Below the pieces are notes generated by a model. It made no database searches, was not told the DNA's origin, and was given only the letters and a program-made list of their open reading frames with translations. A program made the position numbers and the translations under genes. From positions 2,356,001-2,420,000 of the forward strand of contig NZ_CP089746.1 of assembly GCF_029541745.1 (NCBI RefSeq): a stretch of DNA of 64,000 nt, given 5' to 3'. Position 1 is the first letter of the stretch. Each line of letters opens with the position of its first letter. Below, piece after piece: positions 1 through 64,000 of the stretch. This stretch comes from Streptomyces sp. LX-29. Lineage in GTDB: Bacteria > Actinomycetota > Actinomycetes > Streptomycetales > Streptomycetaceae.

Positions 1-73
1 CTGGTCACCGAGGCCAGCGCCTGATCATTGGGTTTTCCTACAGCTCGAATATTCCGCCCCGAAACAAACCCGA

Positions 74-79
74 TAGGAT
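74..79 (+). promoter_or_regulatory. -10 hexamer of probable leaderless pyk promoter
   Basis: TAGGAT lies exactly 7 nt before the pyk ATG and there is no Shine-Dalgarno in the gap, so transcription probably starts at the start codon. The -35 region is not clear. Confidence 0.55.
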
Positions 80-86
80 CCGCCTC

Positions 87-1511
87 ATGCGCCGTTCCAA
101 AATCGTCTGCACCCTGGGCCCCGCCGTCGACTCCTTCGAGCAGCTGAAGACGCTGATCGAGGCCGGCATGAACGTGGCCCGCTTCAACATGAGCCACGGG
201 ACCCACTCGGAGCACGAGGAGCGCTACCACCGGCTCCGTAAGGCGTCCGCGGAGACCGGTCACGCGGTCGGCGTGCTCGCCGACCTCCAGGGCCCGAAGA
301 TCCGGCTGGAGACCTTCGCCGAGGGCCCGGTCGAGCTGGTGCGCGGTGACGAGTTCACCATCACCACCGAGGACGTCCCGGGTGACAAGACGATCTGCGG
401 CACCACCTACAAGGGCCTGCCGGGCGACGTCGCCAAGGGCGACCAGATCCTGATCAACGACGGCAACGTCGAGCTGCGGGTCACCGCGGTCGAGGGCCCG
501 CAGGTGCGGACGATCGTCATCGAGGGCGGGGTGATCTCCGACCACAAGGGCATCAACCTGCCCGGCGCGGCGGTGAACGTCCCGGCGCTGTCCGAGAAGG
601 ACGTCGATGACCTGACCTTCGCCCTGCGGATGGGCTGCGACATGGTCGCGCTCTCCTTCGTGCGGGACGCCGCCGACGTGCGCGACGTGCACCGGGTCAT
701 GGACCAGGTGGGCCGCCGGGTGCCGGTGATCGCCAAGGTCGAGAAGCCGCAGGCGGTCGCCAACATGGAGGAGGTCGTCATGGCCTTCGACGGTGTGATG
801 GTGGCCCGCGGCGACCTGGCGGTGGAGTACCCGCTGGAGAAGGTCCCGATGGTGCAGAAGCGGCTCATCGAGCTGTGCCGCCGCAACGCCAAGCCGGTGA
901 TCGTGGCGACCCAGATGATGGAGTCGATGATCACCAACTCCCGGCCGACCCGCGCCGAGGCGTCCGACGTGGCCAACGCCATCCTGGACGGCGCGGACGC
1001 GGTGATGCTGTCCGCCGAGTCCTCGGTCGGCCAGTACCCGATCGAGACGGTCAAGACCATGTCGAAGATCGTCCAGGCGGCCGAGGAGGAGCTGCTCTCC
1101 AAGGGCCTCCAGCCGCTGGTCCCGGGCAAGAAGCCGCGCACCCAGGGCGGTTCGGTGGCCCGCGCGGCCTGCGAGATCGCCGACTTCCTGGGCGCCACGT
1201 CGCTCGTGGCGTTCACCAAGTCCGGTGACACCGCCCGCCGACTGTCCCGCTACCGCGCCCAGCAGCCGATCCTGGCGTTCACCACCGACGAGTCCACCCG
1301 CAACCAGCTGACGCTCAGCTGGGGCGTGGAGTCCTTCGTGGTTCCGTATGTGGAGAACACCGACGGCATGGTCGACCTGGTCGACGCCGAGCTGCTCAAG
1401 CTCAACCGCTACGCCGCGGGCGACACCATGATCATCACCGCCGGCTCGCCCCCCGGCATCCCCGGCACCACCAACATGGTCCGGGTGCACCACCTGGGCG
1501 GCGCCCAGTAA
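87..1511 (+). CDS. pyk: pyruvate kinase
   Basis: Cytosolic glycolytic enzyme converting phosphoenolpyruvate and ADP to pyruvate and ATP. The 474-residue length is normal for the family. The N-terminus (RRSKIVCTLGPA) is the usual start of the A domain. The active-site stretch VIAKVEKPQA places the catalytic Lys near residue 217, followed by the metal and substrate motif MVARGDLAVE and the stretch MLSAESSVGQYP. The C-terminal allosteric domain is complete. The ATG has no Shine-Dalgarno but a -10-like TAGGAT ends 7 nt upstream, suggesting a leaderless mRNA. The gene is monocistronic, closed by a 17-bp terminator stem. From memory it corresponds to the second pyruvate kinase of S. coelicolor. Confidence 0.97.
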   Translation: MRRSKIVCTLGPAVDSFEQLKTLIEAGMNVARFNMSHGTHSEHEERYHRLRKASAETGHAVGVLADLQGPKIRLETFAEGPVELVRGDEFTITTEDVPGDKTICGTTYKGLPGDVAKGDQILINDGNVELRVTAVEGPQVRTIVIEGGVISDHKGINLPGAAVNVPALSEKDVDDLTFALRMGCDMVALSFVRDAADVRDVHRVMDQVGRRVPVIAKVEKPQAVANMEEVVMAFDGVMVARGDLAVEYPLEKVPMVQKRLIELCRRNAKPVIVATQMMESMITNSRPTRAEASDVANAILDGADAVMLSAESSVGQYPIETVKTMSKIVQAAEEELLSKGLQPLVPGKKPRTQGGSVARAACEIADFLGATSLVAFTKSGDTARRLSRYRAQQPILAFTTDESTRNQLTLSWGVESFVVPYVENTDGMVDLVDAELLKLNRYAAGDTMIITAGSPPGIPGTTNMVRVHHLGGAQ

Positions 1512-1530
1512 CCGCCGCGGCACGCCACGG

Positions 1531-1569
1531 CGTCGGGCCCGTCCCCCCTCACGGGGGACGGGCCCGACG
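1531..1569 (+). terminator. terminator of pyk
   Basis: A perfect 17-bp GC-rich stem with a 5-nt loop begins 20 nt after the pyk stop, followed by a short pyrimidine run (CCTTTCC). The facing gene ends at 1606, so it may serve both strands. Confidence 0.85.
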
Positions 1570-1605
1570 CCTTTCCGTGCGGCTCCCGCGGGGACGAGCG
1601 GTGGC

Positions 1606-3114
1606 TCACCCCTCGGTCTGGTAGAGGCGCATCCCCGGAATGGTCAGGTCCCCGCCGAACTGTCCCGCCTGCACCACCGTCGCCTCGGTGAAGAACAGCT
1701 CGGGGAGGGTCAGCGGCGGCGGGGCCTTGGGCGAGAAGGTGACCGGGATGATCCCCAGCAGCTTGCCGCTCAGCTCCTCGGTGTACATCGTCACCGTGCC
1801 GTTGCGGATGGTGGAGGTGCTGCCCTCGCGGCCCGCCACATGCGTGGTGGTCCCGCCCGGGCCCTTCACCAGCTGGTGCAGGTCCTTGATGTCGACGCCC
1901 TTGGCGGTGAACTTCAGGACCTTCTTGACCTTCCCGCTGTACGTCTTCACCTCGACGATGCCGTCGTAGGCGAGCCCGTGCAGGCCGAGCCTGGTCGTCT
2001 TGAGCGTCCACGGCTCGTCCGGCAGCAGGCTGGCGGTCGGCTCCGTGGGCGCGTTCTCGTACGCCTCGGCGTCGTAGGTCGGACAGGGGTAGCCCTCGCC
2101 GTCGCCCTCGGCACCGTCGCCCGGCTTCGGGGACGGGTCGGGGGTCGGGGTGGAGTCCGGGCTCGGGGTGGTGGTCGGGGACGGAGCGGGCGAGGTCCCG
2201 TCGGTCGGTTCGTCGCCCGGGTCCTCGTCCTTCCCGGCCCGGTCCGCCGCCTTGTCGGCCGCCTTGTCCTCGGCCTCGTCCTTCGCCTCGTCGGCGGTGT
2301 CCGCGGCCGGGTCCCCGGCCTTGTGGGTCGGGTCCGAGGTGGGTTCGGTGGCGTCCGAGCCCGGCTCGGCGCCGTCCTCCCCCGGCTGTCCCGCGTGGTC
2401 GTCGTCCTCGCCGTTGAGGACGTCCTCCAGCGGGTCGCCGATGCCCAGCGGGTCGAGCGGATCGAGCGGGTCCAACGGGCTCTCGGGGTCGGTCTCGACG
2501 GGGTCGGGAGACTCCGTCGCCCCGTCCGCGGGGTCGGTCGATCCGGTCGGGGCCGGCTTCGGCGTGGTGCCGTCGCCGGTCGGTCCGGGCGCGGGCGTGG
2601 TGCCGTCCTGGCCCGGGTCGCCGGTGTCCTCGTCGCCCGGGTTCTCCTCGTCCTGGCCGGTGCCGTCCCGACCCTGGTCGTCCCGGTCGCCGCCGGCGGG
2701 GTCCCGGGGCTTCTCGCCGTCGGGGCTCTCCGGGGTCCCGGGCTCCTCGCCCTTGGGGTCCTCGGTGTCCTTGCCCCGGTCCCGGTCCCGGTCCTGGCTC
2801 TTGTCCTGGTCCTGGTCCTTGTCCTGGTTCTTGTCCTTGTCCTGCTCGTCCCCCGCCTCGTCCGGCTGGGTCACGCACGGACCCGGCTTGAAGTCCTGCG
2901 CCCGGGGGTCGGCGCTGGCGAGCTGCGGGGTCAGCCCCATGCCCATGAGCACGGCCGTCGGCATCGCCGCCAGGGCGATCGCCTTGCCCGCGGGCATCTG
3001 CAGCCGGGTGAGGACCGACTTCCTCGGAGCCGCGTGGCGCGGTCCTGTTCTCGTGCGGCGCGGTTTGCCGGCGTCGGCCTCCCGCTCCTCATCACCCCGC
3101 ACGGTGCCTCCCAT
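1606..3114 (-). CDS. membrane-anchored or secreted protein with a long acidic low-complexity region
   Basis: Function unknown. The 502-residue protein has a basic N-terminus, a hydrophobic segment around residues 40-65 (signal peptide or anchor, followed by an ASADP cleavage-like site), and a very long Asp/Glu/Pro/Gly/Thr-rich region (about residues 80-345) that includes alternating DKDKNQDKDQ-type repeats. The C-terminal ordered domain of about 150 residues resembles the lipid-exposed, DUF6230-like type of domain encoded upstream. Its start overlaps the end of the DUF6114 gene by 23 bp, so the two are translationally coupled. The extended middle is probably disordered and could act as a spacer outside the membrane. 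The cluster with DUF6114 and DUF6230 genes is the best clue to function. Confidence 0.75.
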   Translation of the reverse strand: MGGTVRGDEEREADAGKPRRTRTGPRHAAPRKSVLTRLQMPAGKAIALAAMPTAVLMGMGLTPQLASADPRAQDFKPGPCVTQPDEAGDEQDKDKNQDKDQDQDKSQDRDRDRGKDTEDPKGEEPGTPESPDGEKPRDPAGGDRDDQGRDGTGQDEENPGDEDTGDPGQDGTTPAPGPTGDGTTPKPAPTGSTDPADGATESPDPVETDPESPLDPLDPLDPLGIGDPLEDVLNGEDDDHAGQPGEDGAEPGSDATEPTSDPTHKAGDPAADTADEAKDEAEDKAADKAADRAGKDEDPGDEPTDGTSPAPSPTTTPSPDSTPTPDPSPKPGDGAEGDGEGYPCPTYDAEAYENAPTEPTASLLPDEPWTLKTTRLGLHGLAYDGIVEVKTYSGKVKKVLKFTAKGVDIKDLHQLVKGPGGTTTHVAGREGSTSTIRNGTVTMYTEELSGKLLGIIPVTFSPKAPPPLTLPELFFTEATVVQAGQFGGDLTIPGMRLYQTEG

Positions 3115-3721
3115 TCATGGTCTCCTGCTCCGGCGCGGTCCCGGCCCCGGCCGGTTCCGGCGTGTTCTCACCGTCCTCGGCGCCCCTGTCGTCCACGCCG
3201 TCGGTGCCGTTCGGGCCCTCGGATCTCGCCACGCCGTCAGCGTCCTTCGCGTCGTTCGCGTCGCCCACGCCGTCCGCGGTCCCCTTCGGCGCACGCCGCC
3301 GGCCCTTGGCCGGCTGCCCACCGGGCACCTCGCCCGGCTCCCAGGCCACGCTCATACCGCCCCCGAACAGGGCGAAGAGGAAGCCCACGACGAGCCCGCC
3401 GAAGTTGGAGACGACCAACGAGACCAGGCCGAGCAGGATCGAGGCGACCCCGGCGAAGACCCGTACGGCGGGCTGGAACCACATGCTGAGGCCCAGCACC
3501 ACCAGCAGCACACCGATGATCAGTGACGCGGATCCGGTCGTGGTGCCGATCCGGAACTGCAACTGCCCGAAGGTGAGGTTGTGATACGGGAGGTACGCGA
3601 TCGGCAGCCCGCCCAGGACGGTCAGCACCCCTGCCCAGAACGGGCGCTGCCAGCGCCACTCCCGGAACGACTGACGCCACTGGATCGAGTGGTTACGCGC
3701 CCCCGGCGACTCGGCACTCAT
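3092..3721 (-). CDS. DUF6114 family integral membrane protein
   Basis: A 209-residue membrane protein of unknown function. The N-terminal half (to about residue 125) contains the motif REWRWQRPFWAGVLTVLGG and about four hydrophobic helices, matching the DUF6114 family as I know it. The C-terminal part is Ala/Gly/Asp-rich and low complexity, without membrane segments. I chose the ATG at 3721 because GGGAG lies 9 nt upstream; the longer reading frame upstream lacks a ribosome site. It lies 119 bp downstream of the DUF6230 gene and overlaps the next gene. DUF6230 and DUF6114 genes commonly occur together in Streptomyces, so a shared envelope role is inferred. Confidence 0.85.
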   Translation of the reverse strand: MSAESPGARNHSIQWRQSFREWRWQRPFWAGVLTVLGGLPIAYLPYHNLTFGQLQFRIGTTTGSASLIIGVLLVVLGLSMWFQPAVRVFAGVASILLGLVSLVVSNFGGLVVGFLFALFGGGMSVAWEPGEVPGGQPAKGRRRAPKGTADGVGDANDAKDADGVARSEGPNGTDGVDDRGAEDGENTPEPAGAGTAPEQETMNGRHRAG

Positions 3722-3840
3722 CGAAAACAGCTCCCTGGGGCTGGCGATCTGGACGGTCGGAAGATGTTCGTGACGGACGATGGCGCGAGCGGGGCAGGGT
3801 GAGGGGCGGTGAAGACGACCCCCCACCCGCGCTCAGCGCA

Positions 3841-4458
3841 TCAGAAGCACTCGTGCTTGCCCTTGCTGACCTTCAGCGAGAGGCCGGAGAGCTTGAAGGT
3901 GCCCGCGCTGGTCGCCCAGGCGGTCTGCTTGACGTCGCTCAGCGAGACCTCGTCGGCTTCCTGAGCGAATCCGTTGGGAAGGGCGGCGTCACCCTTGTTG
4001 ATGCCGGGACCCTTGCTGGAGTCGGCAGCCGCCACACCGATGTTGATGTTCCGGAACGTGGCGTCCGCGTCGAGCTGGTCGAGGTCGATGTAGAGGTTCT
4101 TCGCCTCGACCTTCTTGCCGTTGGTGCCGGCCGACAGCTTCAGCGACACATCGCCGAAGAGCGGAACCGGGATGACCACCGACTGGCAGAGGTCCCTGAT
4201 CTCAGCGCTCTTGAACGCGGAGACCGCGACCGGGATCTTCTTGCCGCCGTGCTGCGTCTCCAGCGCTCCGTACTGGACGAAGCCCCGGCCTTCCAACTGG
4301 CCGGCGGAGACCTTGAAGTTCTGGCCGGACACGCTGAACGACGCCGCGAGCGCGCCCTGGGCAACGGCGACACCGATCGCGGCCGTAGCCGCAACGCTCG
4401 GAACCATGACGACGGCGAACCGCTTCCATCTGGTCCCGCCACGAGCCACGGACTGCAT
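3841..4458 (-). CDS. DUF6230 family exported protein
   Basis: A 205-residue protein that starts with a basic stretch and a hydrophobic export segment (residues 13-38, ending GALAAS). The rest is a beta-rich domain of about 165 residues (FSVSGQNFKVSAGQLEGRGF, SLKVSKGKHECF at the end) typical of DUF6230. Such proteins are sometimes annotated as cholesterol esterases, but I see no hydrolase motif and do not support that name. The start at 4458 is fixed by AGGAGG 7 nt upstream. It is the first gene of a three-gene minus-strand cluster. Two TTACT/AGTAA inverted repeats lie in its upstream region and may be regulator sites. Confidence 0.87.
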   Translation of the reverse strand: MQSVARGGTRWKRFAVVMVPSVAATAAIGVAVAQGALAASFSVSGQNFKVSAGQLEGRGFVQYGALETQHGGKKIPVAVSAFKSAEIRDLCQSVVIPVPLFGDVSLKLSAGTNGKKVEAKNLYIDLDQLDADATFRNINIGVAAADSSKGPGINKGDAALPNGFAQEADEVSLSDVKQTAWATSAGTFKLSGLSLKVSKGKHECF

Positions 4459-4813
4459 AACTGTCCTCCTTCTCGGACGTACATCTCCGGCCGGGGACGC
4501 CATGGCCGCCGGCTGGGATGGGAGAAGTGCTACGTCCTCGGGAAGGAGAGCGCCCGGACCCCGGATGCCCGAACGCACCCGACATCGCCGGCGATCACCC
4601 CCGAGCGACAACCACTGGCCACGCTCTCGCGCAACCTGCTGGACAGGCCCTGCCGTCCTGGCAGAGACCCCCCTGTCCAAGGCCGGCGCCACTGCCGCCG
4701 GCCTCGCCCGGTGGGGACCCACCGCACCGCCGCGCCGACCGGCTGCCGGGCGTCGGGGATGGACCGAGCTTGGCCGATCGTGGTCCATTCCCGGCTGAGG
4801 CACAAGGGGTTCA

Positions 4814-4827
4814 TTACTAGCGAGTAA
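4814..4827. promoter_or_regulatory. TTACT/AGTAA inverted repeat, possible operator
   Basis: TTACTAGCGAGTAA is palindromic at 12 of 14 positions and lies in the upstream region of the DUF6230 gene. A second copy of the pattern is found 117 bp further upstream. The shape suits a TetR-family site; the regulator is unknown. Confidence 0.4.
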
Positions 4828-4943
4828 CGAACGGATAACCGGACTCCTGCGACGCCATGGAGAGTGGACACACACGGTCGCCGGAGCAACGCGGGAAAGA
4901 TGGGGAGATATACCTCAAGAACCCATAAAGAGGAGGCAGTTAT

Positions 4944-4956
4944 TTACTGCCAGTAA
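4944..4956. promoter_or_regulatory. second TTACT/AGTAA inverted repeat
   Basis: TTACTGCCAGTAA is a perfect inverted repeat around one central base. It directly adjoins the thioredoxin terminator, so it could equally be an extra transcript-end hairpin. Confidence 0.35.
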
Positions 4957-4958
4957 CA

Positions 4959-4996
4959 GCGGCCGCGATTACCAAGTTTTGGTAAAGCGCGGCCGC
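4959..4996 (-). terminator. terminator of the thioredoxin gene
   Basis: A two-part hairpin: a 9-bp GC stem (GCGGCCGCG with CGCGGCCGC) continues, after a small bulge, into a 7-bp stem (TTACCAA with TTGGTAA) around a 3-nt loop. It lies 24 nt past the stop of the minus-strand gene. Confidence 0.75.
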
Positions 4997-5019
4997 CGTA
5001 CGGTGTGGAGAAGCTGCGG

Positions 5020-5985
5020 TCAGAACAGGACGCGGGCCAGCGCGCTACGGGCGGTGACCACGCGCGGGTCGTCCGCTCCGATCACCTCGAACAGCTCCAG
5101 CAGATGCACCCGCGCCCGCTCGCGGTCCTCACCCACGGTGCGCCGCACGGTGTCGACCAACCGCCCGAAGGCGTCCTCCACATGGCCGCCCACCAGGTCG
5201 AGGTCGGCGGCGGCGAGCTGCGCCGCCGTGTCGGTCGGACGGTCGGCGGCCGCGGTGCGGACCGCCTGCGCGTCCATCCCCTGCACCCGCTCCAGCAGTT
5301 GGGCCTGGGCCAGGCCCAACGCGGCCTCGGCGTTGCCGGGGTCGTCGACGAGCACGTTCTGGTACGCCCGGACGGCGCCGCTCAGATCACCGGCATCCAG
5401 CGCGTCGTGCGCGGCGGAGAGCGCGCCGTCGTGCGGGCCGGCCGGCCGCGCCGGGGCGGTCGGCTCCTCGCCCTGCGCGTCCGGGTCGACCGGCGCGCCG
5501 ACGATGCCGAACTGCTGCTCGGCGGCGGCGATCAGCTGGTCCAGCACCTGGCGGATCTGCCCCTCGGGCGCGGCGCCCTGGAAGAGGGGCAGCGGCTGGC
5601 CGGCCACCACCGCGAAGACCGCGGGGATGCCCTGCACGCCGAACTGCTGGAAGAGCATCTGGTTGGCGTCGACGTCGATCTTGGTGAGCACGAACCGCCC
5701 GGCGTACTCCTGGGCGAGCCGCTCCAGCACCGGACCGAGCTGCTTGCACGGCTCGCACCACTCCGCCCAGAAGTCGATGACGACCGGGACCTCGGTGGAG
5801 CGCTGCAGGACCTCCTGCTGAAAGCTCGCCTCGTCGACGTCGACGACCAGACGGGAGGGGGCGGCGGAGACGCCGTTGCGCGCGGCGGCGGCGCGTGCCT
5901 GCTCCGCCTTCTGCTTCGCTTCCCCGGCCGCCTTCACCGCGGCGAGGTCGACCACTCCACTCATGGACATGTTCCGTGGCTGCAT
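5020..5985 (-). CDS. thioredoxin-TPR protein (CnoX/YbbN-like)
   Basis: Cytoplasmic thioredoxin-fold protein of 321 residues. Residues 45-150 form the thioredoxin domain with the motif WCEPC (Cys77 and Cys80; canonical is WCGPC). Residues about 185-321 form a helical tetratricopeptide-like region (LDAGDLSGAVRAYQNVL). This architecture is known from YbbN/CnoX, a chaperone that protects partners from over-oxidation. The ATG at 5985 has GGAGG 8 nt upstream; the longer frame to 6219 has none. The N-terminal 40 residues are Ala-rich and probably flexible. The gene stands alone, is divergent from the TetR gene and ends in a strong hairpin. The Glu between the cysteines may change the redox potential. 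Confidence 0.9.
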   Translation of the reverse strand: MQPRNMSMSGVVDLAAVKAAGEAKQKAEQARAAAARNGVSAAPSRLVVDVDEASFQQEVLQRSTEVPVVIDFWAEWCEPCKQLGPVLERLAQEYAGRFVLTKIDVDANQMLFQQFGVQGIPAVFAVVAGQPLPLFQGAAPEGQIRQVLDQLIAAAEQQFGIVGAPVDPDAQGEEPTAPARPAGPHDGALSAAHDALDAGDLSGAVRAYQNVLVDDPGNAEAALGLAQAQLLERVQGMDAQAVRTAAADRPTDTAAQLAAADLDLVGGHVEDAFGRLVDTVRRTVGEDRERARVHLLELFEVIGADDPRVVTARSALARVLF

Positions 5986-6149
5986 GAGTACATCCTCCCC
6001 CTTCCGCGCGGTCTTCGGAAAAGTACGGCAAAAGCGCGGTCGATACGTCGGTACACGCGATAGGTCCCCACGCGGGCGTGCGAGGTCGCTATCCGGGCAA
6101 GACGAAGTTGCTGCGCCGGGTCCCCACCTGGCGCCAGTGGCTGTCGCTC

Positions 6150-6172
6150 TTACGCTACGAGCCGTAGCGTAA
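6150..6172. promoter_or_regulatory. TetR-type operator (perfect 10-bp inverted repeat)
   Basis: Arms TTACGCTACG and CGTAGCGTAA flank a 3-nt centre (AGC) without a mismatch. It sits between the divergent thioredoxin and TetR genes, 95 bp before the TetR start. Arms of this size and spacing fit a TetR dimer, so autoregulation is likely. Confidence 0.65.
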
Positions 6173-6254
6173 CTGCAACGCGGCCCCGCGCGCGCCCCCG
6201 CCTCGGTGATCTGCCTCACGGATTCCGGCCGGCGGCAGCTGAGCTACTGACGGG

Positions 6255-6260
6255 TATCGT
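6255..6260 (+). promoter_or_regulatory. -10 hexamer of probable leaderless TetR promoter
   Basis: TATCGT lies 7 nt before the ATG at 6268, with no Shine-Dalgarno in between. Confidence 0.5.
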
Positions 6261-6267
6261 CACGGCC

Positions 6268-6966
6268 ATGACCCCGTCCACCCCGCGCACCGGCGCCGCA
6301 CGCCCCGGCCGCCCTCGCAGCGCCGAGGCCGACCGGGCCATCCTGGAGGCGACTCGCGCCGCGCTGGTGGAGCTCGGCTGGTCCAAGTTGACCATGGGCG
6401 ATGTCGCGGCGCGCGCCGGGGTCGCCAAGACCACGCTGTACCGCCGCTGGGCGAGCAAGCACGAGCTGGTGGTGGACGCGGTCGCCGCGGTCTTCGAGGA
6501 GAACCTGGACCTGCCCGACCTCGGCAGCCTGCAGGCCGACATCGAGGCCGTGGTGCTGCAGTTCGCCGCGCTGCTGGAGCGCCCGGAGACCGGCATGGCG
6601 CTGATGGCGGTGGTGGCCGAGGCCACCCGGGACGAGGACCTGCGGCAGCGGATCCGCACCGCCCTGGTCGAGCGTCAGAAGTGTCTGGTTCTGCTCGGTC
6701 GGGAGCGCGCCCAGGCGCGCGGCGAACTGCCGCGCGAGGAGTCCCCCGAGGTCTCCGCCCGCACCGTCGACCTCATCTTCGACGTGATCGCGGGGGCCGT
6801 GGTGCACCGCGCGATGGTCAGCGCGGAGCGGGTGGACGAGGAGTGGGTGCGGGCCTTCGCCACCCTCCTCATCCACGGACTCGCCGCCGCGGCGGGGGCC
6901 ATCCCCGCCACGACGGCGAACGACCCCGCCGCGGAGCGCGGGGGCGACGACCCCGCGGCGGGCTGA
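6268..6966 (+). CDS. TetR/AcrR family transcriptional regulator
   Basis: A 232-residue DNA-binding regulator. The N-terminal helix-turn-helix (about residues 35-65) reads MGDVAARAGVAKTTLYRRW, a classic TetR recognition element; the rest is a helical ligand-binding and dimer domain, with an Ala/Gly/Asp-rich tail. A TANNNT hexamer 7 nt upstream and no ribosome site suggest a leaderless transcript. A perfect palindrome upstream is its probable operator. The convergent neighbour icmA ends 4 bp after it. Whether the thioredoxin gene, icmA or distant genes are targets cannot be told from sequence; the icmA palindrome has a different sequence, so that target is less likely. Confidence 0.9.
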   Translation: MTPSTPRTGAARPGRPRSAEADRAILEATRAALVELGWSKLTMGDVAARAGVAKTTLYRRWASKHELVVDAVAAVFEENLDLPDLGSLQADIEAVVLQFAALLERPETGMALMAVVAEATRDEDLRQRIRTALVERQKCLVLLGRERAQARGELPREESPEVSARTVDLIFDVIAGAVVHRAMVSAERVDEEWVRAFATLLIHGLAAAAGAIPATTANDPAAERGGDDPAAG

Positions 6967-6969
6967 GCC

Positions 6970-8670
6970 TCAGAAGCCGGCCGGCTCCGTGTAACCGCCC
7001 CACTCCTCGCGCAGGGCGCCGCAGATCTCGCCGAGCGTGGCCTCGGCGCGGACCGCGTCCATCATCGGCGCGATCATGTTGGAGCCGTCCCGGGCCGCGG
7101 CCACCATGTCCTTCAGCGCGGCCTCCACCCGGGCGTCGTCGCGGGCCGACTTGCGGGCCGCCAGCTCCCGCACCTGCTCCCGCTCGACCTCGTGGCTGAC
7201 CCGGAGGATCTCCAGGTCGCCGGTGACCGAGCCGTGGTGGCAGTTGACGCCGACGACCTTCTTCTCGCCCTTCTCCAACGCCTGCTGGTAGCGGAAGGCG
7301 GACTCGGCGATCTCGCCGGTGAACCAGCCGTCCTCGATGCCCTGGAGGATGCCGGAGGTCATCGGCCCGATGGGGTGCCGGCCGTCCGGCACCGCGCGCC
7401 GGCCGCGCTCCTTGATCTGGTCGAAGATCTTCTCGGCGTCGGCCTCGATCCGGTCGGTCAGCGCCTCCACGTACCAGGAGCCGCCCAGCGGGTCGGCGAC
7501 GTTGATGACGCCGGTCTCCTCCATCAGCACCTGCTGGGTGCGCAGCGCGATCTCGGCGGCCTGCTCGCTGGGGAGGGCGAGGGTCTCGTCCAGGGCGTTG
7601 GTGTGCAGCGAGTTGGTGCCGCCCAGGACGGCGGCCAGCGCCTCGACGGCGGTGCGGACCACGTTGTTGTACGGCTGCTGCGCGGTGAGCGACACGCCGG
7701 CCGTCTGGGTGTGGAAGCGCAGCCACTGCGCCTTCTCGCTCTTCGCGCCGTACACGTCCCGCATCCAGCGGGCCCAGATCCGACGGGCCGCGCGGAACTT
7801 GGCGATCTCCTCGAAGAAGTCGAGGTGCGCGTCGAAGAAGAAGGACAGGCCGGGGGCGAAGACGTCCACGTCCAGGCCGCGGGAGAGGCCCAGCTCCACA
7901 TAGCCGAAGCCGTCGGCGAGGGTGTAGGCCAGCTCCTGCGCGGCCGTGGCGCCCGCCTCGCGGATGTGGTAGCCGGAGACCGAGAGCGGCTTGTACGCCG
8001 GGATGCCCGCGGCGCAGTGCTCCATCAGGTCGCCGATCAGGCGCAGGTGCGGCTCGGGCGGGAAGAGCCACTCCTTCTGCGCGATGTACTCCTTGAAGAT
8101 GTCGGTCTGGAGGGTGCCGTTGAGTACGGAGGTGTCCACACCCTGCCGCTCGGCGGCGACCAGGTACATGCAGAACACCGGCACCGCCGGCCCGGAGATC
8201 GTCATCGAGGTGGTGACGTCGCCCAGCGGGATGTCCTTGAACAGGACCTCCATGTCGGCGGCCGAGTCGATGGCGACGCCGCAGTGGCCGACCTCGCCCA
8301 GCGAGCGGGGGTCGTCGGAGTCCCGGCCCATGAGGGTGGGCATGTCGAAGGCCACCGAGAGGCCGCCGCCGCCCGCGGCCAGGATCATCTTGTAGCGCTC
8401 GTTGGTCTGCTCGGCGTTGCCGAAGCCGGCGAACTGGCGGATGGTCCAGGTCCGGCCCCGGTAGCCGGTCGGATACAGGCCACGGGTGTACGGGAACTCA
8501 CCGGGCCAGCCGATCCGCTCGAAGCCCTCGACGGAGTCACCCGGGGCGGGGCCGTAGACGGGCTCGACGGGATCTCCGGAGAGCGTGGTGAAGTCGGCGT
8601 CGCGCTTGCGCGCGGAGTCATACCGAGCCTGCCAGCGCCGGCGGCCCTCTTCGATCGCGTGAGCGTCCAT
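6970..8670 (-). CDS. icmA: isobutyryl-CoA mutase large subunit
   Basis: Coenzyme-B12 enzyme that interconverts isobutyryl-CoA and n-butyryl-CoA, linking valine and fatty-acid degradation with polyketide precursors. The 566 residues form the substrate-binding TIM barrel of the mutase family. The separate cobalamin-binding small subunit (IcmB) is not in this window. Methylmalonyl-CoA mutases carry Tyr and Arg at two substrate contacts; here they are Phe80 (TIRQF) and Gln198, the known signature of IcmA. The start at 8670 has a modest GAAGG site. A perfect 20-bp palindrome begins 11 nt upstream and a terminator isolates it from the DUF3817 gene. MeaB, epimerase and adenosyltransferase genes lie further along the window. 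Confidence 0.93.
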
Positions 8671-8680
8671 GCCTTCGAAT

Positions 8681-8700
8681 TTACTAGGACGTCCTAGTAA
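8681..8700. promoter_or_regulatory. perfect 20-bp palindrome, icmA operator candidate
   Basis: TTACTAGGACGTCCTAGTAA has no mismatch and ends 10 nt before the icmA ATG, overlapping where the promoter must be, because a terminator lies just upstream. The binding protein is unknown; a TetR- or MarR-type dimer is plausible. Confidence 0.65.
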
Positions 8701-8713
8701 ATGTCGATGGCTG

Positions 8714-8737
8714 ACCGCCGTACGTGTGTACGGCGGT
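8714..8737 (-). terminator. terminator of the DUF3817 gene
   Basis: Perfect 10-bp stem (ACCGCCGTAC with GTACGGCGGT) with a 4-nt loop, 17 nt past the stop at 8754. It separates this transcript from icmA. Confidence 0.75.
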
Positions 8738-8753
8738 GTGGCGCGTGCCGCGG

Positions 8754-9080
8754 TCAGACCTGGGCGACCGCGGGGGAATCGGTCTCGATCAGCGGCTTGA
8801 CCTCGCGGGTCACCCGCGGCTCGACGAAGAAGGCGGCGACCGGGATACAGCCGACGAGCAGCACCCAGAGCAGCTTGCCCATCGGCCACTTCGCCTTGGA
8901 GCCCAGATCGAAGGCGAAGATCACGTAGATGATGAAGAGCACGCCGTGGATCTGCGAGATCACCATGGTGTCGCCGGTCTCGAAGCCGTACTTCAAGATG
9001 ATCGCGCCGGTGAAAACCAGCAGCCACACGGCGGTGACGTACGCCATCACGCGGTAGCGAGTCAGCACATTCTGCTTCAT
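8754..9080 (-). CDS. DUF3817 family membrane protein
   Basis: A 108-residue protein with three hydrophobic helices and the family pattern of a short charged N-terminus (YRVMAYVTAVWLLVFTGAI), a central HGVLFIIYVIFAF helix and a third helix near residues 68-85. Function is unknown. TACGCT lies 7 nt before the ATG with no ribosome site, so the mRNA is probably leaderless. A second DUF3817 gene lies 1.4 kb away (10475-10819) in the same orientation, with similar helix order; the two are paralogues. It lies between a MarR gene and icmA, with a terminator before icmA. Confidence 0.85.
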   Translation of the reverse strand: MKQNVLTRYRVMAYVTAVWLLVFTGAIILKYGFETGDTMVISQIHGVLFIIYVIFAFDLGSKAKWPMGKLLWVLLVGCIPVAAFFVEPRVTREVKPLIETDSPAVAQV

Positions 9081-9087
9081 GCCGATG

Positions 9088-9093
9088 AGCGTA
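9088..9093 (-). promoter_or_regulatory. -10 hexamer of probable leaderless DUF3817 promoter
   Basis: Read on the minus strand, TACGCT is followed by 7 nt and then the ATG at 9080. Confidence 0.5.
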
Positions 9094-9134
9094 ACGACCC
9101 GAATTGCGCGATCTTCGAGCGGGTCGCCCCCCGC

Positions 9135-9644
9135 TCACCGCTGGGTGAAGTCCTCGGCCGCGATCCGCAGCGGCCGCAGCATCGAGAAGATCTCCACGCA
9201 CTCCTCGTCGGAGTACGCCCCGAGCCCGAAGTCCATCTCCATCAGGTCGCGGGTGGCCGCCTCGACGACCTCACGCCCCTTCTCGGTGATCGAGGCGAGC
9301 GTGCCGCGGCCGTCGTTGGGGTTGGGCCGCTTGTCCACCAGACCCGACTTCACCAGCCGGTCGACGGTGTTGGTGACCGAGGTCGGGTGCACCATCAACC
9401 GCTCGCCGATCTTGGACATGGGGAGCTCCCCGGCCTTGGAGAAGGTGAGCAGCACCAGCGCCTCATACCGGGGGAAGGTCAGGCCGTACGGCTTGACCAC
9501 CGCGTCCACCTGCGCCAGCAGGATCTGCTGCGCCCGCATGATCGAGGTGATGGCGGCCATGGACGGCACGGCTCCCCAGCGCTGCTTCCAGAGCTCGTCG
9601 GCGCGGGCGATGGGATCGAAGGGCAGACTCAGCGGTTTGGCCAC
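9135..9644 (-). CDS. MarR family transcriptional regulator
   Basis: A 169-residue winged-helix regulator. The recognition region (residues about 70-110) contains KIGERLMVHPTSVTNTVDRLVKSGLV followed by the wing RPNPNDGRGTLASITEKG, both typical of MarR. The start codon is GTG at 9644; TAGGGT ends 7 nt upstream and no Shine-Dalgarno is present, so the transcript is probably leaderless. The gene is followed by the DUF3817 gene in the same direction with a 54-bp gap. Ligand and targets are not evident. The MarR protein is one candidate for binding the icmA palindrome, but this is only proximity. Confidence 0.92.
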   Translation of the reverse strand: MAKPLSLPFDPIARADELWKQRWGAVPSMAAITSIMRAQQILLAQVDAVVKPYGLTFPRYEALVLLTFSKAGELPMSKIGERLMVHPTSVTNTVDRLVKSGLVDKRPNPNDGRGTLASITEKGREVVEAATRDLMEMDFGLGAYSDEECVEIFSMLRPLRIAAEDFTQR

Positions 9645-9651
9645 GGATACG

Positions 9652-9657
9652 ACCCTA
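9652..9657 (-). promoter_or_regulatory. -10 hexamer of probable leaderless MarR promoter
   Basis: Read on the minus strand, TAGGGT lies 7 nt before the GTG start at 9644. Confidence 0.5.
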
Positions 9658-9713
9658 CCGGCCGGTCATATGCCGGGCGGCTGAGTCTCGCTAAATGGAC
9701 GGGCGGGGATCGG

Positions 9714-9759
9714 CCCGCGCGGGAAGGACCGTGGCGAGATGCCGCCCCTCCCGCGCGGG
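9714..9759 (-). terminator. hairpin after the short orphan ORF
   Basis: Two 11-nt arms (CCCGCGCGGGA and TCCCGCGCGGG) pair perfectly across a 24-nt loop, just beyond the stop at 9768. Each arm is also self-complementary. Confidence 0.55.
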
Positions 9760-9767
9760 CGGTGGCC

Positions 9768-10070
9768 TCAGTCCCCGTCGCGGAAGAGATCCTCAACCGT
9801 GGAGACGGTGAGCGCGCGGTCCAGCCAGCGCCCCAGACGCTCCAGGTCGGGGCAGTCGGCGATGGTCCTGCGCTGTTCGGGAGTGGTGAGGATCCCCCGA
9901 TGGTCCAGCACCCGCTGGATCGCCTGCGCGCGCTCCTCCTTCCGCCCCTTGGCCCATCCCTCGGCCTTGCCCTCCAGGAAGGTCTGCTCGATGAGTGTGC
10001 CCCTGCCGGGGAAGTACGTACGCGGCATCAGCTTCCTCCAGGTGTCTCCCGCCGGGGTGTGCCGCTTCAT
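9768..10070 (-). CDS. probable C-terminal remnant of a Rpn/PD-(D/E)XK-type protein
   Basis: A 100-residue frame if started at the ATG 10070. The segment LIEQTFLEGKAEGWAKGRKEE, followed by a short helical tail (TIADCPDLERLGRWLDRALT), resembles the C-terminus of the long Streptomyces Rpn/transposase-related hypothetical proteins. The N-terminal nuclease-like domain expected before it is absent, so this is probably a decayed fragment. No good ribosome site is seen. A hairpin follows the stop, so the fragment may have kept its original terminator. Confidence 0.45.
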   Translation of the reverse strand: MKRHTPAGDTWRKLMPRTYFPGRGTLIEQTFLEGKAEGWAKGRKEERAQAIQRVLDHRGILTTPEQRRTIADCPDLERLGRWLDRALTVSTVEDLFRDGD

Positions 10071-10184
10071 GGTGTGAAGTGACCATGAAACGACCGTAGG
10101 ACCGGAAAAGCACCGAACGGGTGGTCGCCCAGAGGCGACCACCCGTTCGAGTGAGGATGGTTGGACGCGCCGCGCGTCCGTCGG

Positions 10185-10478
10185 CTACGCGGACAGGTGC
10201 CGTTCGACCGTTTCGACCTTGGAGGTCAGACCGTCGGTGACGCCCGGGCGGATGTCGGCCTTCAGGACGACCGAGACGCGCGGGGCGCGGGCCTCCACGG
10301 CGGCGACGGCGCGCTTGACGACGTCCATGACCTCGTCCCACTCGCCCTCGATGGAGGTGAACATCGCATCGGTGCGGTTCGGGAGCCCGGACTCGCGGAC
10401 GACGCGCACGGCGTCGGCGACGTACTCCCCCACGTCCTCGCCGACGCCCAGCGGGGTGACCGAGAACGCGACGATCAT
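10185..10478 (-). CDS. MTH1187 family thiamine-binding protein
   Basis: A 97-residue single-domain protein of the DUF77/MTH1187 family, small ferredoxin-like folds that bind thiamine-like ligands in the cytosol. The N-terminal strand [13 protein letters not shown] and the segment [21 protein letters not shown] are typical. The ATG at 10478 overlaps the stop of the upstream DUF3817 gene by 4 bp, so the two are translationally coupled. No thiamine biosynthesis genes lie nearby, so the physiological role is open. Confidence 0.85.
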
Positions 10479-10819
10479 GCGTTGACGATGCCTTCCTTGC
10501 GGGCCCGGGCGGCGATCACGCTGGCCTCGGCCTCGCGCTTCAGCATGCGCTCGGCGAAGAAGCCACCGGCGGGCAGGACGGCGAGCGCGAAGTAGATCGC
10601 GGCGGTCTTCAGCGACCACTTGGTGCGGTTCCAGGCGTCCAGCCAGAAGAGCACATAGAGGATGAACAGCACGGCGTGCACCCAGCCCATCGGCTTCACC
10701 GCGTTGAACTCGGTGGTGCGCTTGAGTACCGAGCAGACGAGCAGCAGCAGGAAGGACACGGCCTCGGGCGCGGAGACCAGTCGGAGCCGACGCAGCGCGG
10801 TGGCGGTCTTGAAGTCCAT
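10475..10819 (-). CDS. DUF3817 family membrane protein (second copy)
   Basis: A 114-residue protein with three predicted membrane helices and the family motif [20 protein letters not shown]. It is a paralogue of the protein at 8754-9080 and has a more charged C-terminal tail ([15 protein letters not shown]). The ATG at 10819 has a GAAGG-type site about 10 nt upstream. It is co-transcribed and translationally coupled with the thiamine-binding protein gene. Function unknown. Confidence 0.85.
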
Positions 10820-10926
10820 GGAGCGGGCACCTTCGGTGGCGGGGGGCGATGGGACAGCAGCTTGTGCTTGGGTTCACAAGCTCGATCCATTGTCGCAGCC
10901 ACCCCGACGATCACCGCCCGGGGGTC

Positions 10927-10932
10927 TACCGT
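10927..10932 (+). promoter_or_regulatory. -10 hexamer of probable leaderless AIM24 promoter
   Basis: TACCGT lies 7 nt before the GTG at 10940, with no Shine-Dalgarno in the gap. Confidence 0.5.
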
Positions 10933-10939
10933 CGGATCC

Positions 10940-11578
10940 GTGGCTCAGTTTCGGCTCCAGGGGAGCAAGGTGCTCGCCGTCGACATGACCGGGGACTCCG
11001 TGCGGGCGAAGAACGGATCCATGGTCGCGTACGAGGGCGAGATGACCTTCAAGAAGAAGACCGGCGGGGGTGAGGGGCTGCGCGGCATGGTGACGCGGCG
11101 GCTCACCGGCGAGCAGATGGACGTCATGGAGGTGAGAGGGCATGGCACCTGCTACTTCGCTGACCGCGCGAGCGAGATCAACCTGGTGACGCTGCACGGG
11201 GAGAAGCTCCATGTGGAGGCGAGCAACCTGCTGTGCGCGGACGCGGCGCTGCGCAGCGGCACCACCTTCACCGGGCTGCGCGGCTCCTCCCAGGGCAACG
11301 GCCTGTTCACCACCACCGTCGAGGGGACGGGCCAGGCGGCGATCATCTCCGACGGCACGGCGGTGGTGCTGCGGGTGACCCCGCAGACCCCGCTCCAGGT
11401 CGACCCGGGCGCGTACATCGCGCACACCGGGAACCTCAAGCAGCACTTCCAGTCCGGGGTCACCTTCCGCACCGTCATCGGCGAGGGCTCCGGCGAGTCG
11501 TTCCAGATCCGCTTCGAGGGGGACGGCCTGGTCTACGTGCAGCCGAGCGAGCGGAACACGATCGGGGGCGAGACCTGA
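10940..11578 (+). CDS. AIM24 family protein (first of three)
   Basis: A 212-residue beta-rich protein of the AIM24 family (formerly DUF124), named after a yeast mitochondrial protein; the bacterial role is not established. It opens AQFRLQGSKVLAV and contains the glycine-rich turns GMVTRRLTGEQ and GNGLFTTTVEGTG typical of the duplicated beta-helix fold. The GTG at 10940 is chosen because homologues start there and a TANNNT hexamer ends 7 nt upstream. Its stop overlaps the ATG of the next AIM24 gene (TGATG). All three copies form one operon. No signal peptide is present. Confidence 0.88.
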   Translation: MAQFRLQGSKVLAVDMTGDSVRAKNGSMVAYEGEMTFKKKTGGGEGLRGMVTRRLTGEQMDVMEVRGHGTCYFADRASEINLVTLHGEKLHVEASNLLCADAALRSGTTFTGLRGSSQGNGLFTTTVEGTGQAAIISDGTAVVLRVTPQTPLQVDPGAYIAHTGNLKQHFQSGVTFRTVIGEGSGESFQIRFEGDGLVYVQPSERNTIGGET

Positions 11579-12228
11579 TGGCCTTCACGGCGCTCAACTC
11601 GCGGATGGTCCAGGCGCAGCTGGCGCCGGGGCAGAAGCTGTTCAGCCAGCGCGGCGCGATGCTGGCCTACCAGGGGGACGTGCGGTTCACCCCCAGCGTC
11701 ACCGGCGGCCAGGGCGGGGTGCTGGGCATGATCGGGCGGCGGGTCGCCGGCGAGGCGACCCCGCTGATGGTCGTCGAGGGCAGCGGCACGGTGATGTTCG
11801 GCCACGGCGGCCACCACGTGCACGTCGTCGACCTGTGGGGCGAGACCCTCCACGTGGAAGCCGACCGACTGCTGGCCTTCGACGGCACGCTGCGCCAGGG
11901 CACGATGTTCCTGGGCGCGCAGGGTGGGGTGATGGGCATGGTGCGCGGTCAGGTCACCGGCCAGGGCCTGTTCACCACCACCCTGGAGGGCAACGGTTCG
12001 GTGGCGGTCATGGCGCACGGCGGGGTGATCGAGCTCGGGATCACCCCGGGCCGCCCGGTCCACGTCGACCCGCAGGCGTACGTCGCGCACCGCGGCGAGG
12101 TGCGCAACCGGCTCTCGACCGCGATCGGCTGGCGGGAGATGGTGGGCCGCGGCTCGGGCGAGGGCTTCCAGCTGGAGCTGTCCGGCACCGGCACGGTGTA
12201 CGTCCAGGCATCGGAGGAGAAGCTGTGA
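11578..12228 (+). CDS. AIM24 family protein (second of three)
   Basis: A 216-residue paralogue of the preceding product with the same order of glycine-rich turns (GMIGRRVAGE, GQGLFTTTLEGNG, VHVDPQAYVAHRG). Its start shares one base with the upstream stop and its own stop overlaps the next GTG by 4 bp, so the three proteins are probably made in fixed proportion. Differences are concentrated in the N-terminal 20 residues. A hetero-oligomer of the three is a reasonable inference; no enzymatic motif is seen. Confidence 0.88.
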   Translation: MAFTALNSRMVQAQLAPGQKLFSQRGAMLAYQGDVRFTPSVTGGQGGVLGMIGRRVAGEATPLMVVEGSGTVMFGHGGHHVHVVDLWGETLHVEADRLLAFDGTLRQGTMFLGAQGGVMGMVRGQVTGQGLFTTTLEGNGSVAVMAHGGVIELGITPGRPVHVDPQAYVAHRGEVRNRLSTAIGWREMVGRGSGEGFQLELSGTGTVYVQASEEKL

Positions 12229-12920
12229 GCGGTCCGGCCGTCAGCGGTCCCGTCATCCACGACGCGCACTCGCTCCCGACCAACGACAACGTCAACCCGT
12301 ACGCCTTCAGCGTGGCGCTGGACGGCCAGTGGTTCCTCCAGAAGGGGAAGATGATCGCCTACTACGGGCAGATCGACTTCCACGGCGTGGGGCTCGGCCG
12401 GCTGGACCGGCTGATCGCCGGCAGCTTCCACTCACCGCTGCACGCCGCGGACTGGGTGGTGGCCGAGGGACGGGGCAAGATGGTGCTCGCGGACCGGGCG
12501 TTCGACGTCAACTCCTACGACCTGGACGACGGCAACCTGACCATCCGCTCCGGCAATCTGCTGGCCTTCCAGACCTCGCTGGCGCTCAAGCAGTCCATCG
12601 TGCCGGGCTTTCTCACGCTCATCGGCACCGGCACCTTCGTGGCGGCCTCCAACGGCCCGGTGGTCTTCGTCGAGCCGCCGATCCGGGTGGATCCCCAGGC
12701 GCTGGTCGGCTGGGCGGACTGCCCCTCCCCCTGCCACCACTACGACCACCAGTACCTGCGGGGCTTCCTCGGCGGCATCCGCGCGCACACCGGGTGGGGT
12801 GGAGCCTCGGGCGAGGAGCACCAGTTCGAGTTCACCGGCGCGGGTACGGTGCTGCTCCAGTCCAGCGAAACGGTGATGCCGGAGCAGCCGACGGGAGCGA
12901 GCGGGGGTACCGGTTCGTAA
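12225..12920 (+). CDS. AIM24 family protein (third of three)
   Basis: A 231-residue and most divergent member of the triplet. It has a longer N-terminus (about 25 residues before the family core NPYAFSVALDGQWF), keeps the strand pattern (GFLTLIGTGTFVAAS, IRVDPQALVGW) and has an added CPSPCHHYDHQY segment with two Cys and three His that the other two lack and that could bind a metal. The GTG start overlaps the upstream stop (GTGA). The operon ends here; the MarR gene 95 bp downstream has its own promoter-like sequence. Confidence 0.87.
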   Translation: MSGPAVSGPVIHDAHSLPTNDNVNPYAFSVALDGQWFLQKGKMIAYYGQIDFHGVGLGRLDRLIAGSFHSPLHAADWVVAEGRGKMVLADRAFDVNSYDLDDGNLTIRSGNLLAFQTSLALKQSIVPGFLTLIGTGTFVAASNGPVVFVEPPIRVDPQALVGWADCPSPCHHYDHQYLRGFLGGIRAHTGWGGASGEEHQFEFTGAGTVLLQSSETVMPEQPTGASGGTGS

Positions 12921-13001
12921 GCGACAGCGTGCGGAGTGTAACGTCGAACGAGTGACCTCTAGTCCGACACATCCATTGGTTCGAAATTCAACTTCTCTAG
13001 G

Positions 13002-13007
13002 TAGAAT
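13002..13007 (+). promoter_or_regulatory. -10 hexamer of probable leaderless MarR promoter
   Basis: TAGAAT lies 7 nt before the ATG at 13015 in a locally AT-rich stretch. A second hexamer, TAACGT at 12939-12944, lies 7 nt before an in-frame GTG at 12952. Confidence 0.55.
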
Positions 13008-13014
13008 ACATCCT

Positions 13015-13482
13015 ATGGAGACCGAGAACGGCACACGCTGGCTCAGCGACGACGAACAGCGCGCCTGGCGTGCCCATCTGGACGTCAGCAGGCTGTTGAT
13101 GCACCAGCTCGAACGTGACCTCCAGCCATTCGGTCTGACCAACAACGACTACGAGATCCTGGTCAACCTCTCCGAGTCCGAGGACCACCGGATGCGGATG
13201 AGCGACCTCGCCGCGGCCACGCTCCAGTCCAAGAGCCGGCTCTCCCACCAGATCACCCGCATGGAGAACGCCGGTCTGGTGCGCCGCGAGAACTGCGAGT
13301 CCGACCGGCGGGGACTCTACGCCGTGCTGACCGACCACGGCTGGGAGACCATGCGCACCGTCGCGCCGCACCATGTCGCCTCCGTACGCAGGCACTTCAT
13401 CGACCTGCTGGACCCCGCCGACCTCCAGGCCCTGCGGGCGTCGCTGACGCCGGTGGCGGACCACCTGCGCAACCAGCGGTAG
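13015..13482 (+). CDS. MarR family transcriptional regulator
   Basis: A 155-residue winged-helix regulator: helices RMRMSDLAAATLQSKSRLSH and ITRMENAGLV form the DNA-binding unit, followed by the wing ENCESDRRGLYAVLTDHG. I chose the ATG at 13015 because family members start at METE and TAGAAT ends 7 nt upstream; an in-frame GTG at 12952 would add 21 residues and has its own TANNNT hexamer at the same spacing. Neither start has a Shine-Dalgarno. The gene is monocistronic and closed by a hairpin. Targets unknown. Confidence 0.9.
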   Translation: METENGTRWLSDDEQRAWRAHLDVSRLLMHQLERDLQPFGLTNNDYEILVNLSESEDHRMRMSDLAAATLQSKSRLSHQITRMENAGLVRRENCESDRRGLYAVLTDHGWETMRTVAPHHVASVRRHFIDLLDPADLQALRASLTPVADHLRNQR

Positions 13483-13521
13483 CCGCCTCGCCCCGTGGGC
13501 GGCCACGACCGGTGAGGGGTG

Positions 13522-13545
13522 CCCCTCGCGCTCCCGGGCGAGGGG
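13522..13545 (+). terminator. terminator of the MarR gene
   Basis: Perfect 8-bp stem (CCCCTCGC with GCGAGGGG) and 8-nt loop, 39 nt after the stop. A second 9-bp stem (CGACGGTGG with CCACCGTCG, 13571-13606) follows. Confidence 0.6.
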
Positions 13546-13580
13546 TCGCCCCTCGGGCTCGTCGTCGCTACGACGGTGGG

Positions 13581-13630
13581 TTCGGCACCGCCGGGCTCCA
13601 CCGTCGTGGCCGGTCGCCGTTGCGGCGGGA
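13581..13630. repeat. single copy related to the repeats after nucS
   Basis: The stretch TTCGGCACCGCCG, two changed bases, then CTCCACCGTC and a GCGGCGG end matches the first half of the repeats at 34371, 34616 and 34761. It lies between convergent genes. Confidence 0.5.
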
Positions 13631-13752
13631 TGCGGGGGGGTACCCACCACGCCGGCCTGCGCCGCGCTGGCACGCGGCATGGGGACACCCTCGGCTCCCG
13701 CCGCCCGGCTCCGCCGTCGCCGTGCACCCTCCCCGGGGGTGACCGGGGCGGG

Positions 13753-15231
13753 TCAGGAGCGCTCCTCGGGGAGGCGGAGTTCGAACAGGGCCCCACCGGT
13801 GGGGGACTCGCGCAGCGTGAGGTCTCCGCCGTGGCGGCGGGCGACGTCGCGGGCGATGGCCAGGCCGAGGCCGGCGCCGCCGTCGTCGCGGGCGCGGGCG
13901 TCGTCCAGCCGGACGAAACGCTCGAAGACGCGCTCGCGGTCGCCGGGCGGCACGCCGTCGCCGTCGTCGGCGACCGACAGCACCACCGCGGGCCGCTCGC
14001 CGGCCACCCGCCGCAGCTCCACCCGCACCTCGCCCCGCGCATGCCGCTGGGCGTTGTCCAGAAGGTTGCCCAGCACGCGCGCGAGCTGGCTGTGCGAGCC
14101 GGCGACCTCCACCCCGGGCAGCTCGCCGGTGCGTACCGGAACGCGGTCGCCGACGCGCTGGGCGAGCTCCTCGCGCACCAGCTGGGCCAGTGCCACCCGG
14201 GCGGCCGGCGGCGGGCGCTCGCCGGCGTCCAGCCGGGCCAGCAACAGCAGGTCGGCCGCCAGCCGCTGGAGCCGCACCACGTCCTCCACGGCCCCGTCCA
14301 CGTCCAGCAGCTCGGGGTGCGCGGCCCCCACCTCCAGCTGGGTGCGCAGGCTGGCGATGGGCGAGCGCAGCTCGTGGGAGGCGTCGGCGACGAACCGCCG
14401 CTGCCGCTCCACGGCCGTCTCCAGCGCGGCCAGCGTCTCGTTGGTGGTGCGCGCCAGCGCCGCGACCTCGTCCCGCGCCTCCGGCTCCGGAACCCGACGC
14501 GTCAGGTCCGTGCTCGCCGTGATCGCGGCCATCTCGCGCCGGATCCCCTCGACCGGCCGCAGCGCCCGCCGCGTCACCAGCCAGGTCACGGCCGCCACCA
14601 CCGCCAGCAGCAGCGGCAGCCCGATGAGCATCGCGTCGCGCACCGAGCCGACCGCGTTCCGCTCGGTGGCCAGCGGCGCCCCGGCGTAGACGGTGACCGC
14701 CACCCCGTCCGGCGTGGCCGCGCGCACCGCGGCGAAGCGGTAGTCACCCGACTCGCCGTCCACGGCGGCGGAGCCGGTGGTGAAGCGCACGTCCTTGGAG
14801 ATCTCCCCCGGGCCGGCGGGCGCCTCGTCGTCGGTATCGTCGGCATCGTTTTCGGCCCCGTCGTCATCGCGGTCATCGCGGCCGGAGCTTTCGTCGGCCG
14901 GCGCCGGCGGGGCGCTCGTGGGCCGTACGGAGGCGCTGCCGGTCCCGTCGATCGCCTCCAGGTCATCGCTGACCGCCCGTACCCGCCCCGCCTCGTCCAC
15001 CACCTGCACCGGCGGCTCCTCGTCCAGCGAGAGTCGGTCGAAGGCGGTGCCGGTGGCGATCCGCGCGGCGACCTGACGCGCGTCGACGTGAGCCTGAAGC
15101 TGCGTCTGGTCGCGCAGGTTGGCCCGGAGCACCCCGAGCACCGCCAGGCCGGCGGCGACCAGGGCGACGGCGACCACCAGCGTGGCCCCGAGCGCGGCCC
15201 GCGCCCGGACGGAGCCGAACCACCTAGCCAC
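13753..15231 (-). CDS. two-component sensor histidine kinase
   Basis: A 492-residue membrane kinase. One N-terminal helix (about residues 13-36) and a second (about 190-210) frame an extracytoplasmic domain of roughly 150 residues that contains an Asp-rich segment (about 108-140). HAMP and HisKA follow, with the phospho-acceptor His286 in FVADASHELRSP, then an HATPase domain (NLLDNAQRHA, GLGLAIARDVA). It overlaps the response-regulator gene by 8 bp and is the second gene of the pair. A secreted PepSY protein is divergently encoded next door. From memory the locus equals the RapA1/A2-type pair of S. coelicolor; that identity is not proven here. Confidence 0.93.
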   Translation of the reverse strand: MARWFGSVRARAALGATLVVAVALVAAGLAVLGVLRANLRDQTQLQAHVDARQVAARIATGTAFDRLSLDEEPPVQVVDEAGRVRAVSDDLEAIDGTGSASVRPTSAPPAPADESSGRDDRDDDGAENDADDTDDEAPAGPGEISKDVRFTTGSAAVDGESGDYRFAAVRAATPDGVAVTVYAGAPLATERNAVGSVRDAMLIGLPLLLAVVAAVTWLVTRRALRPVEGIRREMAAITASTDLTRRVPEPEARDEVAALARTTNETLAALETAVERQRRFVADASHELRSPIASLRTQLEVGAAHPELLDVDGAVEDVVRLQRLAADLLLLARLDAGERPPPAARVALAQLVREELAQRVGDRVPVRTGELPGVEVAGSHSQLARVLGNLLDNAQRHARGEVRVELRRVAGERPAVVLSVADDGDGVPPGDRERVFERFVRLDDARARDDGGAGLGLAIARDVARRHGGDLTLRESPTGGALFELRLPEERS

Positions 15232-15886
15232 CGCTCACCAGCCGATAGCCGGCGCCGCGCACGGTCTCGATCAGCCCGGGCCCCAGCTTCCGGCGCAGGG
15301 CGCTGATGTAGACCTCGACGATGTTGGGATCCCCCTCGTAGGCGAAGTCCCAGACGTGCTCCAGGATCTCGGCCTTGGAGACGACCTCTCCGGGGCGCAC
15401 CGCCAGCTGCTCCAGGACCGCGAACTCCTTGGCGGTCAACTGCACGGCCGTCCCGTCCCGCTCCACCCGCCGGGCGCCGCGGTCGACCGCCAGCCGCCCC
15501 AGCCGCAGCACGGGCGAGGCGCCGGGCCCGCGGCGGCGCAGCAGCGCGCGCACCCGGGCCAGCAGCACGACGTACGAGAACGGCTTGGTGAGATAGTCGT
15601 CGGCTCCGGTGTCCAGCCCCTCGGCCTCGTCGTACTCCCCGTCCTTGGCGGTCAGCATCAGGATCGGCACCTCGTGGCCGGCGGCGCGCAGCGCCGAGCA
15701 GACCCGGTAGCCGTTCATGCCGGGCAGCATGATGTCGAGGACGACCAGGTCGTACGTTCCCGTGCCCGCGCGGTGCAGCCCTTCCAGCCCGTCGTGCACC
15801 ACGTCCACGGCGAAGCCCTCGGCCGTCAGCCCCCTGGCCAGGGACAACGCGAGCCGCTTCTCATCCTCCACGATCAGCAAACGCAT
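15224..15886 (-). CDS. OmpR-family response regulator
   Basis: A 220-residue DNA-binding regulator: receiver domain with phospho-acceptor Asp51 (DLVVLDIMLPG), conserved acidic pair near residues 8-9, Thr in MLTA and Lys in TKPF, then a winged-helix output domain (EVYISALRRKLG, IETVRGAGYRL). It is the first gene of the operon with the sensor kinase. Three direct TTCAG repeats spaced about one helical turn lie 35-60 bp upstream, between it and the divergent PepSY gene, and are the likely binding site. Confidence 0.94.
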   Translation of the reverse strand: MRLLIVEDEKRLALSLARGLTAEGFAVDVVHDGLEGLHRAGTGTYDLVVLDIMLPGMNGYRVCSALRAAGHEVPILMLTAKDGEYDEAEGLDTGADDYLTKPFSYVVLLARVRALLRRRGPGASPVLRLGRLAVDRGARRVERDGTAVQLTAKEFAVLEQLAVRPGEVVSKAEILEHVWDFAYEGDPNIVEVYISALRRKLGPGLIETVRGAGYRLVSGG

Positions 15887-15920
15887 GCGCCCACGATGCC
15901 AAACCCGACCTGAAGAGCCC

Positions 15921-15946
15921 TTCAGGCTCCTTCAGCCTGGCTTCAG
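15921..15946. promoter_or_regulatory. three direct TTCAG repeats, response-regulator site
   Basis: TTCAG occurs at 15921, 15931 and 15942 (10 and 11 bp apart), preceded by an inverted CTGAA at 15910. One-turn direct repeats are the usual pattern for OmpR-type regulators; the site lies between the regulator and the PepSY gene. Confidence 0.55.
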
Positions 15947-16015
15947 CATCCGCCCGGCACGGTGGTGACACCTCGTTCGGACCACCGGGGTTCGAACGGC
16001 TCGGGAGGAGCAACC

Positions 16016-16477
16016 ATGAAGCGCAACATCGTCATCGCCGGCATCGTCGTGGCCGTCCTCGTCGGCGGCGGCACGGCCACGGCCTTCGCCGTCGCGGGGG
16101 ACGACCCGCACGTCTCCGCGCCGTCCGTCACCGCCGACCGCGACGACGACCGGCACGACGACCGCGACGACGACCGGCGGGAGGACCGCGACGACCAGCG
16201 GGAGGACCGCGCGGAGTCCGCCGAGGACCGCGCGGAGGCCAGCGCCGAGCTCGCCGCCCTCAAGGGCGCGCGGATCGACGCTGCCGAGGCCGCCCGCGCC
16301 GCCGCCTCCTACGGCACGGTCACCTCGGTCGACCTCGACGACGAGGGCGCGCGGCACGCCTGGGAGGTCGAGGTCCAGGGCAAGGACCGCAAGGAGCACG
16401 AGCTGCGCGTGGACCTGAAGACGGGCAAGGTCACCCAGATCACGGACGCCGAGCGGGGCGACGACTCGGACGACTGA
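16016..16477 (+). CDS. exported PepSY-domain protein
   Basis: A 153-residue protein with an N-terminal signal or anchor helix (residues 4-27), a strongly charged Asp/Arg repeat stretch (about residues 40-75, DRDDDRHDDRDDD) and a C-terminal PepSY domain (about 85-150, with WEVEVQGKDRKEHELRVDL). PepSY domains are thought to inhibit proteases or sense the envelope. GGGAGGAG upstream of the ATG is a strong ribosome site. It is divergent from the response regulator and shares the repeat-bearing promoter region, so it is probably a target of that system. Confidence 0.88.
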   Translation: MKRNIVIAGIVVAVLVGGGTATAFAVAGDDPHVSAPSVTADRDDDRHDDRDDDRREDRDDQREDRAESAEDRAEASAELAALKGARIDAAEAARAAASYGTVTSVDLDDEGARHAWEVEVQGKDRKEHELRVDLKTGKVTQITDAERGDDSDD

Positions 16478-16528
16478 CCCGTCCGACGCCACCGCCGGTA
16501 CACCCCCCTCGGCGGCGGAAGAGGGCGC

Positions 16529-16551
16529 CCCCGGGCCCCGCGGGCCCGGGG
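16529..16551. terminator. bidirectional terminator between PepSY gene and meaB
   Basis: Perfect 10-bp stem (CCCCGGGCCC with GGGCCCGGGG), 3-nt loop, in the 96-bp gap between two convergent genes. Confidence 0.75.
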
Positions 16552-16573
16552 TGACCGGCTCCACCGGGCCGGA

Positions 16574-17530
16574 TCAGCCCTGCGTGAGCCCGTCCACCAG
16601 CTCGTCCGCCGCCGCGTACGGATCCAGCTCGCCGCCGACGATCCGCTCCGCCAGCGCGTCCAGCCGCCGGTCGCCGTGCAGGTCGCCGATGCGCTGACGC
16701 AGGGCCGTCACGGCGATGGTCTCGACCTCGCCGGAGGCGCGCCGCAGCCGCCGCTCGGCGAGCACACCGCGCTCCTCCATCCAGGCGCGGTGCTTCTCCA
16801 GGGCCTCGACGACCTCGTCGATCCCCTCGGCGCGCGCGGCGACGGTCTTGACGATCGGCGGCCGCCAGTCGCCGGGGCCGCGGGACTCGCCGAGGCCGAG
16901 CATGTGGTTGAGTTCCCGCGCGGTCGCGTCGGCGCCGTCCCGGTCGGCCTTGTTGACCACGTAGAGATCGCCGATCTCCAGGATGCCGGCCTTGGCGGCC
17001 TGGATCCCGTCCCCCATGCCGGGGGCCAACAGCACCACGCTGGTGTCGGCCTGGGCGGCGATCTCCACCTCGGACTGGCCGACGCCCACGGTCTCCACCA
17101 GCACCACGTCGCAGCCGGCCGCGTCCAGCACCCGGATGGCCTGGGGGGCGGCCCAGGCGAGGCCGCCGAGGTGGCCGCGGGTGGCCATGGACCGGATGTA
17201 GACGCCGGGGTCGGAGGCGTGATCGCTCATCCGCACCCGGTCGCCGAGCAGCGCCCCGCCGGAGAACGGCGAGGAGGGGTCGACGGCCAGCACCCCGACC
17301 CGCTTGCCGGCCCGCCGATAGGCGGTGACCAGGGCGGACGTGGTGGTGGACTTGCCGACGCCGGGCGAGCCGGTCAGCCCGACCACGTAGGCGCCGCCGG
17401 TGAGCGGCGCCAACGCGGCCATGACCTCGCGCAGCTGCGGAGACGCCCCCTCCACCAGGGAGATCAGCCGGGCCACGGCTCGCGGCCGACCCTGGCGTGC
17501 CTGCTCCACCAGCTCGGGGACGTCAACCAT
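16574..17530 (-). CDS. meaB: MeaB/ArgK family GTPase, B12-mutase chaperone
   Basis: A 318-residue G protein that protects and reloads adenosylcobalamin-dependent acyl-CoA mutases. Motifs in order: P-loop GSPGVGKST (about residues 55-63), VDPSSPFSGGALLGDRVRM in the switch region, VETVGVGQSE and the base-specificity motif NKAD. The ATG at 17530 has GGAG 6 nt upstream; a GTG 18 bp earlier is possible but lacks a site. It is downstream of the thiolase in the same direction (212-bp gap). Likely clients are IcmA (same window) and methylmalonyl-CoA mutase elsewhere. Confidence 0.93.
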   Translation of the reverse strand: MVDVPELVEQARQGRPRAVARLISLVEGASPQLREVMAALAPLTGGAYVVGLTGSPGVGKSTTTSALVTAYRRAGKRVGVLAVDPSSPFSGGALLGDRVRMSDHASDPGVYIRSMATRGHLGGLAWAAPQAIRVLDAAGCDVVLVETVGVGQSEVEIAAQADTSVVLLAPGMGDGIQAAKAGILEIGDLYVVNKADRDGADATARELNHMLGLGESRGPGDWRPPIVKTVAARAEGIDEVVEALEKHRAWMEERGVLAERRLRRASGEVETIAVTALRQRIGDLHGDRRLDALAERIVGGELDPYAAADELVDGLTQG

Positions 17531-17742
17531 CAGCGCTCCGTTCCACACACTCGTACGACTGACTACGACCGTTTCAGGACCGACCCTGCTACGTCAGTGC
17601 CGCTTCTGGCTACATCCGTGCCACTTCCGGTCCGCTCTGCTCCGTCAGCGCTCGCCGCGCCGCGCCACCGGAGGCCGCTCGGCGCCACGCCGAACCACTC
17701 GGCGCCGCGCCGCGTTACCCGGCACGGCGCCGAGCGCCCCTG

Positions 17743-18954
17743 TCACTTCTGCGGCACTCGGATGATCAGCGCGTCGCCCTGACCGCCGCCGCCGCAGAGC
17801 CCGGCCGCGCCGACCCCGCCGCCGCGCCGCTTCAGCTCCAGCGCCAGGTGGAGCACGAGCCGGGCGCCGGACATGCCGATCGGGTGACCCAGGGCGATCG
17901 CACCGCCGTTGACGTTCACCTTTTCGGAGGAGACTCCGAGGTCCTTCATTGACTGGACGGTGACCGCCCCGAACGCCTCGTTGATCTCGATGAGGTCGAG
18001 GTCCTCGACGGACAGGCCCTCCTTGCCGAGCGCGTGCAGGATCGCGTTGGACGGCTGCGACTGGAGCGAGTTGTCCGGGCCGGCCACGTTGCCGTGGGCG
18101 CCGATCTCGGCGATCCAGTCCAGGCCCAGCTCCTCGGCCTTGGCCTTGCTCATGACCACGACCGCGGCGGCGCCGTCGGAGATCTGCGAGGAGGAGCCGG
18201 CGGTGATCGTCCCGTTCTTGTCGAAGGCGGGGCGCAGCTTGGCCAGGCTCTCGACGGTGGTGTCGCCGCGGATGCCCTCGTCCTTCGAGAAGATCACCGG
18301 TTCGCCCTTGCGCTGCGGGATCTCCACCGGGGTGATCTCGGCCTCGAAGATCCCGTTCTTCTGCGCCGCGGCGGCCCGCTGCTGGGAGAGCGCGGAGACC
18401 TCGTCCTGCTCCTCCCGCTTGATGCCCAGCCGGCTGTTGTGGCGCTCGGTGGACGCGCCCATCGCGATGCCGTCGAAGGGGTCGGTGAGCCCGTCGTACG
18501 CCATGGCGTCGAGCATCTCGATCGCGCCGTACTTGTAGCCCTCACGCGACTTGGGCAGCAGGTGCGGCGCGTTGGTCATCGACTCCTGGCCGCCGGCCAC
18601 GATCACGTCGAACTCGCCGGCGCGGATGAGCTGGTCGGCCAGCGCGATGGCGTCCAGGCCGGAGAGGCAGACCTTGTTGATGGTCAGCGCGGGCACGTTC
18701 ATCGGGATGCCCGCCTTGACCGCCGCCTGCCGGGCCGGGATCTGGCCGGCGCCGGCCTGCAGCACCTGCCCCATGATCACATACTGCACCTGGTCGCCGC
18801 CGATGCCGGCCCGGTCGAGGGCCGCCTTGATGGCGATGGAGCCGAGGTCCGTCCCGGAGAAGGAGCGCAGGCTGCCGAGCAGGCGGCCCATGGGCGTCCG
18901 GGCGCCCGCGACGATCACGGAGGTAGAACCATGGGAACCAGAACCAGAGGTCAT
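17743..18954 (-). CDS. acetyl-CoA C-acyltransferase (thiolase)
   Basis: A 403-residue cytosolic thiolase that condenses two acetyl-CoA or cleaves acetoacetyl/3-ketoacyl-CoA. Catalytic Cys96 lies in [11 protein letters not shown], the active-site Asn in NEAFGA, the His in GHPIGMSGA and the second Cys in the C-terminal CGGGGQGDA. Length and motifs fit the biosynthetic acetoacetyl-CoA type. The ATG at 18954 has GGAAGGGG about 8 nt upstream. It is divergent from the epimerase gene and upstream of meaB; with the dehydrogenase at 38405 it could supply the ethylmalonyl-CoA route. Confidence 0.94.
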
Positions 18955-19094
18955 GGTGCTGCCCCTTCCACGAGAAGAAGGAAGTTAACGAGGGTTACCG
19001 TCAATGTACTGAGCGGTACCCGTCGGGTCACCGGGCCGTAGGTGTGATCGCGCGCACGTTGCGTAATCGGAGCCGCGAGCGGTGGACTGGGACC

Positions 19095-19535
19095 ATGCTG
19101 ACGCGAATCGACCACATCGGGATCGCCTGCTTCGACCTCGACAAGACCGTCGAGTTCTACCGTGCCACGTACGGCTTCGAGGTGTTCCACAGCGAGGTCA
19201 ACGAGGAGCAGGGCGTGCGCGAGGCCATGCTGAAGATCAACGAGACCTCCGACGGCGGCGCCTCCTACCTGCAGCTGCTCGAACCGACCCGCGAGGACTC
19301 CGCGGTCGGCAAGTGGCTGGCCAAGAACGGCGAGGGCGTGCACCACATCGCCTTCGGCACCGCGGACGTCGACGGGGACTCGGAGGCCATCCGCGAGAAG
19401 GGCATCCGGGTCCTCTACGACCAGCCGCGGCGCGGCTCCATGGACTCCCGCATCACCTTCCTCCACCCCAAGGACTGCCATGGCGTGCTGACGGAACTGG
19501 TGACGGCCGCGCCACCCACCGGGGCGGAGCACTGA
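19095..19535 (+). CDS. mce: methylmalonyl-CoA epimerase
   Basis: A 146-residue vicinal-oxygen-chelate protein that interconverts (R)- and (S)-methylmalonyl-CoA. The four metal ligands of the family are present: His7, Gln60, His84 and Glu134. The sequence starts directly with the first beta strand (LTRIDHIGIA) and the length is normal. It is divergent from the thiolase and lies 207 bp upstream of scy. Its context with meaB fits propionyl-CoA and odd-chain metabolism. The ribosome site is weak (GGGA 3 nt before the ATG). Confidence 0.95.
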   Translation: MLTRIDHIGIACFDLDKTVEFYRATYGFEVFHSEVNEEQGVREAMLKINETSDGGASYLQLLEPTREDSAVGKWLAKNGEGVHHIAFGTADVDGDSEAIREKGIRVLYDQPRRGSMDSRITFLHPKDCHGVLTELVTAAPPTGAEH

Positions 19536-19742
19536 CCTACCCCTTCCCCTGCCGGTAGAGTGCAGGCTCGGCCGGGGTGCGGGAACGGGAGACGGGATCA
19601 GCTACGGGGCCCGGCCCAAGCTTTGCCGATGATCTGACACCATTTCTTCGGAAGGGCCAGCTCCGTTACGACCTCACGTACGAGAAGTACGCAGGAACGG
19701 AGCCGGCTGCCAACGCGACCAGGGGACGGATGGGACCGCGCT

Positions 19743-22700
19743 GTGCGGGGCTACGACCGCTACGAGCCTGACGACCACCTCGCGAAGTTCGAGGCCGAGA
19801 TGGAGCGGCTGAAGACGGAGCGGGAGAAGGCCGTCCAGCACGCCGACGACCTCGGCTACCAGGTCGAGGTGTTGCGCGCCAAGCTGCATGAGGCGCGCCG
19901 CACCCTGATGACCCGTCCCGCCTACGACAGCGCCGATCTCGGCTACCAGGCCGAGCAGCTGCTGCGTAACGCCCAGGCGCAGGCCGACCAGATCCGCGCG
20001 GACGCCGAGCGTGAGGTGCGGGACGCCCGCGCCCAGACGCAGCGGCTGCTCCAGGAGCACGCCGAGCGACAGGCGCGGCTGGAGTCCGAGCTGCACGCCG
20101 AGGCGGTGGCCCGGCGGCAGCGGCTGGACGAGGAGCTCGCCGAGCGGCGCTCCACCGTCGAGTCGCACGTCAACGAGAACGTGGCCTGGGCCGAGCAGTT
20201 GCGGGCCCGCACCGAGGCGCAGGCCCGCCGACTGATGGACGAGTCGCGGGCCGAGGCCGAGCACGCGCTGGCGACCGCCCGCGCGGAGGCGCAGCGGCTG
20301 GCGGAGCAGACCCGGCAGCGGATGGGCTCCGAGGCGGAGGCCGCGCGCGCCGAGGCGGAGGCGATCCTGCGCCGCGCCCGCAGCGACGCCGAGCGCATGC
20401 TCAACGCGGCCGGGGCGCAGGCCCAGGAGGCCACCGACCACGCCGAGCAGCTGCGTTCCGCCACCACCGCCGAGTCCGACCAGGCACGGCAGCAGGCGGC
20501 CGAGCTGACCCGGACCGCCGAGGCCCGGATGCAGGAGGCCGACGAGGCGCTGCGCCGGGCGCGGGCGGAGGCCGAGAAGCTGCTCGCCGAGGCCAAGGAC
20601 GCGGCGACCCAGCGGCTTTCGGCCGCCGAGACCGACAACGAGCAGCGCAGCCGCACCGCCAAGGTGGAGATCGCCCGGCTGGTGGGCGAGGCCACCAAGA
20701 GCGCCGAGGCGCTCAAGGCCGAGGCCGAGCAGGTGCGCGACGACGCCCGCGCGGAGGCGGAGCGGGTGCTCGCCGAGGCGCAGGAGGCCGCCCGCGCGAA
20801 GGCCGCCGAGGACTCGGCGGCGCAGCTGGCCAAGGCCGCCCGTACCGCCGAGGAGGTGCTGACCAAGGCGTCCGAGGACGCCCGCGCCACCACCAGGGCG
20901 GCCGCCGAGGAGGCCGAGCGGCTGCGGCGGGAGGCCGAGGCGGAGGCGGACCGGCTGCGTGCCGAGGCGCACGACACCGCCGAGCAGCTCAAGGGCACCG
21001 CTCAGGACGACACCAAGGAGTACCGCGCCAAGACCGTCGAGCTCCAGGAGGAGGCCCGACGGCTGCGCGGCGAGGCCGAGGCGCTGCGCGCGGAGGCGGC
21101 CGAGGAGGGCGAGCGGATCCGCGCCGAGGCGCGCCGCGAGGCCGTCCAGCAGATCGAGGAGGCCGCCGGCACCGCTGAGGAGCTGCTGACCAAGGCCAAG
21201 GCGGACGCGGAGGAGACCCGCACCGGCGCCACCGCCGAGAGCGAGCGGGTGCGGTCCGAGGCCGCCGAGCGCGCCTCGGGGCTGCGCAAGCAGGCCGAGG
21301 AGACCCTGGAGCGGGCCCGTGAGGAGGCCGAGGAGCTGGTCTCCACGGCCGAGGAGCAGGCCGGCCGGGTGCGGTCGGAGGCGGCGGACGCCGCGGCGCG
21401 GCTGCGCGAGGAGACCGAGGCGGCGCTGACCGCGCGGCGCACCGAGGCCGAGGCCGAGCTGTCCCGGCGGCACCAGGAGGCGGAGGCGCGGGTCGCCGCC
21501 GCCGAGGAGGCGCTGCGCGAGGCGCGGACCGAGGCGGAGCGGCTGCGCCGGGAGGCCGGCGAGGAGACCGAGCGGCTGCGCGGCGAGGCCGCGGAGCGCA
21601 TGCGCGCCCTTCAGGAGCAGGCCGAGGCGGAGGCCGACCGGCTGCGCGCCGAGGCCACCGAGGACGCCTCCACCGCCCGCGCCGAGGGCGAGGCGGCCGC
21701 GGGCCGGCTGCGCACCGAGGCGGCCGCGGAGGCCGAGCGGCTGCGCACCGAGGCGCAGGAGAGCGCCGACCGGGTCCGCGCGGAGGCCAAGGCCGCCGCC
21801 GAGCGGCTGGGCGCCGAGGCCGCCGAGGCGCTGGGCGCCGCCCAGGAGGAGGCCGCCCGGCGCCGCCGCGAGGCCGAGAAGCTGCTGGGCGACGCGCGCG
21901 ACGAGGCCCAGCAGGAGCGTGAGCGGGCCCGCGAGCAGAGCGAGGAGCTGCTGGCGACCGCCCGCAAGCGGGTCGCCGAGGCACAGGAGGAGGCGCAGCG
22001 GCTGGTCGACGAGGCCGAGGAGCGCGCCACCGAGCTGGTCGCCGCGGCCGAGCAGACCGCCCAGCAGGTGCGGGACTCCGTCACCGGGCTGCACGAGCAG
22101 GCCGAGGAGGAGATCGCCGGGCTGCGCTCGGCGGCCGAGCACGCGGCGCAGCGCACCCGCACCGAGGCGCAGGAGGAGGCGGACCGGGTCCGCGCCGACG
22201 CGCACGCGGAGCGGGAGCGGGCCGCCGAGGACGCCGTCCGGCTGCGCGCCGAGGCCCAGCAGGAGCTCGAGGCCGCCGAGTCGCTGGCGGAGCGTACGGT
22301 CACGGAGGCCATCACCGAGGCGGACCGGCTGCGCACCGAGTCCCGCGAGGAGGCCAACAAGCGGCGCACCGACGCCGCCGAGCAGGCGGACCTGCTGGTC
22401 ACCGAGGCCACCAACGAGGCCGAGCGGCTGCTCGCCGACGCCACCGCGGAGGCGGAGCGGCTGCGCGCCGAGGCCGAGCGGCTCACGACCGAGGCGCGGG
22501 AGGCGGCCAACAAGCGGCGCACCGACGCCGCGGAGCAGGCGGACCGGCTCATCGCCGAGGCCACGAACGAGGGCGAGCGGCTGGTCACCGCGGCCACGGC
22601 GGAGGCGGAGCGGCTGGTCTCCGAGGCCACCGGCGAGGCCGAGCGGGTGCGGGCCGAGGCCGAGCGGATGGACACCGAGGCGCGCGAGGCCGCCAACAAG

Positions 22701-24083
22701 CGCCGCAGCGAGGCCGCGGAGCAGGCCGACCGGCTCATCGCGGAGGCCGCCAAGGAGGCGGAGAAGCTCACCTCCGAGGCCACGAGCGACGCCAAGCGGA
22801 TGCGCGCCGAGGCCGAGCGGGTGGTCTCCGACGCCAACGCACGGGCGCAGCAGCTGCGCACCGAGGCCACCGACGCGCGCGCCACCGCCGAGCAGGACGC
22901 CGCGCGCACCCGCGCGGACGCGCGCAGCGACGCCAACAACATCCGTTCGGAGGCGGCGCAGCAGGCCGACCGGCTGATCACGGAGGCCATCAACGAGGCG
23001 GACAAGCTCACCTCCGAGGCGCGCGAGGACGGGAACAAGCGCCGCGCGGAGGCCGCCGAGCAGGCCGACCGGCTCATCGCCGAGGCGACGGACGAGGCCG
23101 AACGGCTGCGCAGCGAGGCCGCCGAGGCGGTCAACTCCGCCCAGCAGCACGCCACGCGCACCCGCGCGGAGACCGAGAAGGCCGCCACCGCGGCGGCCAA
23201 GGAGGCCGAGCGACTGGTCGGCGAGGCGCGCGCGGAGGCGGAGCGCACCGGCGACGCCGCCCGCGAGGACGCCAACAAGCGCCGCGCGGAGGCCGCCAAG
23301 CAGGCCGACCGGCTGGTCAGCGAGGCCAGCAGTGAGGCCGAGCGGCTCGCCAAGGAGGCCCAGGAGGCGGCGCTGCGCACCGCCACCGCCGCCGAGGAGC
23401 AGGCGGACACGATGGTCGGCGCCGCCCGCAAGGAGGCCGAGCGCATCGTCACCGAGGCGACCGGCCAGGGCACCGGCATCGTGGAGAAGGCCCGCGCGGA
23501 CGCCGACACCATGCTGGCCGAGGCCCGCGGGGACGCCACCGCGATAAGGGAGCGCGCCGACGAGCTGCGCGCTCGCGTGGAGTCCGAGGTGGAGGAGCTG
23601 CACGAGCGGGCACGCCGCGAGTCGGCCGAGCAGATGAAGGCCACCGGCGAGCGCGTCGACAAGCTGGCCGCGATGGCGACGGCCCAGCTGGTGGAGGCCG
23701 AGGAGAAGGCGAAGCAGATCGTCTCGGACGCCGGCAGCGAGGCCAACAAGGTCCGCATCGCCGCCGTCAAGAAGGCGGAGTCGCTGCTCAAGGAGGCCGA
23801 GCAGAAGAAGGCCGACGCCACGCGCGACGCCGAGCGGATGCGCGCCGAGGCGCGCGACGAAGCCCGGCGCATCGTCGAGGAGGGCAAGCGCGAGCTGGAA
23901 CAGCTGGTGCGCCGCCGCGAGGACATCAACGCCGAGATCTCCCGCGTCCAGGACGTGCTGGAGGCCCTGGAGTCCTTCGAGGCCCCCTCCGGCGGGGGCA
24001 AGGGCGGCAAGGACAACGGCAATGTGAAGGCGGGCGCGGGCGCGGGCTCCGGCCGCTCGGGCGGCAAGTCGTCAGGCTCCTGA
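19743..24083 (+). CDS. scy: polarised-growth scaffold protein Scy
   Basis: A 1446-residue cytoplasmic coiled-coil protein that in Streptomyces marks the hyphal tip, works with DivIVA and FilP and controls branching. The N-terminal 90 residues (DDHLAKFEAEMERLKTERE, then DLGYQAEQLLRNAQ) are the conserved DivIVA-like head; almost all the rest is Ala/Glu/Arg-rich coiled coil with long-period repeats (for example EANKRRTDAAEQADRL recurring between about residues 860 and 1190). The tail is Gly/Ser/Lys-rich. The start is GTG. It is a little longer than the S. coelicolor protein as I remember it, so repeat number may differ. A 12-bp terminator follows. Confidence 0.95.
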   Translation: MRGYDRYEPDDHLAKFEAEMERLKTEREKAVQHADDLGYQVEVLRAKLHEARRTLMTRPAYDSADLGYQAEQLLRNAQAQADQIRADAEREVRDARAQTQRLLQEHAERQARLESELHAEAVARRQRLDEELAERRSTVESHVNENVAWAEQLRARTEAQARRLMDESRAEAEHALATARAEAQRLAEQTRQRMGSEAEAARAEAEAILRRARSDAERMLNAAGAQAQEATDHAEQLRSATTAESDQARQQAAELTRTAEARMQEADEALRRARAEAEKLLAEAKDAATQRLSAAETDNEQRSRTAKVEIARLVGEATKSAEALKAEAEQVRDDARAEAERVLAEAQEAARAKAAEDSAAQLAKAARTAEEVLTKASEDARATTRAAAEEAERLRREAEAEADRLRAEAHDTAEQLKGTAQDDTKEYRAKTVELQEEARRLRGEAEALRAEAAEEGERIRAEARREAVQQIEEAAGTAEELLTKAKADAEETRTGATAESERVRSEAAERASGLRKQAEETLERAREEAEELVSTAEEQAGRVRSEAADAAARLREETEAALTARRTEAEAELSRRHQEAEARVAAAEEALREARTEAERLRREAGEETERLRGEAAERMRALQEQAEAEADRLRAEATEDASTARAEGEAAAGRLRTEAAAEAERLRTEAQESADRVRAEAKAAAERLGAEAAEALGAAQEEAARRRREAEKLLGDARDEAQQERERAREQSEELLATARKRVAEAQEEAQRLVDEAEERATELVAAAEQTAQQVRDSVTGLHEQAEEEIAGLRSAAEHAAQRTRTEAQEEADRVRADAHAERERAAEDAVRLRAEAQQELEAAESLAERTVTEAITEADRLRTESREEANKRRTDAAEQADLLVTEATNEAERLLADATAEAERLRAEAERLTTEAREAANKRRTDAAEQADRLIAEATNEGERLVTAATAEAERLVSEATGEAERVRAEAERMDTEAREAANKRRSEAAEQADRLIAEAAKEAEKLTSEATSDAKRMRAEAERVVSDANARAQQLRTEATDARATAEQDAARTRADARSDANNIRSEAAQQADRLITEAINEADKLTSEAREDGNKRRAEAAEQADRLIAEATDEAERLRSEAAEAVNSAQQHATRTRAETEKAATAAAKEAERLVGEARAEAERTGDAAREDANKRRAEAAKQADRLVSEASSEAERLAKEAQEAALRTATAAEEQADTMVGAARKEAERIVTEATGQGTGIVEKARADADTMLAEARGDATAIRERADELRARVESEVEELHERARRESAEQMKATGERVDKLAAMATAQLVEAEEKAKQIVSDAGSEANKVRIAAVKKAESLLKEAEQKKADATRDAERMRAEARDEARRIVEEGKRELEQLVRRREDINAEISRVQDVLEALESFEAPSGGGKGGKDNGNVKAGAGAGSGRSGGKSSGS

Positions 24084-24088
24084 CCGGT

Positions 24089-24115
24089 GGCCCCGGGACC
24101 GACGGTCCCGGGGCC
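24089..24115 (+). terminator. terminator of scy
   Basis: Perfect 12-bp GC stem (GGCCCCGGGACC with GGTCCCGGGGCC) with a 3-nt loop, starting 5 nt after the stop. Confidence 0.8.
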
Positions 24116-24285
24116 CCGCACCACCGCCGAACGCCCCACCCCGCCCCACCGGGGGTGACCGGCGCCCCACCACACCGGAAAGCCGGACGACCGCCCGGAC
24201 GGGCCCAACCACCACGGTCCCGACCGCACCGGGACGCGCAGCGCCCGGACCACCGCCCGGACGGCCGAGCCACCACGGCCCCCGA

Positions 24286-24404
24286 CCACACGCGCGCCGG
24301 ATCACCCACGGCCCCCACCACACGCGCGCCGGACGGGCTGGATCACCACGACCGGCGGCCACACGCGCGCCGGATCACCGCGACCGGCGACCACACGGCG
24401 CCGG
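24286..24404. repeat. degenerate direct repeats in the scy-filP spacer
   Basis: CCACACGCGCGCCGG occurs at 24286, 24318 and 24359, with a one-base-shorter copy at 24391, giving periods of 32, 41 and 32 bp. Related CACGG/CCGGA units continue upstream. Confidence 0.65.
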
Positions 24405-24950
24405 AGCACCGCACCACCGGTCCCGTAGCCACACACCAGCACCGAACGAACCACCCCGCATGGGGGTTGCCCGACGGCGATATTTCGCCACTCACGGGGC
24501 GGTCTCGCCGTCCACCGCTCCGGCGGCGTCACCCGCGCGTGCACCGACCGTCGACAACGCGGGCGGCCCTCCTCTGCTAGGGAGGCGGCTGACCGGCCGT
24601 TCGGGTGGCGCGAGCCCGGGCCGCGTGGGGCGGTATGCCCGTTCCCGGCCGGGATTTCCCCGCGTATCCGATGGGAAAATGTCGCCCGGACGGACGCAAC
24701 AGGTCACCCGCATGGCGAGAATTCGTCACTCGGGCGGACGCGGTCGTTCATCTCCTCATACATGAACCCGCAAGCCGGCATGCGGAATACGGCCCGGCGG
24801 CGCAGCGAAGGCCGTCCCCGGGCCGCGCCGGGCGCGTATCGTCCCCGTCATCCCGGAGGGTGACAACTCGCGCGTAAAGCCGCCACTCAAAAGGCTGGAC
24901 ATTCTCCATATCAAACCGGCATTGACTCGATGACACGCCGCTTGGACCCC

Positions 24951-24956
24951 TAGGAT
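24951..24956 (+). promoter_or_regulatory. possible filP -10 hexamer
   Basis: TAGGAT lies 40 nt before the filP start. A TTGACT at 24922 is too far (23-bp spacing) for a normal -35, so the promoter class is uncertain. Confidence 0.35.
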
Positions 24957-24996
24957 TCCTTCTATCACCTCACCGGTCTCTTTCGACAGGAACCCC

Positions 24997-25932
24997 ATGA
25001 GCGACACTTCCTCCCCCTTCGGCTTCGAGCTCGTGCGGCGTGGATACGACCGCGGTCAGGTGGACGACCGCATTACGAAGCTCGTCGCCGACCGAGACAG
25101 CGCACTGGCCCGTATCACCGCGCTCGAAAAGCGCATCGAGGAGCTGCACCTCGAAACGCAGAACGCGCAGGCCCAGGTCGCCGACGCCGAGCCGTCCTAC
25201 GCCGGCCTCGGAGCGCGCGTCGAGAAGATCCTTCGGCTTGCCGAGGAGGAGGCCAAGGACCTGCGCGAGGAGGCCCGCCGCGCCGCCGAGCAGCACCGCG
25301 AGCTCGCCGAGTCGGCGGCCCAGCAGGTGCGCAACGACGCGGAGTCGTTCGCCGCCGAGCGCAAGGCGAAGGCCGAGGACGAGGGTGCCCGCATCGTCGA
25401 GAAGGCGAAGGCGGACGCGGCCACGCTGCGCGCGGAGGCGCAGAAGGACGCGCAGTCCAAGCGTGAGGAGGCGGACTCCCTCTTCGAGGAGACCCGCGCC
25501 AAGGCCGCCCAGGCCGCCGCGGACTTCGAGACCAACCTCGCCAAGCGGCGCGAGCAGTCCGAGCGCGACCTGGCCTCGCGTCAGGCCAAGGCCGAGAAGC
25601 GGCTCGCCGAGATCGAGCACCGCGCGGAGCAGCTGCGTCTGGAGGCCGAGAAGCTCCGCACCGACGCCGAGCGCCGGGCCCGGCAGACCGTGGAGACCGC
25701 GCAGCGCCAGGCCGAGGACATCGTCGCCGACGCCAACGCCAAGGCGGACCGGGTGCGCAGCGAGTCCGAGCGCGAGCTGGCGGCGCTCACCAACCGCCGC
25801 GACAGCATCAACGCCCAGCTGACCAACGTCCGCGAGATGCTGGCCACCCTCACCGGTGCCGCCGTCGCCGCCGCCGGCTCCCCCAGCGACGACGAGACCA
25901 CCCGCGGGGTCCCGGCCCAGCAGGGTCGCTGA
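24997..25932 (+). CDS. filP: filament-forming coiled-coil protein FilP
   Basis: A 311-residue cytoskeletal protein that forms filament networks below hyphal tips and stiffens the cell. The N-terminal head (FGFELVRRGYDRGQVDDRI) is the DivIVA-domain motif shared with Scy; residues about 65-280 are an Ala/Glu/Arg coiled coil, and the last 30 residues are unstructured. AGGAA before the ATG is a fair ribosome site. A 16-bp terminator stem follows. Scy and FilP are known partners; the 913-bp spacer and the scy terminator mean they are transcribed separately here. Confidence 0.95.
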   Translation: MSDTSSPFGFELVRRGYDRGQVDDRITKLVADRDSALARITALEKRIEELHLETQNAQAQVADAEPSYAGLGARVEKILRLAEEEAKDLREEARRAAEQHRELAESAAQQVRNDAESFAAERKAKAEDEGARIVEKAKADAATLRAEAQKDAQSKREEADSLFEETRAKAAQAAADFETNLAKRREQSERDLASRQAKAEKRLAEIEHRAEQLRLEAEKLRTDAERRARQTVETAQRQAEDIVADANAKADRVRSESERELAALTNRRDSINAQLTNVREMLATLTGAAVAAAGSPSDDETTRGVPAQQGR

Positions 25933-25953
25933 CGCGCCGTACACCTGTCTGGC

Positions 25954-25995
25954 CGAGGGGCCCGCGCCATCACCGACGGTGGCGCGGGCCCCTCG
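25954..25995 (+). terminator. terminator of filP
   Basis: Perfect 16-bp stem (CGAGGGGCCCGCGCCA with its complement) around a 10-nt loop, 22 nt after the stop. Confidence 0.85.
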
Positions 25996-26117
25996 TCGCC
26001 GTGGGCGCCCCGGCGCGCAGCGCCGCCTCAGCCGCTACGGCCGGCCATGACGGCGCCTCGCGGACCCCCGGTACCCCGTCCGCGTGACACCGGGTGCGAT
26101 CCCGCACATCCCACGCA

Positions 26118-26123
26118 TAGCGT
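26118..26123 (+). promoter_or_regulatory. -10 hexamer of probable leaderless ABC-gene promoter
   Basis: TAGCGT lies 6 nt before the GTG at 26130; no Shine-Dalgarno is present. Confidence 0.5.
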
Positions 26124-26129
26124 GGACGC

Positions 26130-27104
26130 GTGATCGAGCTCGACGGGCTGACCAAGCACTACGGCGAGAGGCTCGCCGTGGACCACCTCACGGTCACCGT
26201 CCGACCGGGCATCGTGACGGGTTTTCTGGGTCCGAACGGGGCCGGGAAGTCGACGACGATGCGGATGATGCTCGACCTCGACAATCCCTCGGCCGGCACG
26301 GTCCGCATCGACGGCAAGCACTACCGGCAGCTCTCCGACCCGCTGCGGTCGATCGGCGCGCTGCTGGACGCCAAGGCGATGCACGGCGGCCGCAGCGCCT
26401 ACAACCATCTGCTCTGCCTGGCGCAGAGCAACGGCATCCCCCGCGCCCGCGTCTCCGAGGTGCTGGACGTCGTGGGCCTCACCCCGGTCGCCGAGAAGCG
26501 CACCAAGGGGTTCTCGCTGGGCATGGGCCAACGACTGGGGATCGCCGCCGCGCTGCTGGGCGATCCGCAGGTGCTCCTCTTCGACGAGCCGGTCAACGGC
26601 CTCGACCCCGAGGGCATCCACTGGATCCGCAATCTGATGAAGCAGCTGGCGGCCGAGGGGCGTACCGTCTTCGTCTCCAGCCATCTGATGAGCGAGATGG
26701 CCCTCACCGCCGAACACCTGGTGGTCATCGGCCAGGGGCGGCTGCTCGCGGACACCTCCATGGCCGACTTCATCGCGCGCAACGCGCGGGCGTATGTGCG
26801 GATCCGGTCGCCGGAGCCGGAGCGGCTGCACGAGGCGCTGGCCTCGGCCGGGTACGCCGCGGTGACGGTGGCGGACGGCAGCCTGGAGGTGGCGGGCGAC
26901 GAGGCGGCCCGGCTGGGGGAGCTGGCCGCCGCGCAGGGGATCACGCTGCACGAGCTGAGCCCGCAGCGCGCGTCCCTGGAGGAGGCGTTCATGCGGCTGA
27001 CCGCCGAGTCGGTGGAGTACCACGCGCACGCCGCGGGCGAGGGTCCGGCGCGCGGCTGGGGCGGCGACTGGCCGCCGCGGTCCGCCCCGAGGCGGGAGCG
27101 GTGA
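26130..27104 (+). CDS. ABC transporter ATP-binding protein
   Basis: A 324-residue ATPase of an ABC-2 exporter. Walker A is GPNGAGKST, the signature is FSLGMGQRLGIA (SLGMG in place of LSGGQ, as in BcrA-type pumps), Walker B is VLLFDEPVNGLD and the H-loop SSH follows. After the ATPase domain (about 215 residues) comes a 100-residue C-terminal domain. The GTG start has a TANNNT hexamer 6 nt upstream. The permease gene begins 4 bp downstream. It is closely similar to the ATPase at 28913, from which it differs mainly in the C-terminal third. Substrate unknown. Confidence 0.93.
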   Translation: MIELDGLTKHYGERLAVDHLTVTVRPGIVTGFLGPNGAGKSTTMRMMLDLDNPSAGTVRIDGKHYRQLSDPLRSIGALLDAKAMHGGRSAYNHLLCLAQSNGIPRARVSEVLDVVGLTPVAEKRTKGFSLGMGQRLGIAAALLGDPQVLLFDEPVNGLDPEGIHWIRNLMKQLAAEGRTVFVSSHLMSEMALTAEHLVVIGQGRLLADTSMADFIARNARAYVRIRSPEPERLHEALASAGYAAVTVADGSLEVAGDEAARLGELAAAQGITLHELSPQRASLEEAFMRLTAESVEYHAHAAGEGPARGWGGDWPPRSAPRRER

Positions 27105-27108
27105 GGCG

Positions 27109-27882
27109 ATGGCCGGGGTCGTGGGACAGGTGCTGCGGTCGGAGTGGACCAAGATCAGATCGGTGCGCTCCACGGTGTGGACGCTGGGTGTGGCGGCGGT
27201 GGTCACCATCGCGCTCGGCGCGCTGATCAGCGGGCTGGTCAGGAACGACTACGCCACCATGCCCGCGCGCGACCGGCTCGTCTTCGACCCCACCTACGTC
27301 AGCTTCGCCGGGATGGGGCTCGGCCAGCTGGCGATGATCGTCTTCGGGGTGCTGGTGGTCTCCAACGAGTACAGCACCGGCATGATCCGCACCTCGCTGG
27401 CCGCCGTGCCGCAGCGCGGCACCTTCCTGTTCTCCAAGGTGACGGTCGCCGGACTGCTGGCGTTGGCCGTGTCCATGGTGACCAGCTTCATCACCTTCTT
27501 CGTCGGTCAGGCGATGTTGGGCCCGTACGCGGCGCAGCCGCGCGACCCCGGGGTGCTGCGCGCGGTCGTCGGCGGCGGCCTGTACATGACGCTGATCACG
27601 GTCTTCTCGATGGGCGTGGCCACCATGCTGCGCAGTCCGATGCTCTCCCTCGGCGTGCTGATGCCCTTCTTCTTCCTGGTCTCCAACATCCTCGGCAACG
27701 TCTCGGCGACCAAGGAGGTCGGCGCCTACCTCCCGGACCAGGCGGGCCAGAAGATCATGCAGGTGGTCACGGTCGAGGACGACGCGCCGTACGGGCCGTG
27801 GGGCGGGTTCGCGATCATGGCGCTGTGGGTGGTGGCGGCGCTCGCGGCCGGATACGCGCTGCTGCGGAAGCGGGACGCCTAG
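27109..27882 (+). CDS. ABC transporter permease
   Basis: A 257-residue ABC-2 membrane subunit with about six helices. It opens VLRSEWTKIRSVRSTVWTLG, a motif shared with the permease at 30178, and contains VSNEYSTGMIRTSLAAVPQRG, typical of this permease class. It ends with ALLRKRDA. It is preceded by a GAGG-type site and pairs with the ATPase 4 bp upstream. The substrate cannot be predicted. Confidence 0.92.
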   Translation: MAGVVGQVLRSEWTKIRSVRSTVWTLGVAAVVTIALGALISGLVRNDYATMPARDRLVFDPTYVSFAGMGLGQLAMIVFGVLVVSNEYSTGMIRTSLAAVPQRGTFLFSKVTVAGLLALAVSMVTSFITFFVGQAMLGPYAAQPRDPGVLRAVVGGGLYMTLITVFSMGVATMLRSPMLSLGVLMPFFFLVSNILGNVSATKEVGAYLPDQAGQKIMQVVTVEDDAPYGPWGGFAIMALWVVAALAAGYALLRKRDA

Positions 27883-27888
27883 CGGCGC

Positions 27889-27894
27889 TAGGGT
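27889..27894 (+). promoter_or_regulatory. -10 hexamer of probable leaderless promoter
   Basis: TAGGGT lies 8 nt before the GTG at 27903, directly after the permease stop. Confidence 0.45.
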
Positions 27895-27902
27895 CGTATG
27901 TC

Positions 27903-28835
27903 GTGACCGACCGCACCCTGGAGGCGCTCGGCTTCGCCGAGCTGCCGTACGAGCGGCCGCTGACCTACCCCGGCCGCACCATCGTGGACCCCGTGCTGCT
28001 GTACGGGGACGAGCTGTGGCCGCTGCGGCCGACCCCGGGCCGGCTGGGGAGCTGGCGGGTGCTGTGCCCCGCGGGTGCGCCGGAAGCCCCACCGGGCGAG
28101 GCACCGGGCGGGGCTTCGGACGGGGCTTCAGACGGGGTGGAGGAGCCGCTGGACGCCGTGCTGACCCGGCTCGGCCAGCCGCCCGCCGGCGCCCGTCATC
28201 CGCTGCTGACCGTCGGCTCCAACGGCTCCCCCGCGCAGCTGCGCGCCAAGTTCGCCCGGCTCGGCGGGGCCACCGCGCTGCCCATGCTGCGGGCCCGGGT
28301 GCGCGGCATCGGCGTCGGGGTGACCGGGCACATCAGCGTCTCGGGGTATGTGGCGGCCGCGCCGTACGCGGATCCGCGGATGGTGAGCGACCTCGTGCTG
28401 TGCTGGCCCGACACCGCGCAGCTCCGGGCCGTGGACGCCAGCGAGAGCGCCGCCAACTACCGACGGCTGCTGCTGCCGGGCTCTGACTTCCCCATGGCGC
28501 TGCCCGGCGGCGAGCGGCTCGGCGGGGCGTATCTCTACGCCAGCGTGCGCGGAGTGCTCGCGGGGCCCGACGGAACGCCGCGGCACGGCGGCGGCGAACA
28601 GCACGCCCTGCTGACCACGCTGCTGGCCGACTCCGCGCGACTTCGGGAGTTGCTCGGCCCTGACCCGGAGCGCTGGGTGGCGCGGGCGCGTGGGGACGCG
28701 GCGGTGCGGGCCGCGGGGACCCGGATCCTTCGCGAGGAGGGCTGGCTGCTGCCCCAGCCGACCCTGGACGACTACGCCGACACCAGAGGTGAGCTCTGGC
28801 CTCGTCGTTACGATCTGCTCACGACAGGGCCATGA
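27903..28835 (+). CDS. conserved hypothetical protein between two ABC exporters
   Basis: A 310-residue soluble protein that I do not recognise. It begins with TDRTLEALGFAELPYERPLTYPGR. A Gly/Ala/Pro/Glu-rich linker (about residues 60-80) precedes a central part with TVGSNGSPAQLRAKF and GIGVGVTGHISVSGYVAAAPY. No signal peptide, membrane segment or catalytic motif is evident. The GTG at 27903 lies 20 bp after the permease stop and has a TAGGGT hexamer 8 nt upstream, so it may have its own leaderless transcript. Lying between the duplicated transporters, it may relate to their function; that is only context. Confidence 0.75.
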   Translation: MTDRTLEALGFAELPYERPLTYPGRTIVDPVLLYGDELWPLRPTPGRLGSWRVLCPAGAPEAPPGEAPGGASDGASDGVEEPLDAVLTRLGQPPAGARHPLLTVGSNGSPAQLRAKFARLGGATALPMLRARVRGIGVGVTGHISVSGYVAAAPYADPRMVSDLVLCWPDTAQLRAVDASESAANYRRLLLPGSDFPMALPGGERLGGAYLYASVRGVLAGPDGTPRHGGGEQHALLTTLLADSARLRELLGPDPERWVARARGDAAVRAAGTRILREEGWLLPQPTLDDYADTRGELWPRRYDLLTTGP

Positions 28836-28912
28836 CGGGAACCGTCGACACGCGGCTATCCTCCTAACCCTCACCGGGGCGTCTGCCCTGAGCCATTCGC
28901 GAAGGGCGGAGA

Positions 28913-30181
28913 ATGATCGAGGCAGTCGGCCTGACGAAGCGCTACGGCGCCAAGACGGCCGTGTACAACCTGTCGTTCCAGGTGCGGCCCGGGGCCGTCA
29001 CCGGCTTCCTGGGGCCGAACGGCTCCGGCAAGTCGACCACGATGCGCATGATCCTGGGCCTGGACGAGCCGACCTCCGGTCAGGTCACCGTGGGTGGCTA
29101 TCCGTTCCGTCGGCTGCCGAACGCCCCGCGCCAGGTCGGCGCGCTCCTCGACGCCAAGGCGGTGCACGGCGGCCGCAGCGCGCGCCAGCACCTGCTGAGC
29201 CTGGCGCAGCTGGCCGGCATCCCGGCCCGCCGGGTGGACGAGGTGCTGGGCGTCGTCGGTCTGCAGAACGTGGCCCGCAAGCGCTCCAAGGGTTTCTCGC
29301 TGGGCATGGGACAGCGGCTGGGCATCGCCGCGGCGCTGCTGGGCGACCCGCAGGTGCTGCTGTTCGACGAGCCGGTCAACGGCCTGGACCCCGAGGGCAT
29401 CCTGTGGGTCCGCAACCTGATGCGGCAGCTGGCGGCCGAGGGGCGCACCGTCTTCGTCTCCAGCCACCTGATGAGCGAGATGGCGCTCACCGCCGACCAC
29501 CTGATCGTGATCGGCCGCGGGCAGCTGCTCGCCGACATGAGCGTCAAGGACTTCATCTCCCACAACTCGGCGGACTTCGCCCGGGTGCGGGTGCCCGACC
29601 AGCAGCCGGAGCAGCGCGAGAAGCTGACCGCGGCGCTGAGCGAGGCGGGCGGCCAGGTGCTTCCGGAGCAGGACGGCGCGCTGCGCGTCACCGGGCTGCC
29701 GCTGCCGCGCATCAGCGACCTGGCCCACCAGGCGGATGTGCGGCTGTGGGAGCTCTCGCCGCACCAGGCCTCGCTGGAGGAGGCGTACATGCGGATGACG
29801 CAGGGCGCCGTCGACTACCGCTCCACCGTCGACCAGCGGGCCGGGCTCCAGCCGCAGCCGGATCCCTACGCCCCGGTCCAGCAGCCCGGTCCGGTGCCGC
29901 CGCAGGTGCTGCCCGCGTTCACCCCGCCGCCCCCGCCGGGGCAGGGCGGCTACCCGCCGGCGCCGGGCGGGCAGGCGCCGAACCCGTACGCGGCCGCGCG
30001 GGGCCAGGCGCCGAGCCCGTACGCGCAGCCCGCTCCGGCCCAGGCCCCGGCCGGGGCGCCCGCCGCTCCCCCGGCGCCGGCCCAGGTCCCCGCCGCGCCG
30101 CCGGCGCCCGCCCAGGCCGCGCCCGCCGCCCCCGCAGCCCCCGCCGATCTGAACAAGCGCGACAACGAGGACGCCCGATGA
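28913..30181 (+). CDS. ABC transporter ATP-binding protein with Pro/Ala-rich tail
   Basis: A 422-residue ATPase, paralogous to the one at 26130: Walker A GPNGSGKST, signature FSLGMGQRLGIA, Walker B VLLFDEPVNGLD. The ATPase and regulatory part end near residue 310; the last 110 residues are a Pro/Ala/Gln-rich tail (PAPAQAPAGAPAAPPAPAQ type) ending NKRDNEDAR that the first copy lacks. The ATG has GGAG close upstream. Its stop overlaps the permease ATG by 4 bp. The partner permease carries its own low-complexity extension, so the two disordered tails may interact in the cytoplasm. Confidence 0.92.
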   Translation: MIEAVGLTKRYGAKTAVYNLSFQVRPGAVTGFLGPNGSGKSTTMRMILGLDEPTSGQVTVGGYPFRRLPNAPRQVGALLDAKAVHGGRSARQHLLSLAQLAGIPARRVDEVLGVVGLQNVARKRSKGFSLGMGQRLGIAAALLGDPQVLLFDEPVNGLDPEGILWVRNLMRQLAAEGRTVFVSSHLMSEMALTADHLIVIGRGQLLADMSVKDFISHNSADFARVRVPDQQPEQREKLTAALSEAGGQVLPEQDGALRVTGLPLPRISDLAHQADVRLWELSPHQASLEEAYMRMTQGAVDYRSTVDQRAGLQPQPDPYAPVQQPGPVPPQVLPAFTPPPPPGQGGYPPAPGGQAPNPYAAARGQAPSPYAQPAPAQAPAGAPAAPPAPAQVPAAPPAPAQAAPAAPAAPADLNKRDNEDAR

Positions 30182-31251
30182 CGACCCCGTACCAGCAGCA
30201 GCCGGGCCAGGCTCCGGTGCCGGCACCGCCCGGAGCGGCGCCGGTGCCCCCGCACGGCACCCCGCCGCAGGGCATGCCGCCGCAGCAGGGCATGCAGGCC
30301 ATGCCGCCGCAGGGCGCACCGCAGGGCATGCCGCACGGTGCGCCGCACGCCATGGCGCAGGGCATGCCGCAGGGCGCGCCGCAGCCCATGGGACAGGGCA
30401 TGCCGCAGGGTGGGCCGCAGGCCATGGGGCAGGGCGCGGCGCCGATGGGTGGCTACGTCTCGGCGATCCCGATCCGCCGTGCCCACCTCGGCGACGCCCT
30501 CGCCTCCGAGTGGACCAAGATCAAGTCGGTTCGCTCGACCATGTGGACGCTGGGCGTGATGATCCTGCTGGTGGTCGGCGTCGACTTCGCCACCGCGGCG
30601 GTCGTCGCCGACAGTGAGGCCAATCTGGAGGGAGAGTCCCCGCTGGGCATCGGCTTCGTCGGGGTGCTGCTCGGCCTGCTCTGCGTGATCACGCTCGGGG
30701 TGCTGGTGATCGCCTCGGAGTACGGCACCGGGATGATCCGCACCACGCTCACCGCCTGCCCCAGCCGGTCCCGGGTGCTGACCGCCAAGGCGATCGTCTT
30801 CTTCCTGGTCGCCTTCTCGATCACCACCGCCACGGCCTTCCTGGCCGCACTGATCAACGACTCCATGCTCGGCAGCATGGAGGGCGCGGGCGAGTCGACC
30901 GGTGAGGACTGGTTCAAGGCGACGGTCGGCATCGGGCTCTACGTGGCCATGCTGGGCCTGCTGGCGCTCGCCGTGGGCGCGCTGATCCGGCACTCCGCCG
31001 GCGCGATCACCATCATGATCGGCGTGGTGCTGCTGCCGCTGGTGCTCGCGATCTTCATGCAGGGCGAGGGGCTCACGGACCTGCGGGACGCCATGCTGGA
31101 GTACTCGATCCCCAACCAGTTGGGCGTGATGTACGCCAACACCGTCTCCGACACCGGCCCCTCCGGCTGGGATCCGCTGTGGATCATCACCGGGGTGACC
31201 GCGGCCGTCATGGCCTGCGCCTACGCGCTGTTGAACAAGCGCGACGTCTGA
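30178..31251 (+). CDS. ABC transporter permease with N-terminal PQGMP repeats
   Basis: A 357-residue ABC-2 permease. The first 90 residues are low-complexity Gln/Gly/Met/Pro repeats (PQGMPPQQGMQAMPPQGAP type), then a family core begins at LASEWTKIKSVRSTMWTLG with six predicted helices and VIASEYGTGMIRTTLTACPS; it ends ALLNKRDV. The core matches the permease at 27109, so the gene pairs arose by duplication. The ATG overlaps the ATPase stop. The Met-rich repeats are unusual in a permease and lie on the cytoplasmic side. Confidence 0.92.
   Translation: MTTPYQQQPGQAPVPAPPGAAPVPPHGTPPQGMPPQQGMQAMPPQGAPQGMPHGAPHAMAQGMPQGAPQPMGQGMPQGGPQAMGQGAAPMGGYVSAIPIRRAHLGDALASEWTKIKSVRSTMWTLGVMILLVVGVDFATAAVVADSEANLEGESPLGIGFVGVLLGLLCVITLGVLVIASEYGTGMIRTTLTACPSRSRVLTAKAIVFFLVAFSITTATAFLAALINDSMLGSMEGAGESTGEDWFKATVGIGLYVAMLGLLALAVGALIRHSAGAITIMIGVVLLPLVLAIFMQGEGLTDLRDAMLEYSIPNQLGVMYANTVSDTGPSGWDPLWIITGVTAAVMACAYALLNKRDV
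30270..30445 (+). repeat. imperfect repeats encoding PQGMP/PQGAP units
   Basis: Codons for Pro-Gln-Gly-Met and Pro-Gln-Gly-Ala recur at least seven times at the 5' end of the permease gene, with GCATGCCGCAGGG-like units. Copy number is likely to vary between strains. Confidence 0.6.
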
Positions 31252-31296
31252 TCCCCGCCGACGCGGCCCGGCACCATCGGCCGCCGCCCCGGGAAC

Positions 31297-31629
31297 TCAG
31301 TACCTCGGGGCACTTCGAGACCGCTGGAGCCGCGCGCTCCGGCGGTCTCGCGCGTTCCAGCACGCCTTGTGCCAGTGCCGGCGGTCGTCGGCGCCGCCGT
31401 CGCCACGCCAGGCCACCACATGCGGCACCCCCGGCGGGATCTCCTGGTCGCAGCCGGGGCAGCGGTAGTACTTGGCCGCGGCGAAGCCGCCGACCTGCCG
31501 GACCATCCACTCCTCGCCCTGCCAGGTCTCGGTCCGCTCCAGCCCGTAGCGCTCCGTCGGCTCGGACGACTCGGCGGCGCGGGCGGCGGGCAGACCACCG
31601 CCGTGCGGGCGATTTCGACGTGGGGACAT
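31297..31629 (-). CDS. small protein with probable zinc-binding site
   Basis: A 110-residue basic protein. Cys57 and Cys60 (RCPGCDQEI), His70, His85 or His87 and Cys90 (HWHKACW) form a likely zinc site; both termini are Arg-rich. Such proteins are often called ATP/GTP-binding in databases, but I see no P-loop and do not support that. The start is the ATG at 31629. It is convergent with the ABC permease and divergent from the LLM oxidoreductase. A nucleic-acid role is possible from its charge. Confidence 0.72.
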   Translation of the reverse strand: MSPRRNRPHGGGLPAARAAESSEPTERYGLERTETWQGEEWMVRQVGGFAAAKYYRCPGCDQEIPPGVPHVVAWRGDGGADDRRHWHKACWNARDRRSARLQRSRSAPRY

Positions 31630-31710
31630 GGGATACCTCGGGCGTCGTCGGACGGTGGAGCTACGGACTGTCACCAGGTTACGCGTCACCGTCACGCTGC
31701 GGGGTACGCG

Positions 31711-31719
31711 TTATCCACA
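31711..31719 (+). promoter_or_regulatory. isolated perfect DnaA box
   Basis: TTATCCACA matches the classical 9-bp DnaA box and lies between the divergent zinc-protein and LLM genes. No box cluster or origin-like AT-rich stretch surrounds it. Confidence 0.4.
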
Positions 31720-31845
31720 GCCACTCTCCGATCATCATCCAAAAATTCTTGCCAGGCCGTGCCTTTGGCACGTGTCAGGCGTTATTGCCGGTGAGGGGTC
31801 GAGCATCCGGGGCCAAGCCGAGAACCGCGAGAGAGGCGGAGAGCA

Positions 31846-32880
31846 ATGCGCGTGGGGGCTTTCATTCTGGCCGCCCAATTCCCCGGCCAGGGACAGGGCG
31901 AGGCGCTGCACCGTGCGGTGCGGTCCGCCGAGACCGCCGAGGCGTCCGGCCTGGACGCCGTCTGGCTCGCCGAACACCACTTCGTTCCCTACGGCGTCTG
32001 CCCGTCCGCCGTCACGCTGGCGGCGCTGCTCCTCGGCCGCACCCGGCGGATATCCGTGGGCACCGCGATCAGCGTGCTGCCCACCGCGCACCCCGTCGCC
32101 CTGGGCGAACAGGCCGCGCTGCTCCACCTGTTGTCCGGCGGCCGTTTCACCCTCGGTGTCGGCCGCGGCGGCCCGTGGGTGGACCTGGAGGTCTTCGGCG
32201 CCGGACTCGCCGCGTATGAGAAGGACTTCCCCGAGTCGCTCGACCTGCTGCTGCGCTGGCTGCGCGAGCCGTGCGTCGGGGCGGACGGCGAGCGGTTCCG
32301 CTTCCGCGAGGTGCCGGTGGTGCCACGCCCCCGCGAGGGGCTGGACGGGACCGGCTCCACGGGCCCCGGCGTCGTGGTGGCCTGCACCTCGCCCGGCAGT
32401 GTGCGGCTCGCCGCCGAGCGCGGGCTGCCGATGCTGCTGGGCATGCACAGCGGGGACGAGGAGAAGGCCGAGATGGTGGCGCTGTGGCGGGAGTGCGCGC
32501 TGGCCGCCGGTCACCCTCCGGAGTCGGTCGGGGCGACGGAGCACATCTCGGCCGGGGTGGCCCAGATCGCGGACGGCCGCCCGGAGGCGGCGGAGGTGCT
32601 CCTCAAGGCGATGCCCGGCTGGTTACGCCAGGGGCTGGCCGCGCACCGCACGGTCGACGGCCGGCAGCGGCGGATGCGGGATCCACATGGATACGCCGAA
32701 CTGCTCTGCCGGCTGCATCCGGTGGGCCCGCCCCGGCTGTGCGCCGACCGGCTCGCGGCGACCGCGGAGCGCACCGGAATCCGGCGCTTCGCGCTGTTGG
32801 TGGAGGGTTCGGGGGATCTGGCGACCACGGAGGAGAACGTACGACGGCTGGGCCACGAGGTGCTGCCGCTCCTCGGCTGA
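31846..32880 (+). CDS. LLM-class flavin-dependent oxidoreductase with a TTA codon
   Basis: A 344-residue luciferase-like monooxygenase (TIM barrel using FMN or F420). The N-terminal strand RVGAFILAAQFPGQ, the motif SGLDAVWLAEHHF and LLSGGRFTLGVGRG are typical of the family. Codon 260 (32623-32625) is TTA, the rare leucine codon read only by the bldA tRNA in Streptomyces, so translation is expected to be developmentally delayed. GGAGA before the ATG is the ribosome site. It is divergent from the zinc-protein gene. The substrate is unknown. Confidence 0.88.
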   Translation: MRVGAFILAAQFPGQGQGEALHRAVRSAETAEASGLDAVWLAEHHFVPYGVCPSAVTLAALLLGRTRRISVGTAISVLPTAHPVALGEQAALLHLLSGGRFTLGVGRGGPWVDLEVFGAGLAAYEKDFPESLDLLLRWLREPCVGADGERFRFREVPVVPRPREGLDGTGSTGPGVVVACTSPGSVRLAAERGLPMLLGMHSGDEEKAEMVALWRECALAAGHPPESVGATEHISAGVAQIADGRPEAAEVLLKAMPGWLRQGLAAHRTVDGRQRRMRDPHGYAELLCRLHPVGPPRLCADRLAATAERTGIRRFALLVEGSGDLATTEENVRRLGHEVLPLLG

Positions 32881-33005
32881 CCGCGCGCGCCACGGCGCGT
32901 CATGCCGGGCCCCGCACCGCTGGGACCCGCCCGGTGGGTCTCGGCGCGTGCTGCCGCTCCTGACCTCAAGCACCTCCCCGCTCGCGGAGCGGCAGCCAAC
33001 GGCTG

Positions 33006-33398
33006 TCAGCAGTCGCGCAGTTCGGGGGACTGATTGAGCAGCTGACCTCTGATGGACGTGAAGCGGCTGAGTCTCTCGTCCGCGGACGCGTCCAGGGGGA
33101 AGACCGCCACCCGATGGCAGTTCTGGAAGGCCAGGCGTACCCCGAAATGACGCTGCAGCGCGCCCCGGATCGCATCACTCGCCAAGGCCCGCAGCAGCTG
33201 ACCACGCGCCTGCTCGTCCGGCGGCGGCGTCTGGTTGTCGGCGAAGTCACCGCCGTCGACCTTGAGCTGGGCCACCAAAGAGCTGATCATCTCCCACGCG
33301 TACGGCAGGGAGGTCCGGACGCAGTCGACGAAGGCGGCTTCGTCGACCTCGCCTCGCTCGGCCTGTTCGAGGAGGGCCGGTGAGACGTCCAGCGACAT
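33006..33398 (-). CDS. SCO5389-family protein
   Basis: A 130-residue cytosolic protein matching a Streptomyces family that databases name after SCO5389. It begins [22 protein letters not shown], has a helical first half, and ends with [25 protein letters not shown]. The start at 33398 is supported by AGGAG 7 nt upstream; an upstream GTG/TTG-type start would add only 10 residues. Function is not known. It is divergent from nucS (212-bp intergenic region), and the pairing with nucS looks conserved from my memory of the S. coelicolor map. Confidence 0.8.
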
Positions 33399-33596
33399 GG
33401 GGTTTCTCCTCTCGCGACCCCAGAGCACAGGGTCTCAGGGACGGGCGGACGGCCGCGACGCTGTGTGCACACCCGACGACCATCCGCTTCAACCCTAATT
33501 CGGCCACCGCACCGGCACCAGGAGAATGCACACACAACCAGCCAGGGCCGAACAGGTCGATCGCTGGACGAATCGCGTCGACCCCCCGCCGTCGAG

Positions 33597-33602
33597 TAGC
33601 GT
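33597..33602 (+). promoter_or_regulatory. -10 hexamer of probable leaderless nucS promoter
   Basis: TAGCGT lies 8 nt before the nucS ATG; no Shine-Dalgarno is present. Confidence 0.5.
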
Positions 33603-33610
33603 TGCCCACC

Positions 33611-34273
33611 ATGCGTCTCGTCATCGCCCGTTGCTCCGTGGACTACGCGGGCCGGCTCACCGCCCACCTTCCGTCGGCACCCCGCCTCATCCTGATCAAG
33701 GCCGACGGCAGTGTGTCCATTCACGCGGATGACCGGGCCTACAAGCCCCTCAACTGGATGTCGCCGCCGTGCACCCTGAAGGAGGGGGACGGCAGTGTCT
33801 GGACGGTGGTGAACAAGGCGGGCGAGAAGCTCATCATCACCATGGAGGAGATCCTTCACGACTCCTCGCATGAGCTCGGGGTGGACCCCGGACTGATCAA
33901 AGACGGCGTGGAAGCGCACCTTCAGGAGCTGCTCGCCGATCGGATCGAGACACTTGGCGATGGCTGGACGCTTATTCGGCGTGAATACCCCACTGCCATT
34001 GGCCCCGTGGACATTCTCTGCCGGGACGCCGACGGGGCGACCGTCGCCATCGAGATCAAGCGCCGCGGAGAGATCGACGGCGTCGAGCAGCTCACCCGCT
34101 ACCTCGAGCTCCTCAACCGCGACCCGCACCTCGCCCCCGTCAAGGGCGTCTTCGCCGCCCAGGAGATCAAGCCCCAGGCCCGCGTTCTCGCGACGGACCG
34201 GGGCATCGGGTGCGTCGTCCTCGACTACGACGCGTTGCGCGGCGTGGACGACGACAAGCTGCGCCTGTTCTGA
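33611..34273 (+). CDS. nucS: mismatch endonuclease NucS
   Basis: A 220-residue nuclease that cuts mismatched double-stranded DNA and replaces MutS/MutL in actinobacteria. The C-terminal RecB-like domain carries Asp134 (GPVDIL), Glu148 and Lys150 (AIEIKRRG), followed by [12 protein letters not shown]. The C-terminus DDKLRLF ends in the LRLF motif known to bind the sliding clamp. The ATG follows a TANNNT hexamer by 8 nt and has no ribosome site, so a leaderless mRNA is likely. An 11-bp terminator with a T-rich tail follows. Loss of this gene elsewhere gives a mutator phenotype. Confidence 0.96.
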
Positions 34274-34287
34274 CCCACGGCTTCCCG

Positions 34288-34315
34288 GCCCGGGGCCCCT
34301 CTTCGGGCCCCGGGC
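34288..34315 (+). terminator. terminator of nucS
   Basis: 11-bp perfect stem (GCCCGGGGCCC with GGGCCCCGGGC), 6-nt loop, followed by TTCGCGTTTT: the most canonical terminator in the window. Confidence 0.88.
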
Positions 34316-34370
34316 TTCGCGTTTTCCCCTGCGGGGCGCGAGTCGCGTATGGGGGCCGAGCCCCCTCCAT

Positions 34371-34482
34371 GCCTTGTTTCGGCACCGCCGAACTCCACCG
34401 TCACGCGTCCCGCCGTCGCGGCGGAATCAAGGCCCCGGCCTACGCGGAAGGCCCCCGCCAAGGGCGTACGGGATGAGGGCAG
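34371..34482. repeat. intergenic direct repeat, copy 1
   Basis: Begins GCCTTGTTTCGGCACCGCCG, contains a CCGCC-GTCGC-GGCGG hairpin and ends with GGGATGAGGGCAG. About 94 percent identical to copy 2 by eye over 105 bp. Confidence 0.8.
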
Positions 34483-34615
34483 CGGCCCCTGGCCCCGCCG
34501 TCGCGCGCCGGCGTCGGCGCGGCACGGGGGGCAGCCAGCAGCGACCACCACGACGCGGGCCGGCGGCCGCCGGCCACCGCCAGCAGCGGGAAGCCGGCGG
34601 ACCCGAACCCACCGC

Positions 34616-34742
34616 GCCTTGTTTCGGCACCGCCGAACACCGCCGTCACGCGTCCCGCCGTCGCGGCGGAATGAAGGCCCTGGCCTACGCGGAAGGCCCC
34701 CGCCAAGGGCCTACGGGATGAGGGGCAGTCCCTCGCCCCGCC
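34616..34742. repeat. intergenic direct repeat, copy 2
   Basis: Same unit as copy 1, starting 245 bp later, with a few substitutions, and extending slightly further to a shared CCCCGCCG end. Confidence 0.8.
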
Positions 34743-34760
34743 GCCGGCAGCAACCACCGC

Positions 34761-34835
34761 GCCTTGATCGGCACCGCCGAACTCCGCCGTCTCACGTCCC
34801 GCCGTCGCGGCGGGATGAAGAAGGCCCTCGTCCGC
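34761..34835. repeat. intergenic direct repeat, copy 3 (partial)
   Basis: Matches the first 60-75 bp of the unit, 145 bp after copy 2, and abuts the 3' end of the NTPase gene, where its CCCGCC-GGCGGG hairpin could act as terminator. Confidence 0.7.
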
Positions 34836-34844
34836 AGCGACCGG

Positions 34845-37451
34845 TCAGGCCGTCGGGGTTTCCGGGGCCGGCTCGGGGGCGGTGGCGGTGGTGGGGAGGG
34901 GGCCGGTGGCCGTGTTGGTGGCGGTGCTGGGCGGGTTGGTGGGCGGCGTCGTCGGCGGGGTGGTCGGCGGCGTCGTGGGCGGCGTCGTCGGCGGGGTGGT
35001 CGGCGGCGTCGTCGTGGGGGTGGGTCCGGTGGTCCGGGTCGGCGTCGGGCTCGTGGTCGGCGGGTCGGTCGGCGTGGTCGGCCGGCCGGTCGGGCTCGGC
35101 GATCCGCTGGGCTCGCCGGAGCCGGACGGCGAGGGTTCGCCGCTCGTCGAGGGGTCGCCGGGTTCGGCGCTGCCGGAGGGCGAGCCGCCGGAGGCCGACG
35201 GGATCGGGGCGGCACCGCTGACGCCGGGCCGCGGCTGCTGGTCGCCGCCGTCCGGCACCGGCTCGTCGGCGGTGAGCCCGTCGTCCTCGTCCTGCTGGGA
35301 CGCCGACTGGCCCGGCTTGCCGGGGTTCGCCGGCTTGCCCTCGTCCTCGTTCCCGGAGGTGGCGCCCAGGGTGACGACGGTGCCGAGCACCGCCACCAGC
35401 AGGGCGCCGGCACCCGCCGCGACCAGGTTGCGCCGGGCCCCGGTCAGGGCCATCCACGACAGCGTACGCCGCGGCTTGCCGCCGCTTCCGGGAGCGCCCG
35501 CGCCGCCGACGGCGCTCGCGCCGGCCGTGCCGCTCGCGCCGCCCGGGAGGCCGGTGGGGGCCGCGCTGGGCGCCGCGGCGGCGGAGGTGACCGCCGTGGT
35601 CGCGCTGTCCCCGGGGACCGGCGCCGGGACGCCGCCCGGCGGAGAGGCCGACTGTTCGGTGCGGGCGTCCGGGACCTCCTCGCCCGGCGCGGTGCCTCCG
35701 GGCGCCGCCGGGGCCGGTCGCGTCGGGCCGCCGGAACGGTCGGCGACCAGGGCCAGGGCGCGCCGCCCGGCCACCGCGCCGCGGCGGTCGGAGAGCACGC
35801 CGCGGAGGCCGATGGACGCCTCCAGCTCGGCCCGCGCCCGGTCCAGGTTGCCGCTGCACAGTGCGAGAACGCCCAGCTCGTGGTGGAAGTACGCCTCCTC
35901 GGCGACCTCCCCCGCCAGTCGGGCGGCCTCCTGGCCGTGCCGCAGGGTGCGCTCCCAGGCGCCCCAGGCCAGCGCGCCGGCGAAGGCGGGCGCGGCGGTG
36001 CGGGCCAGCAGCACGGCGGCGCTGGTCTGGGCGGCCACACGGGCGGCGATCAGGGCGGACAGGGTGGCGAGGACGGCGTCCGCCTCCAGGGCGACGCGCT
36101 CGGCGGCGACCGAGGGGTGGCCGGCCCACCAGGCGTAGTGCTGGGCGACGCCGAGCGCGTGCTCGGGCGCCTCCTCGGCGTACCCGGCGGCGGTCAGCTG
36201 GGCGACCACGCCGCCGGCGAGCCGGTAGTGCGGCCCGGTGGCGGTGATCAGACCGCAGCCCAGCAGTTCCCCGATGGCGGCGTCGGCGTGGGTGTCCCCG
36301 GTCAGGGCGGGCAGATGGGACTGGTGGGGCAGCTCGCCGCCGAGGGCGACCGCGAACCGCAGCGCGTGGCGGGCGGCCTCGCTGAGCCGGGAGGCCAGCA
36401 GGGCGGCCGGGGCGACGCCCTCGGCCAGGGTGGGCAGCGGTACCGTCTCGCCGCCGTTCGCGTCGTCGGTCTCCGCCGGCTGGGCGGGGACGGGCGCCTT
36501 GGTGAGGTCGCCGTAGCTGTCGAAGGAGCCGGGCGCGGCCCGCAGTTCGTCCAGTTGGCGCAGCAGCGCCCCGGCCTGGACGAAGCGCAGCGGCAGGCCC
36601 TCGGACTCGAACCACAGGTCGGCGGCCCAGTCGGCCTCCTCCTCGGTGAGCGGGCGTCGGGCGGCCTGCTCCAGCAGTTCCAGGCAGCCGTTCTGGCTCA
36701 GCCCGCTGAGGAACATCTCCTCCAGGTGCGAGCCGGAGGAGGGTGCCGGGACGTCCGGGGTGGCGGAGATCAGAAAGGCGCACTCGGGCGTGGCGTCGAG
36801 GAACTCGTCCAGGGCCACGCCGCCGAACTCGAGGTCGTCCAGGACGACGACCGCGCCGATGTCGGCGACCGCGGCCAGCAGCTCCTCGCGGTCGGGGCGG
36901 TGGACGGAGCCGCCCGCGCCGTAGACGGCGGCGTACAGCTCGTGCAGCAGGTCGGCGGAGGTGCGGTGGTAGCCGGTCAGTCGCACCACGCCGTCCGGGG
37001 CCAGCTCCACGCAGTCCTCGGCGACGGCGTCCAACAGCACGGTGCGGCCGGCACCGGAGGGGCCGGTCAGCCGCACCGAGCGGCCGCGGGAGAGCAGTCG
37101 TACCAGCCGCTCCCGCTCCTCCTCGCGCTCCAGCGTCGGCAGCTCGGGCAGGCCAGGGCCGGTGGGCGGCTGCGGGCCGGCGGCGCGGCGCAGCTCGGTC
37201 CGCTCCTCCTCGGTGTGTCGGCGCGCGCCCGCGGGTCGGCGGCTGGGCGGGCAGGGCTCTATCTCGCTGCCGTCGACCGGGTTGACGGTGACCAGCAGAT
37301 CGCCGGAGACCAGTTGGGTGGTGCGGGCGGGTCCGGACGGCGGGGTCAGATCCCGCGGCGGCGGTACGGCGCCGCCGTCGCCGGCGCGGGGCGCCGGGTC
37401 CTCGTGACCGTGCTCGTCCGGTCCCGCGGGTCCCATCGTCGTCGGGTCCAT
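34845..37451 (-). CDS. membrane-anchored P-loop NTPase with Pro/Thr repeat tail
   Basis: An 868-residue protein. A Pro-rich N-terminus (about 110 residues) precedes an STAND/AAA-like P-loop domain: Walker A GPSGAGRT near residue 128, Walker B AVVVLDDLEF, then helical repeats up to about residue 560. After an Ala/Gly/Pro-rich linker comes one membrane helix (about 671-694) and an outward tail rich in Pro/Ser/Thr, with TTPPTTPPTTPP repeats (about 808-851), probably glycosylated. The ATPase lies in the cytoplasm with the tail outside. It is downstream of the STAS gene in the same direction. Substrate and partners are unknown. Confidence 0.82.
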   Translation of the reverse strand: MDPTTMGPAGPDEHGHEDPAPRAGDGGAVPPPRDLTPPSGPARTTQLVSGDLLVTVNPVDGSEIEPCPPSRRPAGARRHTEEERTELRRAAGPQPPTGPGLPELPTLEREEERERLVRLLSRGRSVRLTGPSGAGRTVLLDAVAEDCVELAPDGVVRLTGYHRTSADLLHELYAAVYGAGGSVHRPDREELLAAVADIGAVVVLDDLEFGGVALDEFLDATPECAFLISATPDVPAPSSGSHLEEMFLSGLSQNGCLELLEQAARRPLTEEEADWAADLWFESEGLPLRFVQAGALLRQLDELRAAPGSFDSYGDLTKAPVPAQPAETDDANGGETVPLPTLAEGVAPAALLASRLSEAARHALRFAVALGGELPHQSHLPALTGDTHADAAIGELLGCGLITATGPHYRLAGGVVAQLTAAGYAEEAPEHALGVAQHYAWWAGHPSVAAERVALEADAVLATLSALIAARVAAQTSAAVLLARTAAPAFAGALAWGAWERTLRHGQEAARLAGEVAEEAYFHHELGVLALCSGNLDRARAELEASIGLRGVLSDRRGAVAGRRALALVADRSGGPTRPAPAAPGGTAPGEEVPDARTEQSASPPGGVPAPVPGDSATTAVTSAAAAPSAAPTGLPGGASGTAGASAVGGAGAPGSGGKPRRTLSWMALTGARRNLVAAGAGALLVAVLGTVVTLGATSGNEDEGKPANPGKPGQSASQQDEDDGLTADEPVPDGGDQQPRPGVSGAAPIPSASGGSPSGSAEPGDPSTSGEPSPSGSGEPSGSPSPTGRPTTPTDPPTTSPTPTRTTGPTPTTTPPTTPPTTPPTTPPTTPPTTPPTNPPSTATNTATGPLPTTATAPEPAPETPTA
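34900..35030 (-). repeat. tandem repeats encoding the Pro/Thr tail
   Basis: A GGCGGCGTCGTC/GGCGGGGTGGTC pattern of 12- and 24-bp units encodes the TTPP repeats of the NTPase. Length variation by slippage is expected. Confidence 0.7.
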
Positions 37452-37848
37452 GGCCTAAGCCCCCCAGGTGCGTGGTGGCGTGCTGTGTTCCTCCCCGGCT
37501 GGTCAGCACTCACTCCCGGTGCCCGCCGAAGGCAGTGGGTGTGCGGCGGAGAACCGAACCCCAGAACTTCCCACAGTATCCACCGAGCGCGACGGGCCGT
37601 GTGGCACCCCGGTCGGTCCGTCCGCGGCGTGAGACCGCGCATACCGCCGGTCGGCGGACCCCGCTGGACGGCCCCGCCCGGACACGGCGGGCCCGAGCGC
37701 TCCGGGCTCCGCACCCGGCCGGCCCGAGCGCCCTGGGCTCCGAAGGCCGTGGCCCGTCGGGTGTCGGGGCACCGGTGAGGGAGGCTCCGTGCTCCCGCTC
37801 GTCGGCGGTCTCCCGGGCCGGCGGCCGGGGCGCCGTGGCGGCCCGCGG
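37452..37848. other. leader region of the NTPase gene
   Basis: 397 bp without a credible gene between the STAS and NTPase genes. It contains a 22-bp direct repeat (37690 and 37721, 20 of 22 identical) near the STAS end, and on the minus strand a TACTGT hexamer near 37577, about 120 nt before the NTPase ATG, which may be its promoter. Confidence 0.55.
37690..37742. repeat. 22-bp direct repeat pair
   Basis: Two copies of GGCCCGAGCGCTCCGGGCTC-like sequence begin 31 bp apart (three helical turns) and differ at two positions. Confidence 0.55.
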
Positions 37849-38172
37849 TCAGACGCGCGGCAGGGACTCGACCTCCAGCCCGCCCTCGATGGCCAGGATG
37901 CGGTGCAGCCGGGTGGCCACCAGCAGCCGCTGCATCTGGGGCGGCACGCCGCGCAGCACGAGCCTGCGGCCCGCCCGGCCGGCCCTGCGGTGCGCACCCA
38001 TGATCACGCCGAGGCCGGTGGCGTCCCAGGAGTCCAGCTCGGTGAGGTCGAGCACGAGGTCGCCGTGGCCGGTGTCGATGGCCGAGTGCAGGACCGTACG
38101 GGCGTCCGCCGCGCTGCGGACGTCGAGGCGGCCCCCGACGACCAGCTCGGCGTGGTCGCCCCTGATATGCAT
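37849..38172 (-). CDS. STAS-domain anti-sigma factor antagonist
   Basis: A 107-residue single STAS domain (HAELVVGGRLDVRSAADARTV). The phosphorylation segment reads LDSWDATGLGVIMG, where Thr52 occupies the position of the phosphorylated Ser in SpoIIAA-type proteins. It would bind an anti-sigma kinase when unphosphorylated; no kinase or sigma gene is adjacent. The ATG at 38172 has GGGGAG upstream. A perfect 14-bp palindrome lies 35 bp upstream. Confidence 0.85.
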   Translation of the reverse strand: MHIRGDHAELVVGGRLDVRSAADARTVLHSAIDTGHGDLVLDLTELDSWDATGLGVIMGAHRRAGRAGRRLVLRGVPPQMQRLLVATRLHRILAIEGGLEVESLPRV

Positions 38173-38206
38173 ATGCGCTCCCCTGATGTGGTGCGTGTTG
38201 TCAAAA

Positions 38207-38220
38207 AGTTCTATAGAACT
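38207..38220. promoter_or_regulatory. perfect 14-bp palindrome upstream of the STAS gene
   Basis: AGTTCTATAGAACT contains, on the minus strand, a TATAGA hexamer that could be the -10 of the STAS gene, so a bound protein would block initiation. A 6-bp hairpin (CGGCAA/TTGCCG) lies at 38235-38248. Confidence 0.45.
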
Positions 38221-38404
38221 GACTGCCTCTCACACGGCAAAGTTGCCGCCTGTAAGCGAACCGATACCGAATTCACCCACGAGGGTGAAGTTCGGACGCG
38301 CCGCTGACCTGATGCGGTGTCAGCGTCGGCCGATACGGCGCGCACCGCGCACGGCGGGCGCCCATCGGACGCCCCGCCGCGCGCGGGCCGCGCCCGTCGG
38401 TCGG

Positions 38405-39253
38405 TCAGTGCTGGTAGAAGCCCTGCCCGCTCTTGCGGCCGATATCACCCGCATCGACCATTCGGCGCATGATCTCCGGTGCCGCGAACTTCTCGTCCTG
38501 GGACTCGGCGTAGATGTTGTCGGCGGCGTGCAGCAGGATGTCCACGCCGGTCAGGTCGGTGGTGGCCAGCGGGCCCATGGCGTGCCCGAAGCCCAGCTTG
38601 CAGGCGATGTCGATGTCCTCGGCGGTGGCCACCCCGGACTCGTACAGCTTGGCCGCCTCGTTGACCAGGGCGATGATCAGTCGGGTGGTCACGAAGCCGG
38701 CCACGTCGCGGTTGACGACGATGCAGGTCTTGCCGACCTCCTCGGCGAAGGCGCGGGCCCGGGCGAGCGTCTCGTCGCTGGTCTTGTAGCCGCGCACCAG
38801 CTCGCAGAGCTGCATCATCGGCACCGGCGAGAAGAAGTGGGTGCCTACCACCCGCTCCGGGCGGCTGGTGGCGGCCGCGATCTTGGTGATCGGGATCGCG
38901 GAGGTGTTGGACGCCAGTACGGTGTCGTCCTTGACCAGCCCGTCCAAGGTGCGGAAGATCTCCCGCTTGATCTCGATCTTCTCGAAGACGGCCTCGACCA
39001 CGATGTCCGCGTCGGCGACGGCGTCGAAGTCGGTCGTGGTGGTGATGCGGGCCAGGGCCTGGGTGGCGTCCTCGGCGGTCAGCTTGCCCTTGGAGACGAA
39101 CTTCTCGTACGACGCCTCGATACCGCTCTTCCCCCGCGCGAGGGCCTCGTCCGTGACATCACGCAGCACGACCTCGTACCCGGCCTGGGCCGAGACCTGA
39201 GCGATACCGGACCCCATGAGTCCGGCCCCGATGACGGCGAGCTTCTTCGCCAC
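38405..39253 (-). CDS. 3-hydroxybutyryl-CoA dehydrogenase
   Basis: A 282-residue NAD(P)-dependent enzyme that oxidises or forms 3-hydroxyacyl-CoA. The Rossmann motif GAGLMGSG lies at residues 9-16, the catalytic His is in GTHFFSPVP and the C-terminal helical dimer domain ends GRKSGQGFYQH. I chose the GTG at 39253 (product begins AKKLAVIGAG); a GTG at 39262 is also possible and lies closer to the AGGAGAGG site. The TetR gene lies 77 bp away in the same direction upstream. With the thiolase it makes a C4-acyl-CoA module. Confidence 0.92.
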   Translation of the reverse strand: MAKKLAVIGAGLMGSGIAQVSAQAGYEVVLRDVTDEALARGKSGIEASYEKFVSKGKLTAEDATQALARITTTTDFDAVADADIVVEAVFEKIEIKREIFRTLDGLVKDDTVLASNTSAIPITKIAAATSRPERVVGTHFFSPVPMMQLCELVRGYKTSDETLARARAFAEEVGKTCIVVNRDVAGFVTTRLIIALVNEAAKLYESGVATAEDIDIACKLGFGHAMGPLATTDLTGVDILLHAADNIYAESQDEKFAAPEIMRRMVDAGDIGRKSGQGFYQH

Positions 39254-39330
39254 GACACACACCCTCTCCTCGACGTATGTGCCGGACCCTAGTGCCCGTC
39301 CGGGCCCCGTGCAGCCCTAAGTAAGGCGCG

Positions 39331-39999
39331 TCACGGTGTGTTCTTCACCGCATAGTTGAGGGTGCGCTCGCCCAGCAGCGACTCGACGGTGTCCAGCGTG
39401 CCGAGGACGGTGCGCGCCACCTCCTCGGGCTCCCCGCCGGCCGCCACCAGCCGCAGCACCCCGTTGACCACGACGCTGGAGACCCAGGACAGCTGACTGG
39501 CGATGAGCATCGGCAGCGGGTCGTCCTCGTCGGCGCCGGTCTCCTCGCGCAGCGTGCGCCCCACGGCCTGGCAGATCAGCTCCTGCATCGTCAGGATCCG
39601 GGCGCTCAGCGCGGTGGACTCCTTGATGACCTCCATGAAGCGCCGGAAGCCCGGGTCGAGGCCGTCGGCGGTGCCCTCCTCCAGGCTGGTGCGCAGCGCC
39701 CGCAGCACCGCGTGGGCGGCGGACTCGCCGACCTCGCGCCCCTCGATGGCCCGCGAGAGCCGGTTGACCTGCTCGTCCTGGCGGTCGAAGAAGAGGTCCT
39801 CCTTGGCCGGGAAGTAGTTGTAGACGGTGTTGACGGACACGTCGGCGACGTCGGCGATCTCGGCGATGGTCACCGCGTCGAAGCCGCGCTCCAGGAACAG
39901 CCCCGTGGCCACGTCCGAGATGTGCTGCCGGGTCTGTCGCTTCTTCCGCTCCCGCAGCCCCTCGGTGCGCGGTGCCGCCGTGTGTGCCCTGCCGTCCAT
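39331..39999 (-). CDS. TetR family transcriptional regulator
   Basis: A 222-residue regulator. The helix-turn-helix (about residues 30-75) includes TIAEIADVADVSVNTVYNYFPAKEDLF, a textbook TetR motif; the C-terminal ligand domain is helical. The ATG at 39999 follows a TAGGAT hexamer by 7 nt. It is divergent from an ABC exporter operon, with an AT-rich imperfect inverted repeat between them, so repression of the exporter and of itself is likely. The ligand is probably an exported compound. Confidence 0.92.
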   Translation of the reverse strand: MDGRAHTAAPRTEGLRERKKRQTRQHISDVATGLFLERGFDAVTIAEIADVADVSVNTVYNYFPAKEDLFFDRQDEQVNRLSRAIEGREVGESAAHAVLRALRTSLEEGTADGLDPGFRRFMEVIKESTALSARILTMQELICQAVGRTLREETGADEDDPLPMLIASQLSWVSSVVVNGVLRLVAAGGEPEEVARTVLGTLDTVESLLGERTLNYAVKNTP

Positions 40000-40006
40000 G
40001 CCCCCC

Positions 40007-40012
40007 ATCCTA
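40007..40012 (-). promoter_or_regulatory. -10 hexamer of probable leaderless TetR promoter
   Basis: Read on the minus strand, TAGGAT lies 7 nt before the ATG at 39999. Confidence 0.5.
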
Positions 40013-40027
40013 GCTTCGATGGATCCG

Positions 40028-40058
40028 CTTAATTTTTGGAGTCGTTGCAATTTTTAAG
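40028..40058. promoter_or_regulatory. AT-rich inverted repeat between TetR and ABC genes
   Basis: CTTAATTTTTG and CAATTTTTAAG are inverted with 8 of 11 matches across a 9-nt spacer, in the middle of the divergent promoter region. It is unusually AT-rich for this genome. Confidence 0.5.
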
Positions 40059-40079
40059 TGGCTATGTTTTTCTGGCGCC

Positions 40080-40874
40080 ATGCCGAACCGACCCAGCGTC
40101 GTCACCACCGGGCTCGCCCGGACCTTCCAGACCAGGCGCGGCCCCGTCGAGGCCGTGCGCTCCATCGATCTCACCGTCGAGCGCGGCGAGATCCTCGGCT
40201 TCCTCGGCCCCAACGGGGCCGGCAAGACCACGACCCTGCGGATGCTCACCACGCTGCTGCCGCCGACCGGCGGCAGCGCCACCGTCGCCGGCTGCGACCT
40301 GGCCCGCGATCCGGCCGGCGTCCGCCGGAGGATCGGATACGTCGCCCAGTCCGGGGGCGTGGACCCGGCCGTGTCGGTGCGCGAGGAACTCACCACCCAG
40401 GGGCGGCTGTACCGGCTCTCCAAGGCCACGGCCGCCGCCCGCGCCGAGGAGCTCGCCGCCGAGCTGGACCTGACCGGGCTGCTGGACCGGAGGTGCTCCG
40501 CCCTCTCCGGCGGCCAGCGCCGCCGGCTGGACATCGCCATGGCCCTCATCCACCGCCCCGAGGTGCTCTTCCTCGACGAGCCCACCACCGGCCTGGACCC
40601 CGGCAGTCGGGCGGACCTGTGGGACCTGGTCCGCCGTATCCGCGCTGAGCGGGGCATGACCGTCTTCCTGACCACCCACTACCTCGACGAGGCGGACGCC
40701 CTCGCCGACCGGCTGGTCGTGGTCGACGGCGGCCGGATCGCCGCCGAGGGCACCGCCACCGCGCTCAAGGAGGCGTACGGCGGCTCGCCCGACGCCAGCC
40801 TGCAGGACACCTTCATCGCCATCACCGGACGCGGCGCCACGCCGGACGCCCCGGCCGCCCCGGTCGCGGTCTGA
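40080..40874 (+). CDS. ABC exporter ATP-binding protein (DrrA type)
   Basis: A 264-residue ATPase: Walker A GPNGAGKTT, signature LSGGQRRRLDIA, Walker B VLFLDEPTTGLD and a TTHYLDEADALADR H-loop, all typical of the daunorubicin-resistance DrrA class. The upstream region holds a TATGTT hexamer 12 nt before the ATG and the probable TetR operator. The permease gene follows after 30 bp. This looks like a drug or lipid exporter controlled by the divergent TetR; it is not closely related to the two exporters at 26-31 kb. Confidence 0.94.
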   Translation: MPNRPSVVTTGLARTFQTRRGPVEAVRSIDLTVERGEILGFLGPNGAGKTTTLRMLTTLLPPTGGSATVAGCDLARDPAGVRRRIGYVAQSGGVDPAVSVREELTTQGRLYRLSKATAAARAEELAAELDLTGLLDRRCSALSGGQRRRLDIAMALIHRPEVLFLDEPTTGLDPGSRADLWDLVRRIRAERGMTVFLTTHYLDEADALADRLVVVDGGRIAAEGTATALKEAYGGSPDASLQDTFIAITGRGATPDAPAAPVAV

Positions 40875-40904
40875 CCGGCCCGGCCCCCACGGAGGAACCC
40901 ACCC

Positions 40905-41660
40905 ATGTCCCATGTCGTCTCCGACACCGGCCTGATCTTCGGCCGCTATCTGCGGCAGGCCCTACGGTCCAAGCTGGGCCTGGTCTTCGGGCTGCTGCAA
41001 CCGCTGCTCTTCCTGGTGCTGTTCGGCCCGCTGCTCAAGCGGGTCGACCTCGGCGGCCGAGGTGACGCCTGGCAGACCCTGGTGCCCGGCCTGCTGGTCC
41101 AGCTCGGGCTGTTCAGCGCCGCCTTCGCCGGCTTCGGCATCCTCATCGAGAAGCAGCTCGGGATCATCGAGCGGATGCGGGTCACCCCGGTCAGCCGGCT
41201 GGCGCTGCTGCTCGGCCGGGTGCTCAAGGACGTCGTCCAACTCTTCGCGCAGTCCGTGCTGCTGGTGCTGGTCGCGGTCGCGATGGGGCTGCGCGCCCCG
41301 CTGCCGGGCGTGCTGATCGGCTTCCTGATCGTCGGCGCGCTGACCGTCTCGCTCGCCGCCCTGTCGTACGCGCTGGCCATGCGGGTCGGCGGCCCCCAGG
41401 AGTTCGCCCCCGTCGTCAACGCCGTCAACCTGCCCGCGATGCTGCTCTCCGGGCTGCTGCTGCCGATGTCGCTGGCCCCGCACTGGCTCGACGTGGTCTC
41501 GCACTTCGTGCCGTTCCGCTATCTCGTGGAGGGCGTGCGTGCCGCCTACGTCGGCGCGTACGGGGACGGAAAGGTCGCCCTCGGCCTGTCGGTGGCCGCG
41601 GCGCTCGCGCTGGCCTCCGTGACGCTCGGCACACGGGTGTTCCGCAGAACGGGCGCCTAG
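40905..41660 (+). CDS. ABC-2 type permease (DrrB type)
   Basis: A 251-residue membrane subunit with six predicted helices; ERMRVTPVSRLALLLGRVLKD is the typical cytoplasmic loop and LLLPMSLAPHWLDVVSHFVPF the conserved late motif of the DrrB class. GGAGG 10 nt before the ATG is a strong ribosome site. It pairs with the DrrA-type ATPase and ends 20 bp before the adenosyltransferase gene, which has its own promoter-like hexamer. Confidence 0.94.
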   Translation: MSHVVSDTGLIFGRYLRQALRSKLGLVFGLLQPLLFLVLFGPLLKRVDLGGRGDAWQTLVPGLLVQLGLFSAAFAGFGILIEKQLGIIERMRVTPVSRLALLLGRVLKDVVQLFAQSVLLVLVAVAMGLRAPLPGVLIGFLIVGALTVSLAALSYALAMRVGGPQEFAPVVNAVNLPAMLLSGLLLPMSLAPHWLDVVSHFVPFRYLVEGVRAAYVGAYGDGKVALGLSVAAALALASVTLGTRVFRRTGA

Positions 41661-41668
41661 TTCGCGCG

Positions 41669-41674
41669 TACGCT
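41669..41674 (+). promoter_or_regulatory. -10 hexamer of probable leaderless adenosyltransferase promoter
   Basis: TACGCT lies 6 nt before the ATG at 41681. Confidence 0.45.
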
Positions 41675-41680
41675 CGGGGC

Positions 41681-42253
41681 ATGGTCAATCTCACCCGCAT
41701 CTACACGCGAACCGGGGACAAGGGCACCACGGCCCTCGGCGACATGAGCCGCACCGCCAAGACCGACCTGCGGATCTCCGCGTACGCCGACGCGAACGAG
41801 GCCAACGCCGCGATCGGGGTGGCCATCGCGCTGGGCGCGCTGCCCACCGAGGTCACCGAGGTCCTGACCCGCGTGCAGAACGACCTGTTCGACGTCGGCG
41901 CGGACCTGTGCACCCCGGTCGTCGAGAACCCCGAGTACCCGCCGCTGCGGGTCGAGCAGTCCTACATCGACAAGCTGGAGGCGGACTGCGACCGCTTCCT
42001 GGCCGACCTGGAGAAGCTGCGCTCCTTCATCCTCCCCGGCGGCACCCCCGGCGCGGCCCTGCTCCACCAGGCGTGCACGGTGGTCCGCCGGGCCGAGCGC
42101 TCCACCTGGGCCGCGCTGGAGCGGTACGAGGACTCCATGAACCCGCTCACCGCCACCTACCTCAACCGCCTCTCCGACCTGCTGTTCATCCTGGCCCGGA
42201 CGGCGAACAAGGAGGTCGGGGACGTGCTCTGGGTGCCCGGCGAGAACCGCTGA
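41681..42253 (+). CDS. cob(I)alamin adenosyltransferase (PduO type)
   Basis: A 190-residue enzyme that transfers adenosyl from ATP to cob(I)alamin, making the coenzyme used by IcmA and methylmalonyl-CoA mutase. The ATP-binding N-terminus YTRTGDKGTTAL and the motif RRAERSTWAALE are characteristic of PduO-type enzymes. The start has no Shine-Dalgarno but a TANNNT hexamer 6 nt upstream. A 10-bp hairpin separates it from the convergent membrane-protein gene. No other cobalamin synthesis gene is present in the window. Confidence 0.94.
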   Translation: MVNLTRIYTRTGDKGTTALGDMSRTAKTDLRISAYADANEANAAIGVAIALGALPTEVTEVLTRVQNDLFDVGADLCTPVVENPEYPPLRVEQSYIDKLEADCDRFLADLEKLRSFILPGGTPGAALLHQACTVVRRAERSTWAALERYEDSMNPLTATYLNRLSDLLFILARTANKEVGDVLWVPGENR

Positions 42254-42277
42254 GCCGGACCCGCACCGCCGGACACC

Positions 42278-42307
42278 GGACGGCCGGGAGACCCCGTCCG
42301 GCCGTCC
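42278..42307. terminator. bidirectional terminator
   Basis: 10-bp perfect stem (GGACGGCCGG with CCGGCCGTCC) and 10-nt loop between two convergent genes. Confidence 0.7.
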
Positions 42308-42328
42308 CACCCGCCCCGGGGCGCGTCG

Positions 42329-42913
42329 TCAGAGAAGCGTCCGGGACCGGTCCTCGGAGCCGGTCGCGGTGGTCGCGGAGGGCGGGGCGGACTTGGGCCA
42401 CAGGGTGTAGCTCAGCGCGATCGCCGCGTTGATGCCCATGACGAACAGCATCCGGATCTGCCACTGGCGCAGCGAGCCGGTCTCCCCGTCCCCCCCGACG
42501 TACCAGACGGCGGTCTGGAGCAGCGCGATGGCGATGGCGCAGGCGAGCATCCAGCGGCCGGCCTCCCGCCACTCGTACGCCATCCGCTCCCGGCCGTACT
42601 TCGGCTTCGCGGCCGGCGGCGGGCCGCCGGCGAAGCGGTGGGCGAAGCGGACGTCGGCCCACTTGATCACGCGATGGCCCATGGCGACGGTGAAGCCGAT
42701 GTAGACCGCGGCGAGTCCGTGCTTGAAGTCCGGCTCGGCGCCGTTCTTCAGGTCGACGGCGGTCACCATCAGCAGCGTCAGCTCCAGCAGCGGCTCGCAG
42801 AGCAGCACCGCCACGCTCGCCCGGGGCATCCTCGCCAGGTAGCGCAACGCCAGGCCACCGGCCAGCAGCACCCAGAAGCCGACCTCGCAGATGACGATCA
42901 GCGTGACGATCAC
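42329..42913 (-). CDS. conserved integral membrane protein
   Basis: A 194-residue protein with about four to five hydrophobic helices (IVTLIVICEVGFWVLLAGG at the start) and a cytoplasmic loop with AKPKYGRERMAYEWREAGRW. The start is GTG at 42913, with GGGAGG 8 nt upstream. I do not recognise a functional family. It is divergent from chiS, with a 175-bp intergenic region, and convergent with the adenosyltransferase gene. Confidence 0.75.
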   Translation of the reverse strand: MIVTLIVICEVGFWVLLAGGLALRYLARMPRASVAVLLCEPLLELTLLMVTAVDLKNGAEPDFKHGLAAVYIGFTVAMGHRVIKWADVRFAHRFAGGPPPAAKPKYGRERMAYEWREAGRWMLACAIAIALLQTAVWYVGGDGETGSLRQWQIRMLFVMGINAAIALSYTLWPKSAPPSATTATGSEDRSRTLL

Positions 42914-43088
42914 GACGCCGTCCTCCCACTCTCTCGTCCGTCGTGCACCCCCCAACCGTCTCGCGCCCGCCGGCCCGCCGCCTCGTCTCCGTAGAGGAAT
43001 CCGGACTGCATCCTTCGATGTACCGCCCGCGCCCCACGCCCACCCGCGCGGGGAGGTCCGCACCCGTCCGACGTGCTGAGATGGACCC

Positions 43089-44348
43089 ATGCAGCTGCGC
43101 CGCCCCGCCCGCCCCCACCGCGACGACGTGCTGATCGCCATAGCCGGGCTGCTCGGCGGGCTGATCCTGCTGGGGCTGGGGCTGACCAACGGTCCGATGC
43201 TGCTGGAGCTGCCCGGCTGGACCGTCCTGATCGCGCTCCTCGCCATGTGCGGCGCCGAACTGCTGCGCCGCACCGCCCCGCACACCGCGCTGACCATCGG
43301 CACGCTCGCGCTGGCCCTGGATCTCTGTACCCGCGGGCTGATCGCGAACATGGTGATGTTCACCGACCTCATGTACGCGGCCGTGCTGTACGGCAGCCCG
43401 TCCCTGGCCCGGCGGCTCCCCCGCACCTCCGAGCTGCTCACCGTGCTGGCGGCCGTCGTACCCCTGGCGATCTTCCGCCAGCCCGAGGCGCTGCTCCTCG
43501 GCGTCGGCACCGGGGTCCTCACGGTGGCCCCGGCCTGGACCGGCGCGATCATCCGCAACCACCGGGACGCGGCCGAGGCGGCCAAGCTGCGCGCCGAACA
43601 GACGGCGCTGCTGGCCGAGATGGACCGCACCCAGGCGGTCCAGGCCGAACGCGCCCGGATGGCGCGGGAGCTGCATGACATGGTGGCCAACCACCTCTCC
43701 GCGATCGCCATCCACTCCACCGCCGCGCTCTCCATCGACGAGCCCACGGCGACCCGGGAGGCGCTCGGGGTCATCCGGGAGAACAGCGTCCAGGGGCTGG
43801 CCGAGATGCGCCGGCTGATCGGGCTGCTGCGCGACGCGGGCGCCGAGGCCGAGCCGGCCGCCGCGCCCACGCTGGAGGGGCTGGACGCGCTGCTGGAACG
43901 GGCCCGGACCACCGCCGAGGCGGCACGCAGCGCCTCGGGCGAGACGGGCGGTGCGCGGCGGGCGGGCGAGGCCGCGGGCGGGCTGGAGTTCACCCTGTGT
44001 GACGAACGCTCCCCCACGGCGCCCCCGCTGCCGACGCCGGTGGAGCTGGCCGCCTACCGCATCGTGCAGGAGTCGTTGACCAACGCCGTCAAGCACGCGG
44101 GGCCGGGCGAGGTGCTGGTGACCCTCGGCCACGCGGACGGAGGGCTGCGGGTCCAGGTCACCAGCGCCTACGGCGACCGGCCCGGCCCCTCGGCTCCCGG
44201 TTCGGGCTCCGGGCTGCTCGGCATGGAGGAGCGGGTGGCGCTGCTGGGCGGCGAGTTCACCGCGGGGCCCGTCGCCACCGCTGCGGGGCACACCAGGAGT
44301 TGGCAGGTCACGGCGGTTCTGCCGGTGGATGAGGAGACGACACCATGA
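43089..44348 (+). CDS. chiS: sensor histidine kinase of the chitinase locus
   Basis: A 419-residue NarL/DesK-class kinase: about five membrane helices in the first 150 residues, a HisKA_3 region with phospho-acceptor His196 (ARMARELHDMVANHLS) and an HATPase domain (VQESLTNAVKHA, GSGLLGMEERV). Its stop overlaps the response-regulator ATG by 4 bp. In S. coelicolor the pair next to chiC is ChiS/ChiR, required for chitin induction of that gene; I assign the name from position and class. Confidence 0.88.
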   Translation: MQLRRPARPHRDDVLIAIAGLLGGLILLGLGLTNGPMLLELPGWTVLIALLAMCGAELLRRTAPHTALTIGTLALALDLCTRGLIANMVMFTDLMYAAVLYGSPSLARRLPRTSELLTVLAAVVPLAIFRQPEALLLGVGTGVLTVAPAWTGAIIRNHRDAAEAAKLRAEQTALLAEMDRTQAVQAERARMARELHDMVANHLSAIAIHSTAALSIDEPTATREALGVIRENSVQGLAEMRRLIGLLRDAGAEAEPAAAPTLEGLDALLERARTTAEAARSASGETGGARRAGEAAGGLEFTLCDERSPTAPPLPTPVELAAYRIVQESLTNAVKHAGPGEVLVTLGHADGGLRVQVTSAYGDRPGPSAPGSGSGLLGMEERVALLGGEFTAGPVATAAGHTRSWQVTAVLPVDEETTP

Positions 44349-45040
44349 TGATGACGGAGCCCGCTGAGCTCACTGAGCCCGCGGCCGGACCGGTGCGCGT
44401 GCTGGTCGCCGAGGACCAGTCCGCCGTGCGCGCCGGGCTGGTGCTCATCCTGCGCTCCTCCCCCGGCATCGAGGTGGTGGGCGAGGCCGCCGACGGCGAG
44501 GAGGCGGTGCGGCTGGCGCGCGAGCTGCGGCCGGACGTGGTGCTGATGGACATCCAGATGCCTCGGCTGGACGGCGTCTCGGCCACCCGCCAGGTGGTCG
44601 CCGAGGGGCTCGCCGATGTGCTGGTGCTGACCACCTTCGACCTGGACGAGTATGTCTTCGGCGCGTTGCGCGCCGGCGCGGCGGGCTTTCTGCTCAAGGA
44701 CAGCGAGGCGGCCGACCTGGTCCAGGCGGTACGCACGGTGGCGCGCGGCGAGGGCCTGATCTCCCCCGCCGTGACCCGCCGTCTGATCGCCGAGTTCGCC
44801 CGCCCGCAGCCGGCGGCGCGGTCCGCGGGAGGGGCCGACCCCGCCGTGTTGGAGGCGCTGACCCGGCGTGAGCGCGAGGTGCTGGTGTGCCTGGGGCAGG
44901 GCCTGTCCAACGCCGAGATCGGGCGCCGGTTGGTGATGGCGGAGGCCACCGTCAAGACCCATGTCAGCCGACTGCTGGGCAAGCTGGAGCTGCGCAGTCG
45001 GGTGCAGGCGGCGGTGCTGGCACAGGAGTTGGGCCTGTGA
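44345..45040 (+). CDS. chiR: LuxR-family response regulator of the chitinase locus
   Basis: A 231-residue regulator with receiver domain (phospho-acceptor Asp69 in VVLMDIQMP, Lys in LLKD) and a C-terminal LuxR helix-turn-helix (TRREREVLVCLGQGLSNAEI, TVKTHVSRLLGKL). It is translationally coupled to chiS. The chiC promoter 40 bp downstream of its stop contains two 12-bp direct repeats that are its probable target. Confidence 0.9.
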   Translation: MMMTEPAELTEPAAGPVRVLVAEDQSAVRAGLVLILRSSPGIEVVGEAADGEEAVRLARELRPDVVLMDIQMPRLDGVSATRQVVAEGLADVLVLTTFDLDEYVFGALRAGAAGFLLKDSEAADLVQAVRTVARGEGLISPAVTRRLIAEFARPQPAARSAGGADPAVLEALTRREREVLVCLGQGLSNAEIGRRLVMAEATVKTHVSRLLGKLELRSRVQAAVLAQELGL

Positions 45041-45080
45041 TCCCCCGCGGCTGACGCCCCGGCAGGCCCATCCGTTTCTC

Positions 45081-45122
45081 TGGTCCAGACCTCTTGACCG
45101 ATGGTCCAGACCTTTCTACGCT
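45081..45122 (+). promoter_or_regulatory. chiC promoter with paired 12-bp repeats
   Basis: TGGTCCAGACCT occurs at 45081-45092 and again at 45102-45113, 21 bp apart. The first abuts the -35 TTGACC (45094-45099) and the second lies in the 17-bp spacer before the -10 TACGCT (45117-45122). Such pairs are known in Streptomyces chitinase promoters and also resemble the DasR site. The leader to the GTG is about 90 nt. Confidence 0.88.
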
Positions 45123-45218
45123 CCCTGAACACTGCGGTGAGCACCCCCACGACACGCTCGCTCACCGGGCGGCGCAGGTTCCCCCGTACTACCCGACCCC
45201 CCCGTACGAGGAGCACCC

Positions 45219-47090
45219 GTGAGTTCAGGAACCTCCATACGCACCACACCCCCACGACCCCCACGGCACAGAGCGACCGCGGCCCTCGCCGCGTTTCTCC
45301 TCCCCCTGGCGACCCTCGTCGGCCTGGCCTCGGCAGCCCCCGCGCACGCCGCGGAGTCCGCCACCGCCACCTACTCGAAGGCCGCCGACTGGGGCGGCGG
45401 CTTCGAGGGGCGCTGGACGGTGAAGAACACCGGCACCACCACCCTCAACGGCTGGACCGTGGAGTGGGACTTCCCCGCCGGCACCACCGTCACCTCCTCC
45501 TGGGACGCCGACGTGACCGGCGGAAGCGGCCACTGGACCGCCAGGAACAAGGGGTGGAACGGCACCCTGGCCCCCGGCGCCTCCGTCACCTTCGGCTTCA
45601 ACGGCACCGGATCCGGCTCCCCCAGCGGCTGCACGCTCAACGGCGGCTCCTGCGACGGCGGCTCACCACCCGGCGACGCGCCGCCGACGGCCCCCGGAGC
45701 GCCCACCGCCAGCAGTGTCGCCGACACCTCGGTGAAGCTGAGCTGGTCGGCCGCCACCGACGACAAGGGCGTCAAGAACTACGACGTGCTGCGCGACGGC
45801 ACCAAGGTCGCCACGGTCACCACCACCTCGCACACGGACACCGGGCTGACCGCCGGCACCGACTACAGCTACACCGTCCGGGCCCGCGACACCGCCGACC
45901 AGACCGGCCCCGCCAGCGGCGCCACCGCCGTCCGCACCACCGGCGGAGACCCCGGCCCGGGTCCCGGCCCCGGCCCCGGTGACAAGGTGAAGCTCGGCTA
46001 CTTCACCGAATGGGGCGTCTACGGCCGCGGCTACCACGTGAAGAACCTGGTCAGCAGCGGCACCGCGTCGAAGATCACGCACATCAACTACGCCTTCGGC
46101 AACGTCCAGGGCGGCAGGTGCACCATCGGCGACGGCTACGCCGCGTACGACCGGGCGTACAAGGCCGAGGAGAGCGTGGACGGCAAGGCCGACAGCTGGG
46201 ACCAGCCGCTGCGCGGCAACTTCAACCAGCTGAAGAAGCTCAAGGCGAAGTACCCGCACATCAAGGTGCTGTGGTCCTTCGGCGGCTGGACCTGGTCCGG
46301 CGGCTTCGGCCAGGCCGCGCAGAACCCGGCGGCGTTCGCCCAGTCCTGCTACGACCTGGTCAACGACCCGCGCTGGGCCGGGCTCTTCGACGGCATCGAC
46401 CTGGACTGGGAGTACCCCAACGCCTGCGGTCTGAGCTGCGACACCAGCGGCCCGGCGGCGTTCCGGAACATGGCGCAGGCGATGCGCGCCAAGTTCGGGA
46501 ACAAGCTGGTCACCGCCGCGATCACCGCCGACGCCTCCTCCGGCGGCAAGATCGACGCGGCCGACTACGCCGGCGCCGCGCAGTACGTCGACTTCTACAA
46601 CGTCATGACGTACGACTTCTTCGGCGCCTGGGCGGCCAAGGGCCCCACGGCCCCACACTCGCCGCTCACCTCGTACAACGGCATCCCGCAGCAGGGCTTC
46701 AACTCCGACGCGGCGATCCAGAAGCTGAAGGCCAAGGGCGTCCCGGGCAGCAAGCTCAACCTCGGGGTCGGCTTCTACGGCCGCGGCTGGACCGGCGTCA
46801 CCCAGAAGGAGCCCGGCGGCACGGCCACCGGACCGGCGCCCGGCAGGTACGAGACGGGCATCGAGGACTACAAGGACCTCAAGGACCGCTGCGCCCCGAG
46901 CGGCACCGTCGCCGGCACCGCCTACGCGCACTGCGGCAGCGAGTGGTGGAGCTATGACACCCCGGCCACCATCGCCGGAAAGATGAACTATGTGAAGTCC
47001 CAGGGCCTGCGCGGCGCCTTCTACTGGGAGTTCAGCGGCGACACCGCGGGCGGTGAGTTGGCGACCGCCGTCAGCAACGGCCTCCGGTAA
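45219..47090 (+). CDS. chiC: secreted family 18 chitinase
   Basis: A 623-residue extracellular enzyme that hydrolyses chitin. Order of parts: signal peptide (residues 1-46, ending AHAAE), a CBM2-type carbohydrate-binding module (about 47-147), a fibronectin type III module (about 155-245), a Pro/Gly linker and a GH18 barrel (about 255-623). The catalytic motif DGIDLDWEYP has the acid Glu398. The start is GTG with GAGGAG 6 nt upstream. Its promoter repeats and the adjacent chiSR suggest induction by chitin and control by ChiR, probably also DasR. A 14-bp terminator follows. No frameshift is seen. Confidence 0.95.
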   Translation: MSSGTSIRTTPPRPPRHRATAALAAFLLPLATLVGLASAAPAHAAESATATYSKAADWGGGFEGRWTVKNTGTTTLNGWTVEWDFPAGTTVTSSWDADVTGGSGHWTARNKGWNGTLAPGASVTFGFNGTGSGSPSGCTLNGGSCDGGSPPGDAPPTAPGAPTASSVADTSVKLSWSAATDDKGVKNYDVLRDGTKVATVTTTSHTDTGLTAGTDYSYTVRARDTADQTGPASGATAVRTTGGDPGPGPGPGPGDKVKLGYFTEWGVYGRGYHVKNLVSSGTASKITHINYAFGNVQGGRCTIGDGYAAYDRAYKAEESVDGKADSWDQPLRGNFNQLKKLKAKYPHIKVLWSFGGWTWSGGFGQAAQNPAAFAQSCYDLVNDPRWAGLFDGIDLDWEYPNACGLSCDTSGPAAFRNMAQAMRAKFGNKLVTAAITADASSGGKIDAADYAGAAQYVDFYNVMTYDFFGAWAAKGPTAPHSPLTSYNGIPQQGFNSDAAIQKLKAKGVPGSKLNLGVGFYGRGWTGVTQKEPGGTATGPAPGRYETGIEDYKDLKDRCAPSGTVAGTAYAHCGSEWWSYDTPATIAGKMNYVKSQGLRGAFYWEFSGDTAGGELATAVSNGLR

Positions 47091-47113
47091 CCCGGAAGCC
47101 CGGCCATGAAACC

Positions 47114-47149
47114 GGCCGGGGAGGCGGTGTCGCCCCCGCCTCCCCGGCC
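47114..47149 (+). terminator. terminator of chiC
   Basis: Perfect 14-bp stem (GGCCGGGGAGGCGG with its complement) and 8-nt loop, 24 nt after the stop. Confidence 0.85.
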
Positions 47150-47169
47150 TCCCCTGACCGCGACAAGAA

Positions 47170-47194
47170 CGCCCCCGGACTCCGTCCAGGGGCG
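47170..47194 (-). terminator. terminator of the DUF2550 gene
   Basis: CGCCCC-C-GG and CC-A-GGGGCG pair around a 7-nt loop with one internal mismatch, 9 nt past the DUF2550 stop. Confidence 0.6.
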
Positions 47195-47202
47195 CTTCTC
47201 AC

Positions 47203-47658
47203 CTAAGCCACATTGACGCGTTGCCCGGGAGGCGCCGCCTCCAGCCAGGCCAGGAAGCCGGTCAGCGCGTCCTCGCTCATCGCCAGCTCCAGCCGCGTAC
47301 CGCTGTGCATACAGGCGAGCACCACGGCGTCGGACAGCAGTGCGAGCTCTTCCTCGCCCTTGGGCGTACGGCGCTCCAGCACCTCGATGGACGAGCGCTC
47401 CAGCACCCGGCGCGGCCGGGGAGCGTAGGAGAACACGCGGAACCACTCGATCCGGTCACCGCTGTAGCGCGCGACCCCGTACACCCAGCCCTTGCCGCTG
47501 GGGTCGGAGTCGACCTCCGGGGCGTTCCAGCGCAGACTGCAGTCGAACGTCCCGCCGGACCGCTGGATCAGCCGTCGCCGCAGGCCGAAGACGAAGAGTC
47601 CCACCAGTACGAGCGCGACGACCACGCCGCTCACGAGCAGAGCGAGGACCATCTTCAC
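47203..47658 (-). CDS. DUF2550 family membrane protein
   Basis: A 151-residue protein with one N-terminal membrane helix (VLALLVSGVVVALVLVGLFVFGLRRR) and a cytoplasmic domain with GGTFDCSLRWN, YSGDRIEWFRVFS and a C-terminal MSEDALTGFLAWLEAAPPG, all typical of the actinobacterial DUF2550 family found next to atpC. Function unknown. A strong hairpin (47701-47750) lies between it and atpC, so it may be only partly co-transcribed with the ATP synthase. Confidence 0.88.
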   Translation of the reverse strand: MKMVLALLVSGVVVALVLVGLFVFGLRRRLIQRSGGTFDCSLRWNAPEVDSDPSGKGWVYGVARYSGDRIEWFRVFSYAPRPRRVLERSSIEVLERRTPKGEEELALLSDAVVLACMHSGTRLELAMSEDALTGFLAWLEAAPPGQRVNVA

Positions 47659-47700
47659 CGACCTCCTCGCGTCATCCGGAAAAACCGCACCTGTATATCG

Positions 47701-47750
47701 CCTCAGCCGCGGACCGCCCTGGAGAATTCCAGCGCGATCCGCGGCTGAGG
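47701..47750 (-). terminator. atp operon terminator
   Basis: 13-bp perfect arms (CCTCAGCCGCGGA with TCCGCGGCTGAGG) enclose a second stem-loop (CTGGA-GAAT-TCCAG). It lies 23 nt past the atpC stop and 42 nt before the DUF2550 gene. Confidence 0.8.
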
Positions 47751-47772
47751 ATCTGGACTGTCAGCGGCGGGC

Positions 47773-48150
47773 TCAGCGCTCGCCCGTCGCGGCGACCAGG
47801 CGAACCTCGGCGCGCCGCTCGGCGGCGGCGTCCGCCTCCGACTTGGCTCGCTCCAGCGCCCGCTCCGCGCGCTCGACATCGATCTCGTCGGACAGCTCCG
47901 CGATCTCCGCGAGCAGCGAGAGCTTGTCGTCCGCGAACGAGATGAAGCCACCGTGCACCGCGGCGACGACGGTCCCGCCGTCGCTGGTACGGATGGTCAC
48001 CGGGCCGGACTCCAGCACACCGAGCAGCGGCTGGTGGCCGGGCATGACGCCGATGTCACCCGATGTGGTGCGCGCGATGACCAAGGTGGCCTCGCCGGAC
48101 CAGACACTCCGGTCCGCCGCGACCAGCTCGACGTGCAGCTCAGCAGCCAA
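47773..48150 (-). CDS. atpC: ATP synthase epsilon subunit
   Basis: A 125-residue subunit of the F1 central stalk, which regulates ATP hydrolysis. The N-terminal beta sandwich (AAELHVELVAADRSVWSG) and the two-helix C-terminus (ERAERALERAKSEADAAAE) are intact. I chose TTG at 48150 because GAGGAG lies 5 nt upstream and homologues begin AAELHV; an ATG at 48171 has no site. It is last in the atp operon, separated from atpD by two hairpins. Confidence 0.93.
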   Translation of the reverse strand: MAAELHVELVAADRSVWSGEATLVIARTTSGDIGVMPGHQPLLGVLESGPVTIRTSDGGTVVAAVHGGFISFADDKLSLLAEIAELSDEIDVERAERALERAKSEADAAAERRAEVRLVAATGER

Positions 48151-48216
48151 CGTGGCTCCTCGGGTCTCCACCCGCCGGACATGACGGGTGTTGGGTCAAA
48201 GAATAACGGGCGTACG

Positions 48217-48246
48217 GAGAGGGGCGGGACGCGGCCCGCCCCTCTC
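48217..48246 (-). terminator. strong hairpin between atpD and atpC
   Basis: Perfect 12-bp stem (GAGAGGGGCGGG with CCCGCCCCTCTC) and 6-nt loop inside the operon. It can act as an attenuator or RNA-stability element, limiting epsilon synthesis. Confidence 0.65.
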
Positions 48247-48259
48247 ACGCAGGCTCAGG

Positions 48260-48285
48260 GCTCCTCGAACACGGGGCCGAGGAGC
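48260..48285 (-). terminator. second intercistronic hairpin after atpD
   Basis: GCTCCTCG and CGAGGAGC pair across a 10-nt loop, 8 nt past the atpD stop. Confidence 0.5.
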
Positions 48286-48293
48286 ACCGGACC

Positions 48294-50656
<2,363 letters not shown>

Positions 50657-50658
50657 GC

Positions 50659-52230
50659 TCAGCCCTCACCCAGCAGCTTGCCGTCCGAGGTCTCGAACTG
50701 CCGCTTGAAGGAGGCGATGGCGTCGGCGACGGCCTGCAGGGTGTCGTCCGACATCTTGGCGCCCTCGCGGATGGAGGTCATCAGGCCCTTGTGCTCGCGG
50801 TGCAGGTAGTCCAGCAGCTCGCGCTCGAAGCGGCGGATGTCCTCGACCGGAACGTCGTCCATCTTGCCGGTGGTGCCGGCCCAGATGGAGACGACCTGGT
50901 CCTCGGTGGAGTACGGGGCGTACTGGCCCTGCTTCAGCAGCTCGACCATGCGCTTACCGCGCTCCAGCGCCGACTTCGAGGCCGCGTCCAGGTCGGAACC
51001 GAAGGCGGCGAACGCCTCCAGCTCGCGGTACTGGGCCAGGTCGACACGGAGGCGACCGGAGACCTGACGCATGGCCTTGTGCTGGGCGGAGCCACCGACA
51101 CGGGAGACCGAGATACCGACGTTCAGCGCCGGGCGCTGGCCCGCGTTGAACAGGTCGGACTCCAGGAAGCACTGGCCGTCGGTGATGGAGATGACGTTGG
51201 TCGGGATGAACGCCGAGACGTCGTTCGCCTTGGTCTCGACGATCGGCAGGCCGGTCATCGAGCCCTTGCCCATCTCGTCGGAGAGCTTGGCGCAGCGCTC
51301 CAGGAGCCGGGAGTGCAGGTAGAAGACGTCACCCGGGTAGGCCTCACGGCCCGGCGGGCGGCGCAGCAGCAGGGACACGGCGCGGTAGGCGTCGGCCTGC
51401 TTCGAGAGGTCGTCGAAGACGATCAGAACGTGCTTGCCCTGGTACATCCAGTGCTGGCCGATGGCCGAGCCGGTGTAGGGGGCGAGGTACTTGAAGCCGG
51501 CCGGGTCGGACGCCGGAGCCGCGACGATCGTCGTGTACTCCAGGGCGCCGGCCTCCTCCAGCGCGCCGCGCACGGACGCGATGGTGGAGCCCTTCTGACC
51601 GACGGCGACGTAGATGCAGCGGACCTGCTTGTCCGGGTCGCCGGAACGCCAGTTGTCGCGCTGGTTGATGATCGTGTCGATCGCCAGGGCGGTCTTGCCG
51701 GTCTGGCGGTCACCGATGATCAGCTGGCGCTGGCCGCGGCCGATCGGGGTCATCGCGTCGACGGCCTTGAGGCCGGTCTCCATCGGCTCGTGGACCGACT
51801 TACGGGCCATGACGCCGGGAGCCTGGAGCTCCAGCGCACGGCGGCCCTCGGTCTCGATCTCGCCGAGGCCGTCGATCGGGTTGCCGAGCGGGTCGACGAC
51901 GCGACCCAGGTAGCCCTCGCCTACGGCGACGGAGAGGACCTCACCGGTGCGCTGCACCGGCTGACCCTCCTCGATGCCGCTGAACTCGCCGAGGATGATC
52001 GCACCGATCTCGCGCTCCTCGAGGTTGAGGGCGAGACCGAGCGTCCCGTCTTCGAACTTCAGCAGCTCGTTCGCCATGGCCGAGGGCAGACCCTCGACCT
52101 TCGCGATGCCGTCGCCGGCAACGCTGACCGTACCGACCTCCTCGCGCGAGGCCGCGTCCGGCTTGTACGCCTGGACAAAGTTCTCCAGCGCGTCCCGGAT
52201 CTCCTCCGGCCGGATCGTGAGCTCCGCCAT
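50659..52230 (-). CDS. atpA: ATP synthase alpha subunit
   Basis: A 523-residue non-catalytic nucleotide-binding subunit of F1. It has the P-loop [13 protein letters not shown] and the family motif PAINVGLSVSRVGG-like segment ([16 protein letters not shown]). A 141-bp gap with a stable hairpin separates it from atpH, the largest gap within the F1 genes. Confidence 0.98.
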
Positions 52231-52289
52231 CTGGGTTCCCTGCTCTCCTTGTTGGGCCCGAAGTGTTTCTGGGGGGTCTGGGGCCTGCC

Positions 52290-52310
52290 CCCGCGGCGAT
52301 GCGCCGCGGG
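52290..52310 (-). terminator. hairpin between atpH and atpA
   Basis: CCCGCGGC and GCCGCGGG pair around a 5-nt loop, with an imperfect outer CTGGGG/CCCCAG stem, in the atpH-atpA gap. A processing or stability role is as likely as termination. Confidence 0.5.
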
Positions 52311-52371
52311 CCCCCAGGACTGCGTCGGCCCAACTCGGGCCGCTTACATGCTTGTTGAGTTGGTGGCTGCG

Positions 52372-53187
52372 TCAGCCGGCCATCCGCCGCGACGCCTCTG
52401 CGAGACGGTCCGCGATGGTGCCGTTGATGACCTCGTCGCCGATGCGCACCAGCACTCCGCCGTGGACCTCGGGGTCCACGTCCAGGTTCAGGTGCACCTG
52501 ACGGCCGTAGATCTTGGCCAGGGCCGCGCCCAGCCGCTCCCGCTGCCGGTCGCTGAGCGGAACCGCCGAGGTGACCACGGCGACCACCCGGTCGCGACGC
52601 TCCGCGGCCAGCTTGGAGAGGGCGGTGAGGCCCGCTTCCAGGCTACGGCCACGCGGCTGAGCCACAAGGCGGACCACGAGCCGCTCGGTCACCGGGTTGG
52701 CCCGGCCGCCCAGCAGCCTGCTCAGCAGCTCGGCCTTGGCCTCACCGCTCACCGCGCGATCGGTCAGCGCGGCCCGCAGCTCGGTCGAGGAGGCGACGAT
52801 CCGGGAGAACCGGAACAGCTCGTCCTCGACGTCGTCGAGGGTGCCGCGGCGCTGCGCGGACACCAGGTCGGCGCTGGCCGCCAGCTCCTCGAGCGCGTCC
52901 ACCAGGTCGCGCGACTGCGACCAGCGGGACCGGACCATGCCGGAGACCAGATCGACGGCCTCGCCGCCCACCTGGGTGCCCAGCAGCCGCGCGACCAGCT
53001 CGGCCTTGGCCTCGCCGGTCTGCGCCGGGTCGGTGAGGACCCGGCGCAGCGAGACCTCGCGGTCGAGCAGCGCGGTGACGGAGGCCAGCTCCTCGGCGAG
53101 CTTCGCCGCGTCGACGGAGGTGTTGTCCGTCAGCGCGTTGAAGCGCTCGCGTGCGGCGGCCAGTGCCTCGCGGCTGGCTCCCATCAT
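52372..53187 (-). CDS. atpH: ATP synthase delta subunit
   Basis: A 271-residue peripheral-stalk subunit, long like other actinobacterial delta proteins (the E. coli one has 177). The C-terminal LGAALAKIYGRQVHLNLDVDPEVHGGVLVRIGDEV is the conserved b-binding part. The ATG overlaps the atpF stop (ATGA). A second Met directly follows the first. Confidence 0.94.
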   Translation of the reverse strand: MMGASREALAAARERFNALTDNTSVDAAKLAEELASVTALLDREVSLRRVLTDPAQTGEAKAELVARLLGTQVGGEAVDLVSGMVRSRWSQSRDLVDALEELAASADLVSAQRRGTLDDVEDELFRFSRIVASSTELRAALTDRAVSGEAKAELLSRLLGGRANPVTERLVVRLVAQPRGRSLEAGLTALSKLAAERRDRVVAVVTSAVPLSDRQRERLGAALAKIYGRQVHLNLDVDPEVHGGVLVRIGDEVINGTIADRLAEASRRMAG

Positions 53188-53744
53188 CGGGCGGCCTCGA
53201 CCTTCTCCTCGGCCTTCGCCTCGAGCTCGTCGAGGAATCGGTCGATGACCCGGCCCTGCCGGGCGGAGTCCTCAAGCGCCTCGCCGACGAGCTTGCCGGC
53301 CAGGTCGGTGGCGAGCTTGCCCACGTCCTGGCGGAGCGTGGCGGCGGCCTGCTTGCGGTCGGCCTCGATCTGGGCGTGGCCGGCGGCGACGATCTCCTCG
53401 CGCTGCCGCTGCCCCTCGGCGCGCATCTCGGCGATGAGCGCGGCGCCCTGCTCCTGCGCCTCCTGGCGCATCCGGGCGGCCTCGTGACGGGCGTCGGCGA
53501 GCTGGGCCCGGTAGTCCTCGAGAACCTGCTGCGCCTCGGCCTGGGCGGCCTCGGCCTTCTCCATGCCGCCCTCGATCGCCTCACGGCGCTCGTCCAGAAC
53601 CTTGTTGATGTTCGGGAGGAGCTTCTTGGCGAGGAAGAAGAGGACGATAGCGAAGGCGATCAGGCCGATGACAAGCTCTGGGATCGGCGGGAGGAGGGGG
53701 TTCTCGGCCTCCCCCTCGGACGCCAGCTGTACCAGGGCGTTCAC
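53184..53744 (-). CDS. atpF: ATP synthase b subunit
   Basis: A 186-residue peripheral stalk protein with one membrane helix (residues about 23-42, ELVIGLIAFAIVLFFLAKK) and a long charged coiled coil. Length and order are normal. It starts 41 bp downstream of atpE. Confidence 0.96.
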   Translation of the reverse strand: MNALVQLASEGEAENPLLPPIPELVIGLIAFAIVLFFLAKKLLPNINKVLDERREAIEGGMEKAEAAQAEAQQVLEDYRAQLADARHEAARMRQEAQEQGAALIAEMRAEGQRQREEIVAAGHAQIEADRKQAAATLRQDVGKLATDLAGKLVGEALEDSARQGRVIDRFLDELEAKAEEKVEAAR

Positions 53745-53785
53745 ATCAGTGCCTTTCGTCGGAATCGGCTGTTCGTACGCCTAGG

Positions 53786-54082
<297 letters not shown>

Positions 54083-54112
54083 CTAGTGGGGTCTGGGGGT
54101 GGCTGCTCGGGC

Positions 54113-54919
54113 TCAGTGGTGCTCGGCGAGCGCGCCCTGGAGGTAGCTGCAGGCCAGGAGGACGAAGACGTACGCCTGCAGGGCCTGGATGAACAGCTCC
54201 AGCGCGGTCAGCAGGATCACCAGGACGAACGAGACGCCGGCGTACGCGATGCCGATCCCGTTGAGCAGGTACCAGCTGGCGATGGTGAAGATCAGCAGCA
54301 GGACGTGGCCTGCGAACATGTTGGCGAAGAGCCGGACCGCGTGGGTGAACGGCCGCACGAACACGTTGGAGAGGAACTCGAGCGCCATGACCAGCGGCAG
54401 CACGCCGCCCAGCGACTTGTCGTACCCGGTGATGTTCTTCAGGCCGCCGACGAAGCCGTGGCGCTTGAAGGTCACGCTCATCCACAGGATGTAGACGATC
54501 GCGGCGAGCGCCACCGGGTAGGCGATGATCGAGGACACCGGGAACTGCGCGACCGGGATGATGGACCAGAGGTTCAGGATCCATACGAAGAAGAACAGCG
54601 AGACCATGAGGGGGACGTACTTGTCGCCCTCCTTCTTGCCCAGGGCCTCGTAGACGATGCCGCGGCGCACGAAGTCGTAGCCCGCCTCACCGACCATCTG
54701 CAGCTTGCCCGGCACCACCTTGGCGCGGCCGAAGGCCGCCCAGAAGAACCCGACGACGACGATCGTGCCCAGCAGCGCGAGCAGCATCGGCTTGTTGAAC
54801 TCGAAGCCGCCGACGGTGAAGATCGGGTCGAACGTGAACGAGTGAAGCCCTGGGGCCGGGAAGCCGCACCCATCGAAGATGTGGCAATCGGTCTCGAAGG
54901 CGAGCGTCTGGTCAGAACT
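54113..54919 (-). CDS. atpB: ATP synthase a subunit
   Basis: A 268-residue membrane channel of Fo. FTHAVRLFANMFAGH contains the essential Arg that faces the c ring; five to six helices are present. I chose GTG at 54919, preceded by GGAG, because the family begins just before LAFETDCHIF. Upstream frames add residues without a site. Confidence 0.95.
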   Translation of the reverse strand, partial: SSDQTLAFETDCHIFDGCGFPAPGLHSFTFDPIFTVGGFEFNKPMLLALLGTIVVVGFFWAAFGRAKVVPGKLQMVGEAGYDFVRRGIVYEALGKKEGDKYVPLMVSLFFFVWILNLWSIIPVAQFPVSSIIAYPVALAAIVYILWMSVTFKRHGFVGGLKNITGYDKSLGGVLPLVMALEFLSNVFVRPFTHAVRLFANMFAGHVLLLIFTIASWYLLNGIGIAYAGVSFVLVILLTALELFIQALQAYVFVLLACSYLQGALAEHH

Positions 54920-55141
54920 CACCGCGAGCTCCTTCAGCGTGGCGCATGGGTACGGCAACCTCGTTGTGTCGGCGCGGCGGACGGCCACGGAACGGCACTG
55001 GACTGGTCTTACGGGTGGGGGTGCGGCTGGTCGGCACGAGGCCGAGGTGCTTGTCGGACATCAGCTGCATGGGCGCCGATTCCGTCCCGGAAAACTGGGG
55101 GGTTCGGCTACCTGCGCCCGCTGTGTCTCAGATGGCACCGG

Positions 55142-55147
55142 ACGATA
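55142..55147 (-). promoter_or_regulatory. possible internal promoter -10 before atpB
   Basis: On the minus strand TATCGT stands in the 266-bp gap between atpI and atpB. No clear -35, so this is tentative. Confidence 0.25.
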
Positions 55148-55185
55148 GCAGGTGAGCGCGGACGCCCTTATACCGGCCCTACTGA

Positions 55186-55641
55186 TCACGACGGGGACCC
55201 GGCGGGCGAGGCGTTCTTCGCCCCGCCGGAGGTCCGTTCATCCTCGGCTTCCGGCTGCACGTAGAAGATCTTGGCCTTCATGTGGGAACGCGCCTGGGCG
55301 GCGACCCACACCAGGGTCGCGGCCAGCAGGGAGAAGGCGAAGGCGCGGGTGTTGAACAGCGAGGTGTTCTGGAACACCGACAGCACGACGGCCATCAGCA
55401 GGAACTGCACGACGAAGAGGGCCAGCCCCATGGACTGGAACAGGTGCGGAAACCGCTTGGCGGTCTGCTCCAGCACCACCACGCCCATCGCCATGAAAGC
55501 GGCCGCGATGGCGGTGCCGAAAGCGGCCCCCACCGCCCCTTCGCCGCCGGCGAGCACCGAGCTGACAGCGACGGCGACACCACCGGTGATGGCGGTGGGC
55601 ACGGCGCAATTCAGGAGCGTTCGGGCGTCGTTGGACTGCAT
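55186..55641 (-). CDS. atpI: AtpI-like membrane protein
   Basis: A 151-residue protein with four hydrophobic helices (LLNCAVPTAITGGVAVAVS first) at the head of the atp operon, where AtpI sits; AtpI assists c-ring assembly in other bacteria. Sequence similarity across AtpI proteins is low, so the name rests on position and topology. The ATG at 55641 has GGAGAA upstream; the longer frame to 55737 has none. Confidence 0.82.
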   Translation of the reverse strand: MQSNDARTLLNCAVPTAITGGVAVAVSSVLAGGEGAVGAAFGTAIAAAFMAMGVVVLEQTAKRFPHLFQSMGLALFVVQFLLMAVVLSVFQNTSLFNTRAFAFSLLAATLVWVAAQARSHMKAKIFYVQPEAEDERTSGGAKNASPAGSPS

Positions 55642-55954
55642 GAAGGGTTCTCCGGCTGAGAGTCGGATGCAACGAATCGTCGTGGACGAGCGTATCCCCG
55701 GGATCGAGAGGGATCTCGCCGCGAAAGACCGCCGCACTACGGTCTTTCGGCTCTAGCACCGGGTTTAGTGAACGGTATCACAAACTATTTGATGAGGTCT
55801 TTACCTAGTTGGTGTGCTGCCAGTCACACGGGAGAGTTAAAGCCTGATCAGGACTCTGACGTGCGAAGAGTTCTCTGCTATGCGCCGAGTCGAACCCGGC
55901 GGAGGAGCTCGGGGCCGGCGAACGGCCTGGCGAAGGGTGTCCTACGGGTGACGC
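55642..55954. other. atp operon leader and promoter region
   Basis: 313 bp between atpI and the WecA-like gene. The part 55755-55860 is AT-rich for this genome and should hold the atp promoter; I see several TANNNT hexamers on the minus strand but no one with a well-spaced -35. No gene is apparent. Confidence 0.55.
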
Positions 55955-57286
55955 TCAGGCACCGATCTTGGGCCCGTGCGAGAACCGCGAGCGGTCCCCG
56001 ACGGCGGTGGCCCCGTGCGCGCCGGCCGGCACCGGCGTCCGCTCCGACGCCTCGGACGACGCTTCCGGTTCGGTAACGATGGGCGCCGACTCGACCTCGA
56101 CGGCCGCGCTCCGGGCGGACCGGCGGTACCGCGGCGGCACGAACCGCTCGGCCCAGCGTGGCGCCCGCGGGGTGAACCGCGGCAGCAGCAGCAGGACCAG
56201 CCCCACCGCGCTGAGCATCACGATCGTCAGCACGATCCACATGCTGGTGGAGTTCACCGAGAAGGCCACCGCGCCGAAGGCGATCAGCGCCGACCAGAAG
56301 TACATGATCAGCACGGCCCGGCTGTGCGAGTGGCCGATCTCCAGCAGTCGGTGGTGCAGATGGCCGCGGTCCGCCGCGAACGGCGACTGCCCGCGCCAGG
56401 TGCGCCGCACGATCGCCAGGATCAGGTCGGCGACCGGCACCGCGATCACGGTGAGCGGCAGCAGCAGCGGGATGTAGACCGGGACGGTGGCGTGCACGGC
56501 GGCGCGCTCCGAGCCGTCGTAGTACAGCTTCATCGCGTCCGGGTCCACCTGGCCGGTGATGGAGATGGCGCCCGCGGCCAGCACCAGGCCGATCAGCATC
56601 GACCCGGAGTCGCCCATGAAGATCCGCGCGGGGTGCATGTTGTGCGGCAGGAAGCCCAGGCACATGCCCATGAGGATGGCGGCGAACAGCGTCGCCGGGG
56701 CGGCCGACTCCAGGCCGTAGCCGAACCAGATCCGGTAGGCGTACATGAAGAACGCGGCGGCGGCGATGCACACCATTCCGGAGGCCAAGCCGTCCAGGCC
56801 GTCCACGAAGTTGACCGCGTTGATGGTGATGACCACCAGCGCCACCGTCAGCAGGGTGCCCTGCATGGGGGTGAGCGAGACGGTGCCGATGCCGGGCACC
56901 GGAAGCCAGAGGATGGTCAGACCCTGGAGCACCATCACGCCCGCGGCGATCATCTGACCGCCGAGCTTGATCAGCGCGTCCACGCCCCACTTGTCGTCCA
57001 GCACGCCCAGCAGCCAGATCAGCCCGGCGCCGGAGAGCAGCGCGCGCGGCTCGTTGGACAGCTCGAAGACCTCGTTGAGGTTGGTCAGATGCGCGGCGAC
57101 CAGCAGGCCCGCGCACAACCCGCCGAACATGGCGATCCCGCCCAGCCGCGGCGTCGGCTCGCGGTGCACGTCACGGGCGCGGATCTCCGGCATCGCGCCG
57201 GCGGCGATGGCGAACTTCCGAACCGGCCCGGTCAGCAGGTAGGTGACCGCGGCCGTGACGCACAGAGTCAGCAGGTATTCACGCAC
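55955..57286 (-). CDS. WecA/MraY-family undecaprenyl-phosphate sugar-1-phosphate transferase
   Basis: A 443-residue polytopic enzyme that transfers a phospho-sugar (probably GlcNAc-1-P or similar) from UDP-sugar to undecaprenyl or decaprenyl phosphate, starting cell-wall glycopolymer synthesis. About ten helices; motifs DDKWG, NAVNFVDGLDGLASG and RRTWRGQSPFAADRGHLHHRLL (the His-rich sugar-recognition loop) are present. The last 85 residues are Arg/Glu/Ser-rich cytoplasmic tail. The GTG start has no strong ribosome site. It sits between glyA and atpI, as in related genomes. Confidence 0.92.
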   Translation of the reverse strand: MREYLLTLCVTAAVTYLLTGPVRKFAIAAGAMPEIRARDVHREPTPRLGGIAMFGGLCAGLLVAAHLTNLNEVFELSNEPRALLSGAGLIWLLGVLDDKWGVDALIKLGGQMIAAGVMVLQGLTILWLPVPGIGTVSLTPMQGTLLTVALVVITINAVNFVDGLDGLASGMVCIAAAAFFMYAYRIWFGYGLESAAPATLFAAILMGMCLGFLPHNMHPARIFMGDSGSMLIGLVLAAGAISITGQVDPDAMKLYYDGSERAAVHATVPVYIPLLLPLTVIAVPVADLILAIVRRTWRGQSPFAADRGHLHHRLLEIGHSHSRAVLIMYFWSALIAFGAVAFSVNSTSMWIVLTIVMLSAVGLVLLLLPRFTPRAPRWAERFVPPRYRRSARSAAVEVESAPIVTEPEASSEASERTPVPAGAHGATAVGDRSRFSHGPKIGA

Positions 57287-57397
57287 AGGCTGCCCCAGAG
57301 GTATCGCTGGCCATCACAGCCCCACACCATATCCTCGCCCGGGCCGCGGCCTCGCGCGCACGTCGTCAGCGTGCACTCATCGAGACACGCCTGCCGG

Positions 57398-58702
57398 TCA
57401 AACGGTTGCCTCCGCGACGGTCGGACCGTCCGGGTACGGCGGGAACCCGGACGTCAGCTCGGCCACCTCCTCCCGCACCCGCCCCTCGCGCAGGGCGGCC
57501 ACCAGGAGCTTGGCGATCCGCTCCATCTCGGTCTCGCCCATCCCCTGGGTGGTCACCGCGGCGGTGCCCAACCGGATGCCGATGGCACAGCCTCCCGGCT
57601 CCTCGGGCCCCGGCACCGCGCAGAGGTCCAGCACGATGCCGGCCGCGGCGCAGCGGCCGCGGGCCACGTGCCCGTCCACACCCAGCGGTGCGGTGTCCGC
57701 GGTGATCAGATGGGTGTCGGTGCCGCCGGTGGTGATCGCCAGCCCCTCGTCGGCGAGCGCCTCGGCCAGCGCCCGGGCGTTGGCCACCACCTGATGGACG
57801 TACGCGGCGTAACCGGCGGTCGCCGCCTCCCCGAAGGCGACCGCCTTGGCCGCCACGGTGTGCATCTGCGCCCCGCCCTGGGTGAAGGGGAAGACGGCGC
57901 GGTCCATGCGGTCGGCGAGCTCCGCGCCGCAGAGCAGGAACCCGCCCCGCGGGCCGCGCAGCACCTTGTGGGTGGTGGCGCACACCACGTCCGCGTACGG
58001 CACCGGGTTGGGCGCCGCGCCGCCGGCCACCAGGCCGATGGGGTGCGCGGCGTCGGCGATCAGATAGGCCCCCACCTCGTCGGCGATGTCGCGGAAGGCG
58101 GCGTAGTCCGGGTGGCGGGGGTAGGAGATCGAGCCGCAGACGATCGCCTTGGGGCGGTGCTTGCGGGCCAGCCGGCGCAGCCGGTCGTAGTCGATCAGGC
58201 CGGTGACCGGGTCGACGCCGTAGCCGACGAAGTCGAACCAGCGGCCGGAGAAGTTGGCCGGCGAGCCGTGGGTGAGGTGGCCGCCGTGCGGCAGTCCCAT
58301 CGCCAGCACCGTGTCCCCGGGCCGCAGCAGCGCCGCGTAGGCGGCGAGCACCGCCGAAGAGCCGGAGTGCGGCTGGACGTTGGCGTGCGGGGCGCCGAAC
58401 AGCCCCTGGGCGCGCTCCACCGCGATCCGCTCCGCGAGGTCCACCACCTCGCACCCGCCGTGGTACCGCGCGCCGGGGTACCCCTCCGCGTACTTGTTGA
58501 CCAGCGGGGAGCCCAGCGCGGTGAGCACCGCGGGTGAGGTGAAGTTCTCCGCCGCGATCAGCTGGAGTCCGCTGCGCTGTCGCTGCGCCTCGCCCAGGAG
58601 CACGTCCGCGACCTCGGGGTCCACCCGGCGCAGCACGTCCAGATCGGGCACCCAGGAGAGGCGGCCGGTGCCTCCCCTCGCGGGCGCGGGGGTGACGGCC
58701 AT
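57398..58702 (-). CDS. glyA: serine hydroxymethyltransferase
   Basis: A 434-residue PLP enzyme converting serine and tetrahydrofolate to glycine and methylene-tetrahydrofolate. The PLP Lys lies in CATTHKVLRGPRGG; the N-terminal HYGGCEVVDLAE and PHSGSSAVLAAYAALL motifs are normal. It is downstream of the phosphatase-like gene, with a 282-bp gap that contains a repeat typical of Streptomyces intergenic DNA, so it is likely transcribed alone. Other SHMT genes may exist elsewhere. Confidence 0.95.
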   Translation of the reverse strand: MAVTPAPARGGTGRLSWVPDLDVLRRVDPEVADVLLGEAQRQRSGLQLIAAENFTSPAVLTALGSPLVNKYAEGYPGARYHGGCEVVDLAERIAVERAQGLFGAPHANVQPHSGSSAVLAAYAALLRPGDTVLAMGLPHGGHLTHGSPANFSGRWFDFVGYGVDPVTGLIDYDRLRRLARKHRPKAIVCGSISYPRHPDYAAFRDIADEVGAYLIADAAHPIGLVAGGAAPNPVPYADVVCATTHKVLRGPRGGFLLCGAELADRMDRAVFPFTQGGAQMHTVAAKAVAFGEAATAGYAAYVHQVVANARALAEALADEGLAITTGGTDTHLITADTAPLGVDGHVARGRCAAAGIVLDLCAVPGPEEPGGCAIGIRLGTAAVTTQGMGETEMERIAKLLVAALREGRVREEVAELTSGFPPYPDGPTVAEATV

Positions 58703-58873
58703 ACGTACTCACAGCCTCTGGGAGGAAGGGGACGGCGTCACCCCCAATGTAGGCCGGTCGCGGCGCGACGGCGCGGCAGAGGGCCGCTCAGGCGCCTTCG
58801 ACGCGCCACGCCGCGGACCCCGGCCTCCGGCCCCGGACGGCGCGGCCCGTGACGTCGGCCGCGGTTCGGCGGC

Positions 58874-58949
58874 GCCCTGAAGGGGCGCGGGGCCGTGACG
58901 TGTGCGGCTCCGCCGCGCGGGCGCGACCGTCCACGACGGCCCGCAGACG
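58874..58949. repeat. dispersed Streptomyces intergenic repeat
   Basis: The stretch starting CCCTGAAGGGGCGCGGGGCC and continuing through TGCGGCTCCGCCGCGCGGGC to CCACGACGGCCCGCAG resembles a repeat I know from many Streptomyces intergenic regions. It lies between glyA and the phosphatase-like gene. Confidence 0.55.
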
Positions 58950-58984
58950 AGCGACGGCCCGTCACGGCACGTCCCGCGGAGCGC

Positions 58985-59638
58985 TCAGGCGCCGGCCGGG
59001 ACCCCCGTCAGGGCCGTGACCACGGGGTCCAGCGCCTGGTTGATCTCGTCACCGATGGACCGGAAGTACGTGATCGGCGCGCCGTAGGGGTCGTGGACCT
59101 CGTCCGCCTCCTCGCTCGGGGCGAGCAGCCAGCCGCGCAGCGCGGCGGCGGCCTGCACCAGGGCGCGGGCGCGCGCCACGACACCGCCGCTGTCCTCCGG
59201 GTCCGGGAGGGTGGCGGGGTCTATGGCCCGCACCAGCCGGTTGAACTCCTTGAGCGTGAAGGTGCGCAGACCCGCGGAGTGTCCCATCGAGATGACCTGG
59301 GCGCGGTGGTCGCGGGTGGCGGTCAGCACGAGGTCGGCGCGGATGACGTGCTCGTCCAGCAGTTCGCGGCCGATGAAGCCGGCCGGGTCGGCGCCGAAGT
59401 CGGAGAGCACGGTCGCGGCGTGGGCCTCCATGGGCGCGCCCTCGTGTCCCCAGGTGCCGGCGCTCTCCACGATCAGCCCGCCGGCGGCGGAGGCGCCGAG
59501 CCGGTGGGTGAGGGCATGCCGGGTCAGCCGCTCGGTGATGGGCGAGCGGCACACGTTTCCGGTGCTGACGTGGAGGATGCGGAAGGCGTCGTCGATGCGG
59601 GGTCCCGCTATGCCACGCCCCTCGTCAGGGGCTGTCAA
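58985..59638 (-). CDS. low-molecular-weight phosphatase homologue lacking the catalytic cysteine
   Basis: A 217-residue protein of the LMW protein-tyrosine phosphatase fold. The family P-loop is V-C-x-G-N-x-C-R-S-P; here it reads VSTGNVCRSP, so the nucleophile is Ser25 (codon AGC at 59564-59566), while Cys30, Arg31 and the late acid motif DPYG are kept. A Cys-to-Ser change is the classic way to make such enzymes inactive but still ligand-binding. The start overlaps the stop of the TsaC-family gene by 4 bp, so they are coupled. It may be a pseudo-phosphatase that binds phosphotyrosine or phospho-arginine. Confidence 0.9.
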   Translation of the reverse strand: MTAPDEGRGIAGPRIDDAFRILHVSTGNVCRSPITERLTRHALTHRLGASAAGGLIVESAGTWGHEGAPMEAHAATVLSDFGADPAGFIGRELLDEHVIRADLVLTATRDHRAQVISMGHSAGLRTFTLKEFNRLVRAIDPATLPDPEDSGGVVARARALVQAAAALRGWLLAPSEEADEVHDPYGAPITYFRSIGDEINQALDPVVTALTGVPAGA

Positions 59639-60282
59639 TTGGCCACCTCGAGGTCGGGTACGACCTCGCGGAGCTGCTCCGCGGTGAGCGCGCCGGCGCG
59701 CAGCAGGACCGGCACCTTGCCGGTGACGTCGACGATCGAGGAGGGCACGGCGGCCGGCGTCGGCCCGGCGTCCAGGTAGACGGAGACGGAGTCGCCGAGC
59801 ATCTCCTGGGCGGCGTCGCAGTCCTGCGGGGACGGGTGCCCGGTGAGGTTGGCGCTGGAGACGGCCATCGGGCCGAACTCGGTCAGCAGCTCGATGGCGA
59901 CCGGGTGCAGCGGCATCCGCACCGCGACCGTGCCGTGGGTCTCACCGAGGTCCCAGGTCAGCGACGGCTGGTGCTTGGCGACCAGGGTCAGCGCGCCGGG
60001 CCAGAAGGCGTCCACGAGCTCCCACGCCTGCTCGGAGAAGTCGGTGACCAGACCGTGCAGGGTGTTCGGGGAGCCGACCAGGACCGGCGAGGGCATGCCC
60101 CGGCCGCGTCCCTTGGCCTCCAGCAGGTCGCCGACGGCTTCGGCGTTGAAGGCGTCCGCGCCGACCCCGTAGACGGTGTCGGTGGGCAGCACGACCAGCT
60201 CGCCCCGGCGGACGGCGGACGCGGCCTCGCGCAGACCGGTCTTCCGGTCCGTCGCGTCGCTGCAGTCGTAACGCCGTGCCAT
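59635..60282 (-). CDS. L-threonylcarbamoyladenylate synthase (TsaC/Sua5 family)
   Basis: A 215-residue YrdC-fold enzyme that makes threonylcarbamoyl-AMP for the t6A modification of tRNAs reading ANN codons. The N-terminal GELVVLPTDTVYGVGADAF and SSANLTGHPS motifs are characteristic. The length matches the short TsaC type without a separate Sua5 C-terminal domain. AGGAGG lies 8 nt before the ATG, inside a short upstream ORF whose TAA touches the start. Confidence 0.95.
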   Translation of the reverse strand: MARRYDCSDATDRKTGLREAASAVRRGELVVLPTDTVYGVGADAFNAEAVGDLLEAKGRGRGMPSPVLVGSPNTLHGLVTDFSEQAWELVDAFWPGALTLVAKHQPSLTWDLGETHGTVAVRMPLHPVAIELLTEFGPMAVSSANLTGHPSPQDCDAAQEMLGDSVSVYLDAGPTPAAVPSSIVDVTGKVPVLLRAGALTAEQLREVVPDLEVAN

Positions 60283-60309
60283 TTAGCGGTCCTCCTCGTA
60301 CGTGGCCAT
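60283..60309 (-). CDS. 8-codon leader ORF before the TsaC-family gene
   Basis: ATG GCC ACG TAC GAG GAG GAC CGC TAA encodes MATYEEDR. It has its own GGAGG 5 nt upstream, and its stop directly adjoins the downstream ATG. The GAG GAG codons hold the downstream gene's Shine-Dalgarno, so its translation would be coupled to synthesis of the threonylcarbamoyladenylate synthase. Confidence 0.5.
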   Translation of the reverse strand: MATYEEDR

Positions 60310-60356
60310 TGTTTCCTCCGCGCGGCGTGACCCGGCCGGCGGTGCTGGGGTCTCCG

Positions 60357-61202
60357 TCACGGCATGGCCCTCCGCGCCGTGGCGAACCGGGGCCGGTTGT
60401 TGAGGTCGGGGTGGTCGGCCGCGTCGGCCCAGCCCCGCTCCTCGGTGAAGATCCAGGGCACCTGGCCGCCCTGGGTGTCGGCGTGCTCGATGACGACCAC
60501 ACCGCCGGGGCGCAGCAGCCGGTGGGCGGTGCGCTCCAGGCCGCGGATGGTGTCGAGGCCGTCCTCGCCCGAGAACAGCGCCAGCTCCGGGTCGTGGTCG
60601 CGGGCCTCGGGGGCGACGTACTCCCACTCGGTCAGCGGGATGTACGGCGGGTTGCTGATGACCAGGTCGACCTGGCCGTCCAGCTCGGGCAGCGCGCCGA
60701 GCGCGTCGCCGTGGTGCAGCTGCACCCGGCTGCCCTCGATGTTCTTCCGGGCCCACTGGAGGGCGCCCTCGTCCAGCTCCACGGCGTGCACCCGGGACCG
60801 GGGCACCTCCTGGGCCAGGGCCAGCGCGATCGCGCCGGAGCCGGTGCACAGGTCCACGATGAGCGGCTCCACGACGTCCATCGCGCGCACCGCGTCTATG
60901 GCCCAGCCGACCACCGACTCGGTCTCCGGTCGGGGCACGAAGACGCCGGGTCCGACCTGGAGCTCCAGGTAGCGGAAGAAGGCGCGGCCGGTGATGTGCT
61001 GGAGCGGTTCGCGGGCCTCGCGGCGGGCGACGGCCTCCCAGTACCGGGCGTCGAAGTCGGCGTCGGCGACCAGGTGCAGCTCACCCCGCTTGACGCCGTG
61101 CACGAAGGCGGCGAGCTCCTCCGCGTCGAAGCGCGGGGAGGGCACGCCGGCGTCGGCCAGCCGCTGGGTGGCCTGGGCCACCTCTGCGAGCAGCAGATTC
61201 AC
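60357..61202 (-). CDS. prmC: release factor glutamine methyltransferase
   Basis: A 281-residue S-adenosylmethionine-dependent enzyme that methylates the Gln of the GGQ motif of release factors. It has the helical N-terminal domain, the SAM motif IVDLCTGSGAIALAL and the active-site NPPYIPL. The start is GTG with GGAGAGGA upstream. Its substrate RF1 is encoded just upstream in the same direction (112-bp gap). Confidence 0.95.
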   Translation of the reverse strand: MNLLLAEVAQATQRLADAGVPSPRFDAEELAAFVHGVKRGELHLVADADFDARYWEAVARREAREPLQHITGRAFFRYLELQVGPGVFVPRPETESVVGWAIDAVRAMDVVEPLIVDLCTGSGAIALALAQEVPRSRVHAVELDEGALQWARKNIEGSRVQLHHGDALGALPELDGQVDLVISNPPYIPLTEWEYVAPEARDHDPELALFSGEDGLDTIRGLERTAHRLLRPGGVVVIEHADTQGGQVPWIFTEERGWADAADHPDLNNRPRFATARRAMP

Positions 61203-61314
61203 GTTGGTCCTCTCCCGTCGTCGTCACGGCCGAGCTCGCCGGTGCCGCCCGGTCCGGGCGGCTTCGTCGAGGCCAAGCCTGTCAGAGCCTGTCTGCGCCT
61301 GTCGGCGTGATGCC

Positions 61315-62394
<1,080 letters not shown>

Positions 62395-62448
62395 CGGGTT
62401 TCCTCAGCGTGGAAGGGTCAAGCGGGGACGGGTCTGCCGGACGACAAA

Positions 62449-62496
62449 GCGCCGGTCCGGTCGCCCAGGCACACCTGGACGACCGAAGACCGGCGC
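62449..62496 (-). terminator. long hairpin between rpmE and prfA
   Basis: Three nested stems (GCGCCGGTC/GACCGGCGC, CGGTCG/CGACCG, CCAGG/CCTGG) with small bulges make a nearly continuous 20-bp structure, 11 nt past the rpmE stop and followed on the minus strand by GCTTTGT. Confidence 0.75.
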
Positions 62497-62507
62497 GATG
62501 TGGGTCG

Positions 62508-62732
62508 CTACTTCTTGGCGGACCCGGCGTTCTTGCCGAAGCGGGCCTCGAACCGCGCCACGCGGCCACCGGTGTCGAGGATCTTCTGCTTGCCCGTGTA
62601 GAACGGGTGGCACTCGGAGCAGACCTCGGCACGGATGGTGCCCTCGGCGAGGGTGCTACGGGTGGTGAACGAGGCGCCACAGGTGCAGCTGACCTGCGTC
62701 TCGACGTACTCCGGGTGGATGTCGCGCTTCAA
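62508..62732 (-). CDS. rpmE: 50S ribosomal protein L31
   Basis: A 74-residue ribosomal protein of the zinc-binding (C+) type: Cys16, Cys18, Cys38 and Cys41. The start is TTG at 62732, fixed by AGGAG 5 nt upstream and by the standard opening KRDIHPEY. The C+ type is normally made when zinc is plentiful; a zinc-free paralogue would be elsewhere. Confidence 0.95.
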
Positions 62733-62891
62733 GGTTTCTCCTAGGTTCGGGAGGGCACCGGGTCGCAGCGGCGGGTTGCCGTACGTGAACCGGGGCCGAC
62801 GTACCAGTCTGCCAGTACTGGCCGTATCCCCCAAAACCGGGGGTGGGCGCCGGGTATTCCCGACCGCCGCCGCAGGGCGGCGACGGCGGGG

Positions 62892-64000
62892 TCAGGCGTC
62901 CTTGACGACCTTGGCGGCGTCGGTCTCGTCGCCGGCCGAGCCCTTGGTGGCGGACTTCGGGATCGGCTTGTCGGCCCGCAGCGCCTTCCAGACCTGCTGG
63001 GCCTTGGCCTCCATGGGCAGCACCCGGTTGGGGTCGTTCGGGTCGTACATCACCGGCAGCGTCACCATCTTGAGGTCCTCCGAGCCGATGCCCTTCAGCC
63101 CGCCCGCGAAGCTGAGCAGCTTGTCGACGGAGGCGAGGTCGGAGTCGGTGGTGAGCGCCTTGGTGGAGGTGTCGGCCAGGTCGTAGAGCTTCTTCGGGCT
63201 GCTGAACAGCCCCACGCCCTTGATCTGGTCGAGCAGCGCCTTGATGAACGCCTGCTGGAGCTGGATCCGGCCCAGGTCGCTGCCGTCGCCGACGCCCTTG
63301 CGGGTGCGCACCAGACCCAGCGCCTGCTCACCGTCGAGGGTGTGCTCGCCCGGCTCCAGGTCGAGGTGGCTGTCCTTGTCGTGGATGGGCTCGGTGGTGG
63401 TGATGTCCACGCCACCGAGCTCGTCTATGAGGTCCTTGAAGCCGGAGAAGTCGACCTCGAGGTAGTGGTCCATGCGGATGCCGGTCATGGACTCCACGGT
63501 CTTGACCGCGCAGGCGGGGCCGCCGACCTCGTACGCGGTGTTGAACATGGCCCGCCGCTGGGCCGGGGTGGTGGTCCCGTCCTTGGTGCAGGCGGGGCGC
63601 TCGATGAGGGTGTCGCGCGGGATCGAGACGACGCTGGCCGTCTTGTGGCCCTGGTAGACGTGCACCATCATCGCGGTGTCCGAGCGCGAGGAGCCCTCGT
63701 CCTGCCCGTACTTGCCGTTCTTGCCCGCGCGGGAGTCGGAGCCCAGGACGAGGATGTCCATCGAGCCGTCGTCGATGTCGGCGGGGCGGTCGGTGCCCAG
63801 CTGCGCGTTGATGTCGACGCCGGTGAGGTTGCCGTTGAGCTTGTAGTAGACGTAGCCGGCGCCGGCGCCGCCGACCACCAACACGCCGGCCAGCGACCAA
63901 CCGGTGATCATGAAGGCCTTGCGGCGGGTGCTGCGGGTCTTGCGGCGGCGGCCGGTGGCGCCCCCGGCACGACGGCGGCCTGCCCCCTGCCCCGTGCTGT
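62892..64000 (-). CDS. LytR-CpsA-Psr family cell-wall glycopolymer ligase (5' end outside window)
   Basis: An enzyme that attaches polymers to peptidoglycan at the outer face of the membrane. The visible part has an Arg/Lys-rich cytoplasmic start (TRSTRRKAF), one membrane helix (ITGWSLAGVLVVGGAGAGYVYY) and the LCP domain with DILVLGSDSRAG, RSDTAMMVHVY and VSIPRDT. The frame stays open to the end of the window, so the ATG at 63911 is probably internal. A possible terminator stem (CCGCCGCC/GGCGGCG) lies after its stop. It may use lipid carriers made by the WecA-like enzyme. Confidence 0.93.
   Translation of the reverse strand, partial: STGQGAGRRRAGGATGRRRKTRSTRRKAFMITGWSLAGVLVVGGAGAGYVYYKLNGNLTGVDINAQLGTDRPADIDDGSMDILVLGSDSRAGKNGKYGQDEGSSRSDTAMMVHVYQGHKTASVVSIPRDTLIERPACTKDGTTTPAQRRAMFNTAYEVGGPACAVKTVESMTGIRMDHYLEVDFSGFKDLIDELGGVDITTTEPIHDKDSHLDLEPGEHTLDGEQALGLVRTRKGVGDGSDLGRIQLQQAFIKALLDQIKGVGLFSSPKKLYDLADTSTKALTTDSDLASVDKLLSFAGGLKGIGSEDLKMVTLPVMYDPNDPNRVLPMEAKAQQVWKALRADKPIPKSATKGSAGDETDAAKVVKDA

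Follow-up and report, generated by a model that had tools for sequence, protein, structure and literature searches.

Three direct copies of a short repeat lie between nucS and its convergent neighbor in Streptomyces sp. LX-29, and they belong to a family with dozens of further copies elsewhere in the same genome. This family probably consists of short (~55-nt), non-autonomous, dispersed, palindromic Streptomyces repeats that are REP/BIME-like in anatomy and behavior, with copying proposed to have come in bursts. We read it as a family that was mobile in the past, untagged and REP/BIME-like. It is undescribed in the literature searched, in that no description of a Streptomyces REP family was recognized in the available parts of the open-license PMC papers.

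The repeat array downstream of nucS

The window (the whole 64,000-nt stretch of DNA that was analyzed) carries nucS at 33611 to 34273 on the forward strand, called by the gene finder (our own codon-usage script, used for gene calls throughout) and confirmed by the Pfam families NucS_N and NucS_C, as a reading made earlier from the sequence only had proposed. Facing it on the reverse strand, at 34845 to 37451, the gene finder called a gene for an 868-aa protein with a weak AAA_16 match below Pfam's cut-off. Between the two genes, covariance-model matches were obtained for three forward-strand copies of the repeat: a 68-position match at 34369 to 34436 (copy 1, 75.0 bits) and matches at 34614 to 34681 (copy 2, 75.7 bits) and 34758 to 34825 (copy 3, 72.7 bits). 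All three have E ≤ 4.8e-15 for the window; these scores are partly circular, as two model ends rest on these same copies, but plain BLASTN also picks up the other copies. Copies 1 and 2 each lie inside a longer forward-strand repeat (34363 to 34479 and 34608 to 34724) that is 93% identical over 117 bp, whereas copy 3 consists of the core only and has about 53 to 60 bp in common with the others (92% identity over 53 nt at 34768 to 34820). The sequence-only reading was right about the place and the number of the copies, but its unit of up to about 125 bp holds for two of them only, at 117 bp. The core-plus-flank repeat of copies 1 and 2 may be taken as a sign of local duplication. The triplet is one array of the family, its simplest course being a single arrival followed by duplication on the spot.

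No gene was called within 34274 to 34844. That reading had seen no open reading frame in the repeats, although mechanical ones do cross the array. Only 20 nt separate the match of copy 3 from the convergent gene's 3' end, on which the third copy had correctly been said to abut. There was no Rfam covariance-model match at E ≤ 1 in 34274 to 34844. Elsewhere in the window, Rfam matched a che1 RNA (RF02935) at 4589 to 4679 (99.3 bits) and the actinobacterial L31 ribosomal protein leader (RF03158) at 62754 to 62799 (50.9 bits), both on the reverse strand. The Thr/Pro-rich C-terminal tail (PTTPPTTPP) of the convergent gene product is coded by tandem GTCGGCGGCGT-type repeats at about 34915 to 35094.

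Upstream of all three copies, at 34288 to 34325 on the forward strand, we recognized by eye a G+C hairpin followed by TTCGCGTTTT, which the pattern scan did not call. This hairpin and T-run region is also present in Streptomyces sp. SAJ15, and judged from its sequence it is likely to be the terminator of nucS itself. The pattern scan called one terminator-like site, at 34347 to 34372, where copy 1 begins and immediately ahead of it, with 0.4 expected by chance. Inspection of a 23-copy consensus revealed no T-tract in the core on either strand. Because the copies are without a T-tract and nucS has its own upstream hairpin and T-run, they are unlikely to serve as the main terminator of nucS, and the suggestion of a mobile terminator finds no support in these features or in a scan result near chance.

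Anatomy of the unit

When the 117-bp segment was searched by BLASTN in its own genome, 60 matches were returned at E ≤ 10, mostly confined to the first 60 to 80 bases. Alignment of 23 copies yielded the gap-poor core consensus GGTTCGGCACCGCCGGACTCCGCCGTCGGGCNTCTCGCCGTCGCGGCGGGATGA. The information profile of 30 copies (one copy per site, except two from one gap) goes up from about model position 4 and down after about 62, which gives the unit fairly sharp edges: roughly 55 nt are conserved, and little is in the 70 bases to each side. Two different short stems are possible within the unit, one closed by loop ACC and the other by loop TCG, each of up to 7 bp, so the hairpin noticed in the repeat at the outset can indeed form. 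Folding of single copies was barely better than that of shuffled sequences, with z of −1.8 to +0.6 as RNA on either strand and −1.9 as DNA (one copy). Compensatory change in the stem arms was likewise not above shuffles (5 double-change cells versus a shuffled mean of 3.5), and covariation was dropped as support for an RNA role. The hairpin arms are kept by sequence, not by compensation. A structural role is not demonstrated, because folding of the single hairpin is weak, compensatory change shows no excess, and the arms of the inverted pairs described below do not match.

The two ends of the consensus unit are not complementary, and terminal inverted repeats are therefore absent. By inspection, there is no GTAG in the 23-copy consensus; the letters CGTC occur within the unit and spanning a stem and its loop, but nowhere stand unpaired at an end beside a stem. 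In the flanks of copies at four loci (L165, L166, L170, and L174), the second hairpin was seen by eye to recur without the first, beside full copies, as if the 3' half had been duplicated separately.

Copies across the genome and their gene context

A covariance model built from 23 own-genome copies (R1) was run against the 8.23-Mb genome and returned 53 matches at E ≤ 1e-5, or 89 when everything up to E ≤ 1 is counted; its E-values are rough, and with such a source distant subfamilies may be missed. The unit is not unique to the nucS site, whereas uniqueness would have pointed to local duplication only, as the sequence-only reading had stated; a fourth, solitary copy lies in the window itself, at 13572 to 13640 on the forward strand (56.7 bits), the one own-genome match elsewhere in the window, in another convergent gap (13482 to 13753).

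The gene context was analyzed in 40 regions with 82 matches, of which 71 were used and 11 below 29 bits were dropped. All 71 copies lie outside predicted genes, distributed over 44 gene gaps. Convergent gaps account for 28 of the 44, co-directional gaps for 15, and a divergent gap for 1, the last being 1,669 bp long and perhaps hiding a missed gene. Among 139 background gaps, 11 were convergent, 81 co-directional, and 47 divergent (Fisher P = 2.6e-13 for the convergent excess), but 93 of these flank element sites and are hence convergent-poor; the remaining 46, taken from the window plus two further stretches, comprised 5 convergent, 31 co-directional, and 10 divergent gaps. The convergent bias can reflect removal of copies near promoters or a role at gene 3' ends, and the data fit both. 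Where two copies lie within 300 bp of each other, 23 of 26 adjacent pairs are oriented head to tail. Sites of at least 45 bits span about 1.27 to 6.24 Mb of the chromosome, with weaker matches reaching further out; the outer arms are free of sites at this score, as though the arms had arisen after the spread or did not suit it. The 58 genes beside the 29 gaps that score 45 bits or more had matches to 119 Pfam families, and among the 25 commonest there was no transposase and no family with more than 2 members.

Comparison with the near-identical strain SAJ15

SAJ15 is the nearest named relative, with 97% identity in the neighboring 868-aa protein. We could pair 28 of the 44 element gaps with SAJ15, the other 16 being mostly not fetched or split over two contigs; 24 were occupied in both strains and 4 were empty in SAJ15. 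Copy number was unequal in 9 of the 24 gaps occupied in both. When three of the four SAJ15-empty gaps were aligned, the differences exceeded the element, left remnants, or fell among short repeats, and there was no clean insertion and no target duplication in these three cases. Of the empty sites and flanking duplications that the sequence-only reading had thought worth seeking, none of the former was clean among the cases aligned, and the latter did not appear. The nucS gap of SAJ15 has two copies and no copy 3. Since arrays differ between the two strains in copy number without clean insertion, present dynamics are those of duplication and deletion: change within the species runs by tandem duplication and deletion.

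Other differences between the strains were seen at individual loci. The SAJ15 nucS gap (L051) has a run of ~17-base repeats of the unit's 5' end before copy 1, which is absent from the window genome. At another locus (L178 versus L280), SAJ15 is without the inner parts of an inverted pair, a type of deletion expected at palindromes. At L211, a strong SAJ15 copy (C32:528385) stands where the window genome (5611514 to 5613549) has a different stretch of ~2 kb, a difference unlike the usual duplication or deletion. Copies lie within ~300 bases of SAJ15 contig ends in C2, C3, C8, C15, C21, and C62, and the arrays seem to break this assembly.

Between the window genome and SAJ15, identity over 13 single-copy gaps is 90% for the core (631/700) and 85% for the flank (2029/2401); strong selection cannot be claimed from this, because the difference is small and intact copies were chosen.

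Spread among species

A match at E ≤ 0.01 was found in 46 of 121 sampled Streptomyces genomes, with a best match of E ≤ 1e-5 in 19, and 7 of the 121 were abundant carriers (at least 10 matches). Among 50 named relatives, 10 had 8 or more matches, 7 had 1 to 3, and 33 had none among the candidates scored. All these counts are lower bounds set by the number of first-look candidates scored per genome, which was 42 in the 121-genome set, 102 in the 50-genome set, and 17 in the class-wide set. Copies numbered at least 102 in S. hiroshimensis, at least 62 in SAJ15, at least 38 in both S. abikoensis and S. iconiensis, at least 14 in S. netropsis, at least 12 in S. spirodelae, at least 10 in each of S. 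olivoverticillatus, S. oryzae, and S. mashuensis, and at least 8 in S. smyrnaeus. On a tree of NucS and the neighboring protein, the high-copy label requires 7 changes, at least 6 of them on well-supported branches, and is still more clustered than in most shuffles (12 of 500 were as low). Among 296 genomes of the class, from 114 genera, E ≤ 1e-5 was passed only by LX-29 itself, and by none in the 113 other genera. There was no match at E ≤ 0.01 in the plasmid and phage collections, and no carrier was identified there.

At the nucS gap itself, nucS and the convergent gene were both found in 49 relatives with the convergent order kept in all 49, and strong copies were present in one of them, SAJ15, with a weak 23.6-bit match in one other (L102). 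For two other rich carriers, G084 and G008, we compared 20 loci each with 40 regions of the window genome and found the gap also occupied there for 2 of 20 and 1 of 20 loci, respectively; in G008, a copy also follows, on the downstream side, the orthologue of the window's gene at 10185 to 10478, where the window has no copy. Given so few shared sites among the loci compared, the copies are mostly lineage-specific, which fits dispersal better than an old fixed signal, and part of the family may be older because 3 of the 40 compared loci share a gap. Taking the last copy per locus (n = 40), the two genomes together gave 14 convergent, 18 co-directional, and 1 divergent context, with 4 at a contig end and 3 overlapping a predicted gene; the overlaps concern 3 of 20 G084 loci, where gene predictions are unchecked. 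The convergent preference is weaker in these two genomes than in the window genome. Genes between widely spaced G008 copies and beside G084 arrays were ordinary (6 proteins).

We put a neutral or selfish repeat first among the readings. It is unlikely that the repeat is instead a host-recruited site kept by selection, whether as a 3'-end signal that works in both directions, for transcript ending or RNA stability, or as a site between convergent genes where a nucleoid protein or gyrase binds. The strong convergent bias, at 28 of 44 gaps, would suit such a site, and BIMEs are reported as protein binding sites in the available text of PMC2817692; yet no copies were found in 33 of 50 named relatives among the candidates scored, and few sites are common between species. 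The higher identity of the core than of the flank points the same way as the bias, but so small a gap can arise from choosing intact copies. Against a 3'-end signal also stand the missing T-tract, the hairpin and T-run that nucS already has upstream, and the lack of compensatory excess.

Inverted pairs and the search for a mobilizer

Adjacent copies are inverted in 16 of 19 pairs in G084, 3 of 9 in G008, and 3 of 26 in the window genome. The 5'-5' pairs of G084 are spaced 58 to 73 bp start to start, and three of the nine, folded as single-stranded DNA, gave long hairpins (z = −7.5, −3.1, and −9.1). Arm identity was 0.641 within versus 0.686 between the nine 5'-5' pairs (permutation P = 0.99) and 0.655 within versus 0.688 between the seven 3'-3' pairs (P = 0.94). 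Arm-to-arm matching inside the G084 pairs was rejected, since likeness within pairs is not above that between them; to the eye, each pair seems to join two distinct subtypes, in the manner of BIME heterodimers.

That a RAYT (a Y1 tyrosine transposase) moves the repeat as part of a true REPIN/REP system is improbable. RAYTs, which we take to belong to PF01797 (Y1 transposases), would accord with the inverted pairs of G084 and with PF01797 matches over cut-off in 6 of the 15 genomes that carry 8 or more copies. By carrier set, such matches occur in 1 of 7 in the first, 5 of 7 in the second (three of those partial or broken), and 0 of 2 in the further set. But PF01797 has no match in the window genome, and none over cut-off in SAJ15, G084, G008, or S. 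hiroshimensis, which are among the richest carriers; it does match over cut-off in 9 of 33 zero-copy and 5 of 7 few-copy named genomes, and in none of 7 further no-copy genomes. We read this as no clear association between Y1 presence and element copy number. Eight PF01797 loci were scanned for the element without a good match (best 14.8 bits), and the unit has no GTAG tag. RAYT-driven movement is unsupported, although a RAYT may have been lost, and no other mobilizer candidate was found. It is possible, though less likely than not, that the repeats form a REP-like class without a tag, restricted to Streptomyces as sampled, moved by an enzyme unrelated to RAYT/Y1, and occurring in single and inverted-dimer forms according to species.

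The REP/MITE-like label given at first sight proved apt for a dispersed, extragenic, palindromic, clustered repeat lying mostly beyond gene 3' ends, but not in its strict MITE sense. That the unit is what remains of an insertion sequence after loss of its interior, bounded by terminal inverted repeats and mobilized by a DDE-type transposase, is very doubtful: size, dispersal, and extragenic location are compatible with it, but the unit ends are not mutual inverted repeats, the three cases aligned with SAJ15 lack target duplication, and the plasmid and phage collections hold no match. Local duplication at the nucS site and nothing more, which the 117 bp common to copies 1 and 2 and the different copy number in SAJ15 might suggest, has almost no chance of being right, as it explains the array but not the dozens of copies elsewhere in the genome.

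Proposed course and significance

Under the preferred reading of a past-mobile, REP/BIME-like repeat, an enzyme acting in trans would have copied the unit, either as a single element or, in some species, as an inverted pair. Copying probably went through a single-stranded hairpin form, with insertion into many gene gaps occurring, we infer, in bursts in a few lineages. Copies would then have been tolerated mainly beyond the 3' ends of genes.

Streptomyces is a genus of large, much-studied genomes that the available text of the REP and stem-loop catalogues does not describe. With bursts in some species, none found in neighbors, and the usual transposase missing, the family lends itself to comparisons aimed at the mover of untagged REP-like repeats, which the available text of PMC3733652 also leaves open for CGTC repeats. 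As the arrays vary between near-identical strains and sit at several SAJ15 contig ends, they are also relevant to typing and assembly.

Relation to known repeat systems

The papers compared here were available in part, and each statement refers to the part available. PMC3733652 defines a REP as a single palindrome of 20 to 40 bp, one end of which bears an unpaired tag, GTAG or CGTC, and describes tagged REPs as extragenic, in dimers, and mainly between convergent and co-directional genes; head-to-tail dimers are absent or rare in most families, and the CGTC class is without a dedicated transposase, so that what moves it is left open. That account of REP super-families names neither Streptomyces nor actinobacteria in its main text, nor does Streptomyces occur in the main texts on RAYTs and BIMEs (PMC2817692), REPINs (PMC3116915), or stem-loop families (PMC2267715); in PMC1590033, on stem-loop repeat families, it occurs only in the reference list, and PMC4681348 mentions REPs as those of E. 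coli.

Like the intergenic repeated stem-loops of PMC2267715 and PMC1590033, the Streptomyces repeat is an intergenic stem-loop in many copies. It resembles REPINs (PMC3116915) in the hairpin-forming inverted doublets seen in G084 and in its tandem arrays of unit plus flank, but differs in that singles and direct tandems prevail in the window genome (23 of 26 adjacent pairs) and in having no RAYT. With BIMEs (PMC2817692) it shares an extragenic location and, in G084, regularly spaced units of alternating orientation; unlike the RAYT-associated REPs of the same paper, it has no GTAG head, and the window genome and several of the richest carriers have no rayt gene. It is like the GTAG/CGTC REPs (PMC3733652) in being short, palindromic, extragenic, high in copy number, frequently dimeric, and placed in convergent or co-directional gaps (43 of 44 here), and like the CGTC REPs it has no dedicated transposase that we could find. 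Unlike them, its unit is about 55 nt with two different hairpins, carries neither a GTAG nor a CGTC tag beside a stem, and, in contrast to most REP families, occurs in the window genome mostly as head-to-tail tandems. Its size and want of a tag set it apart even though it works in a REP/BIME-like way, so we class the family as REP-like but untagged, outside the REPs proper.
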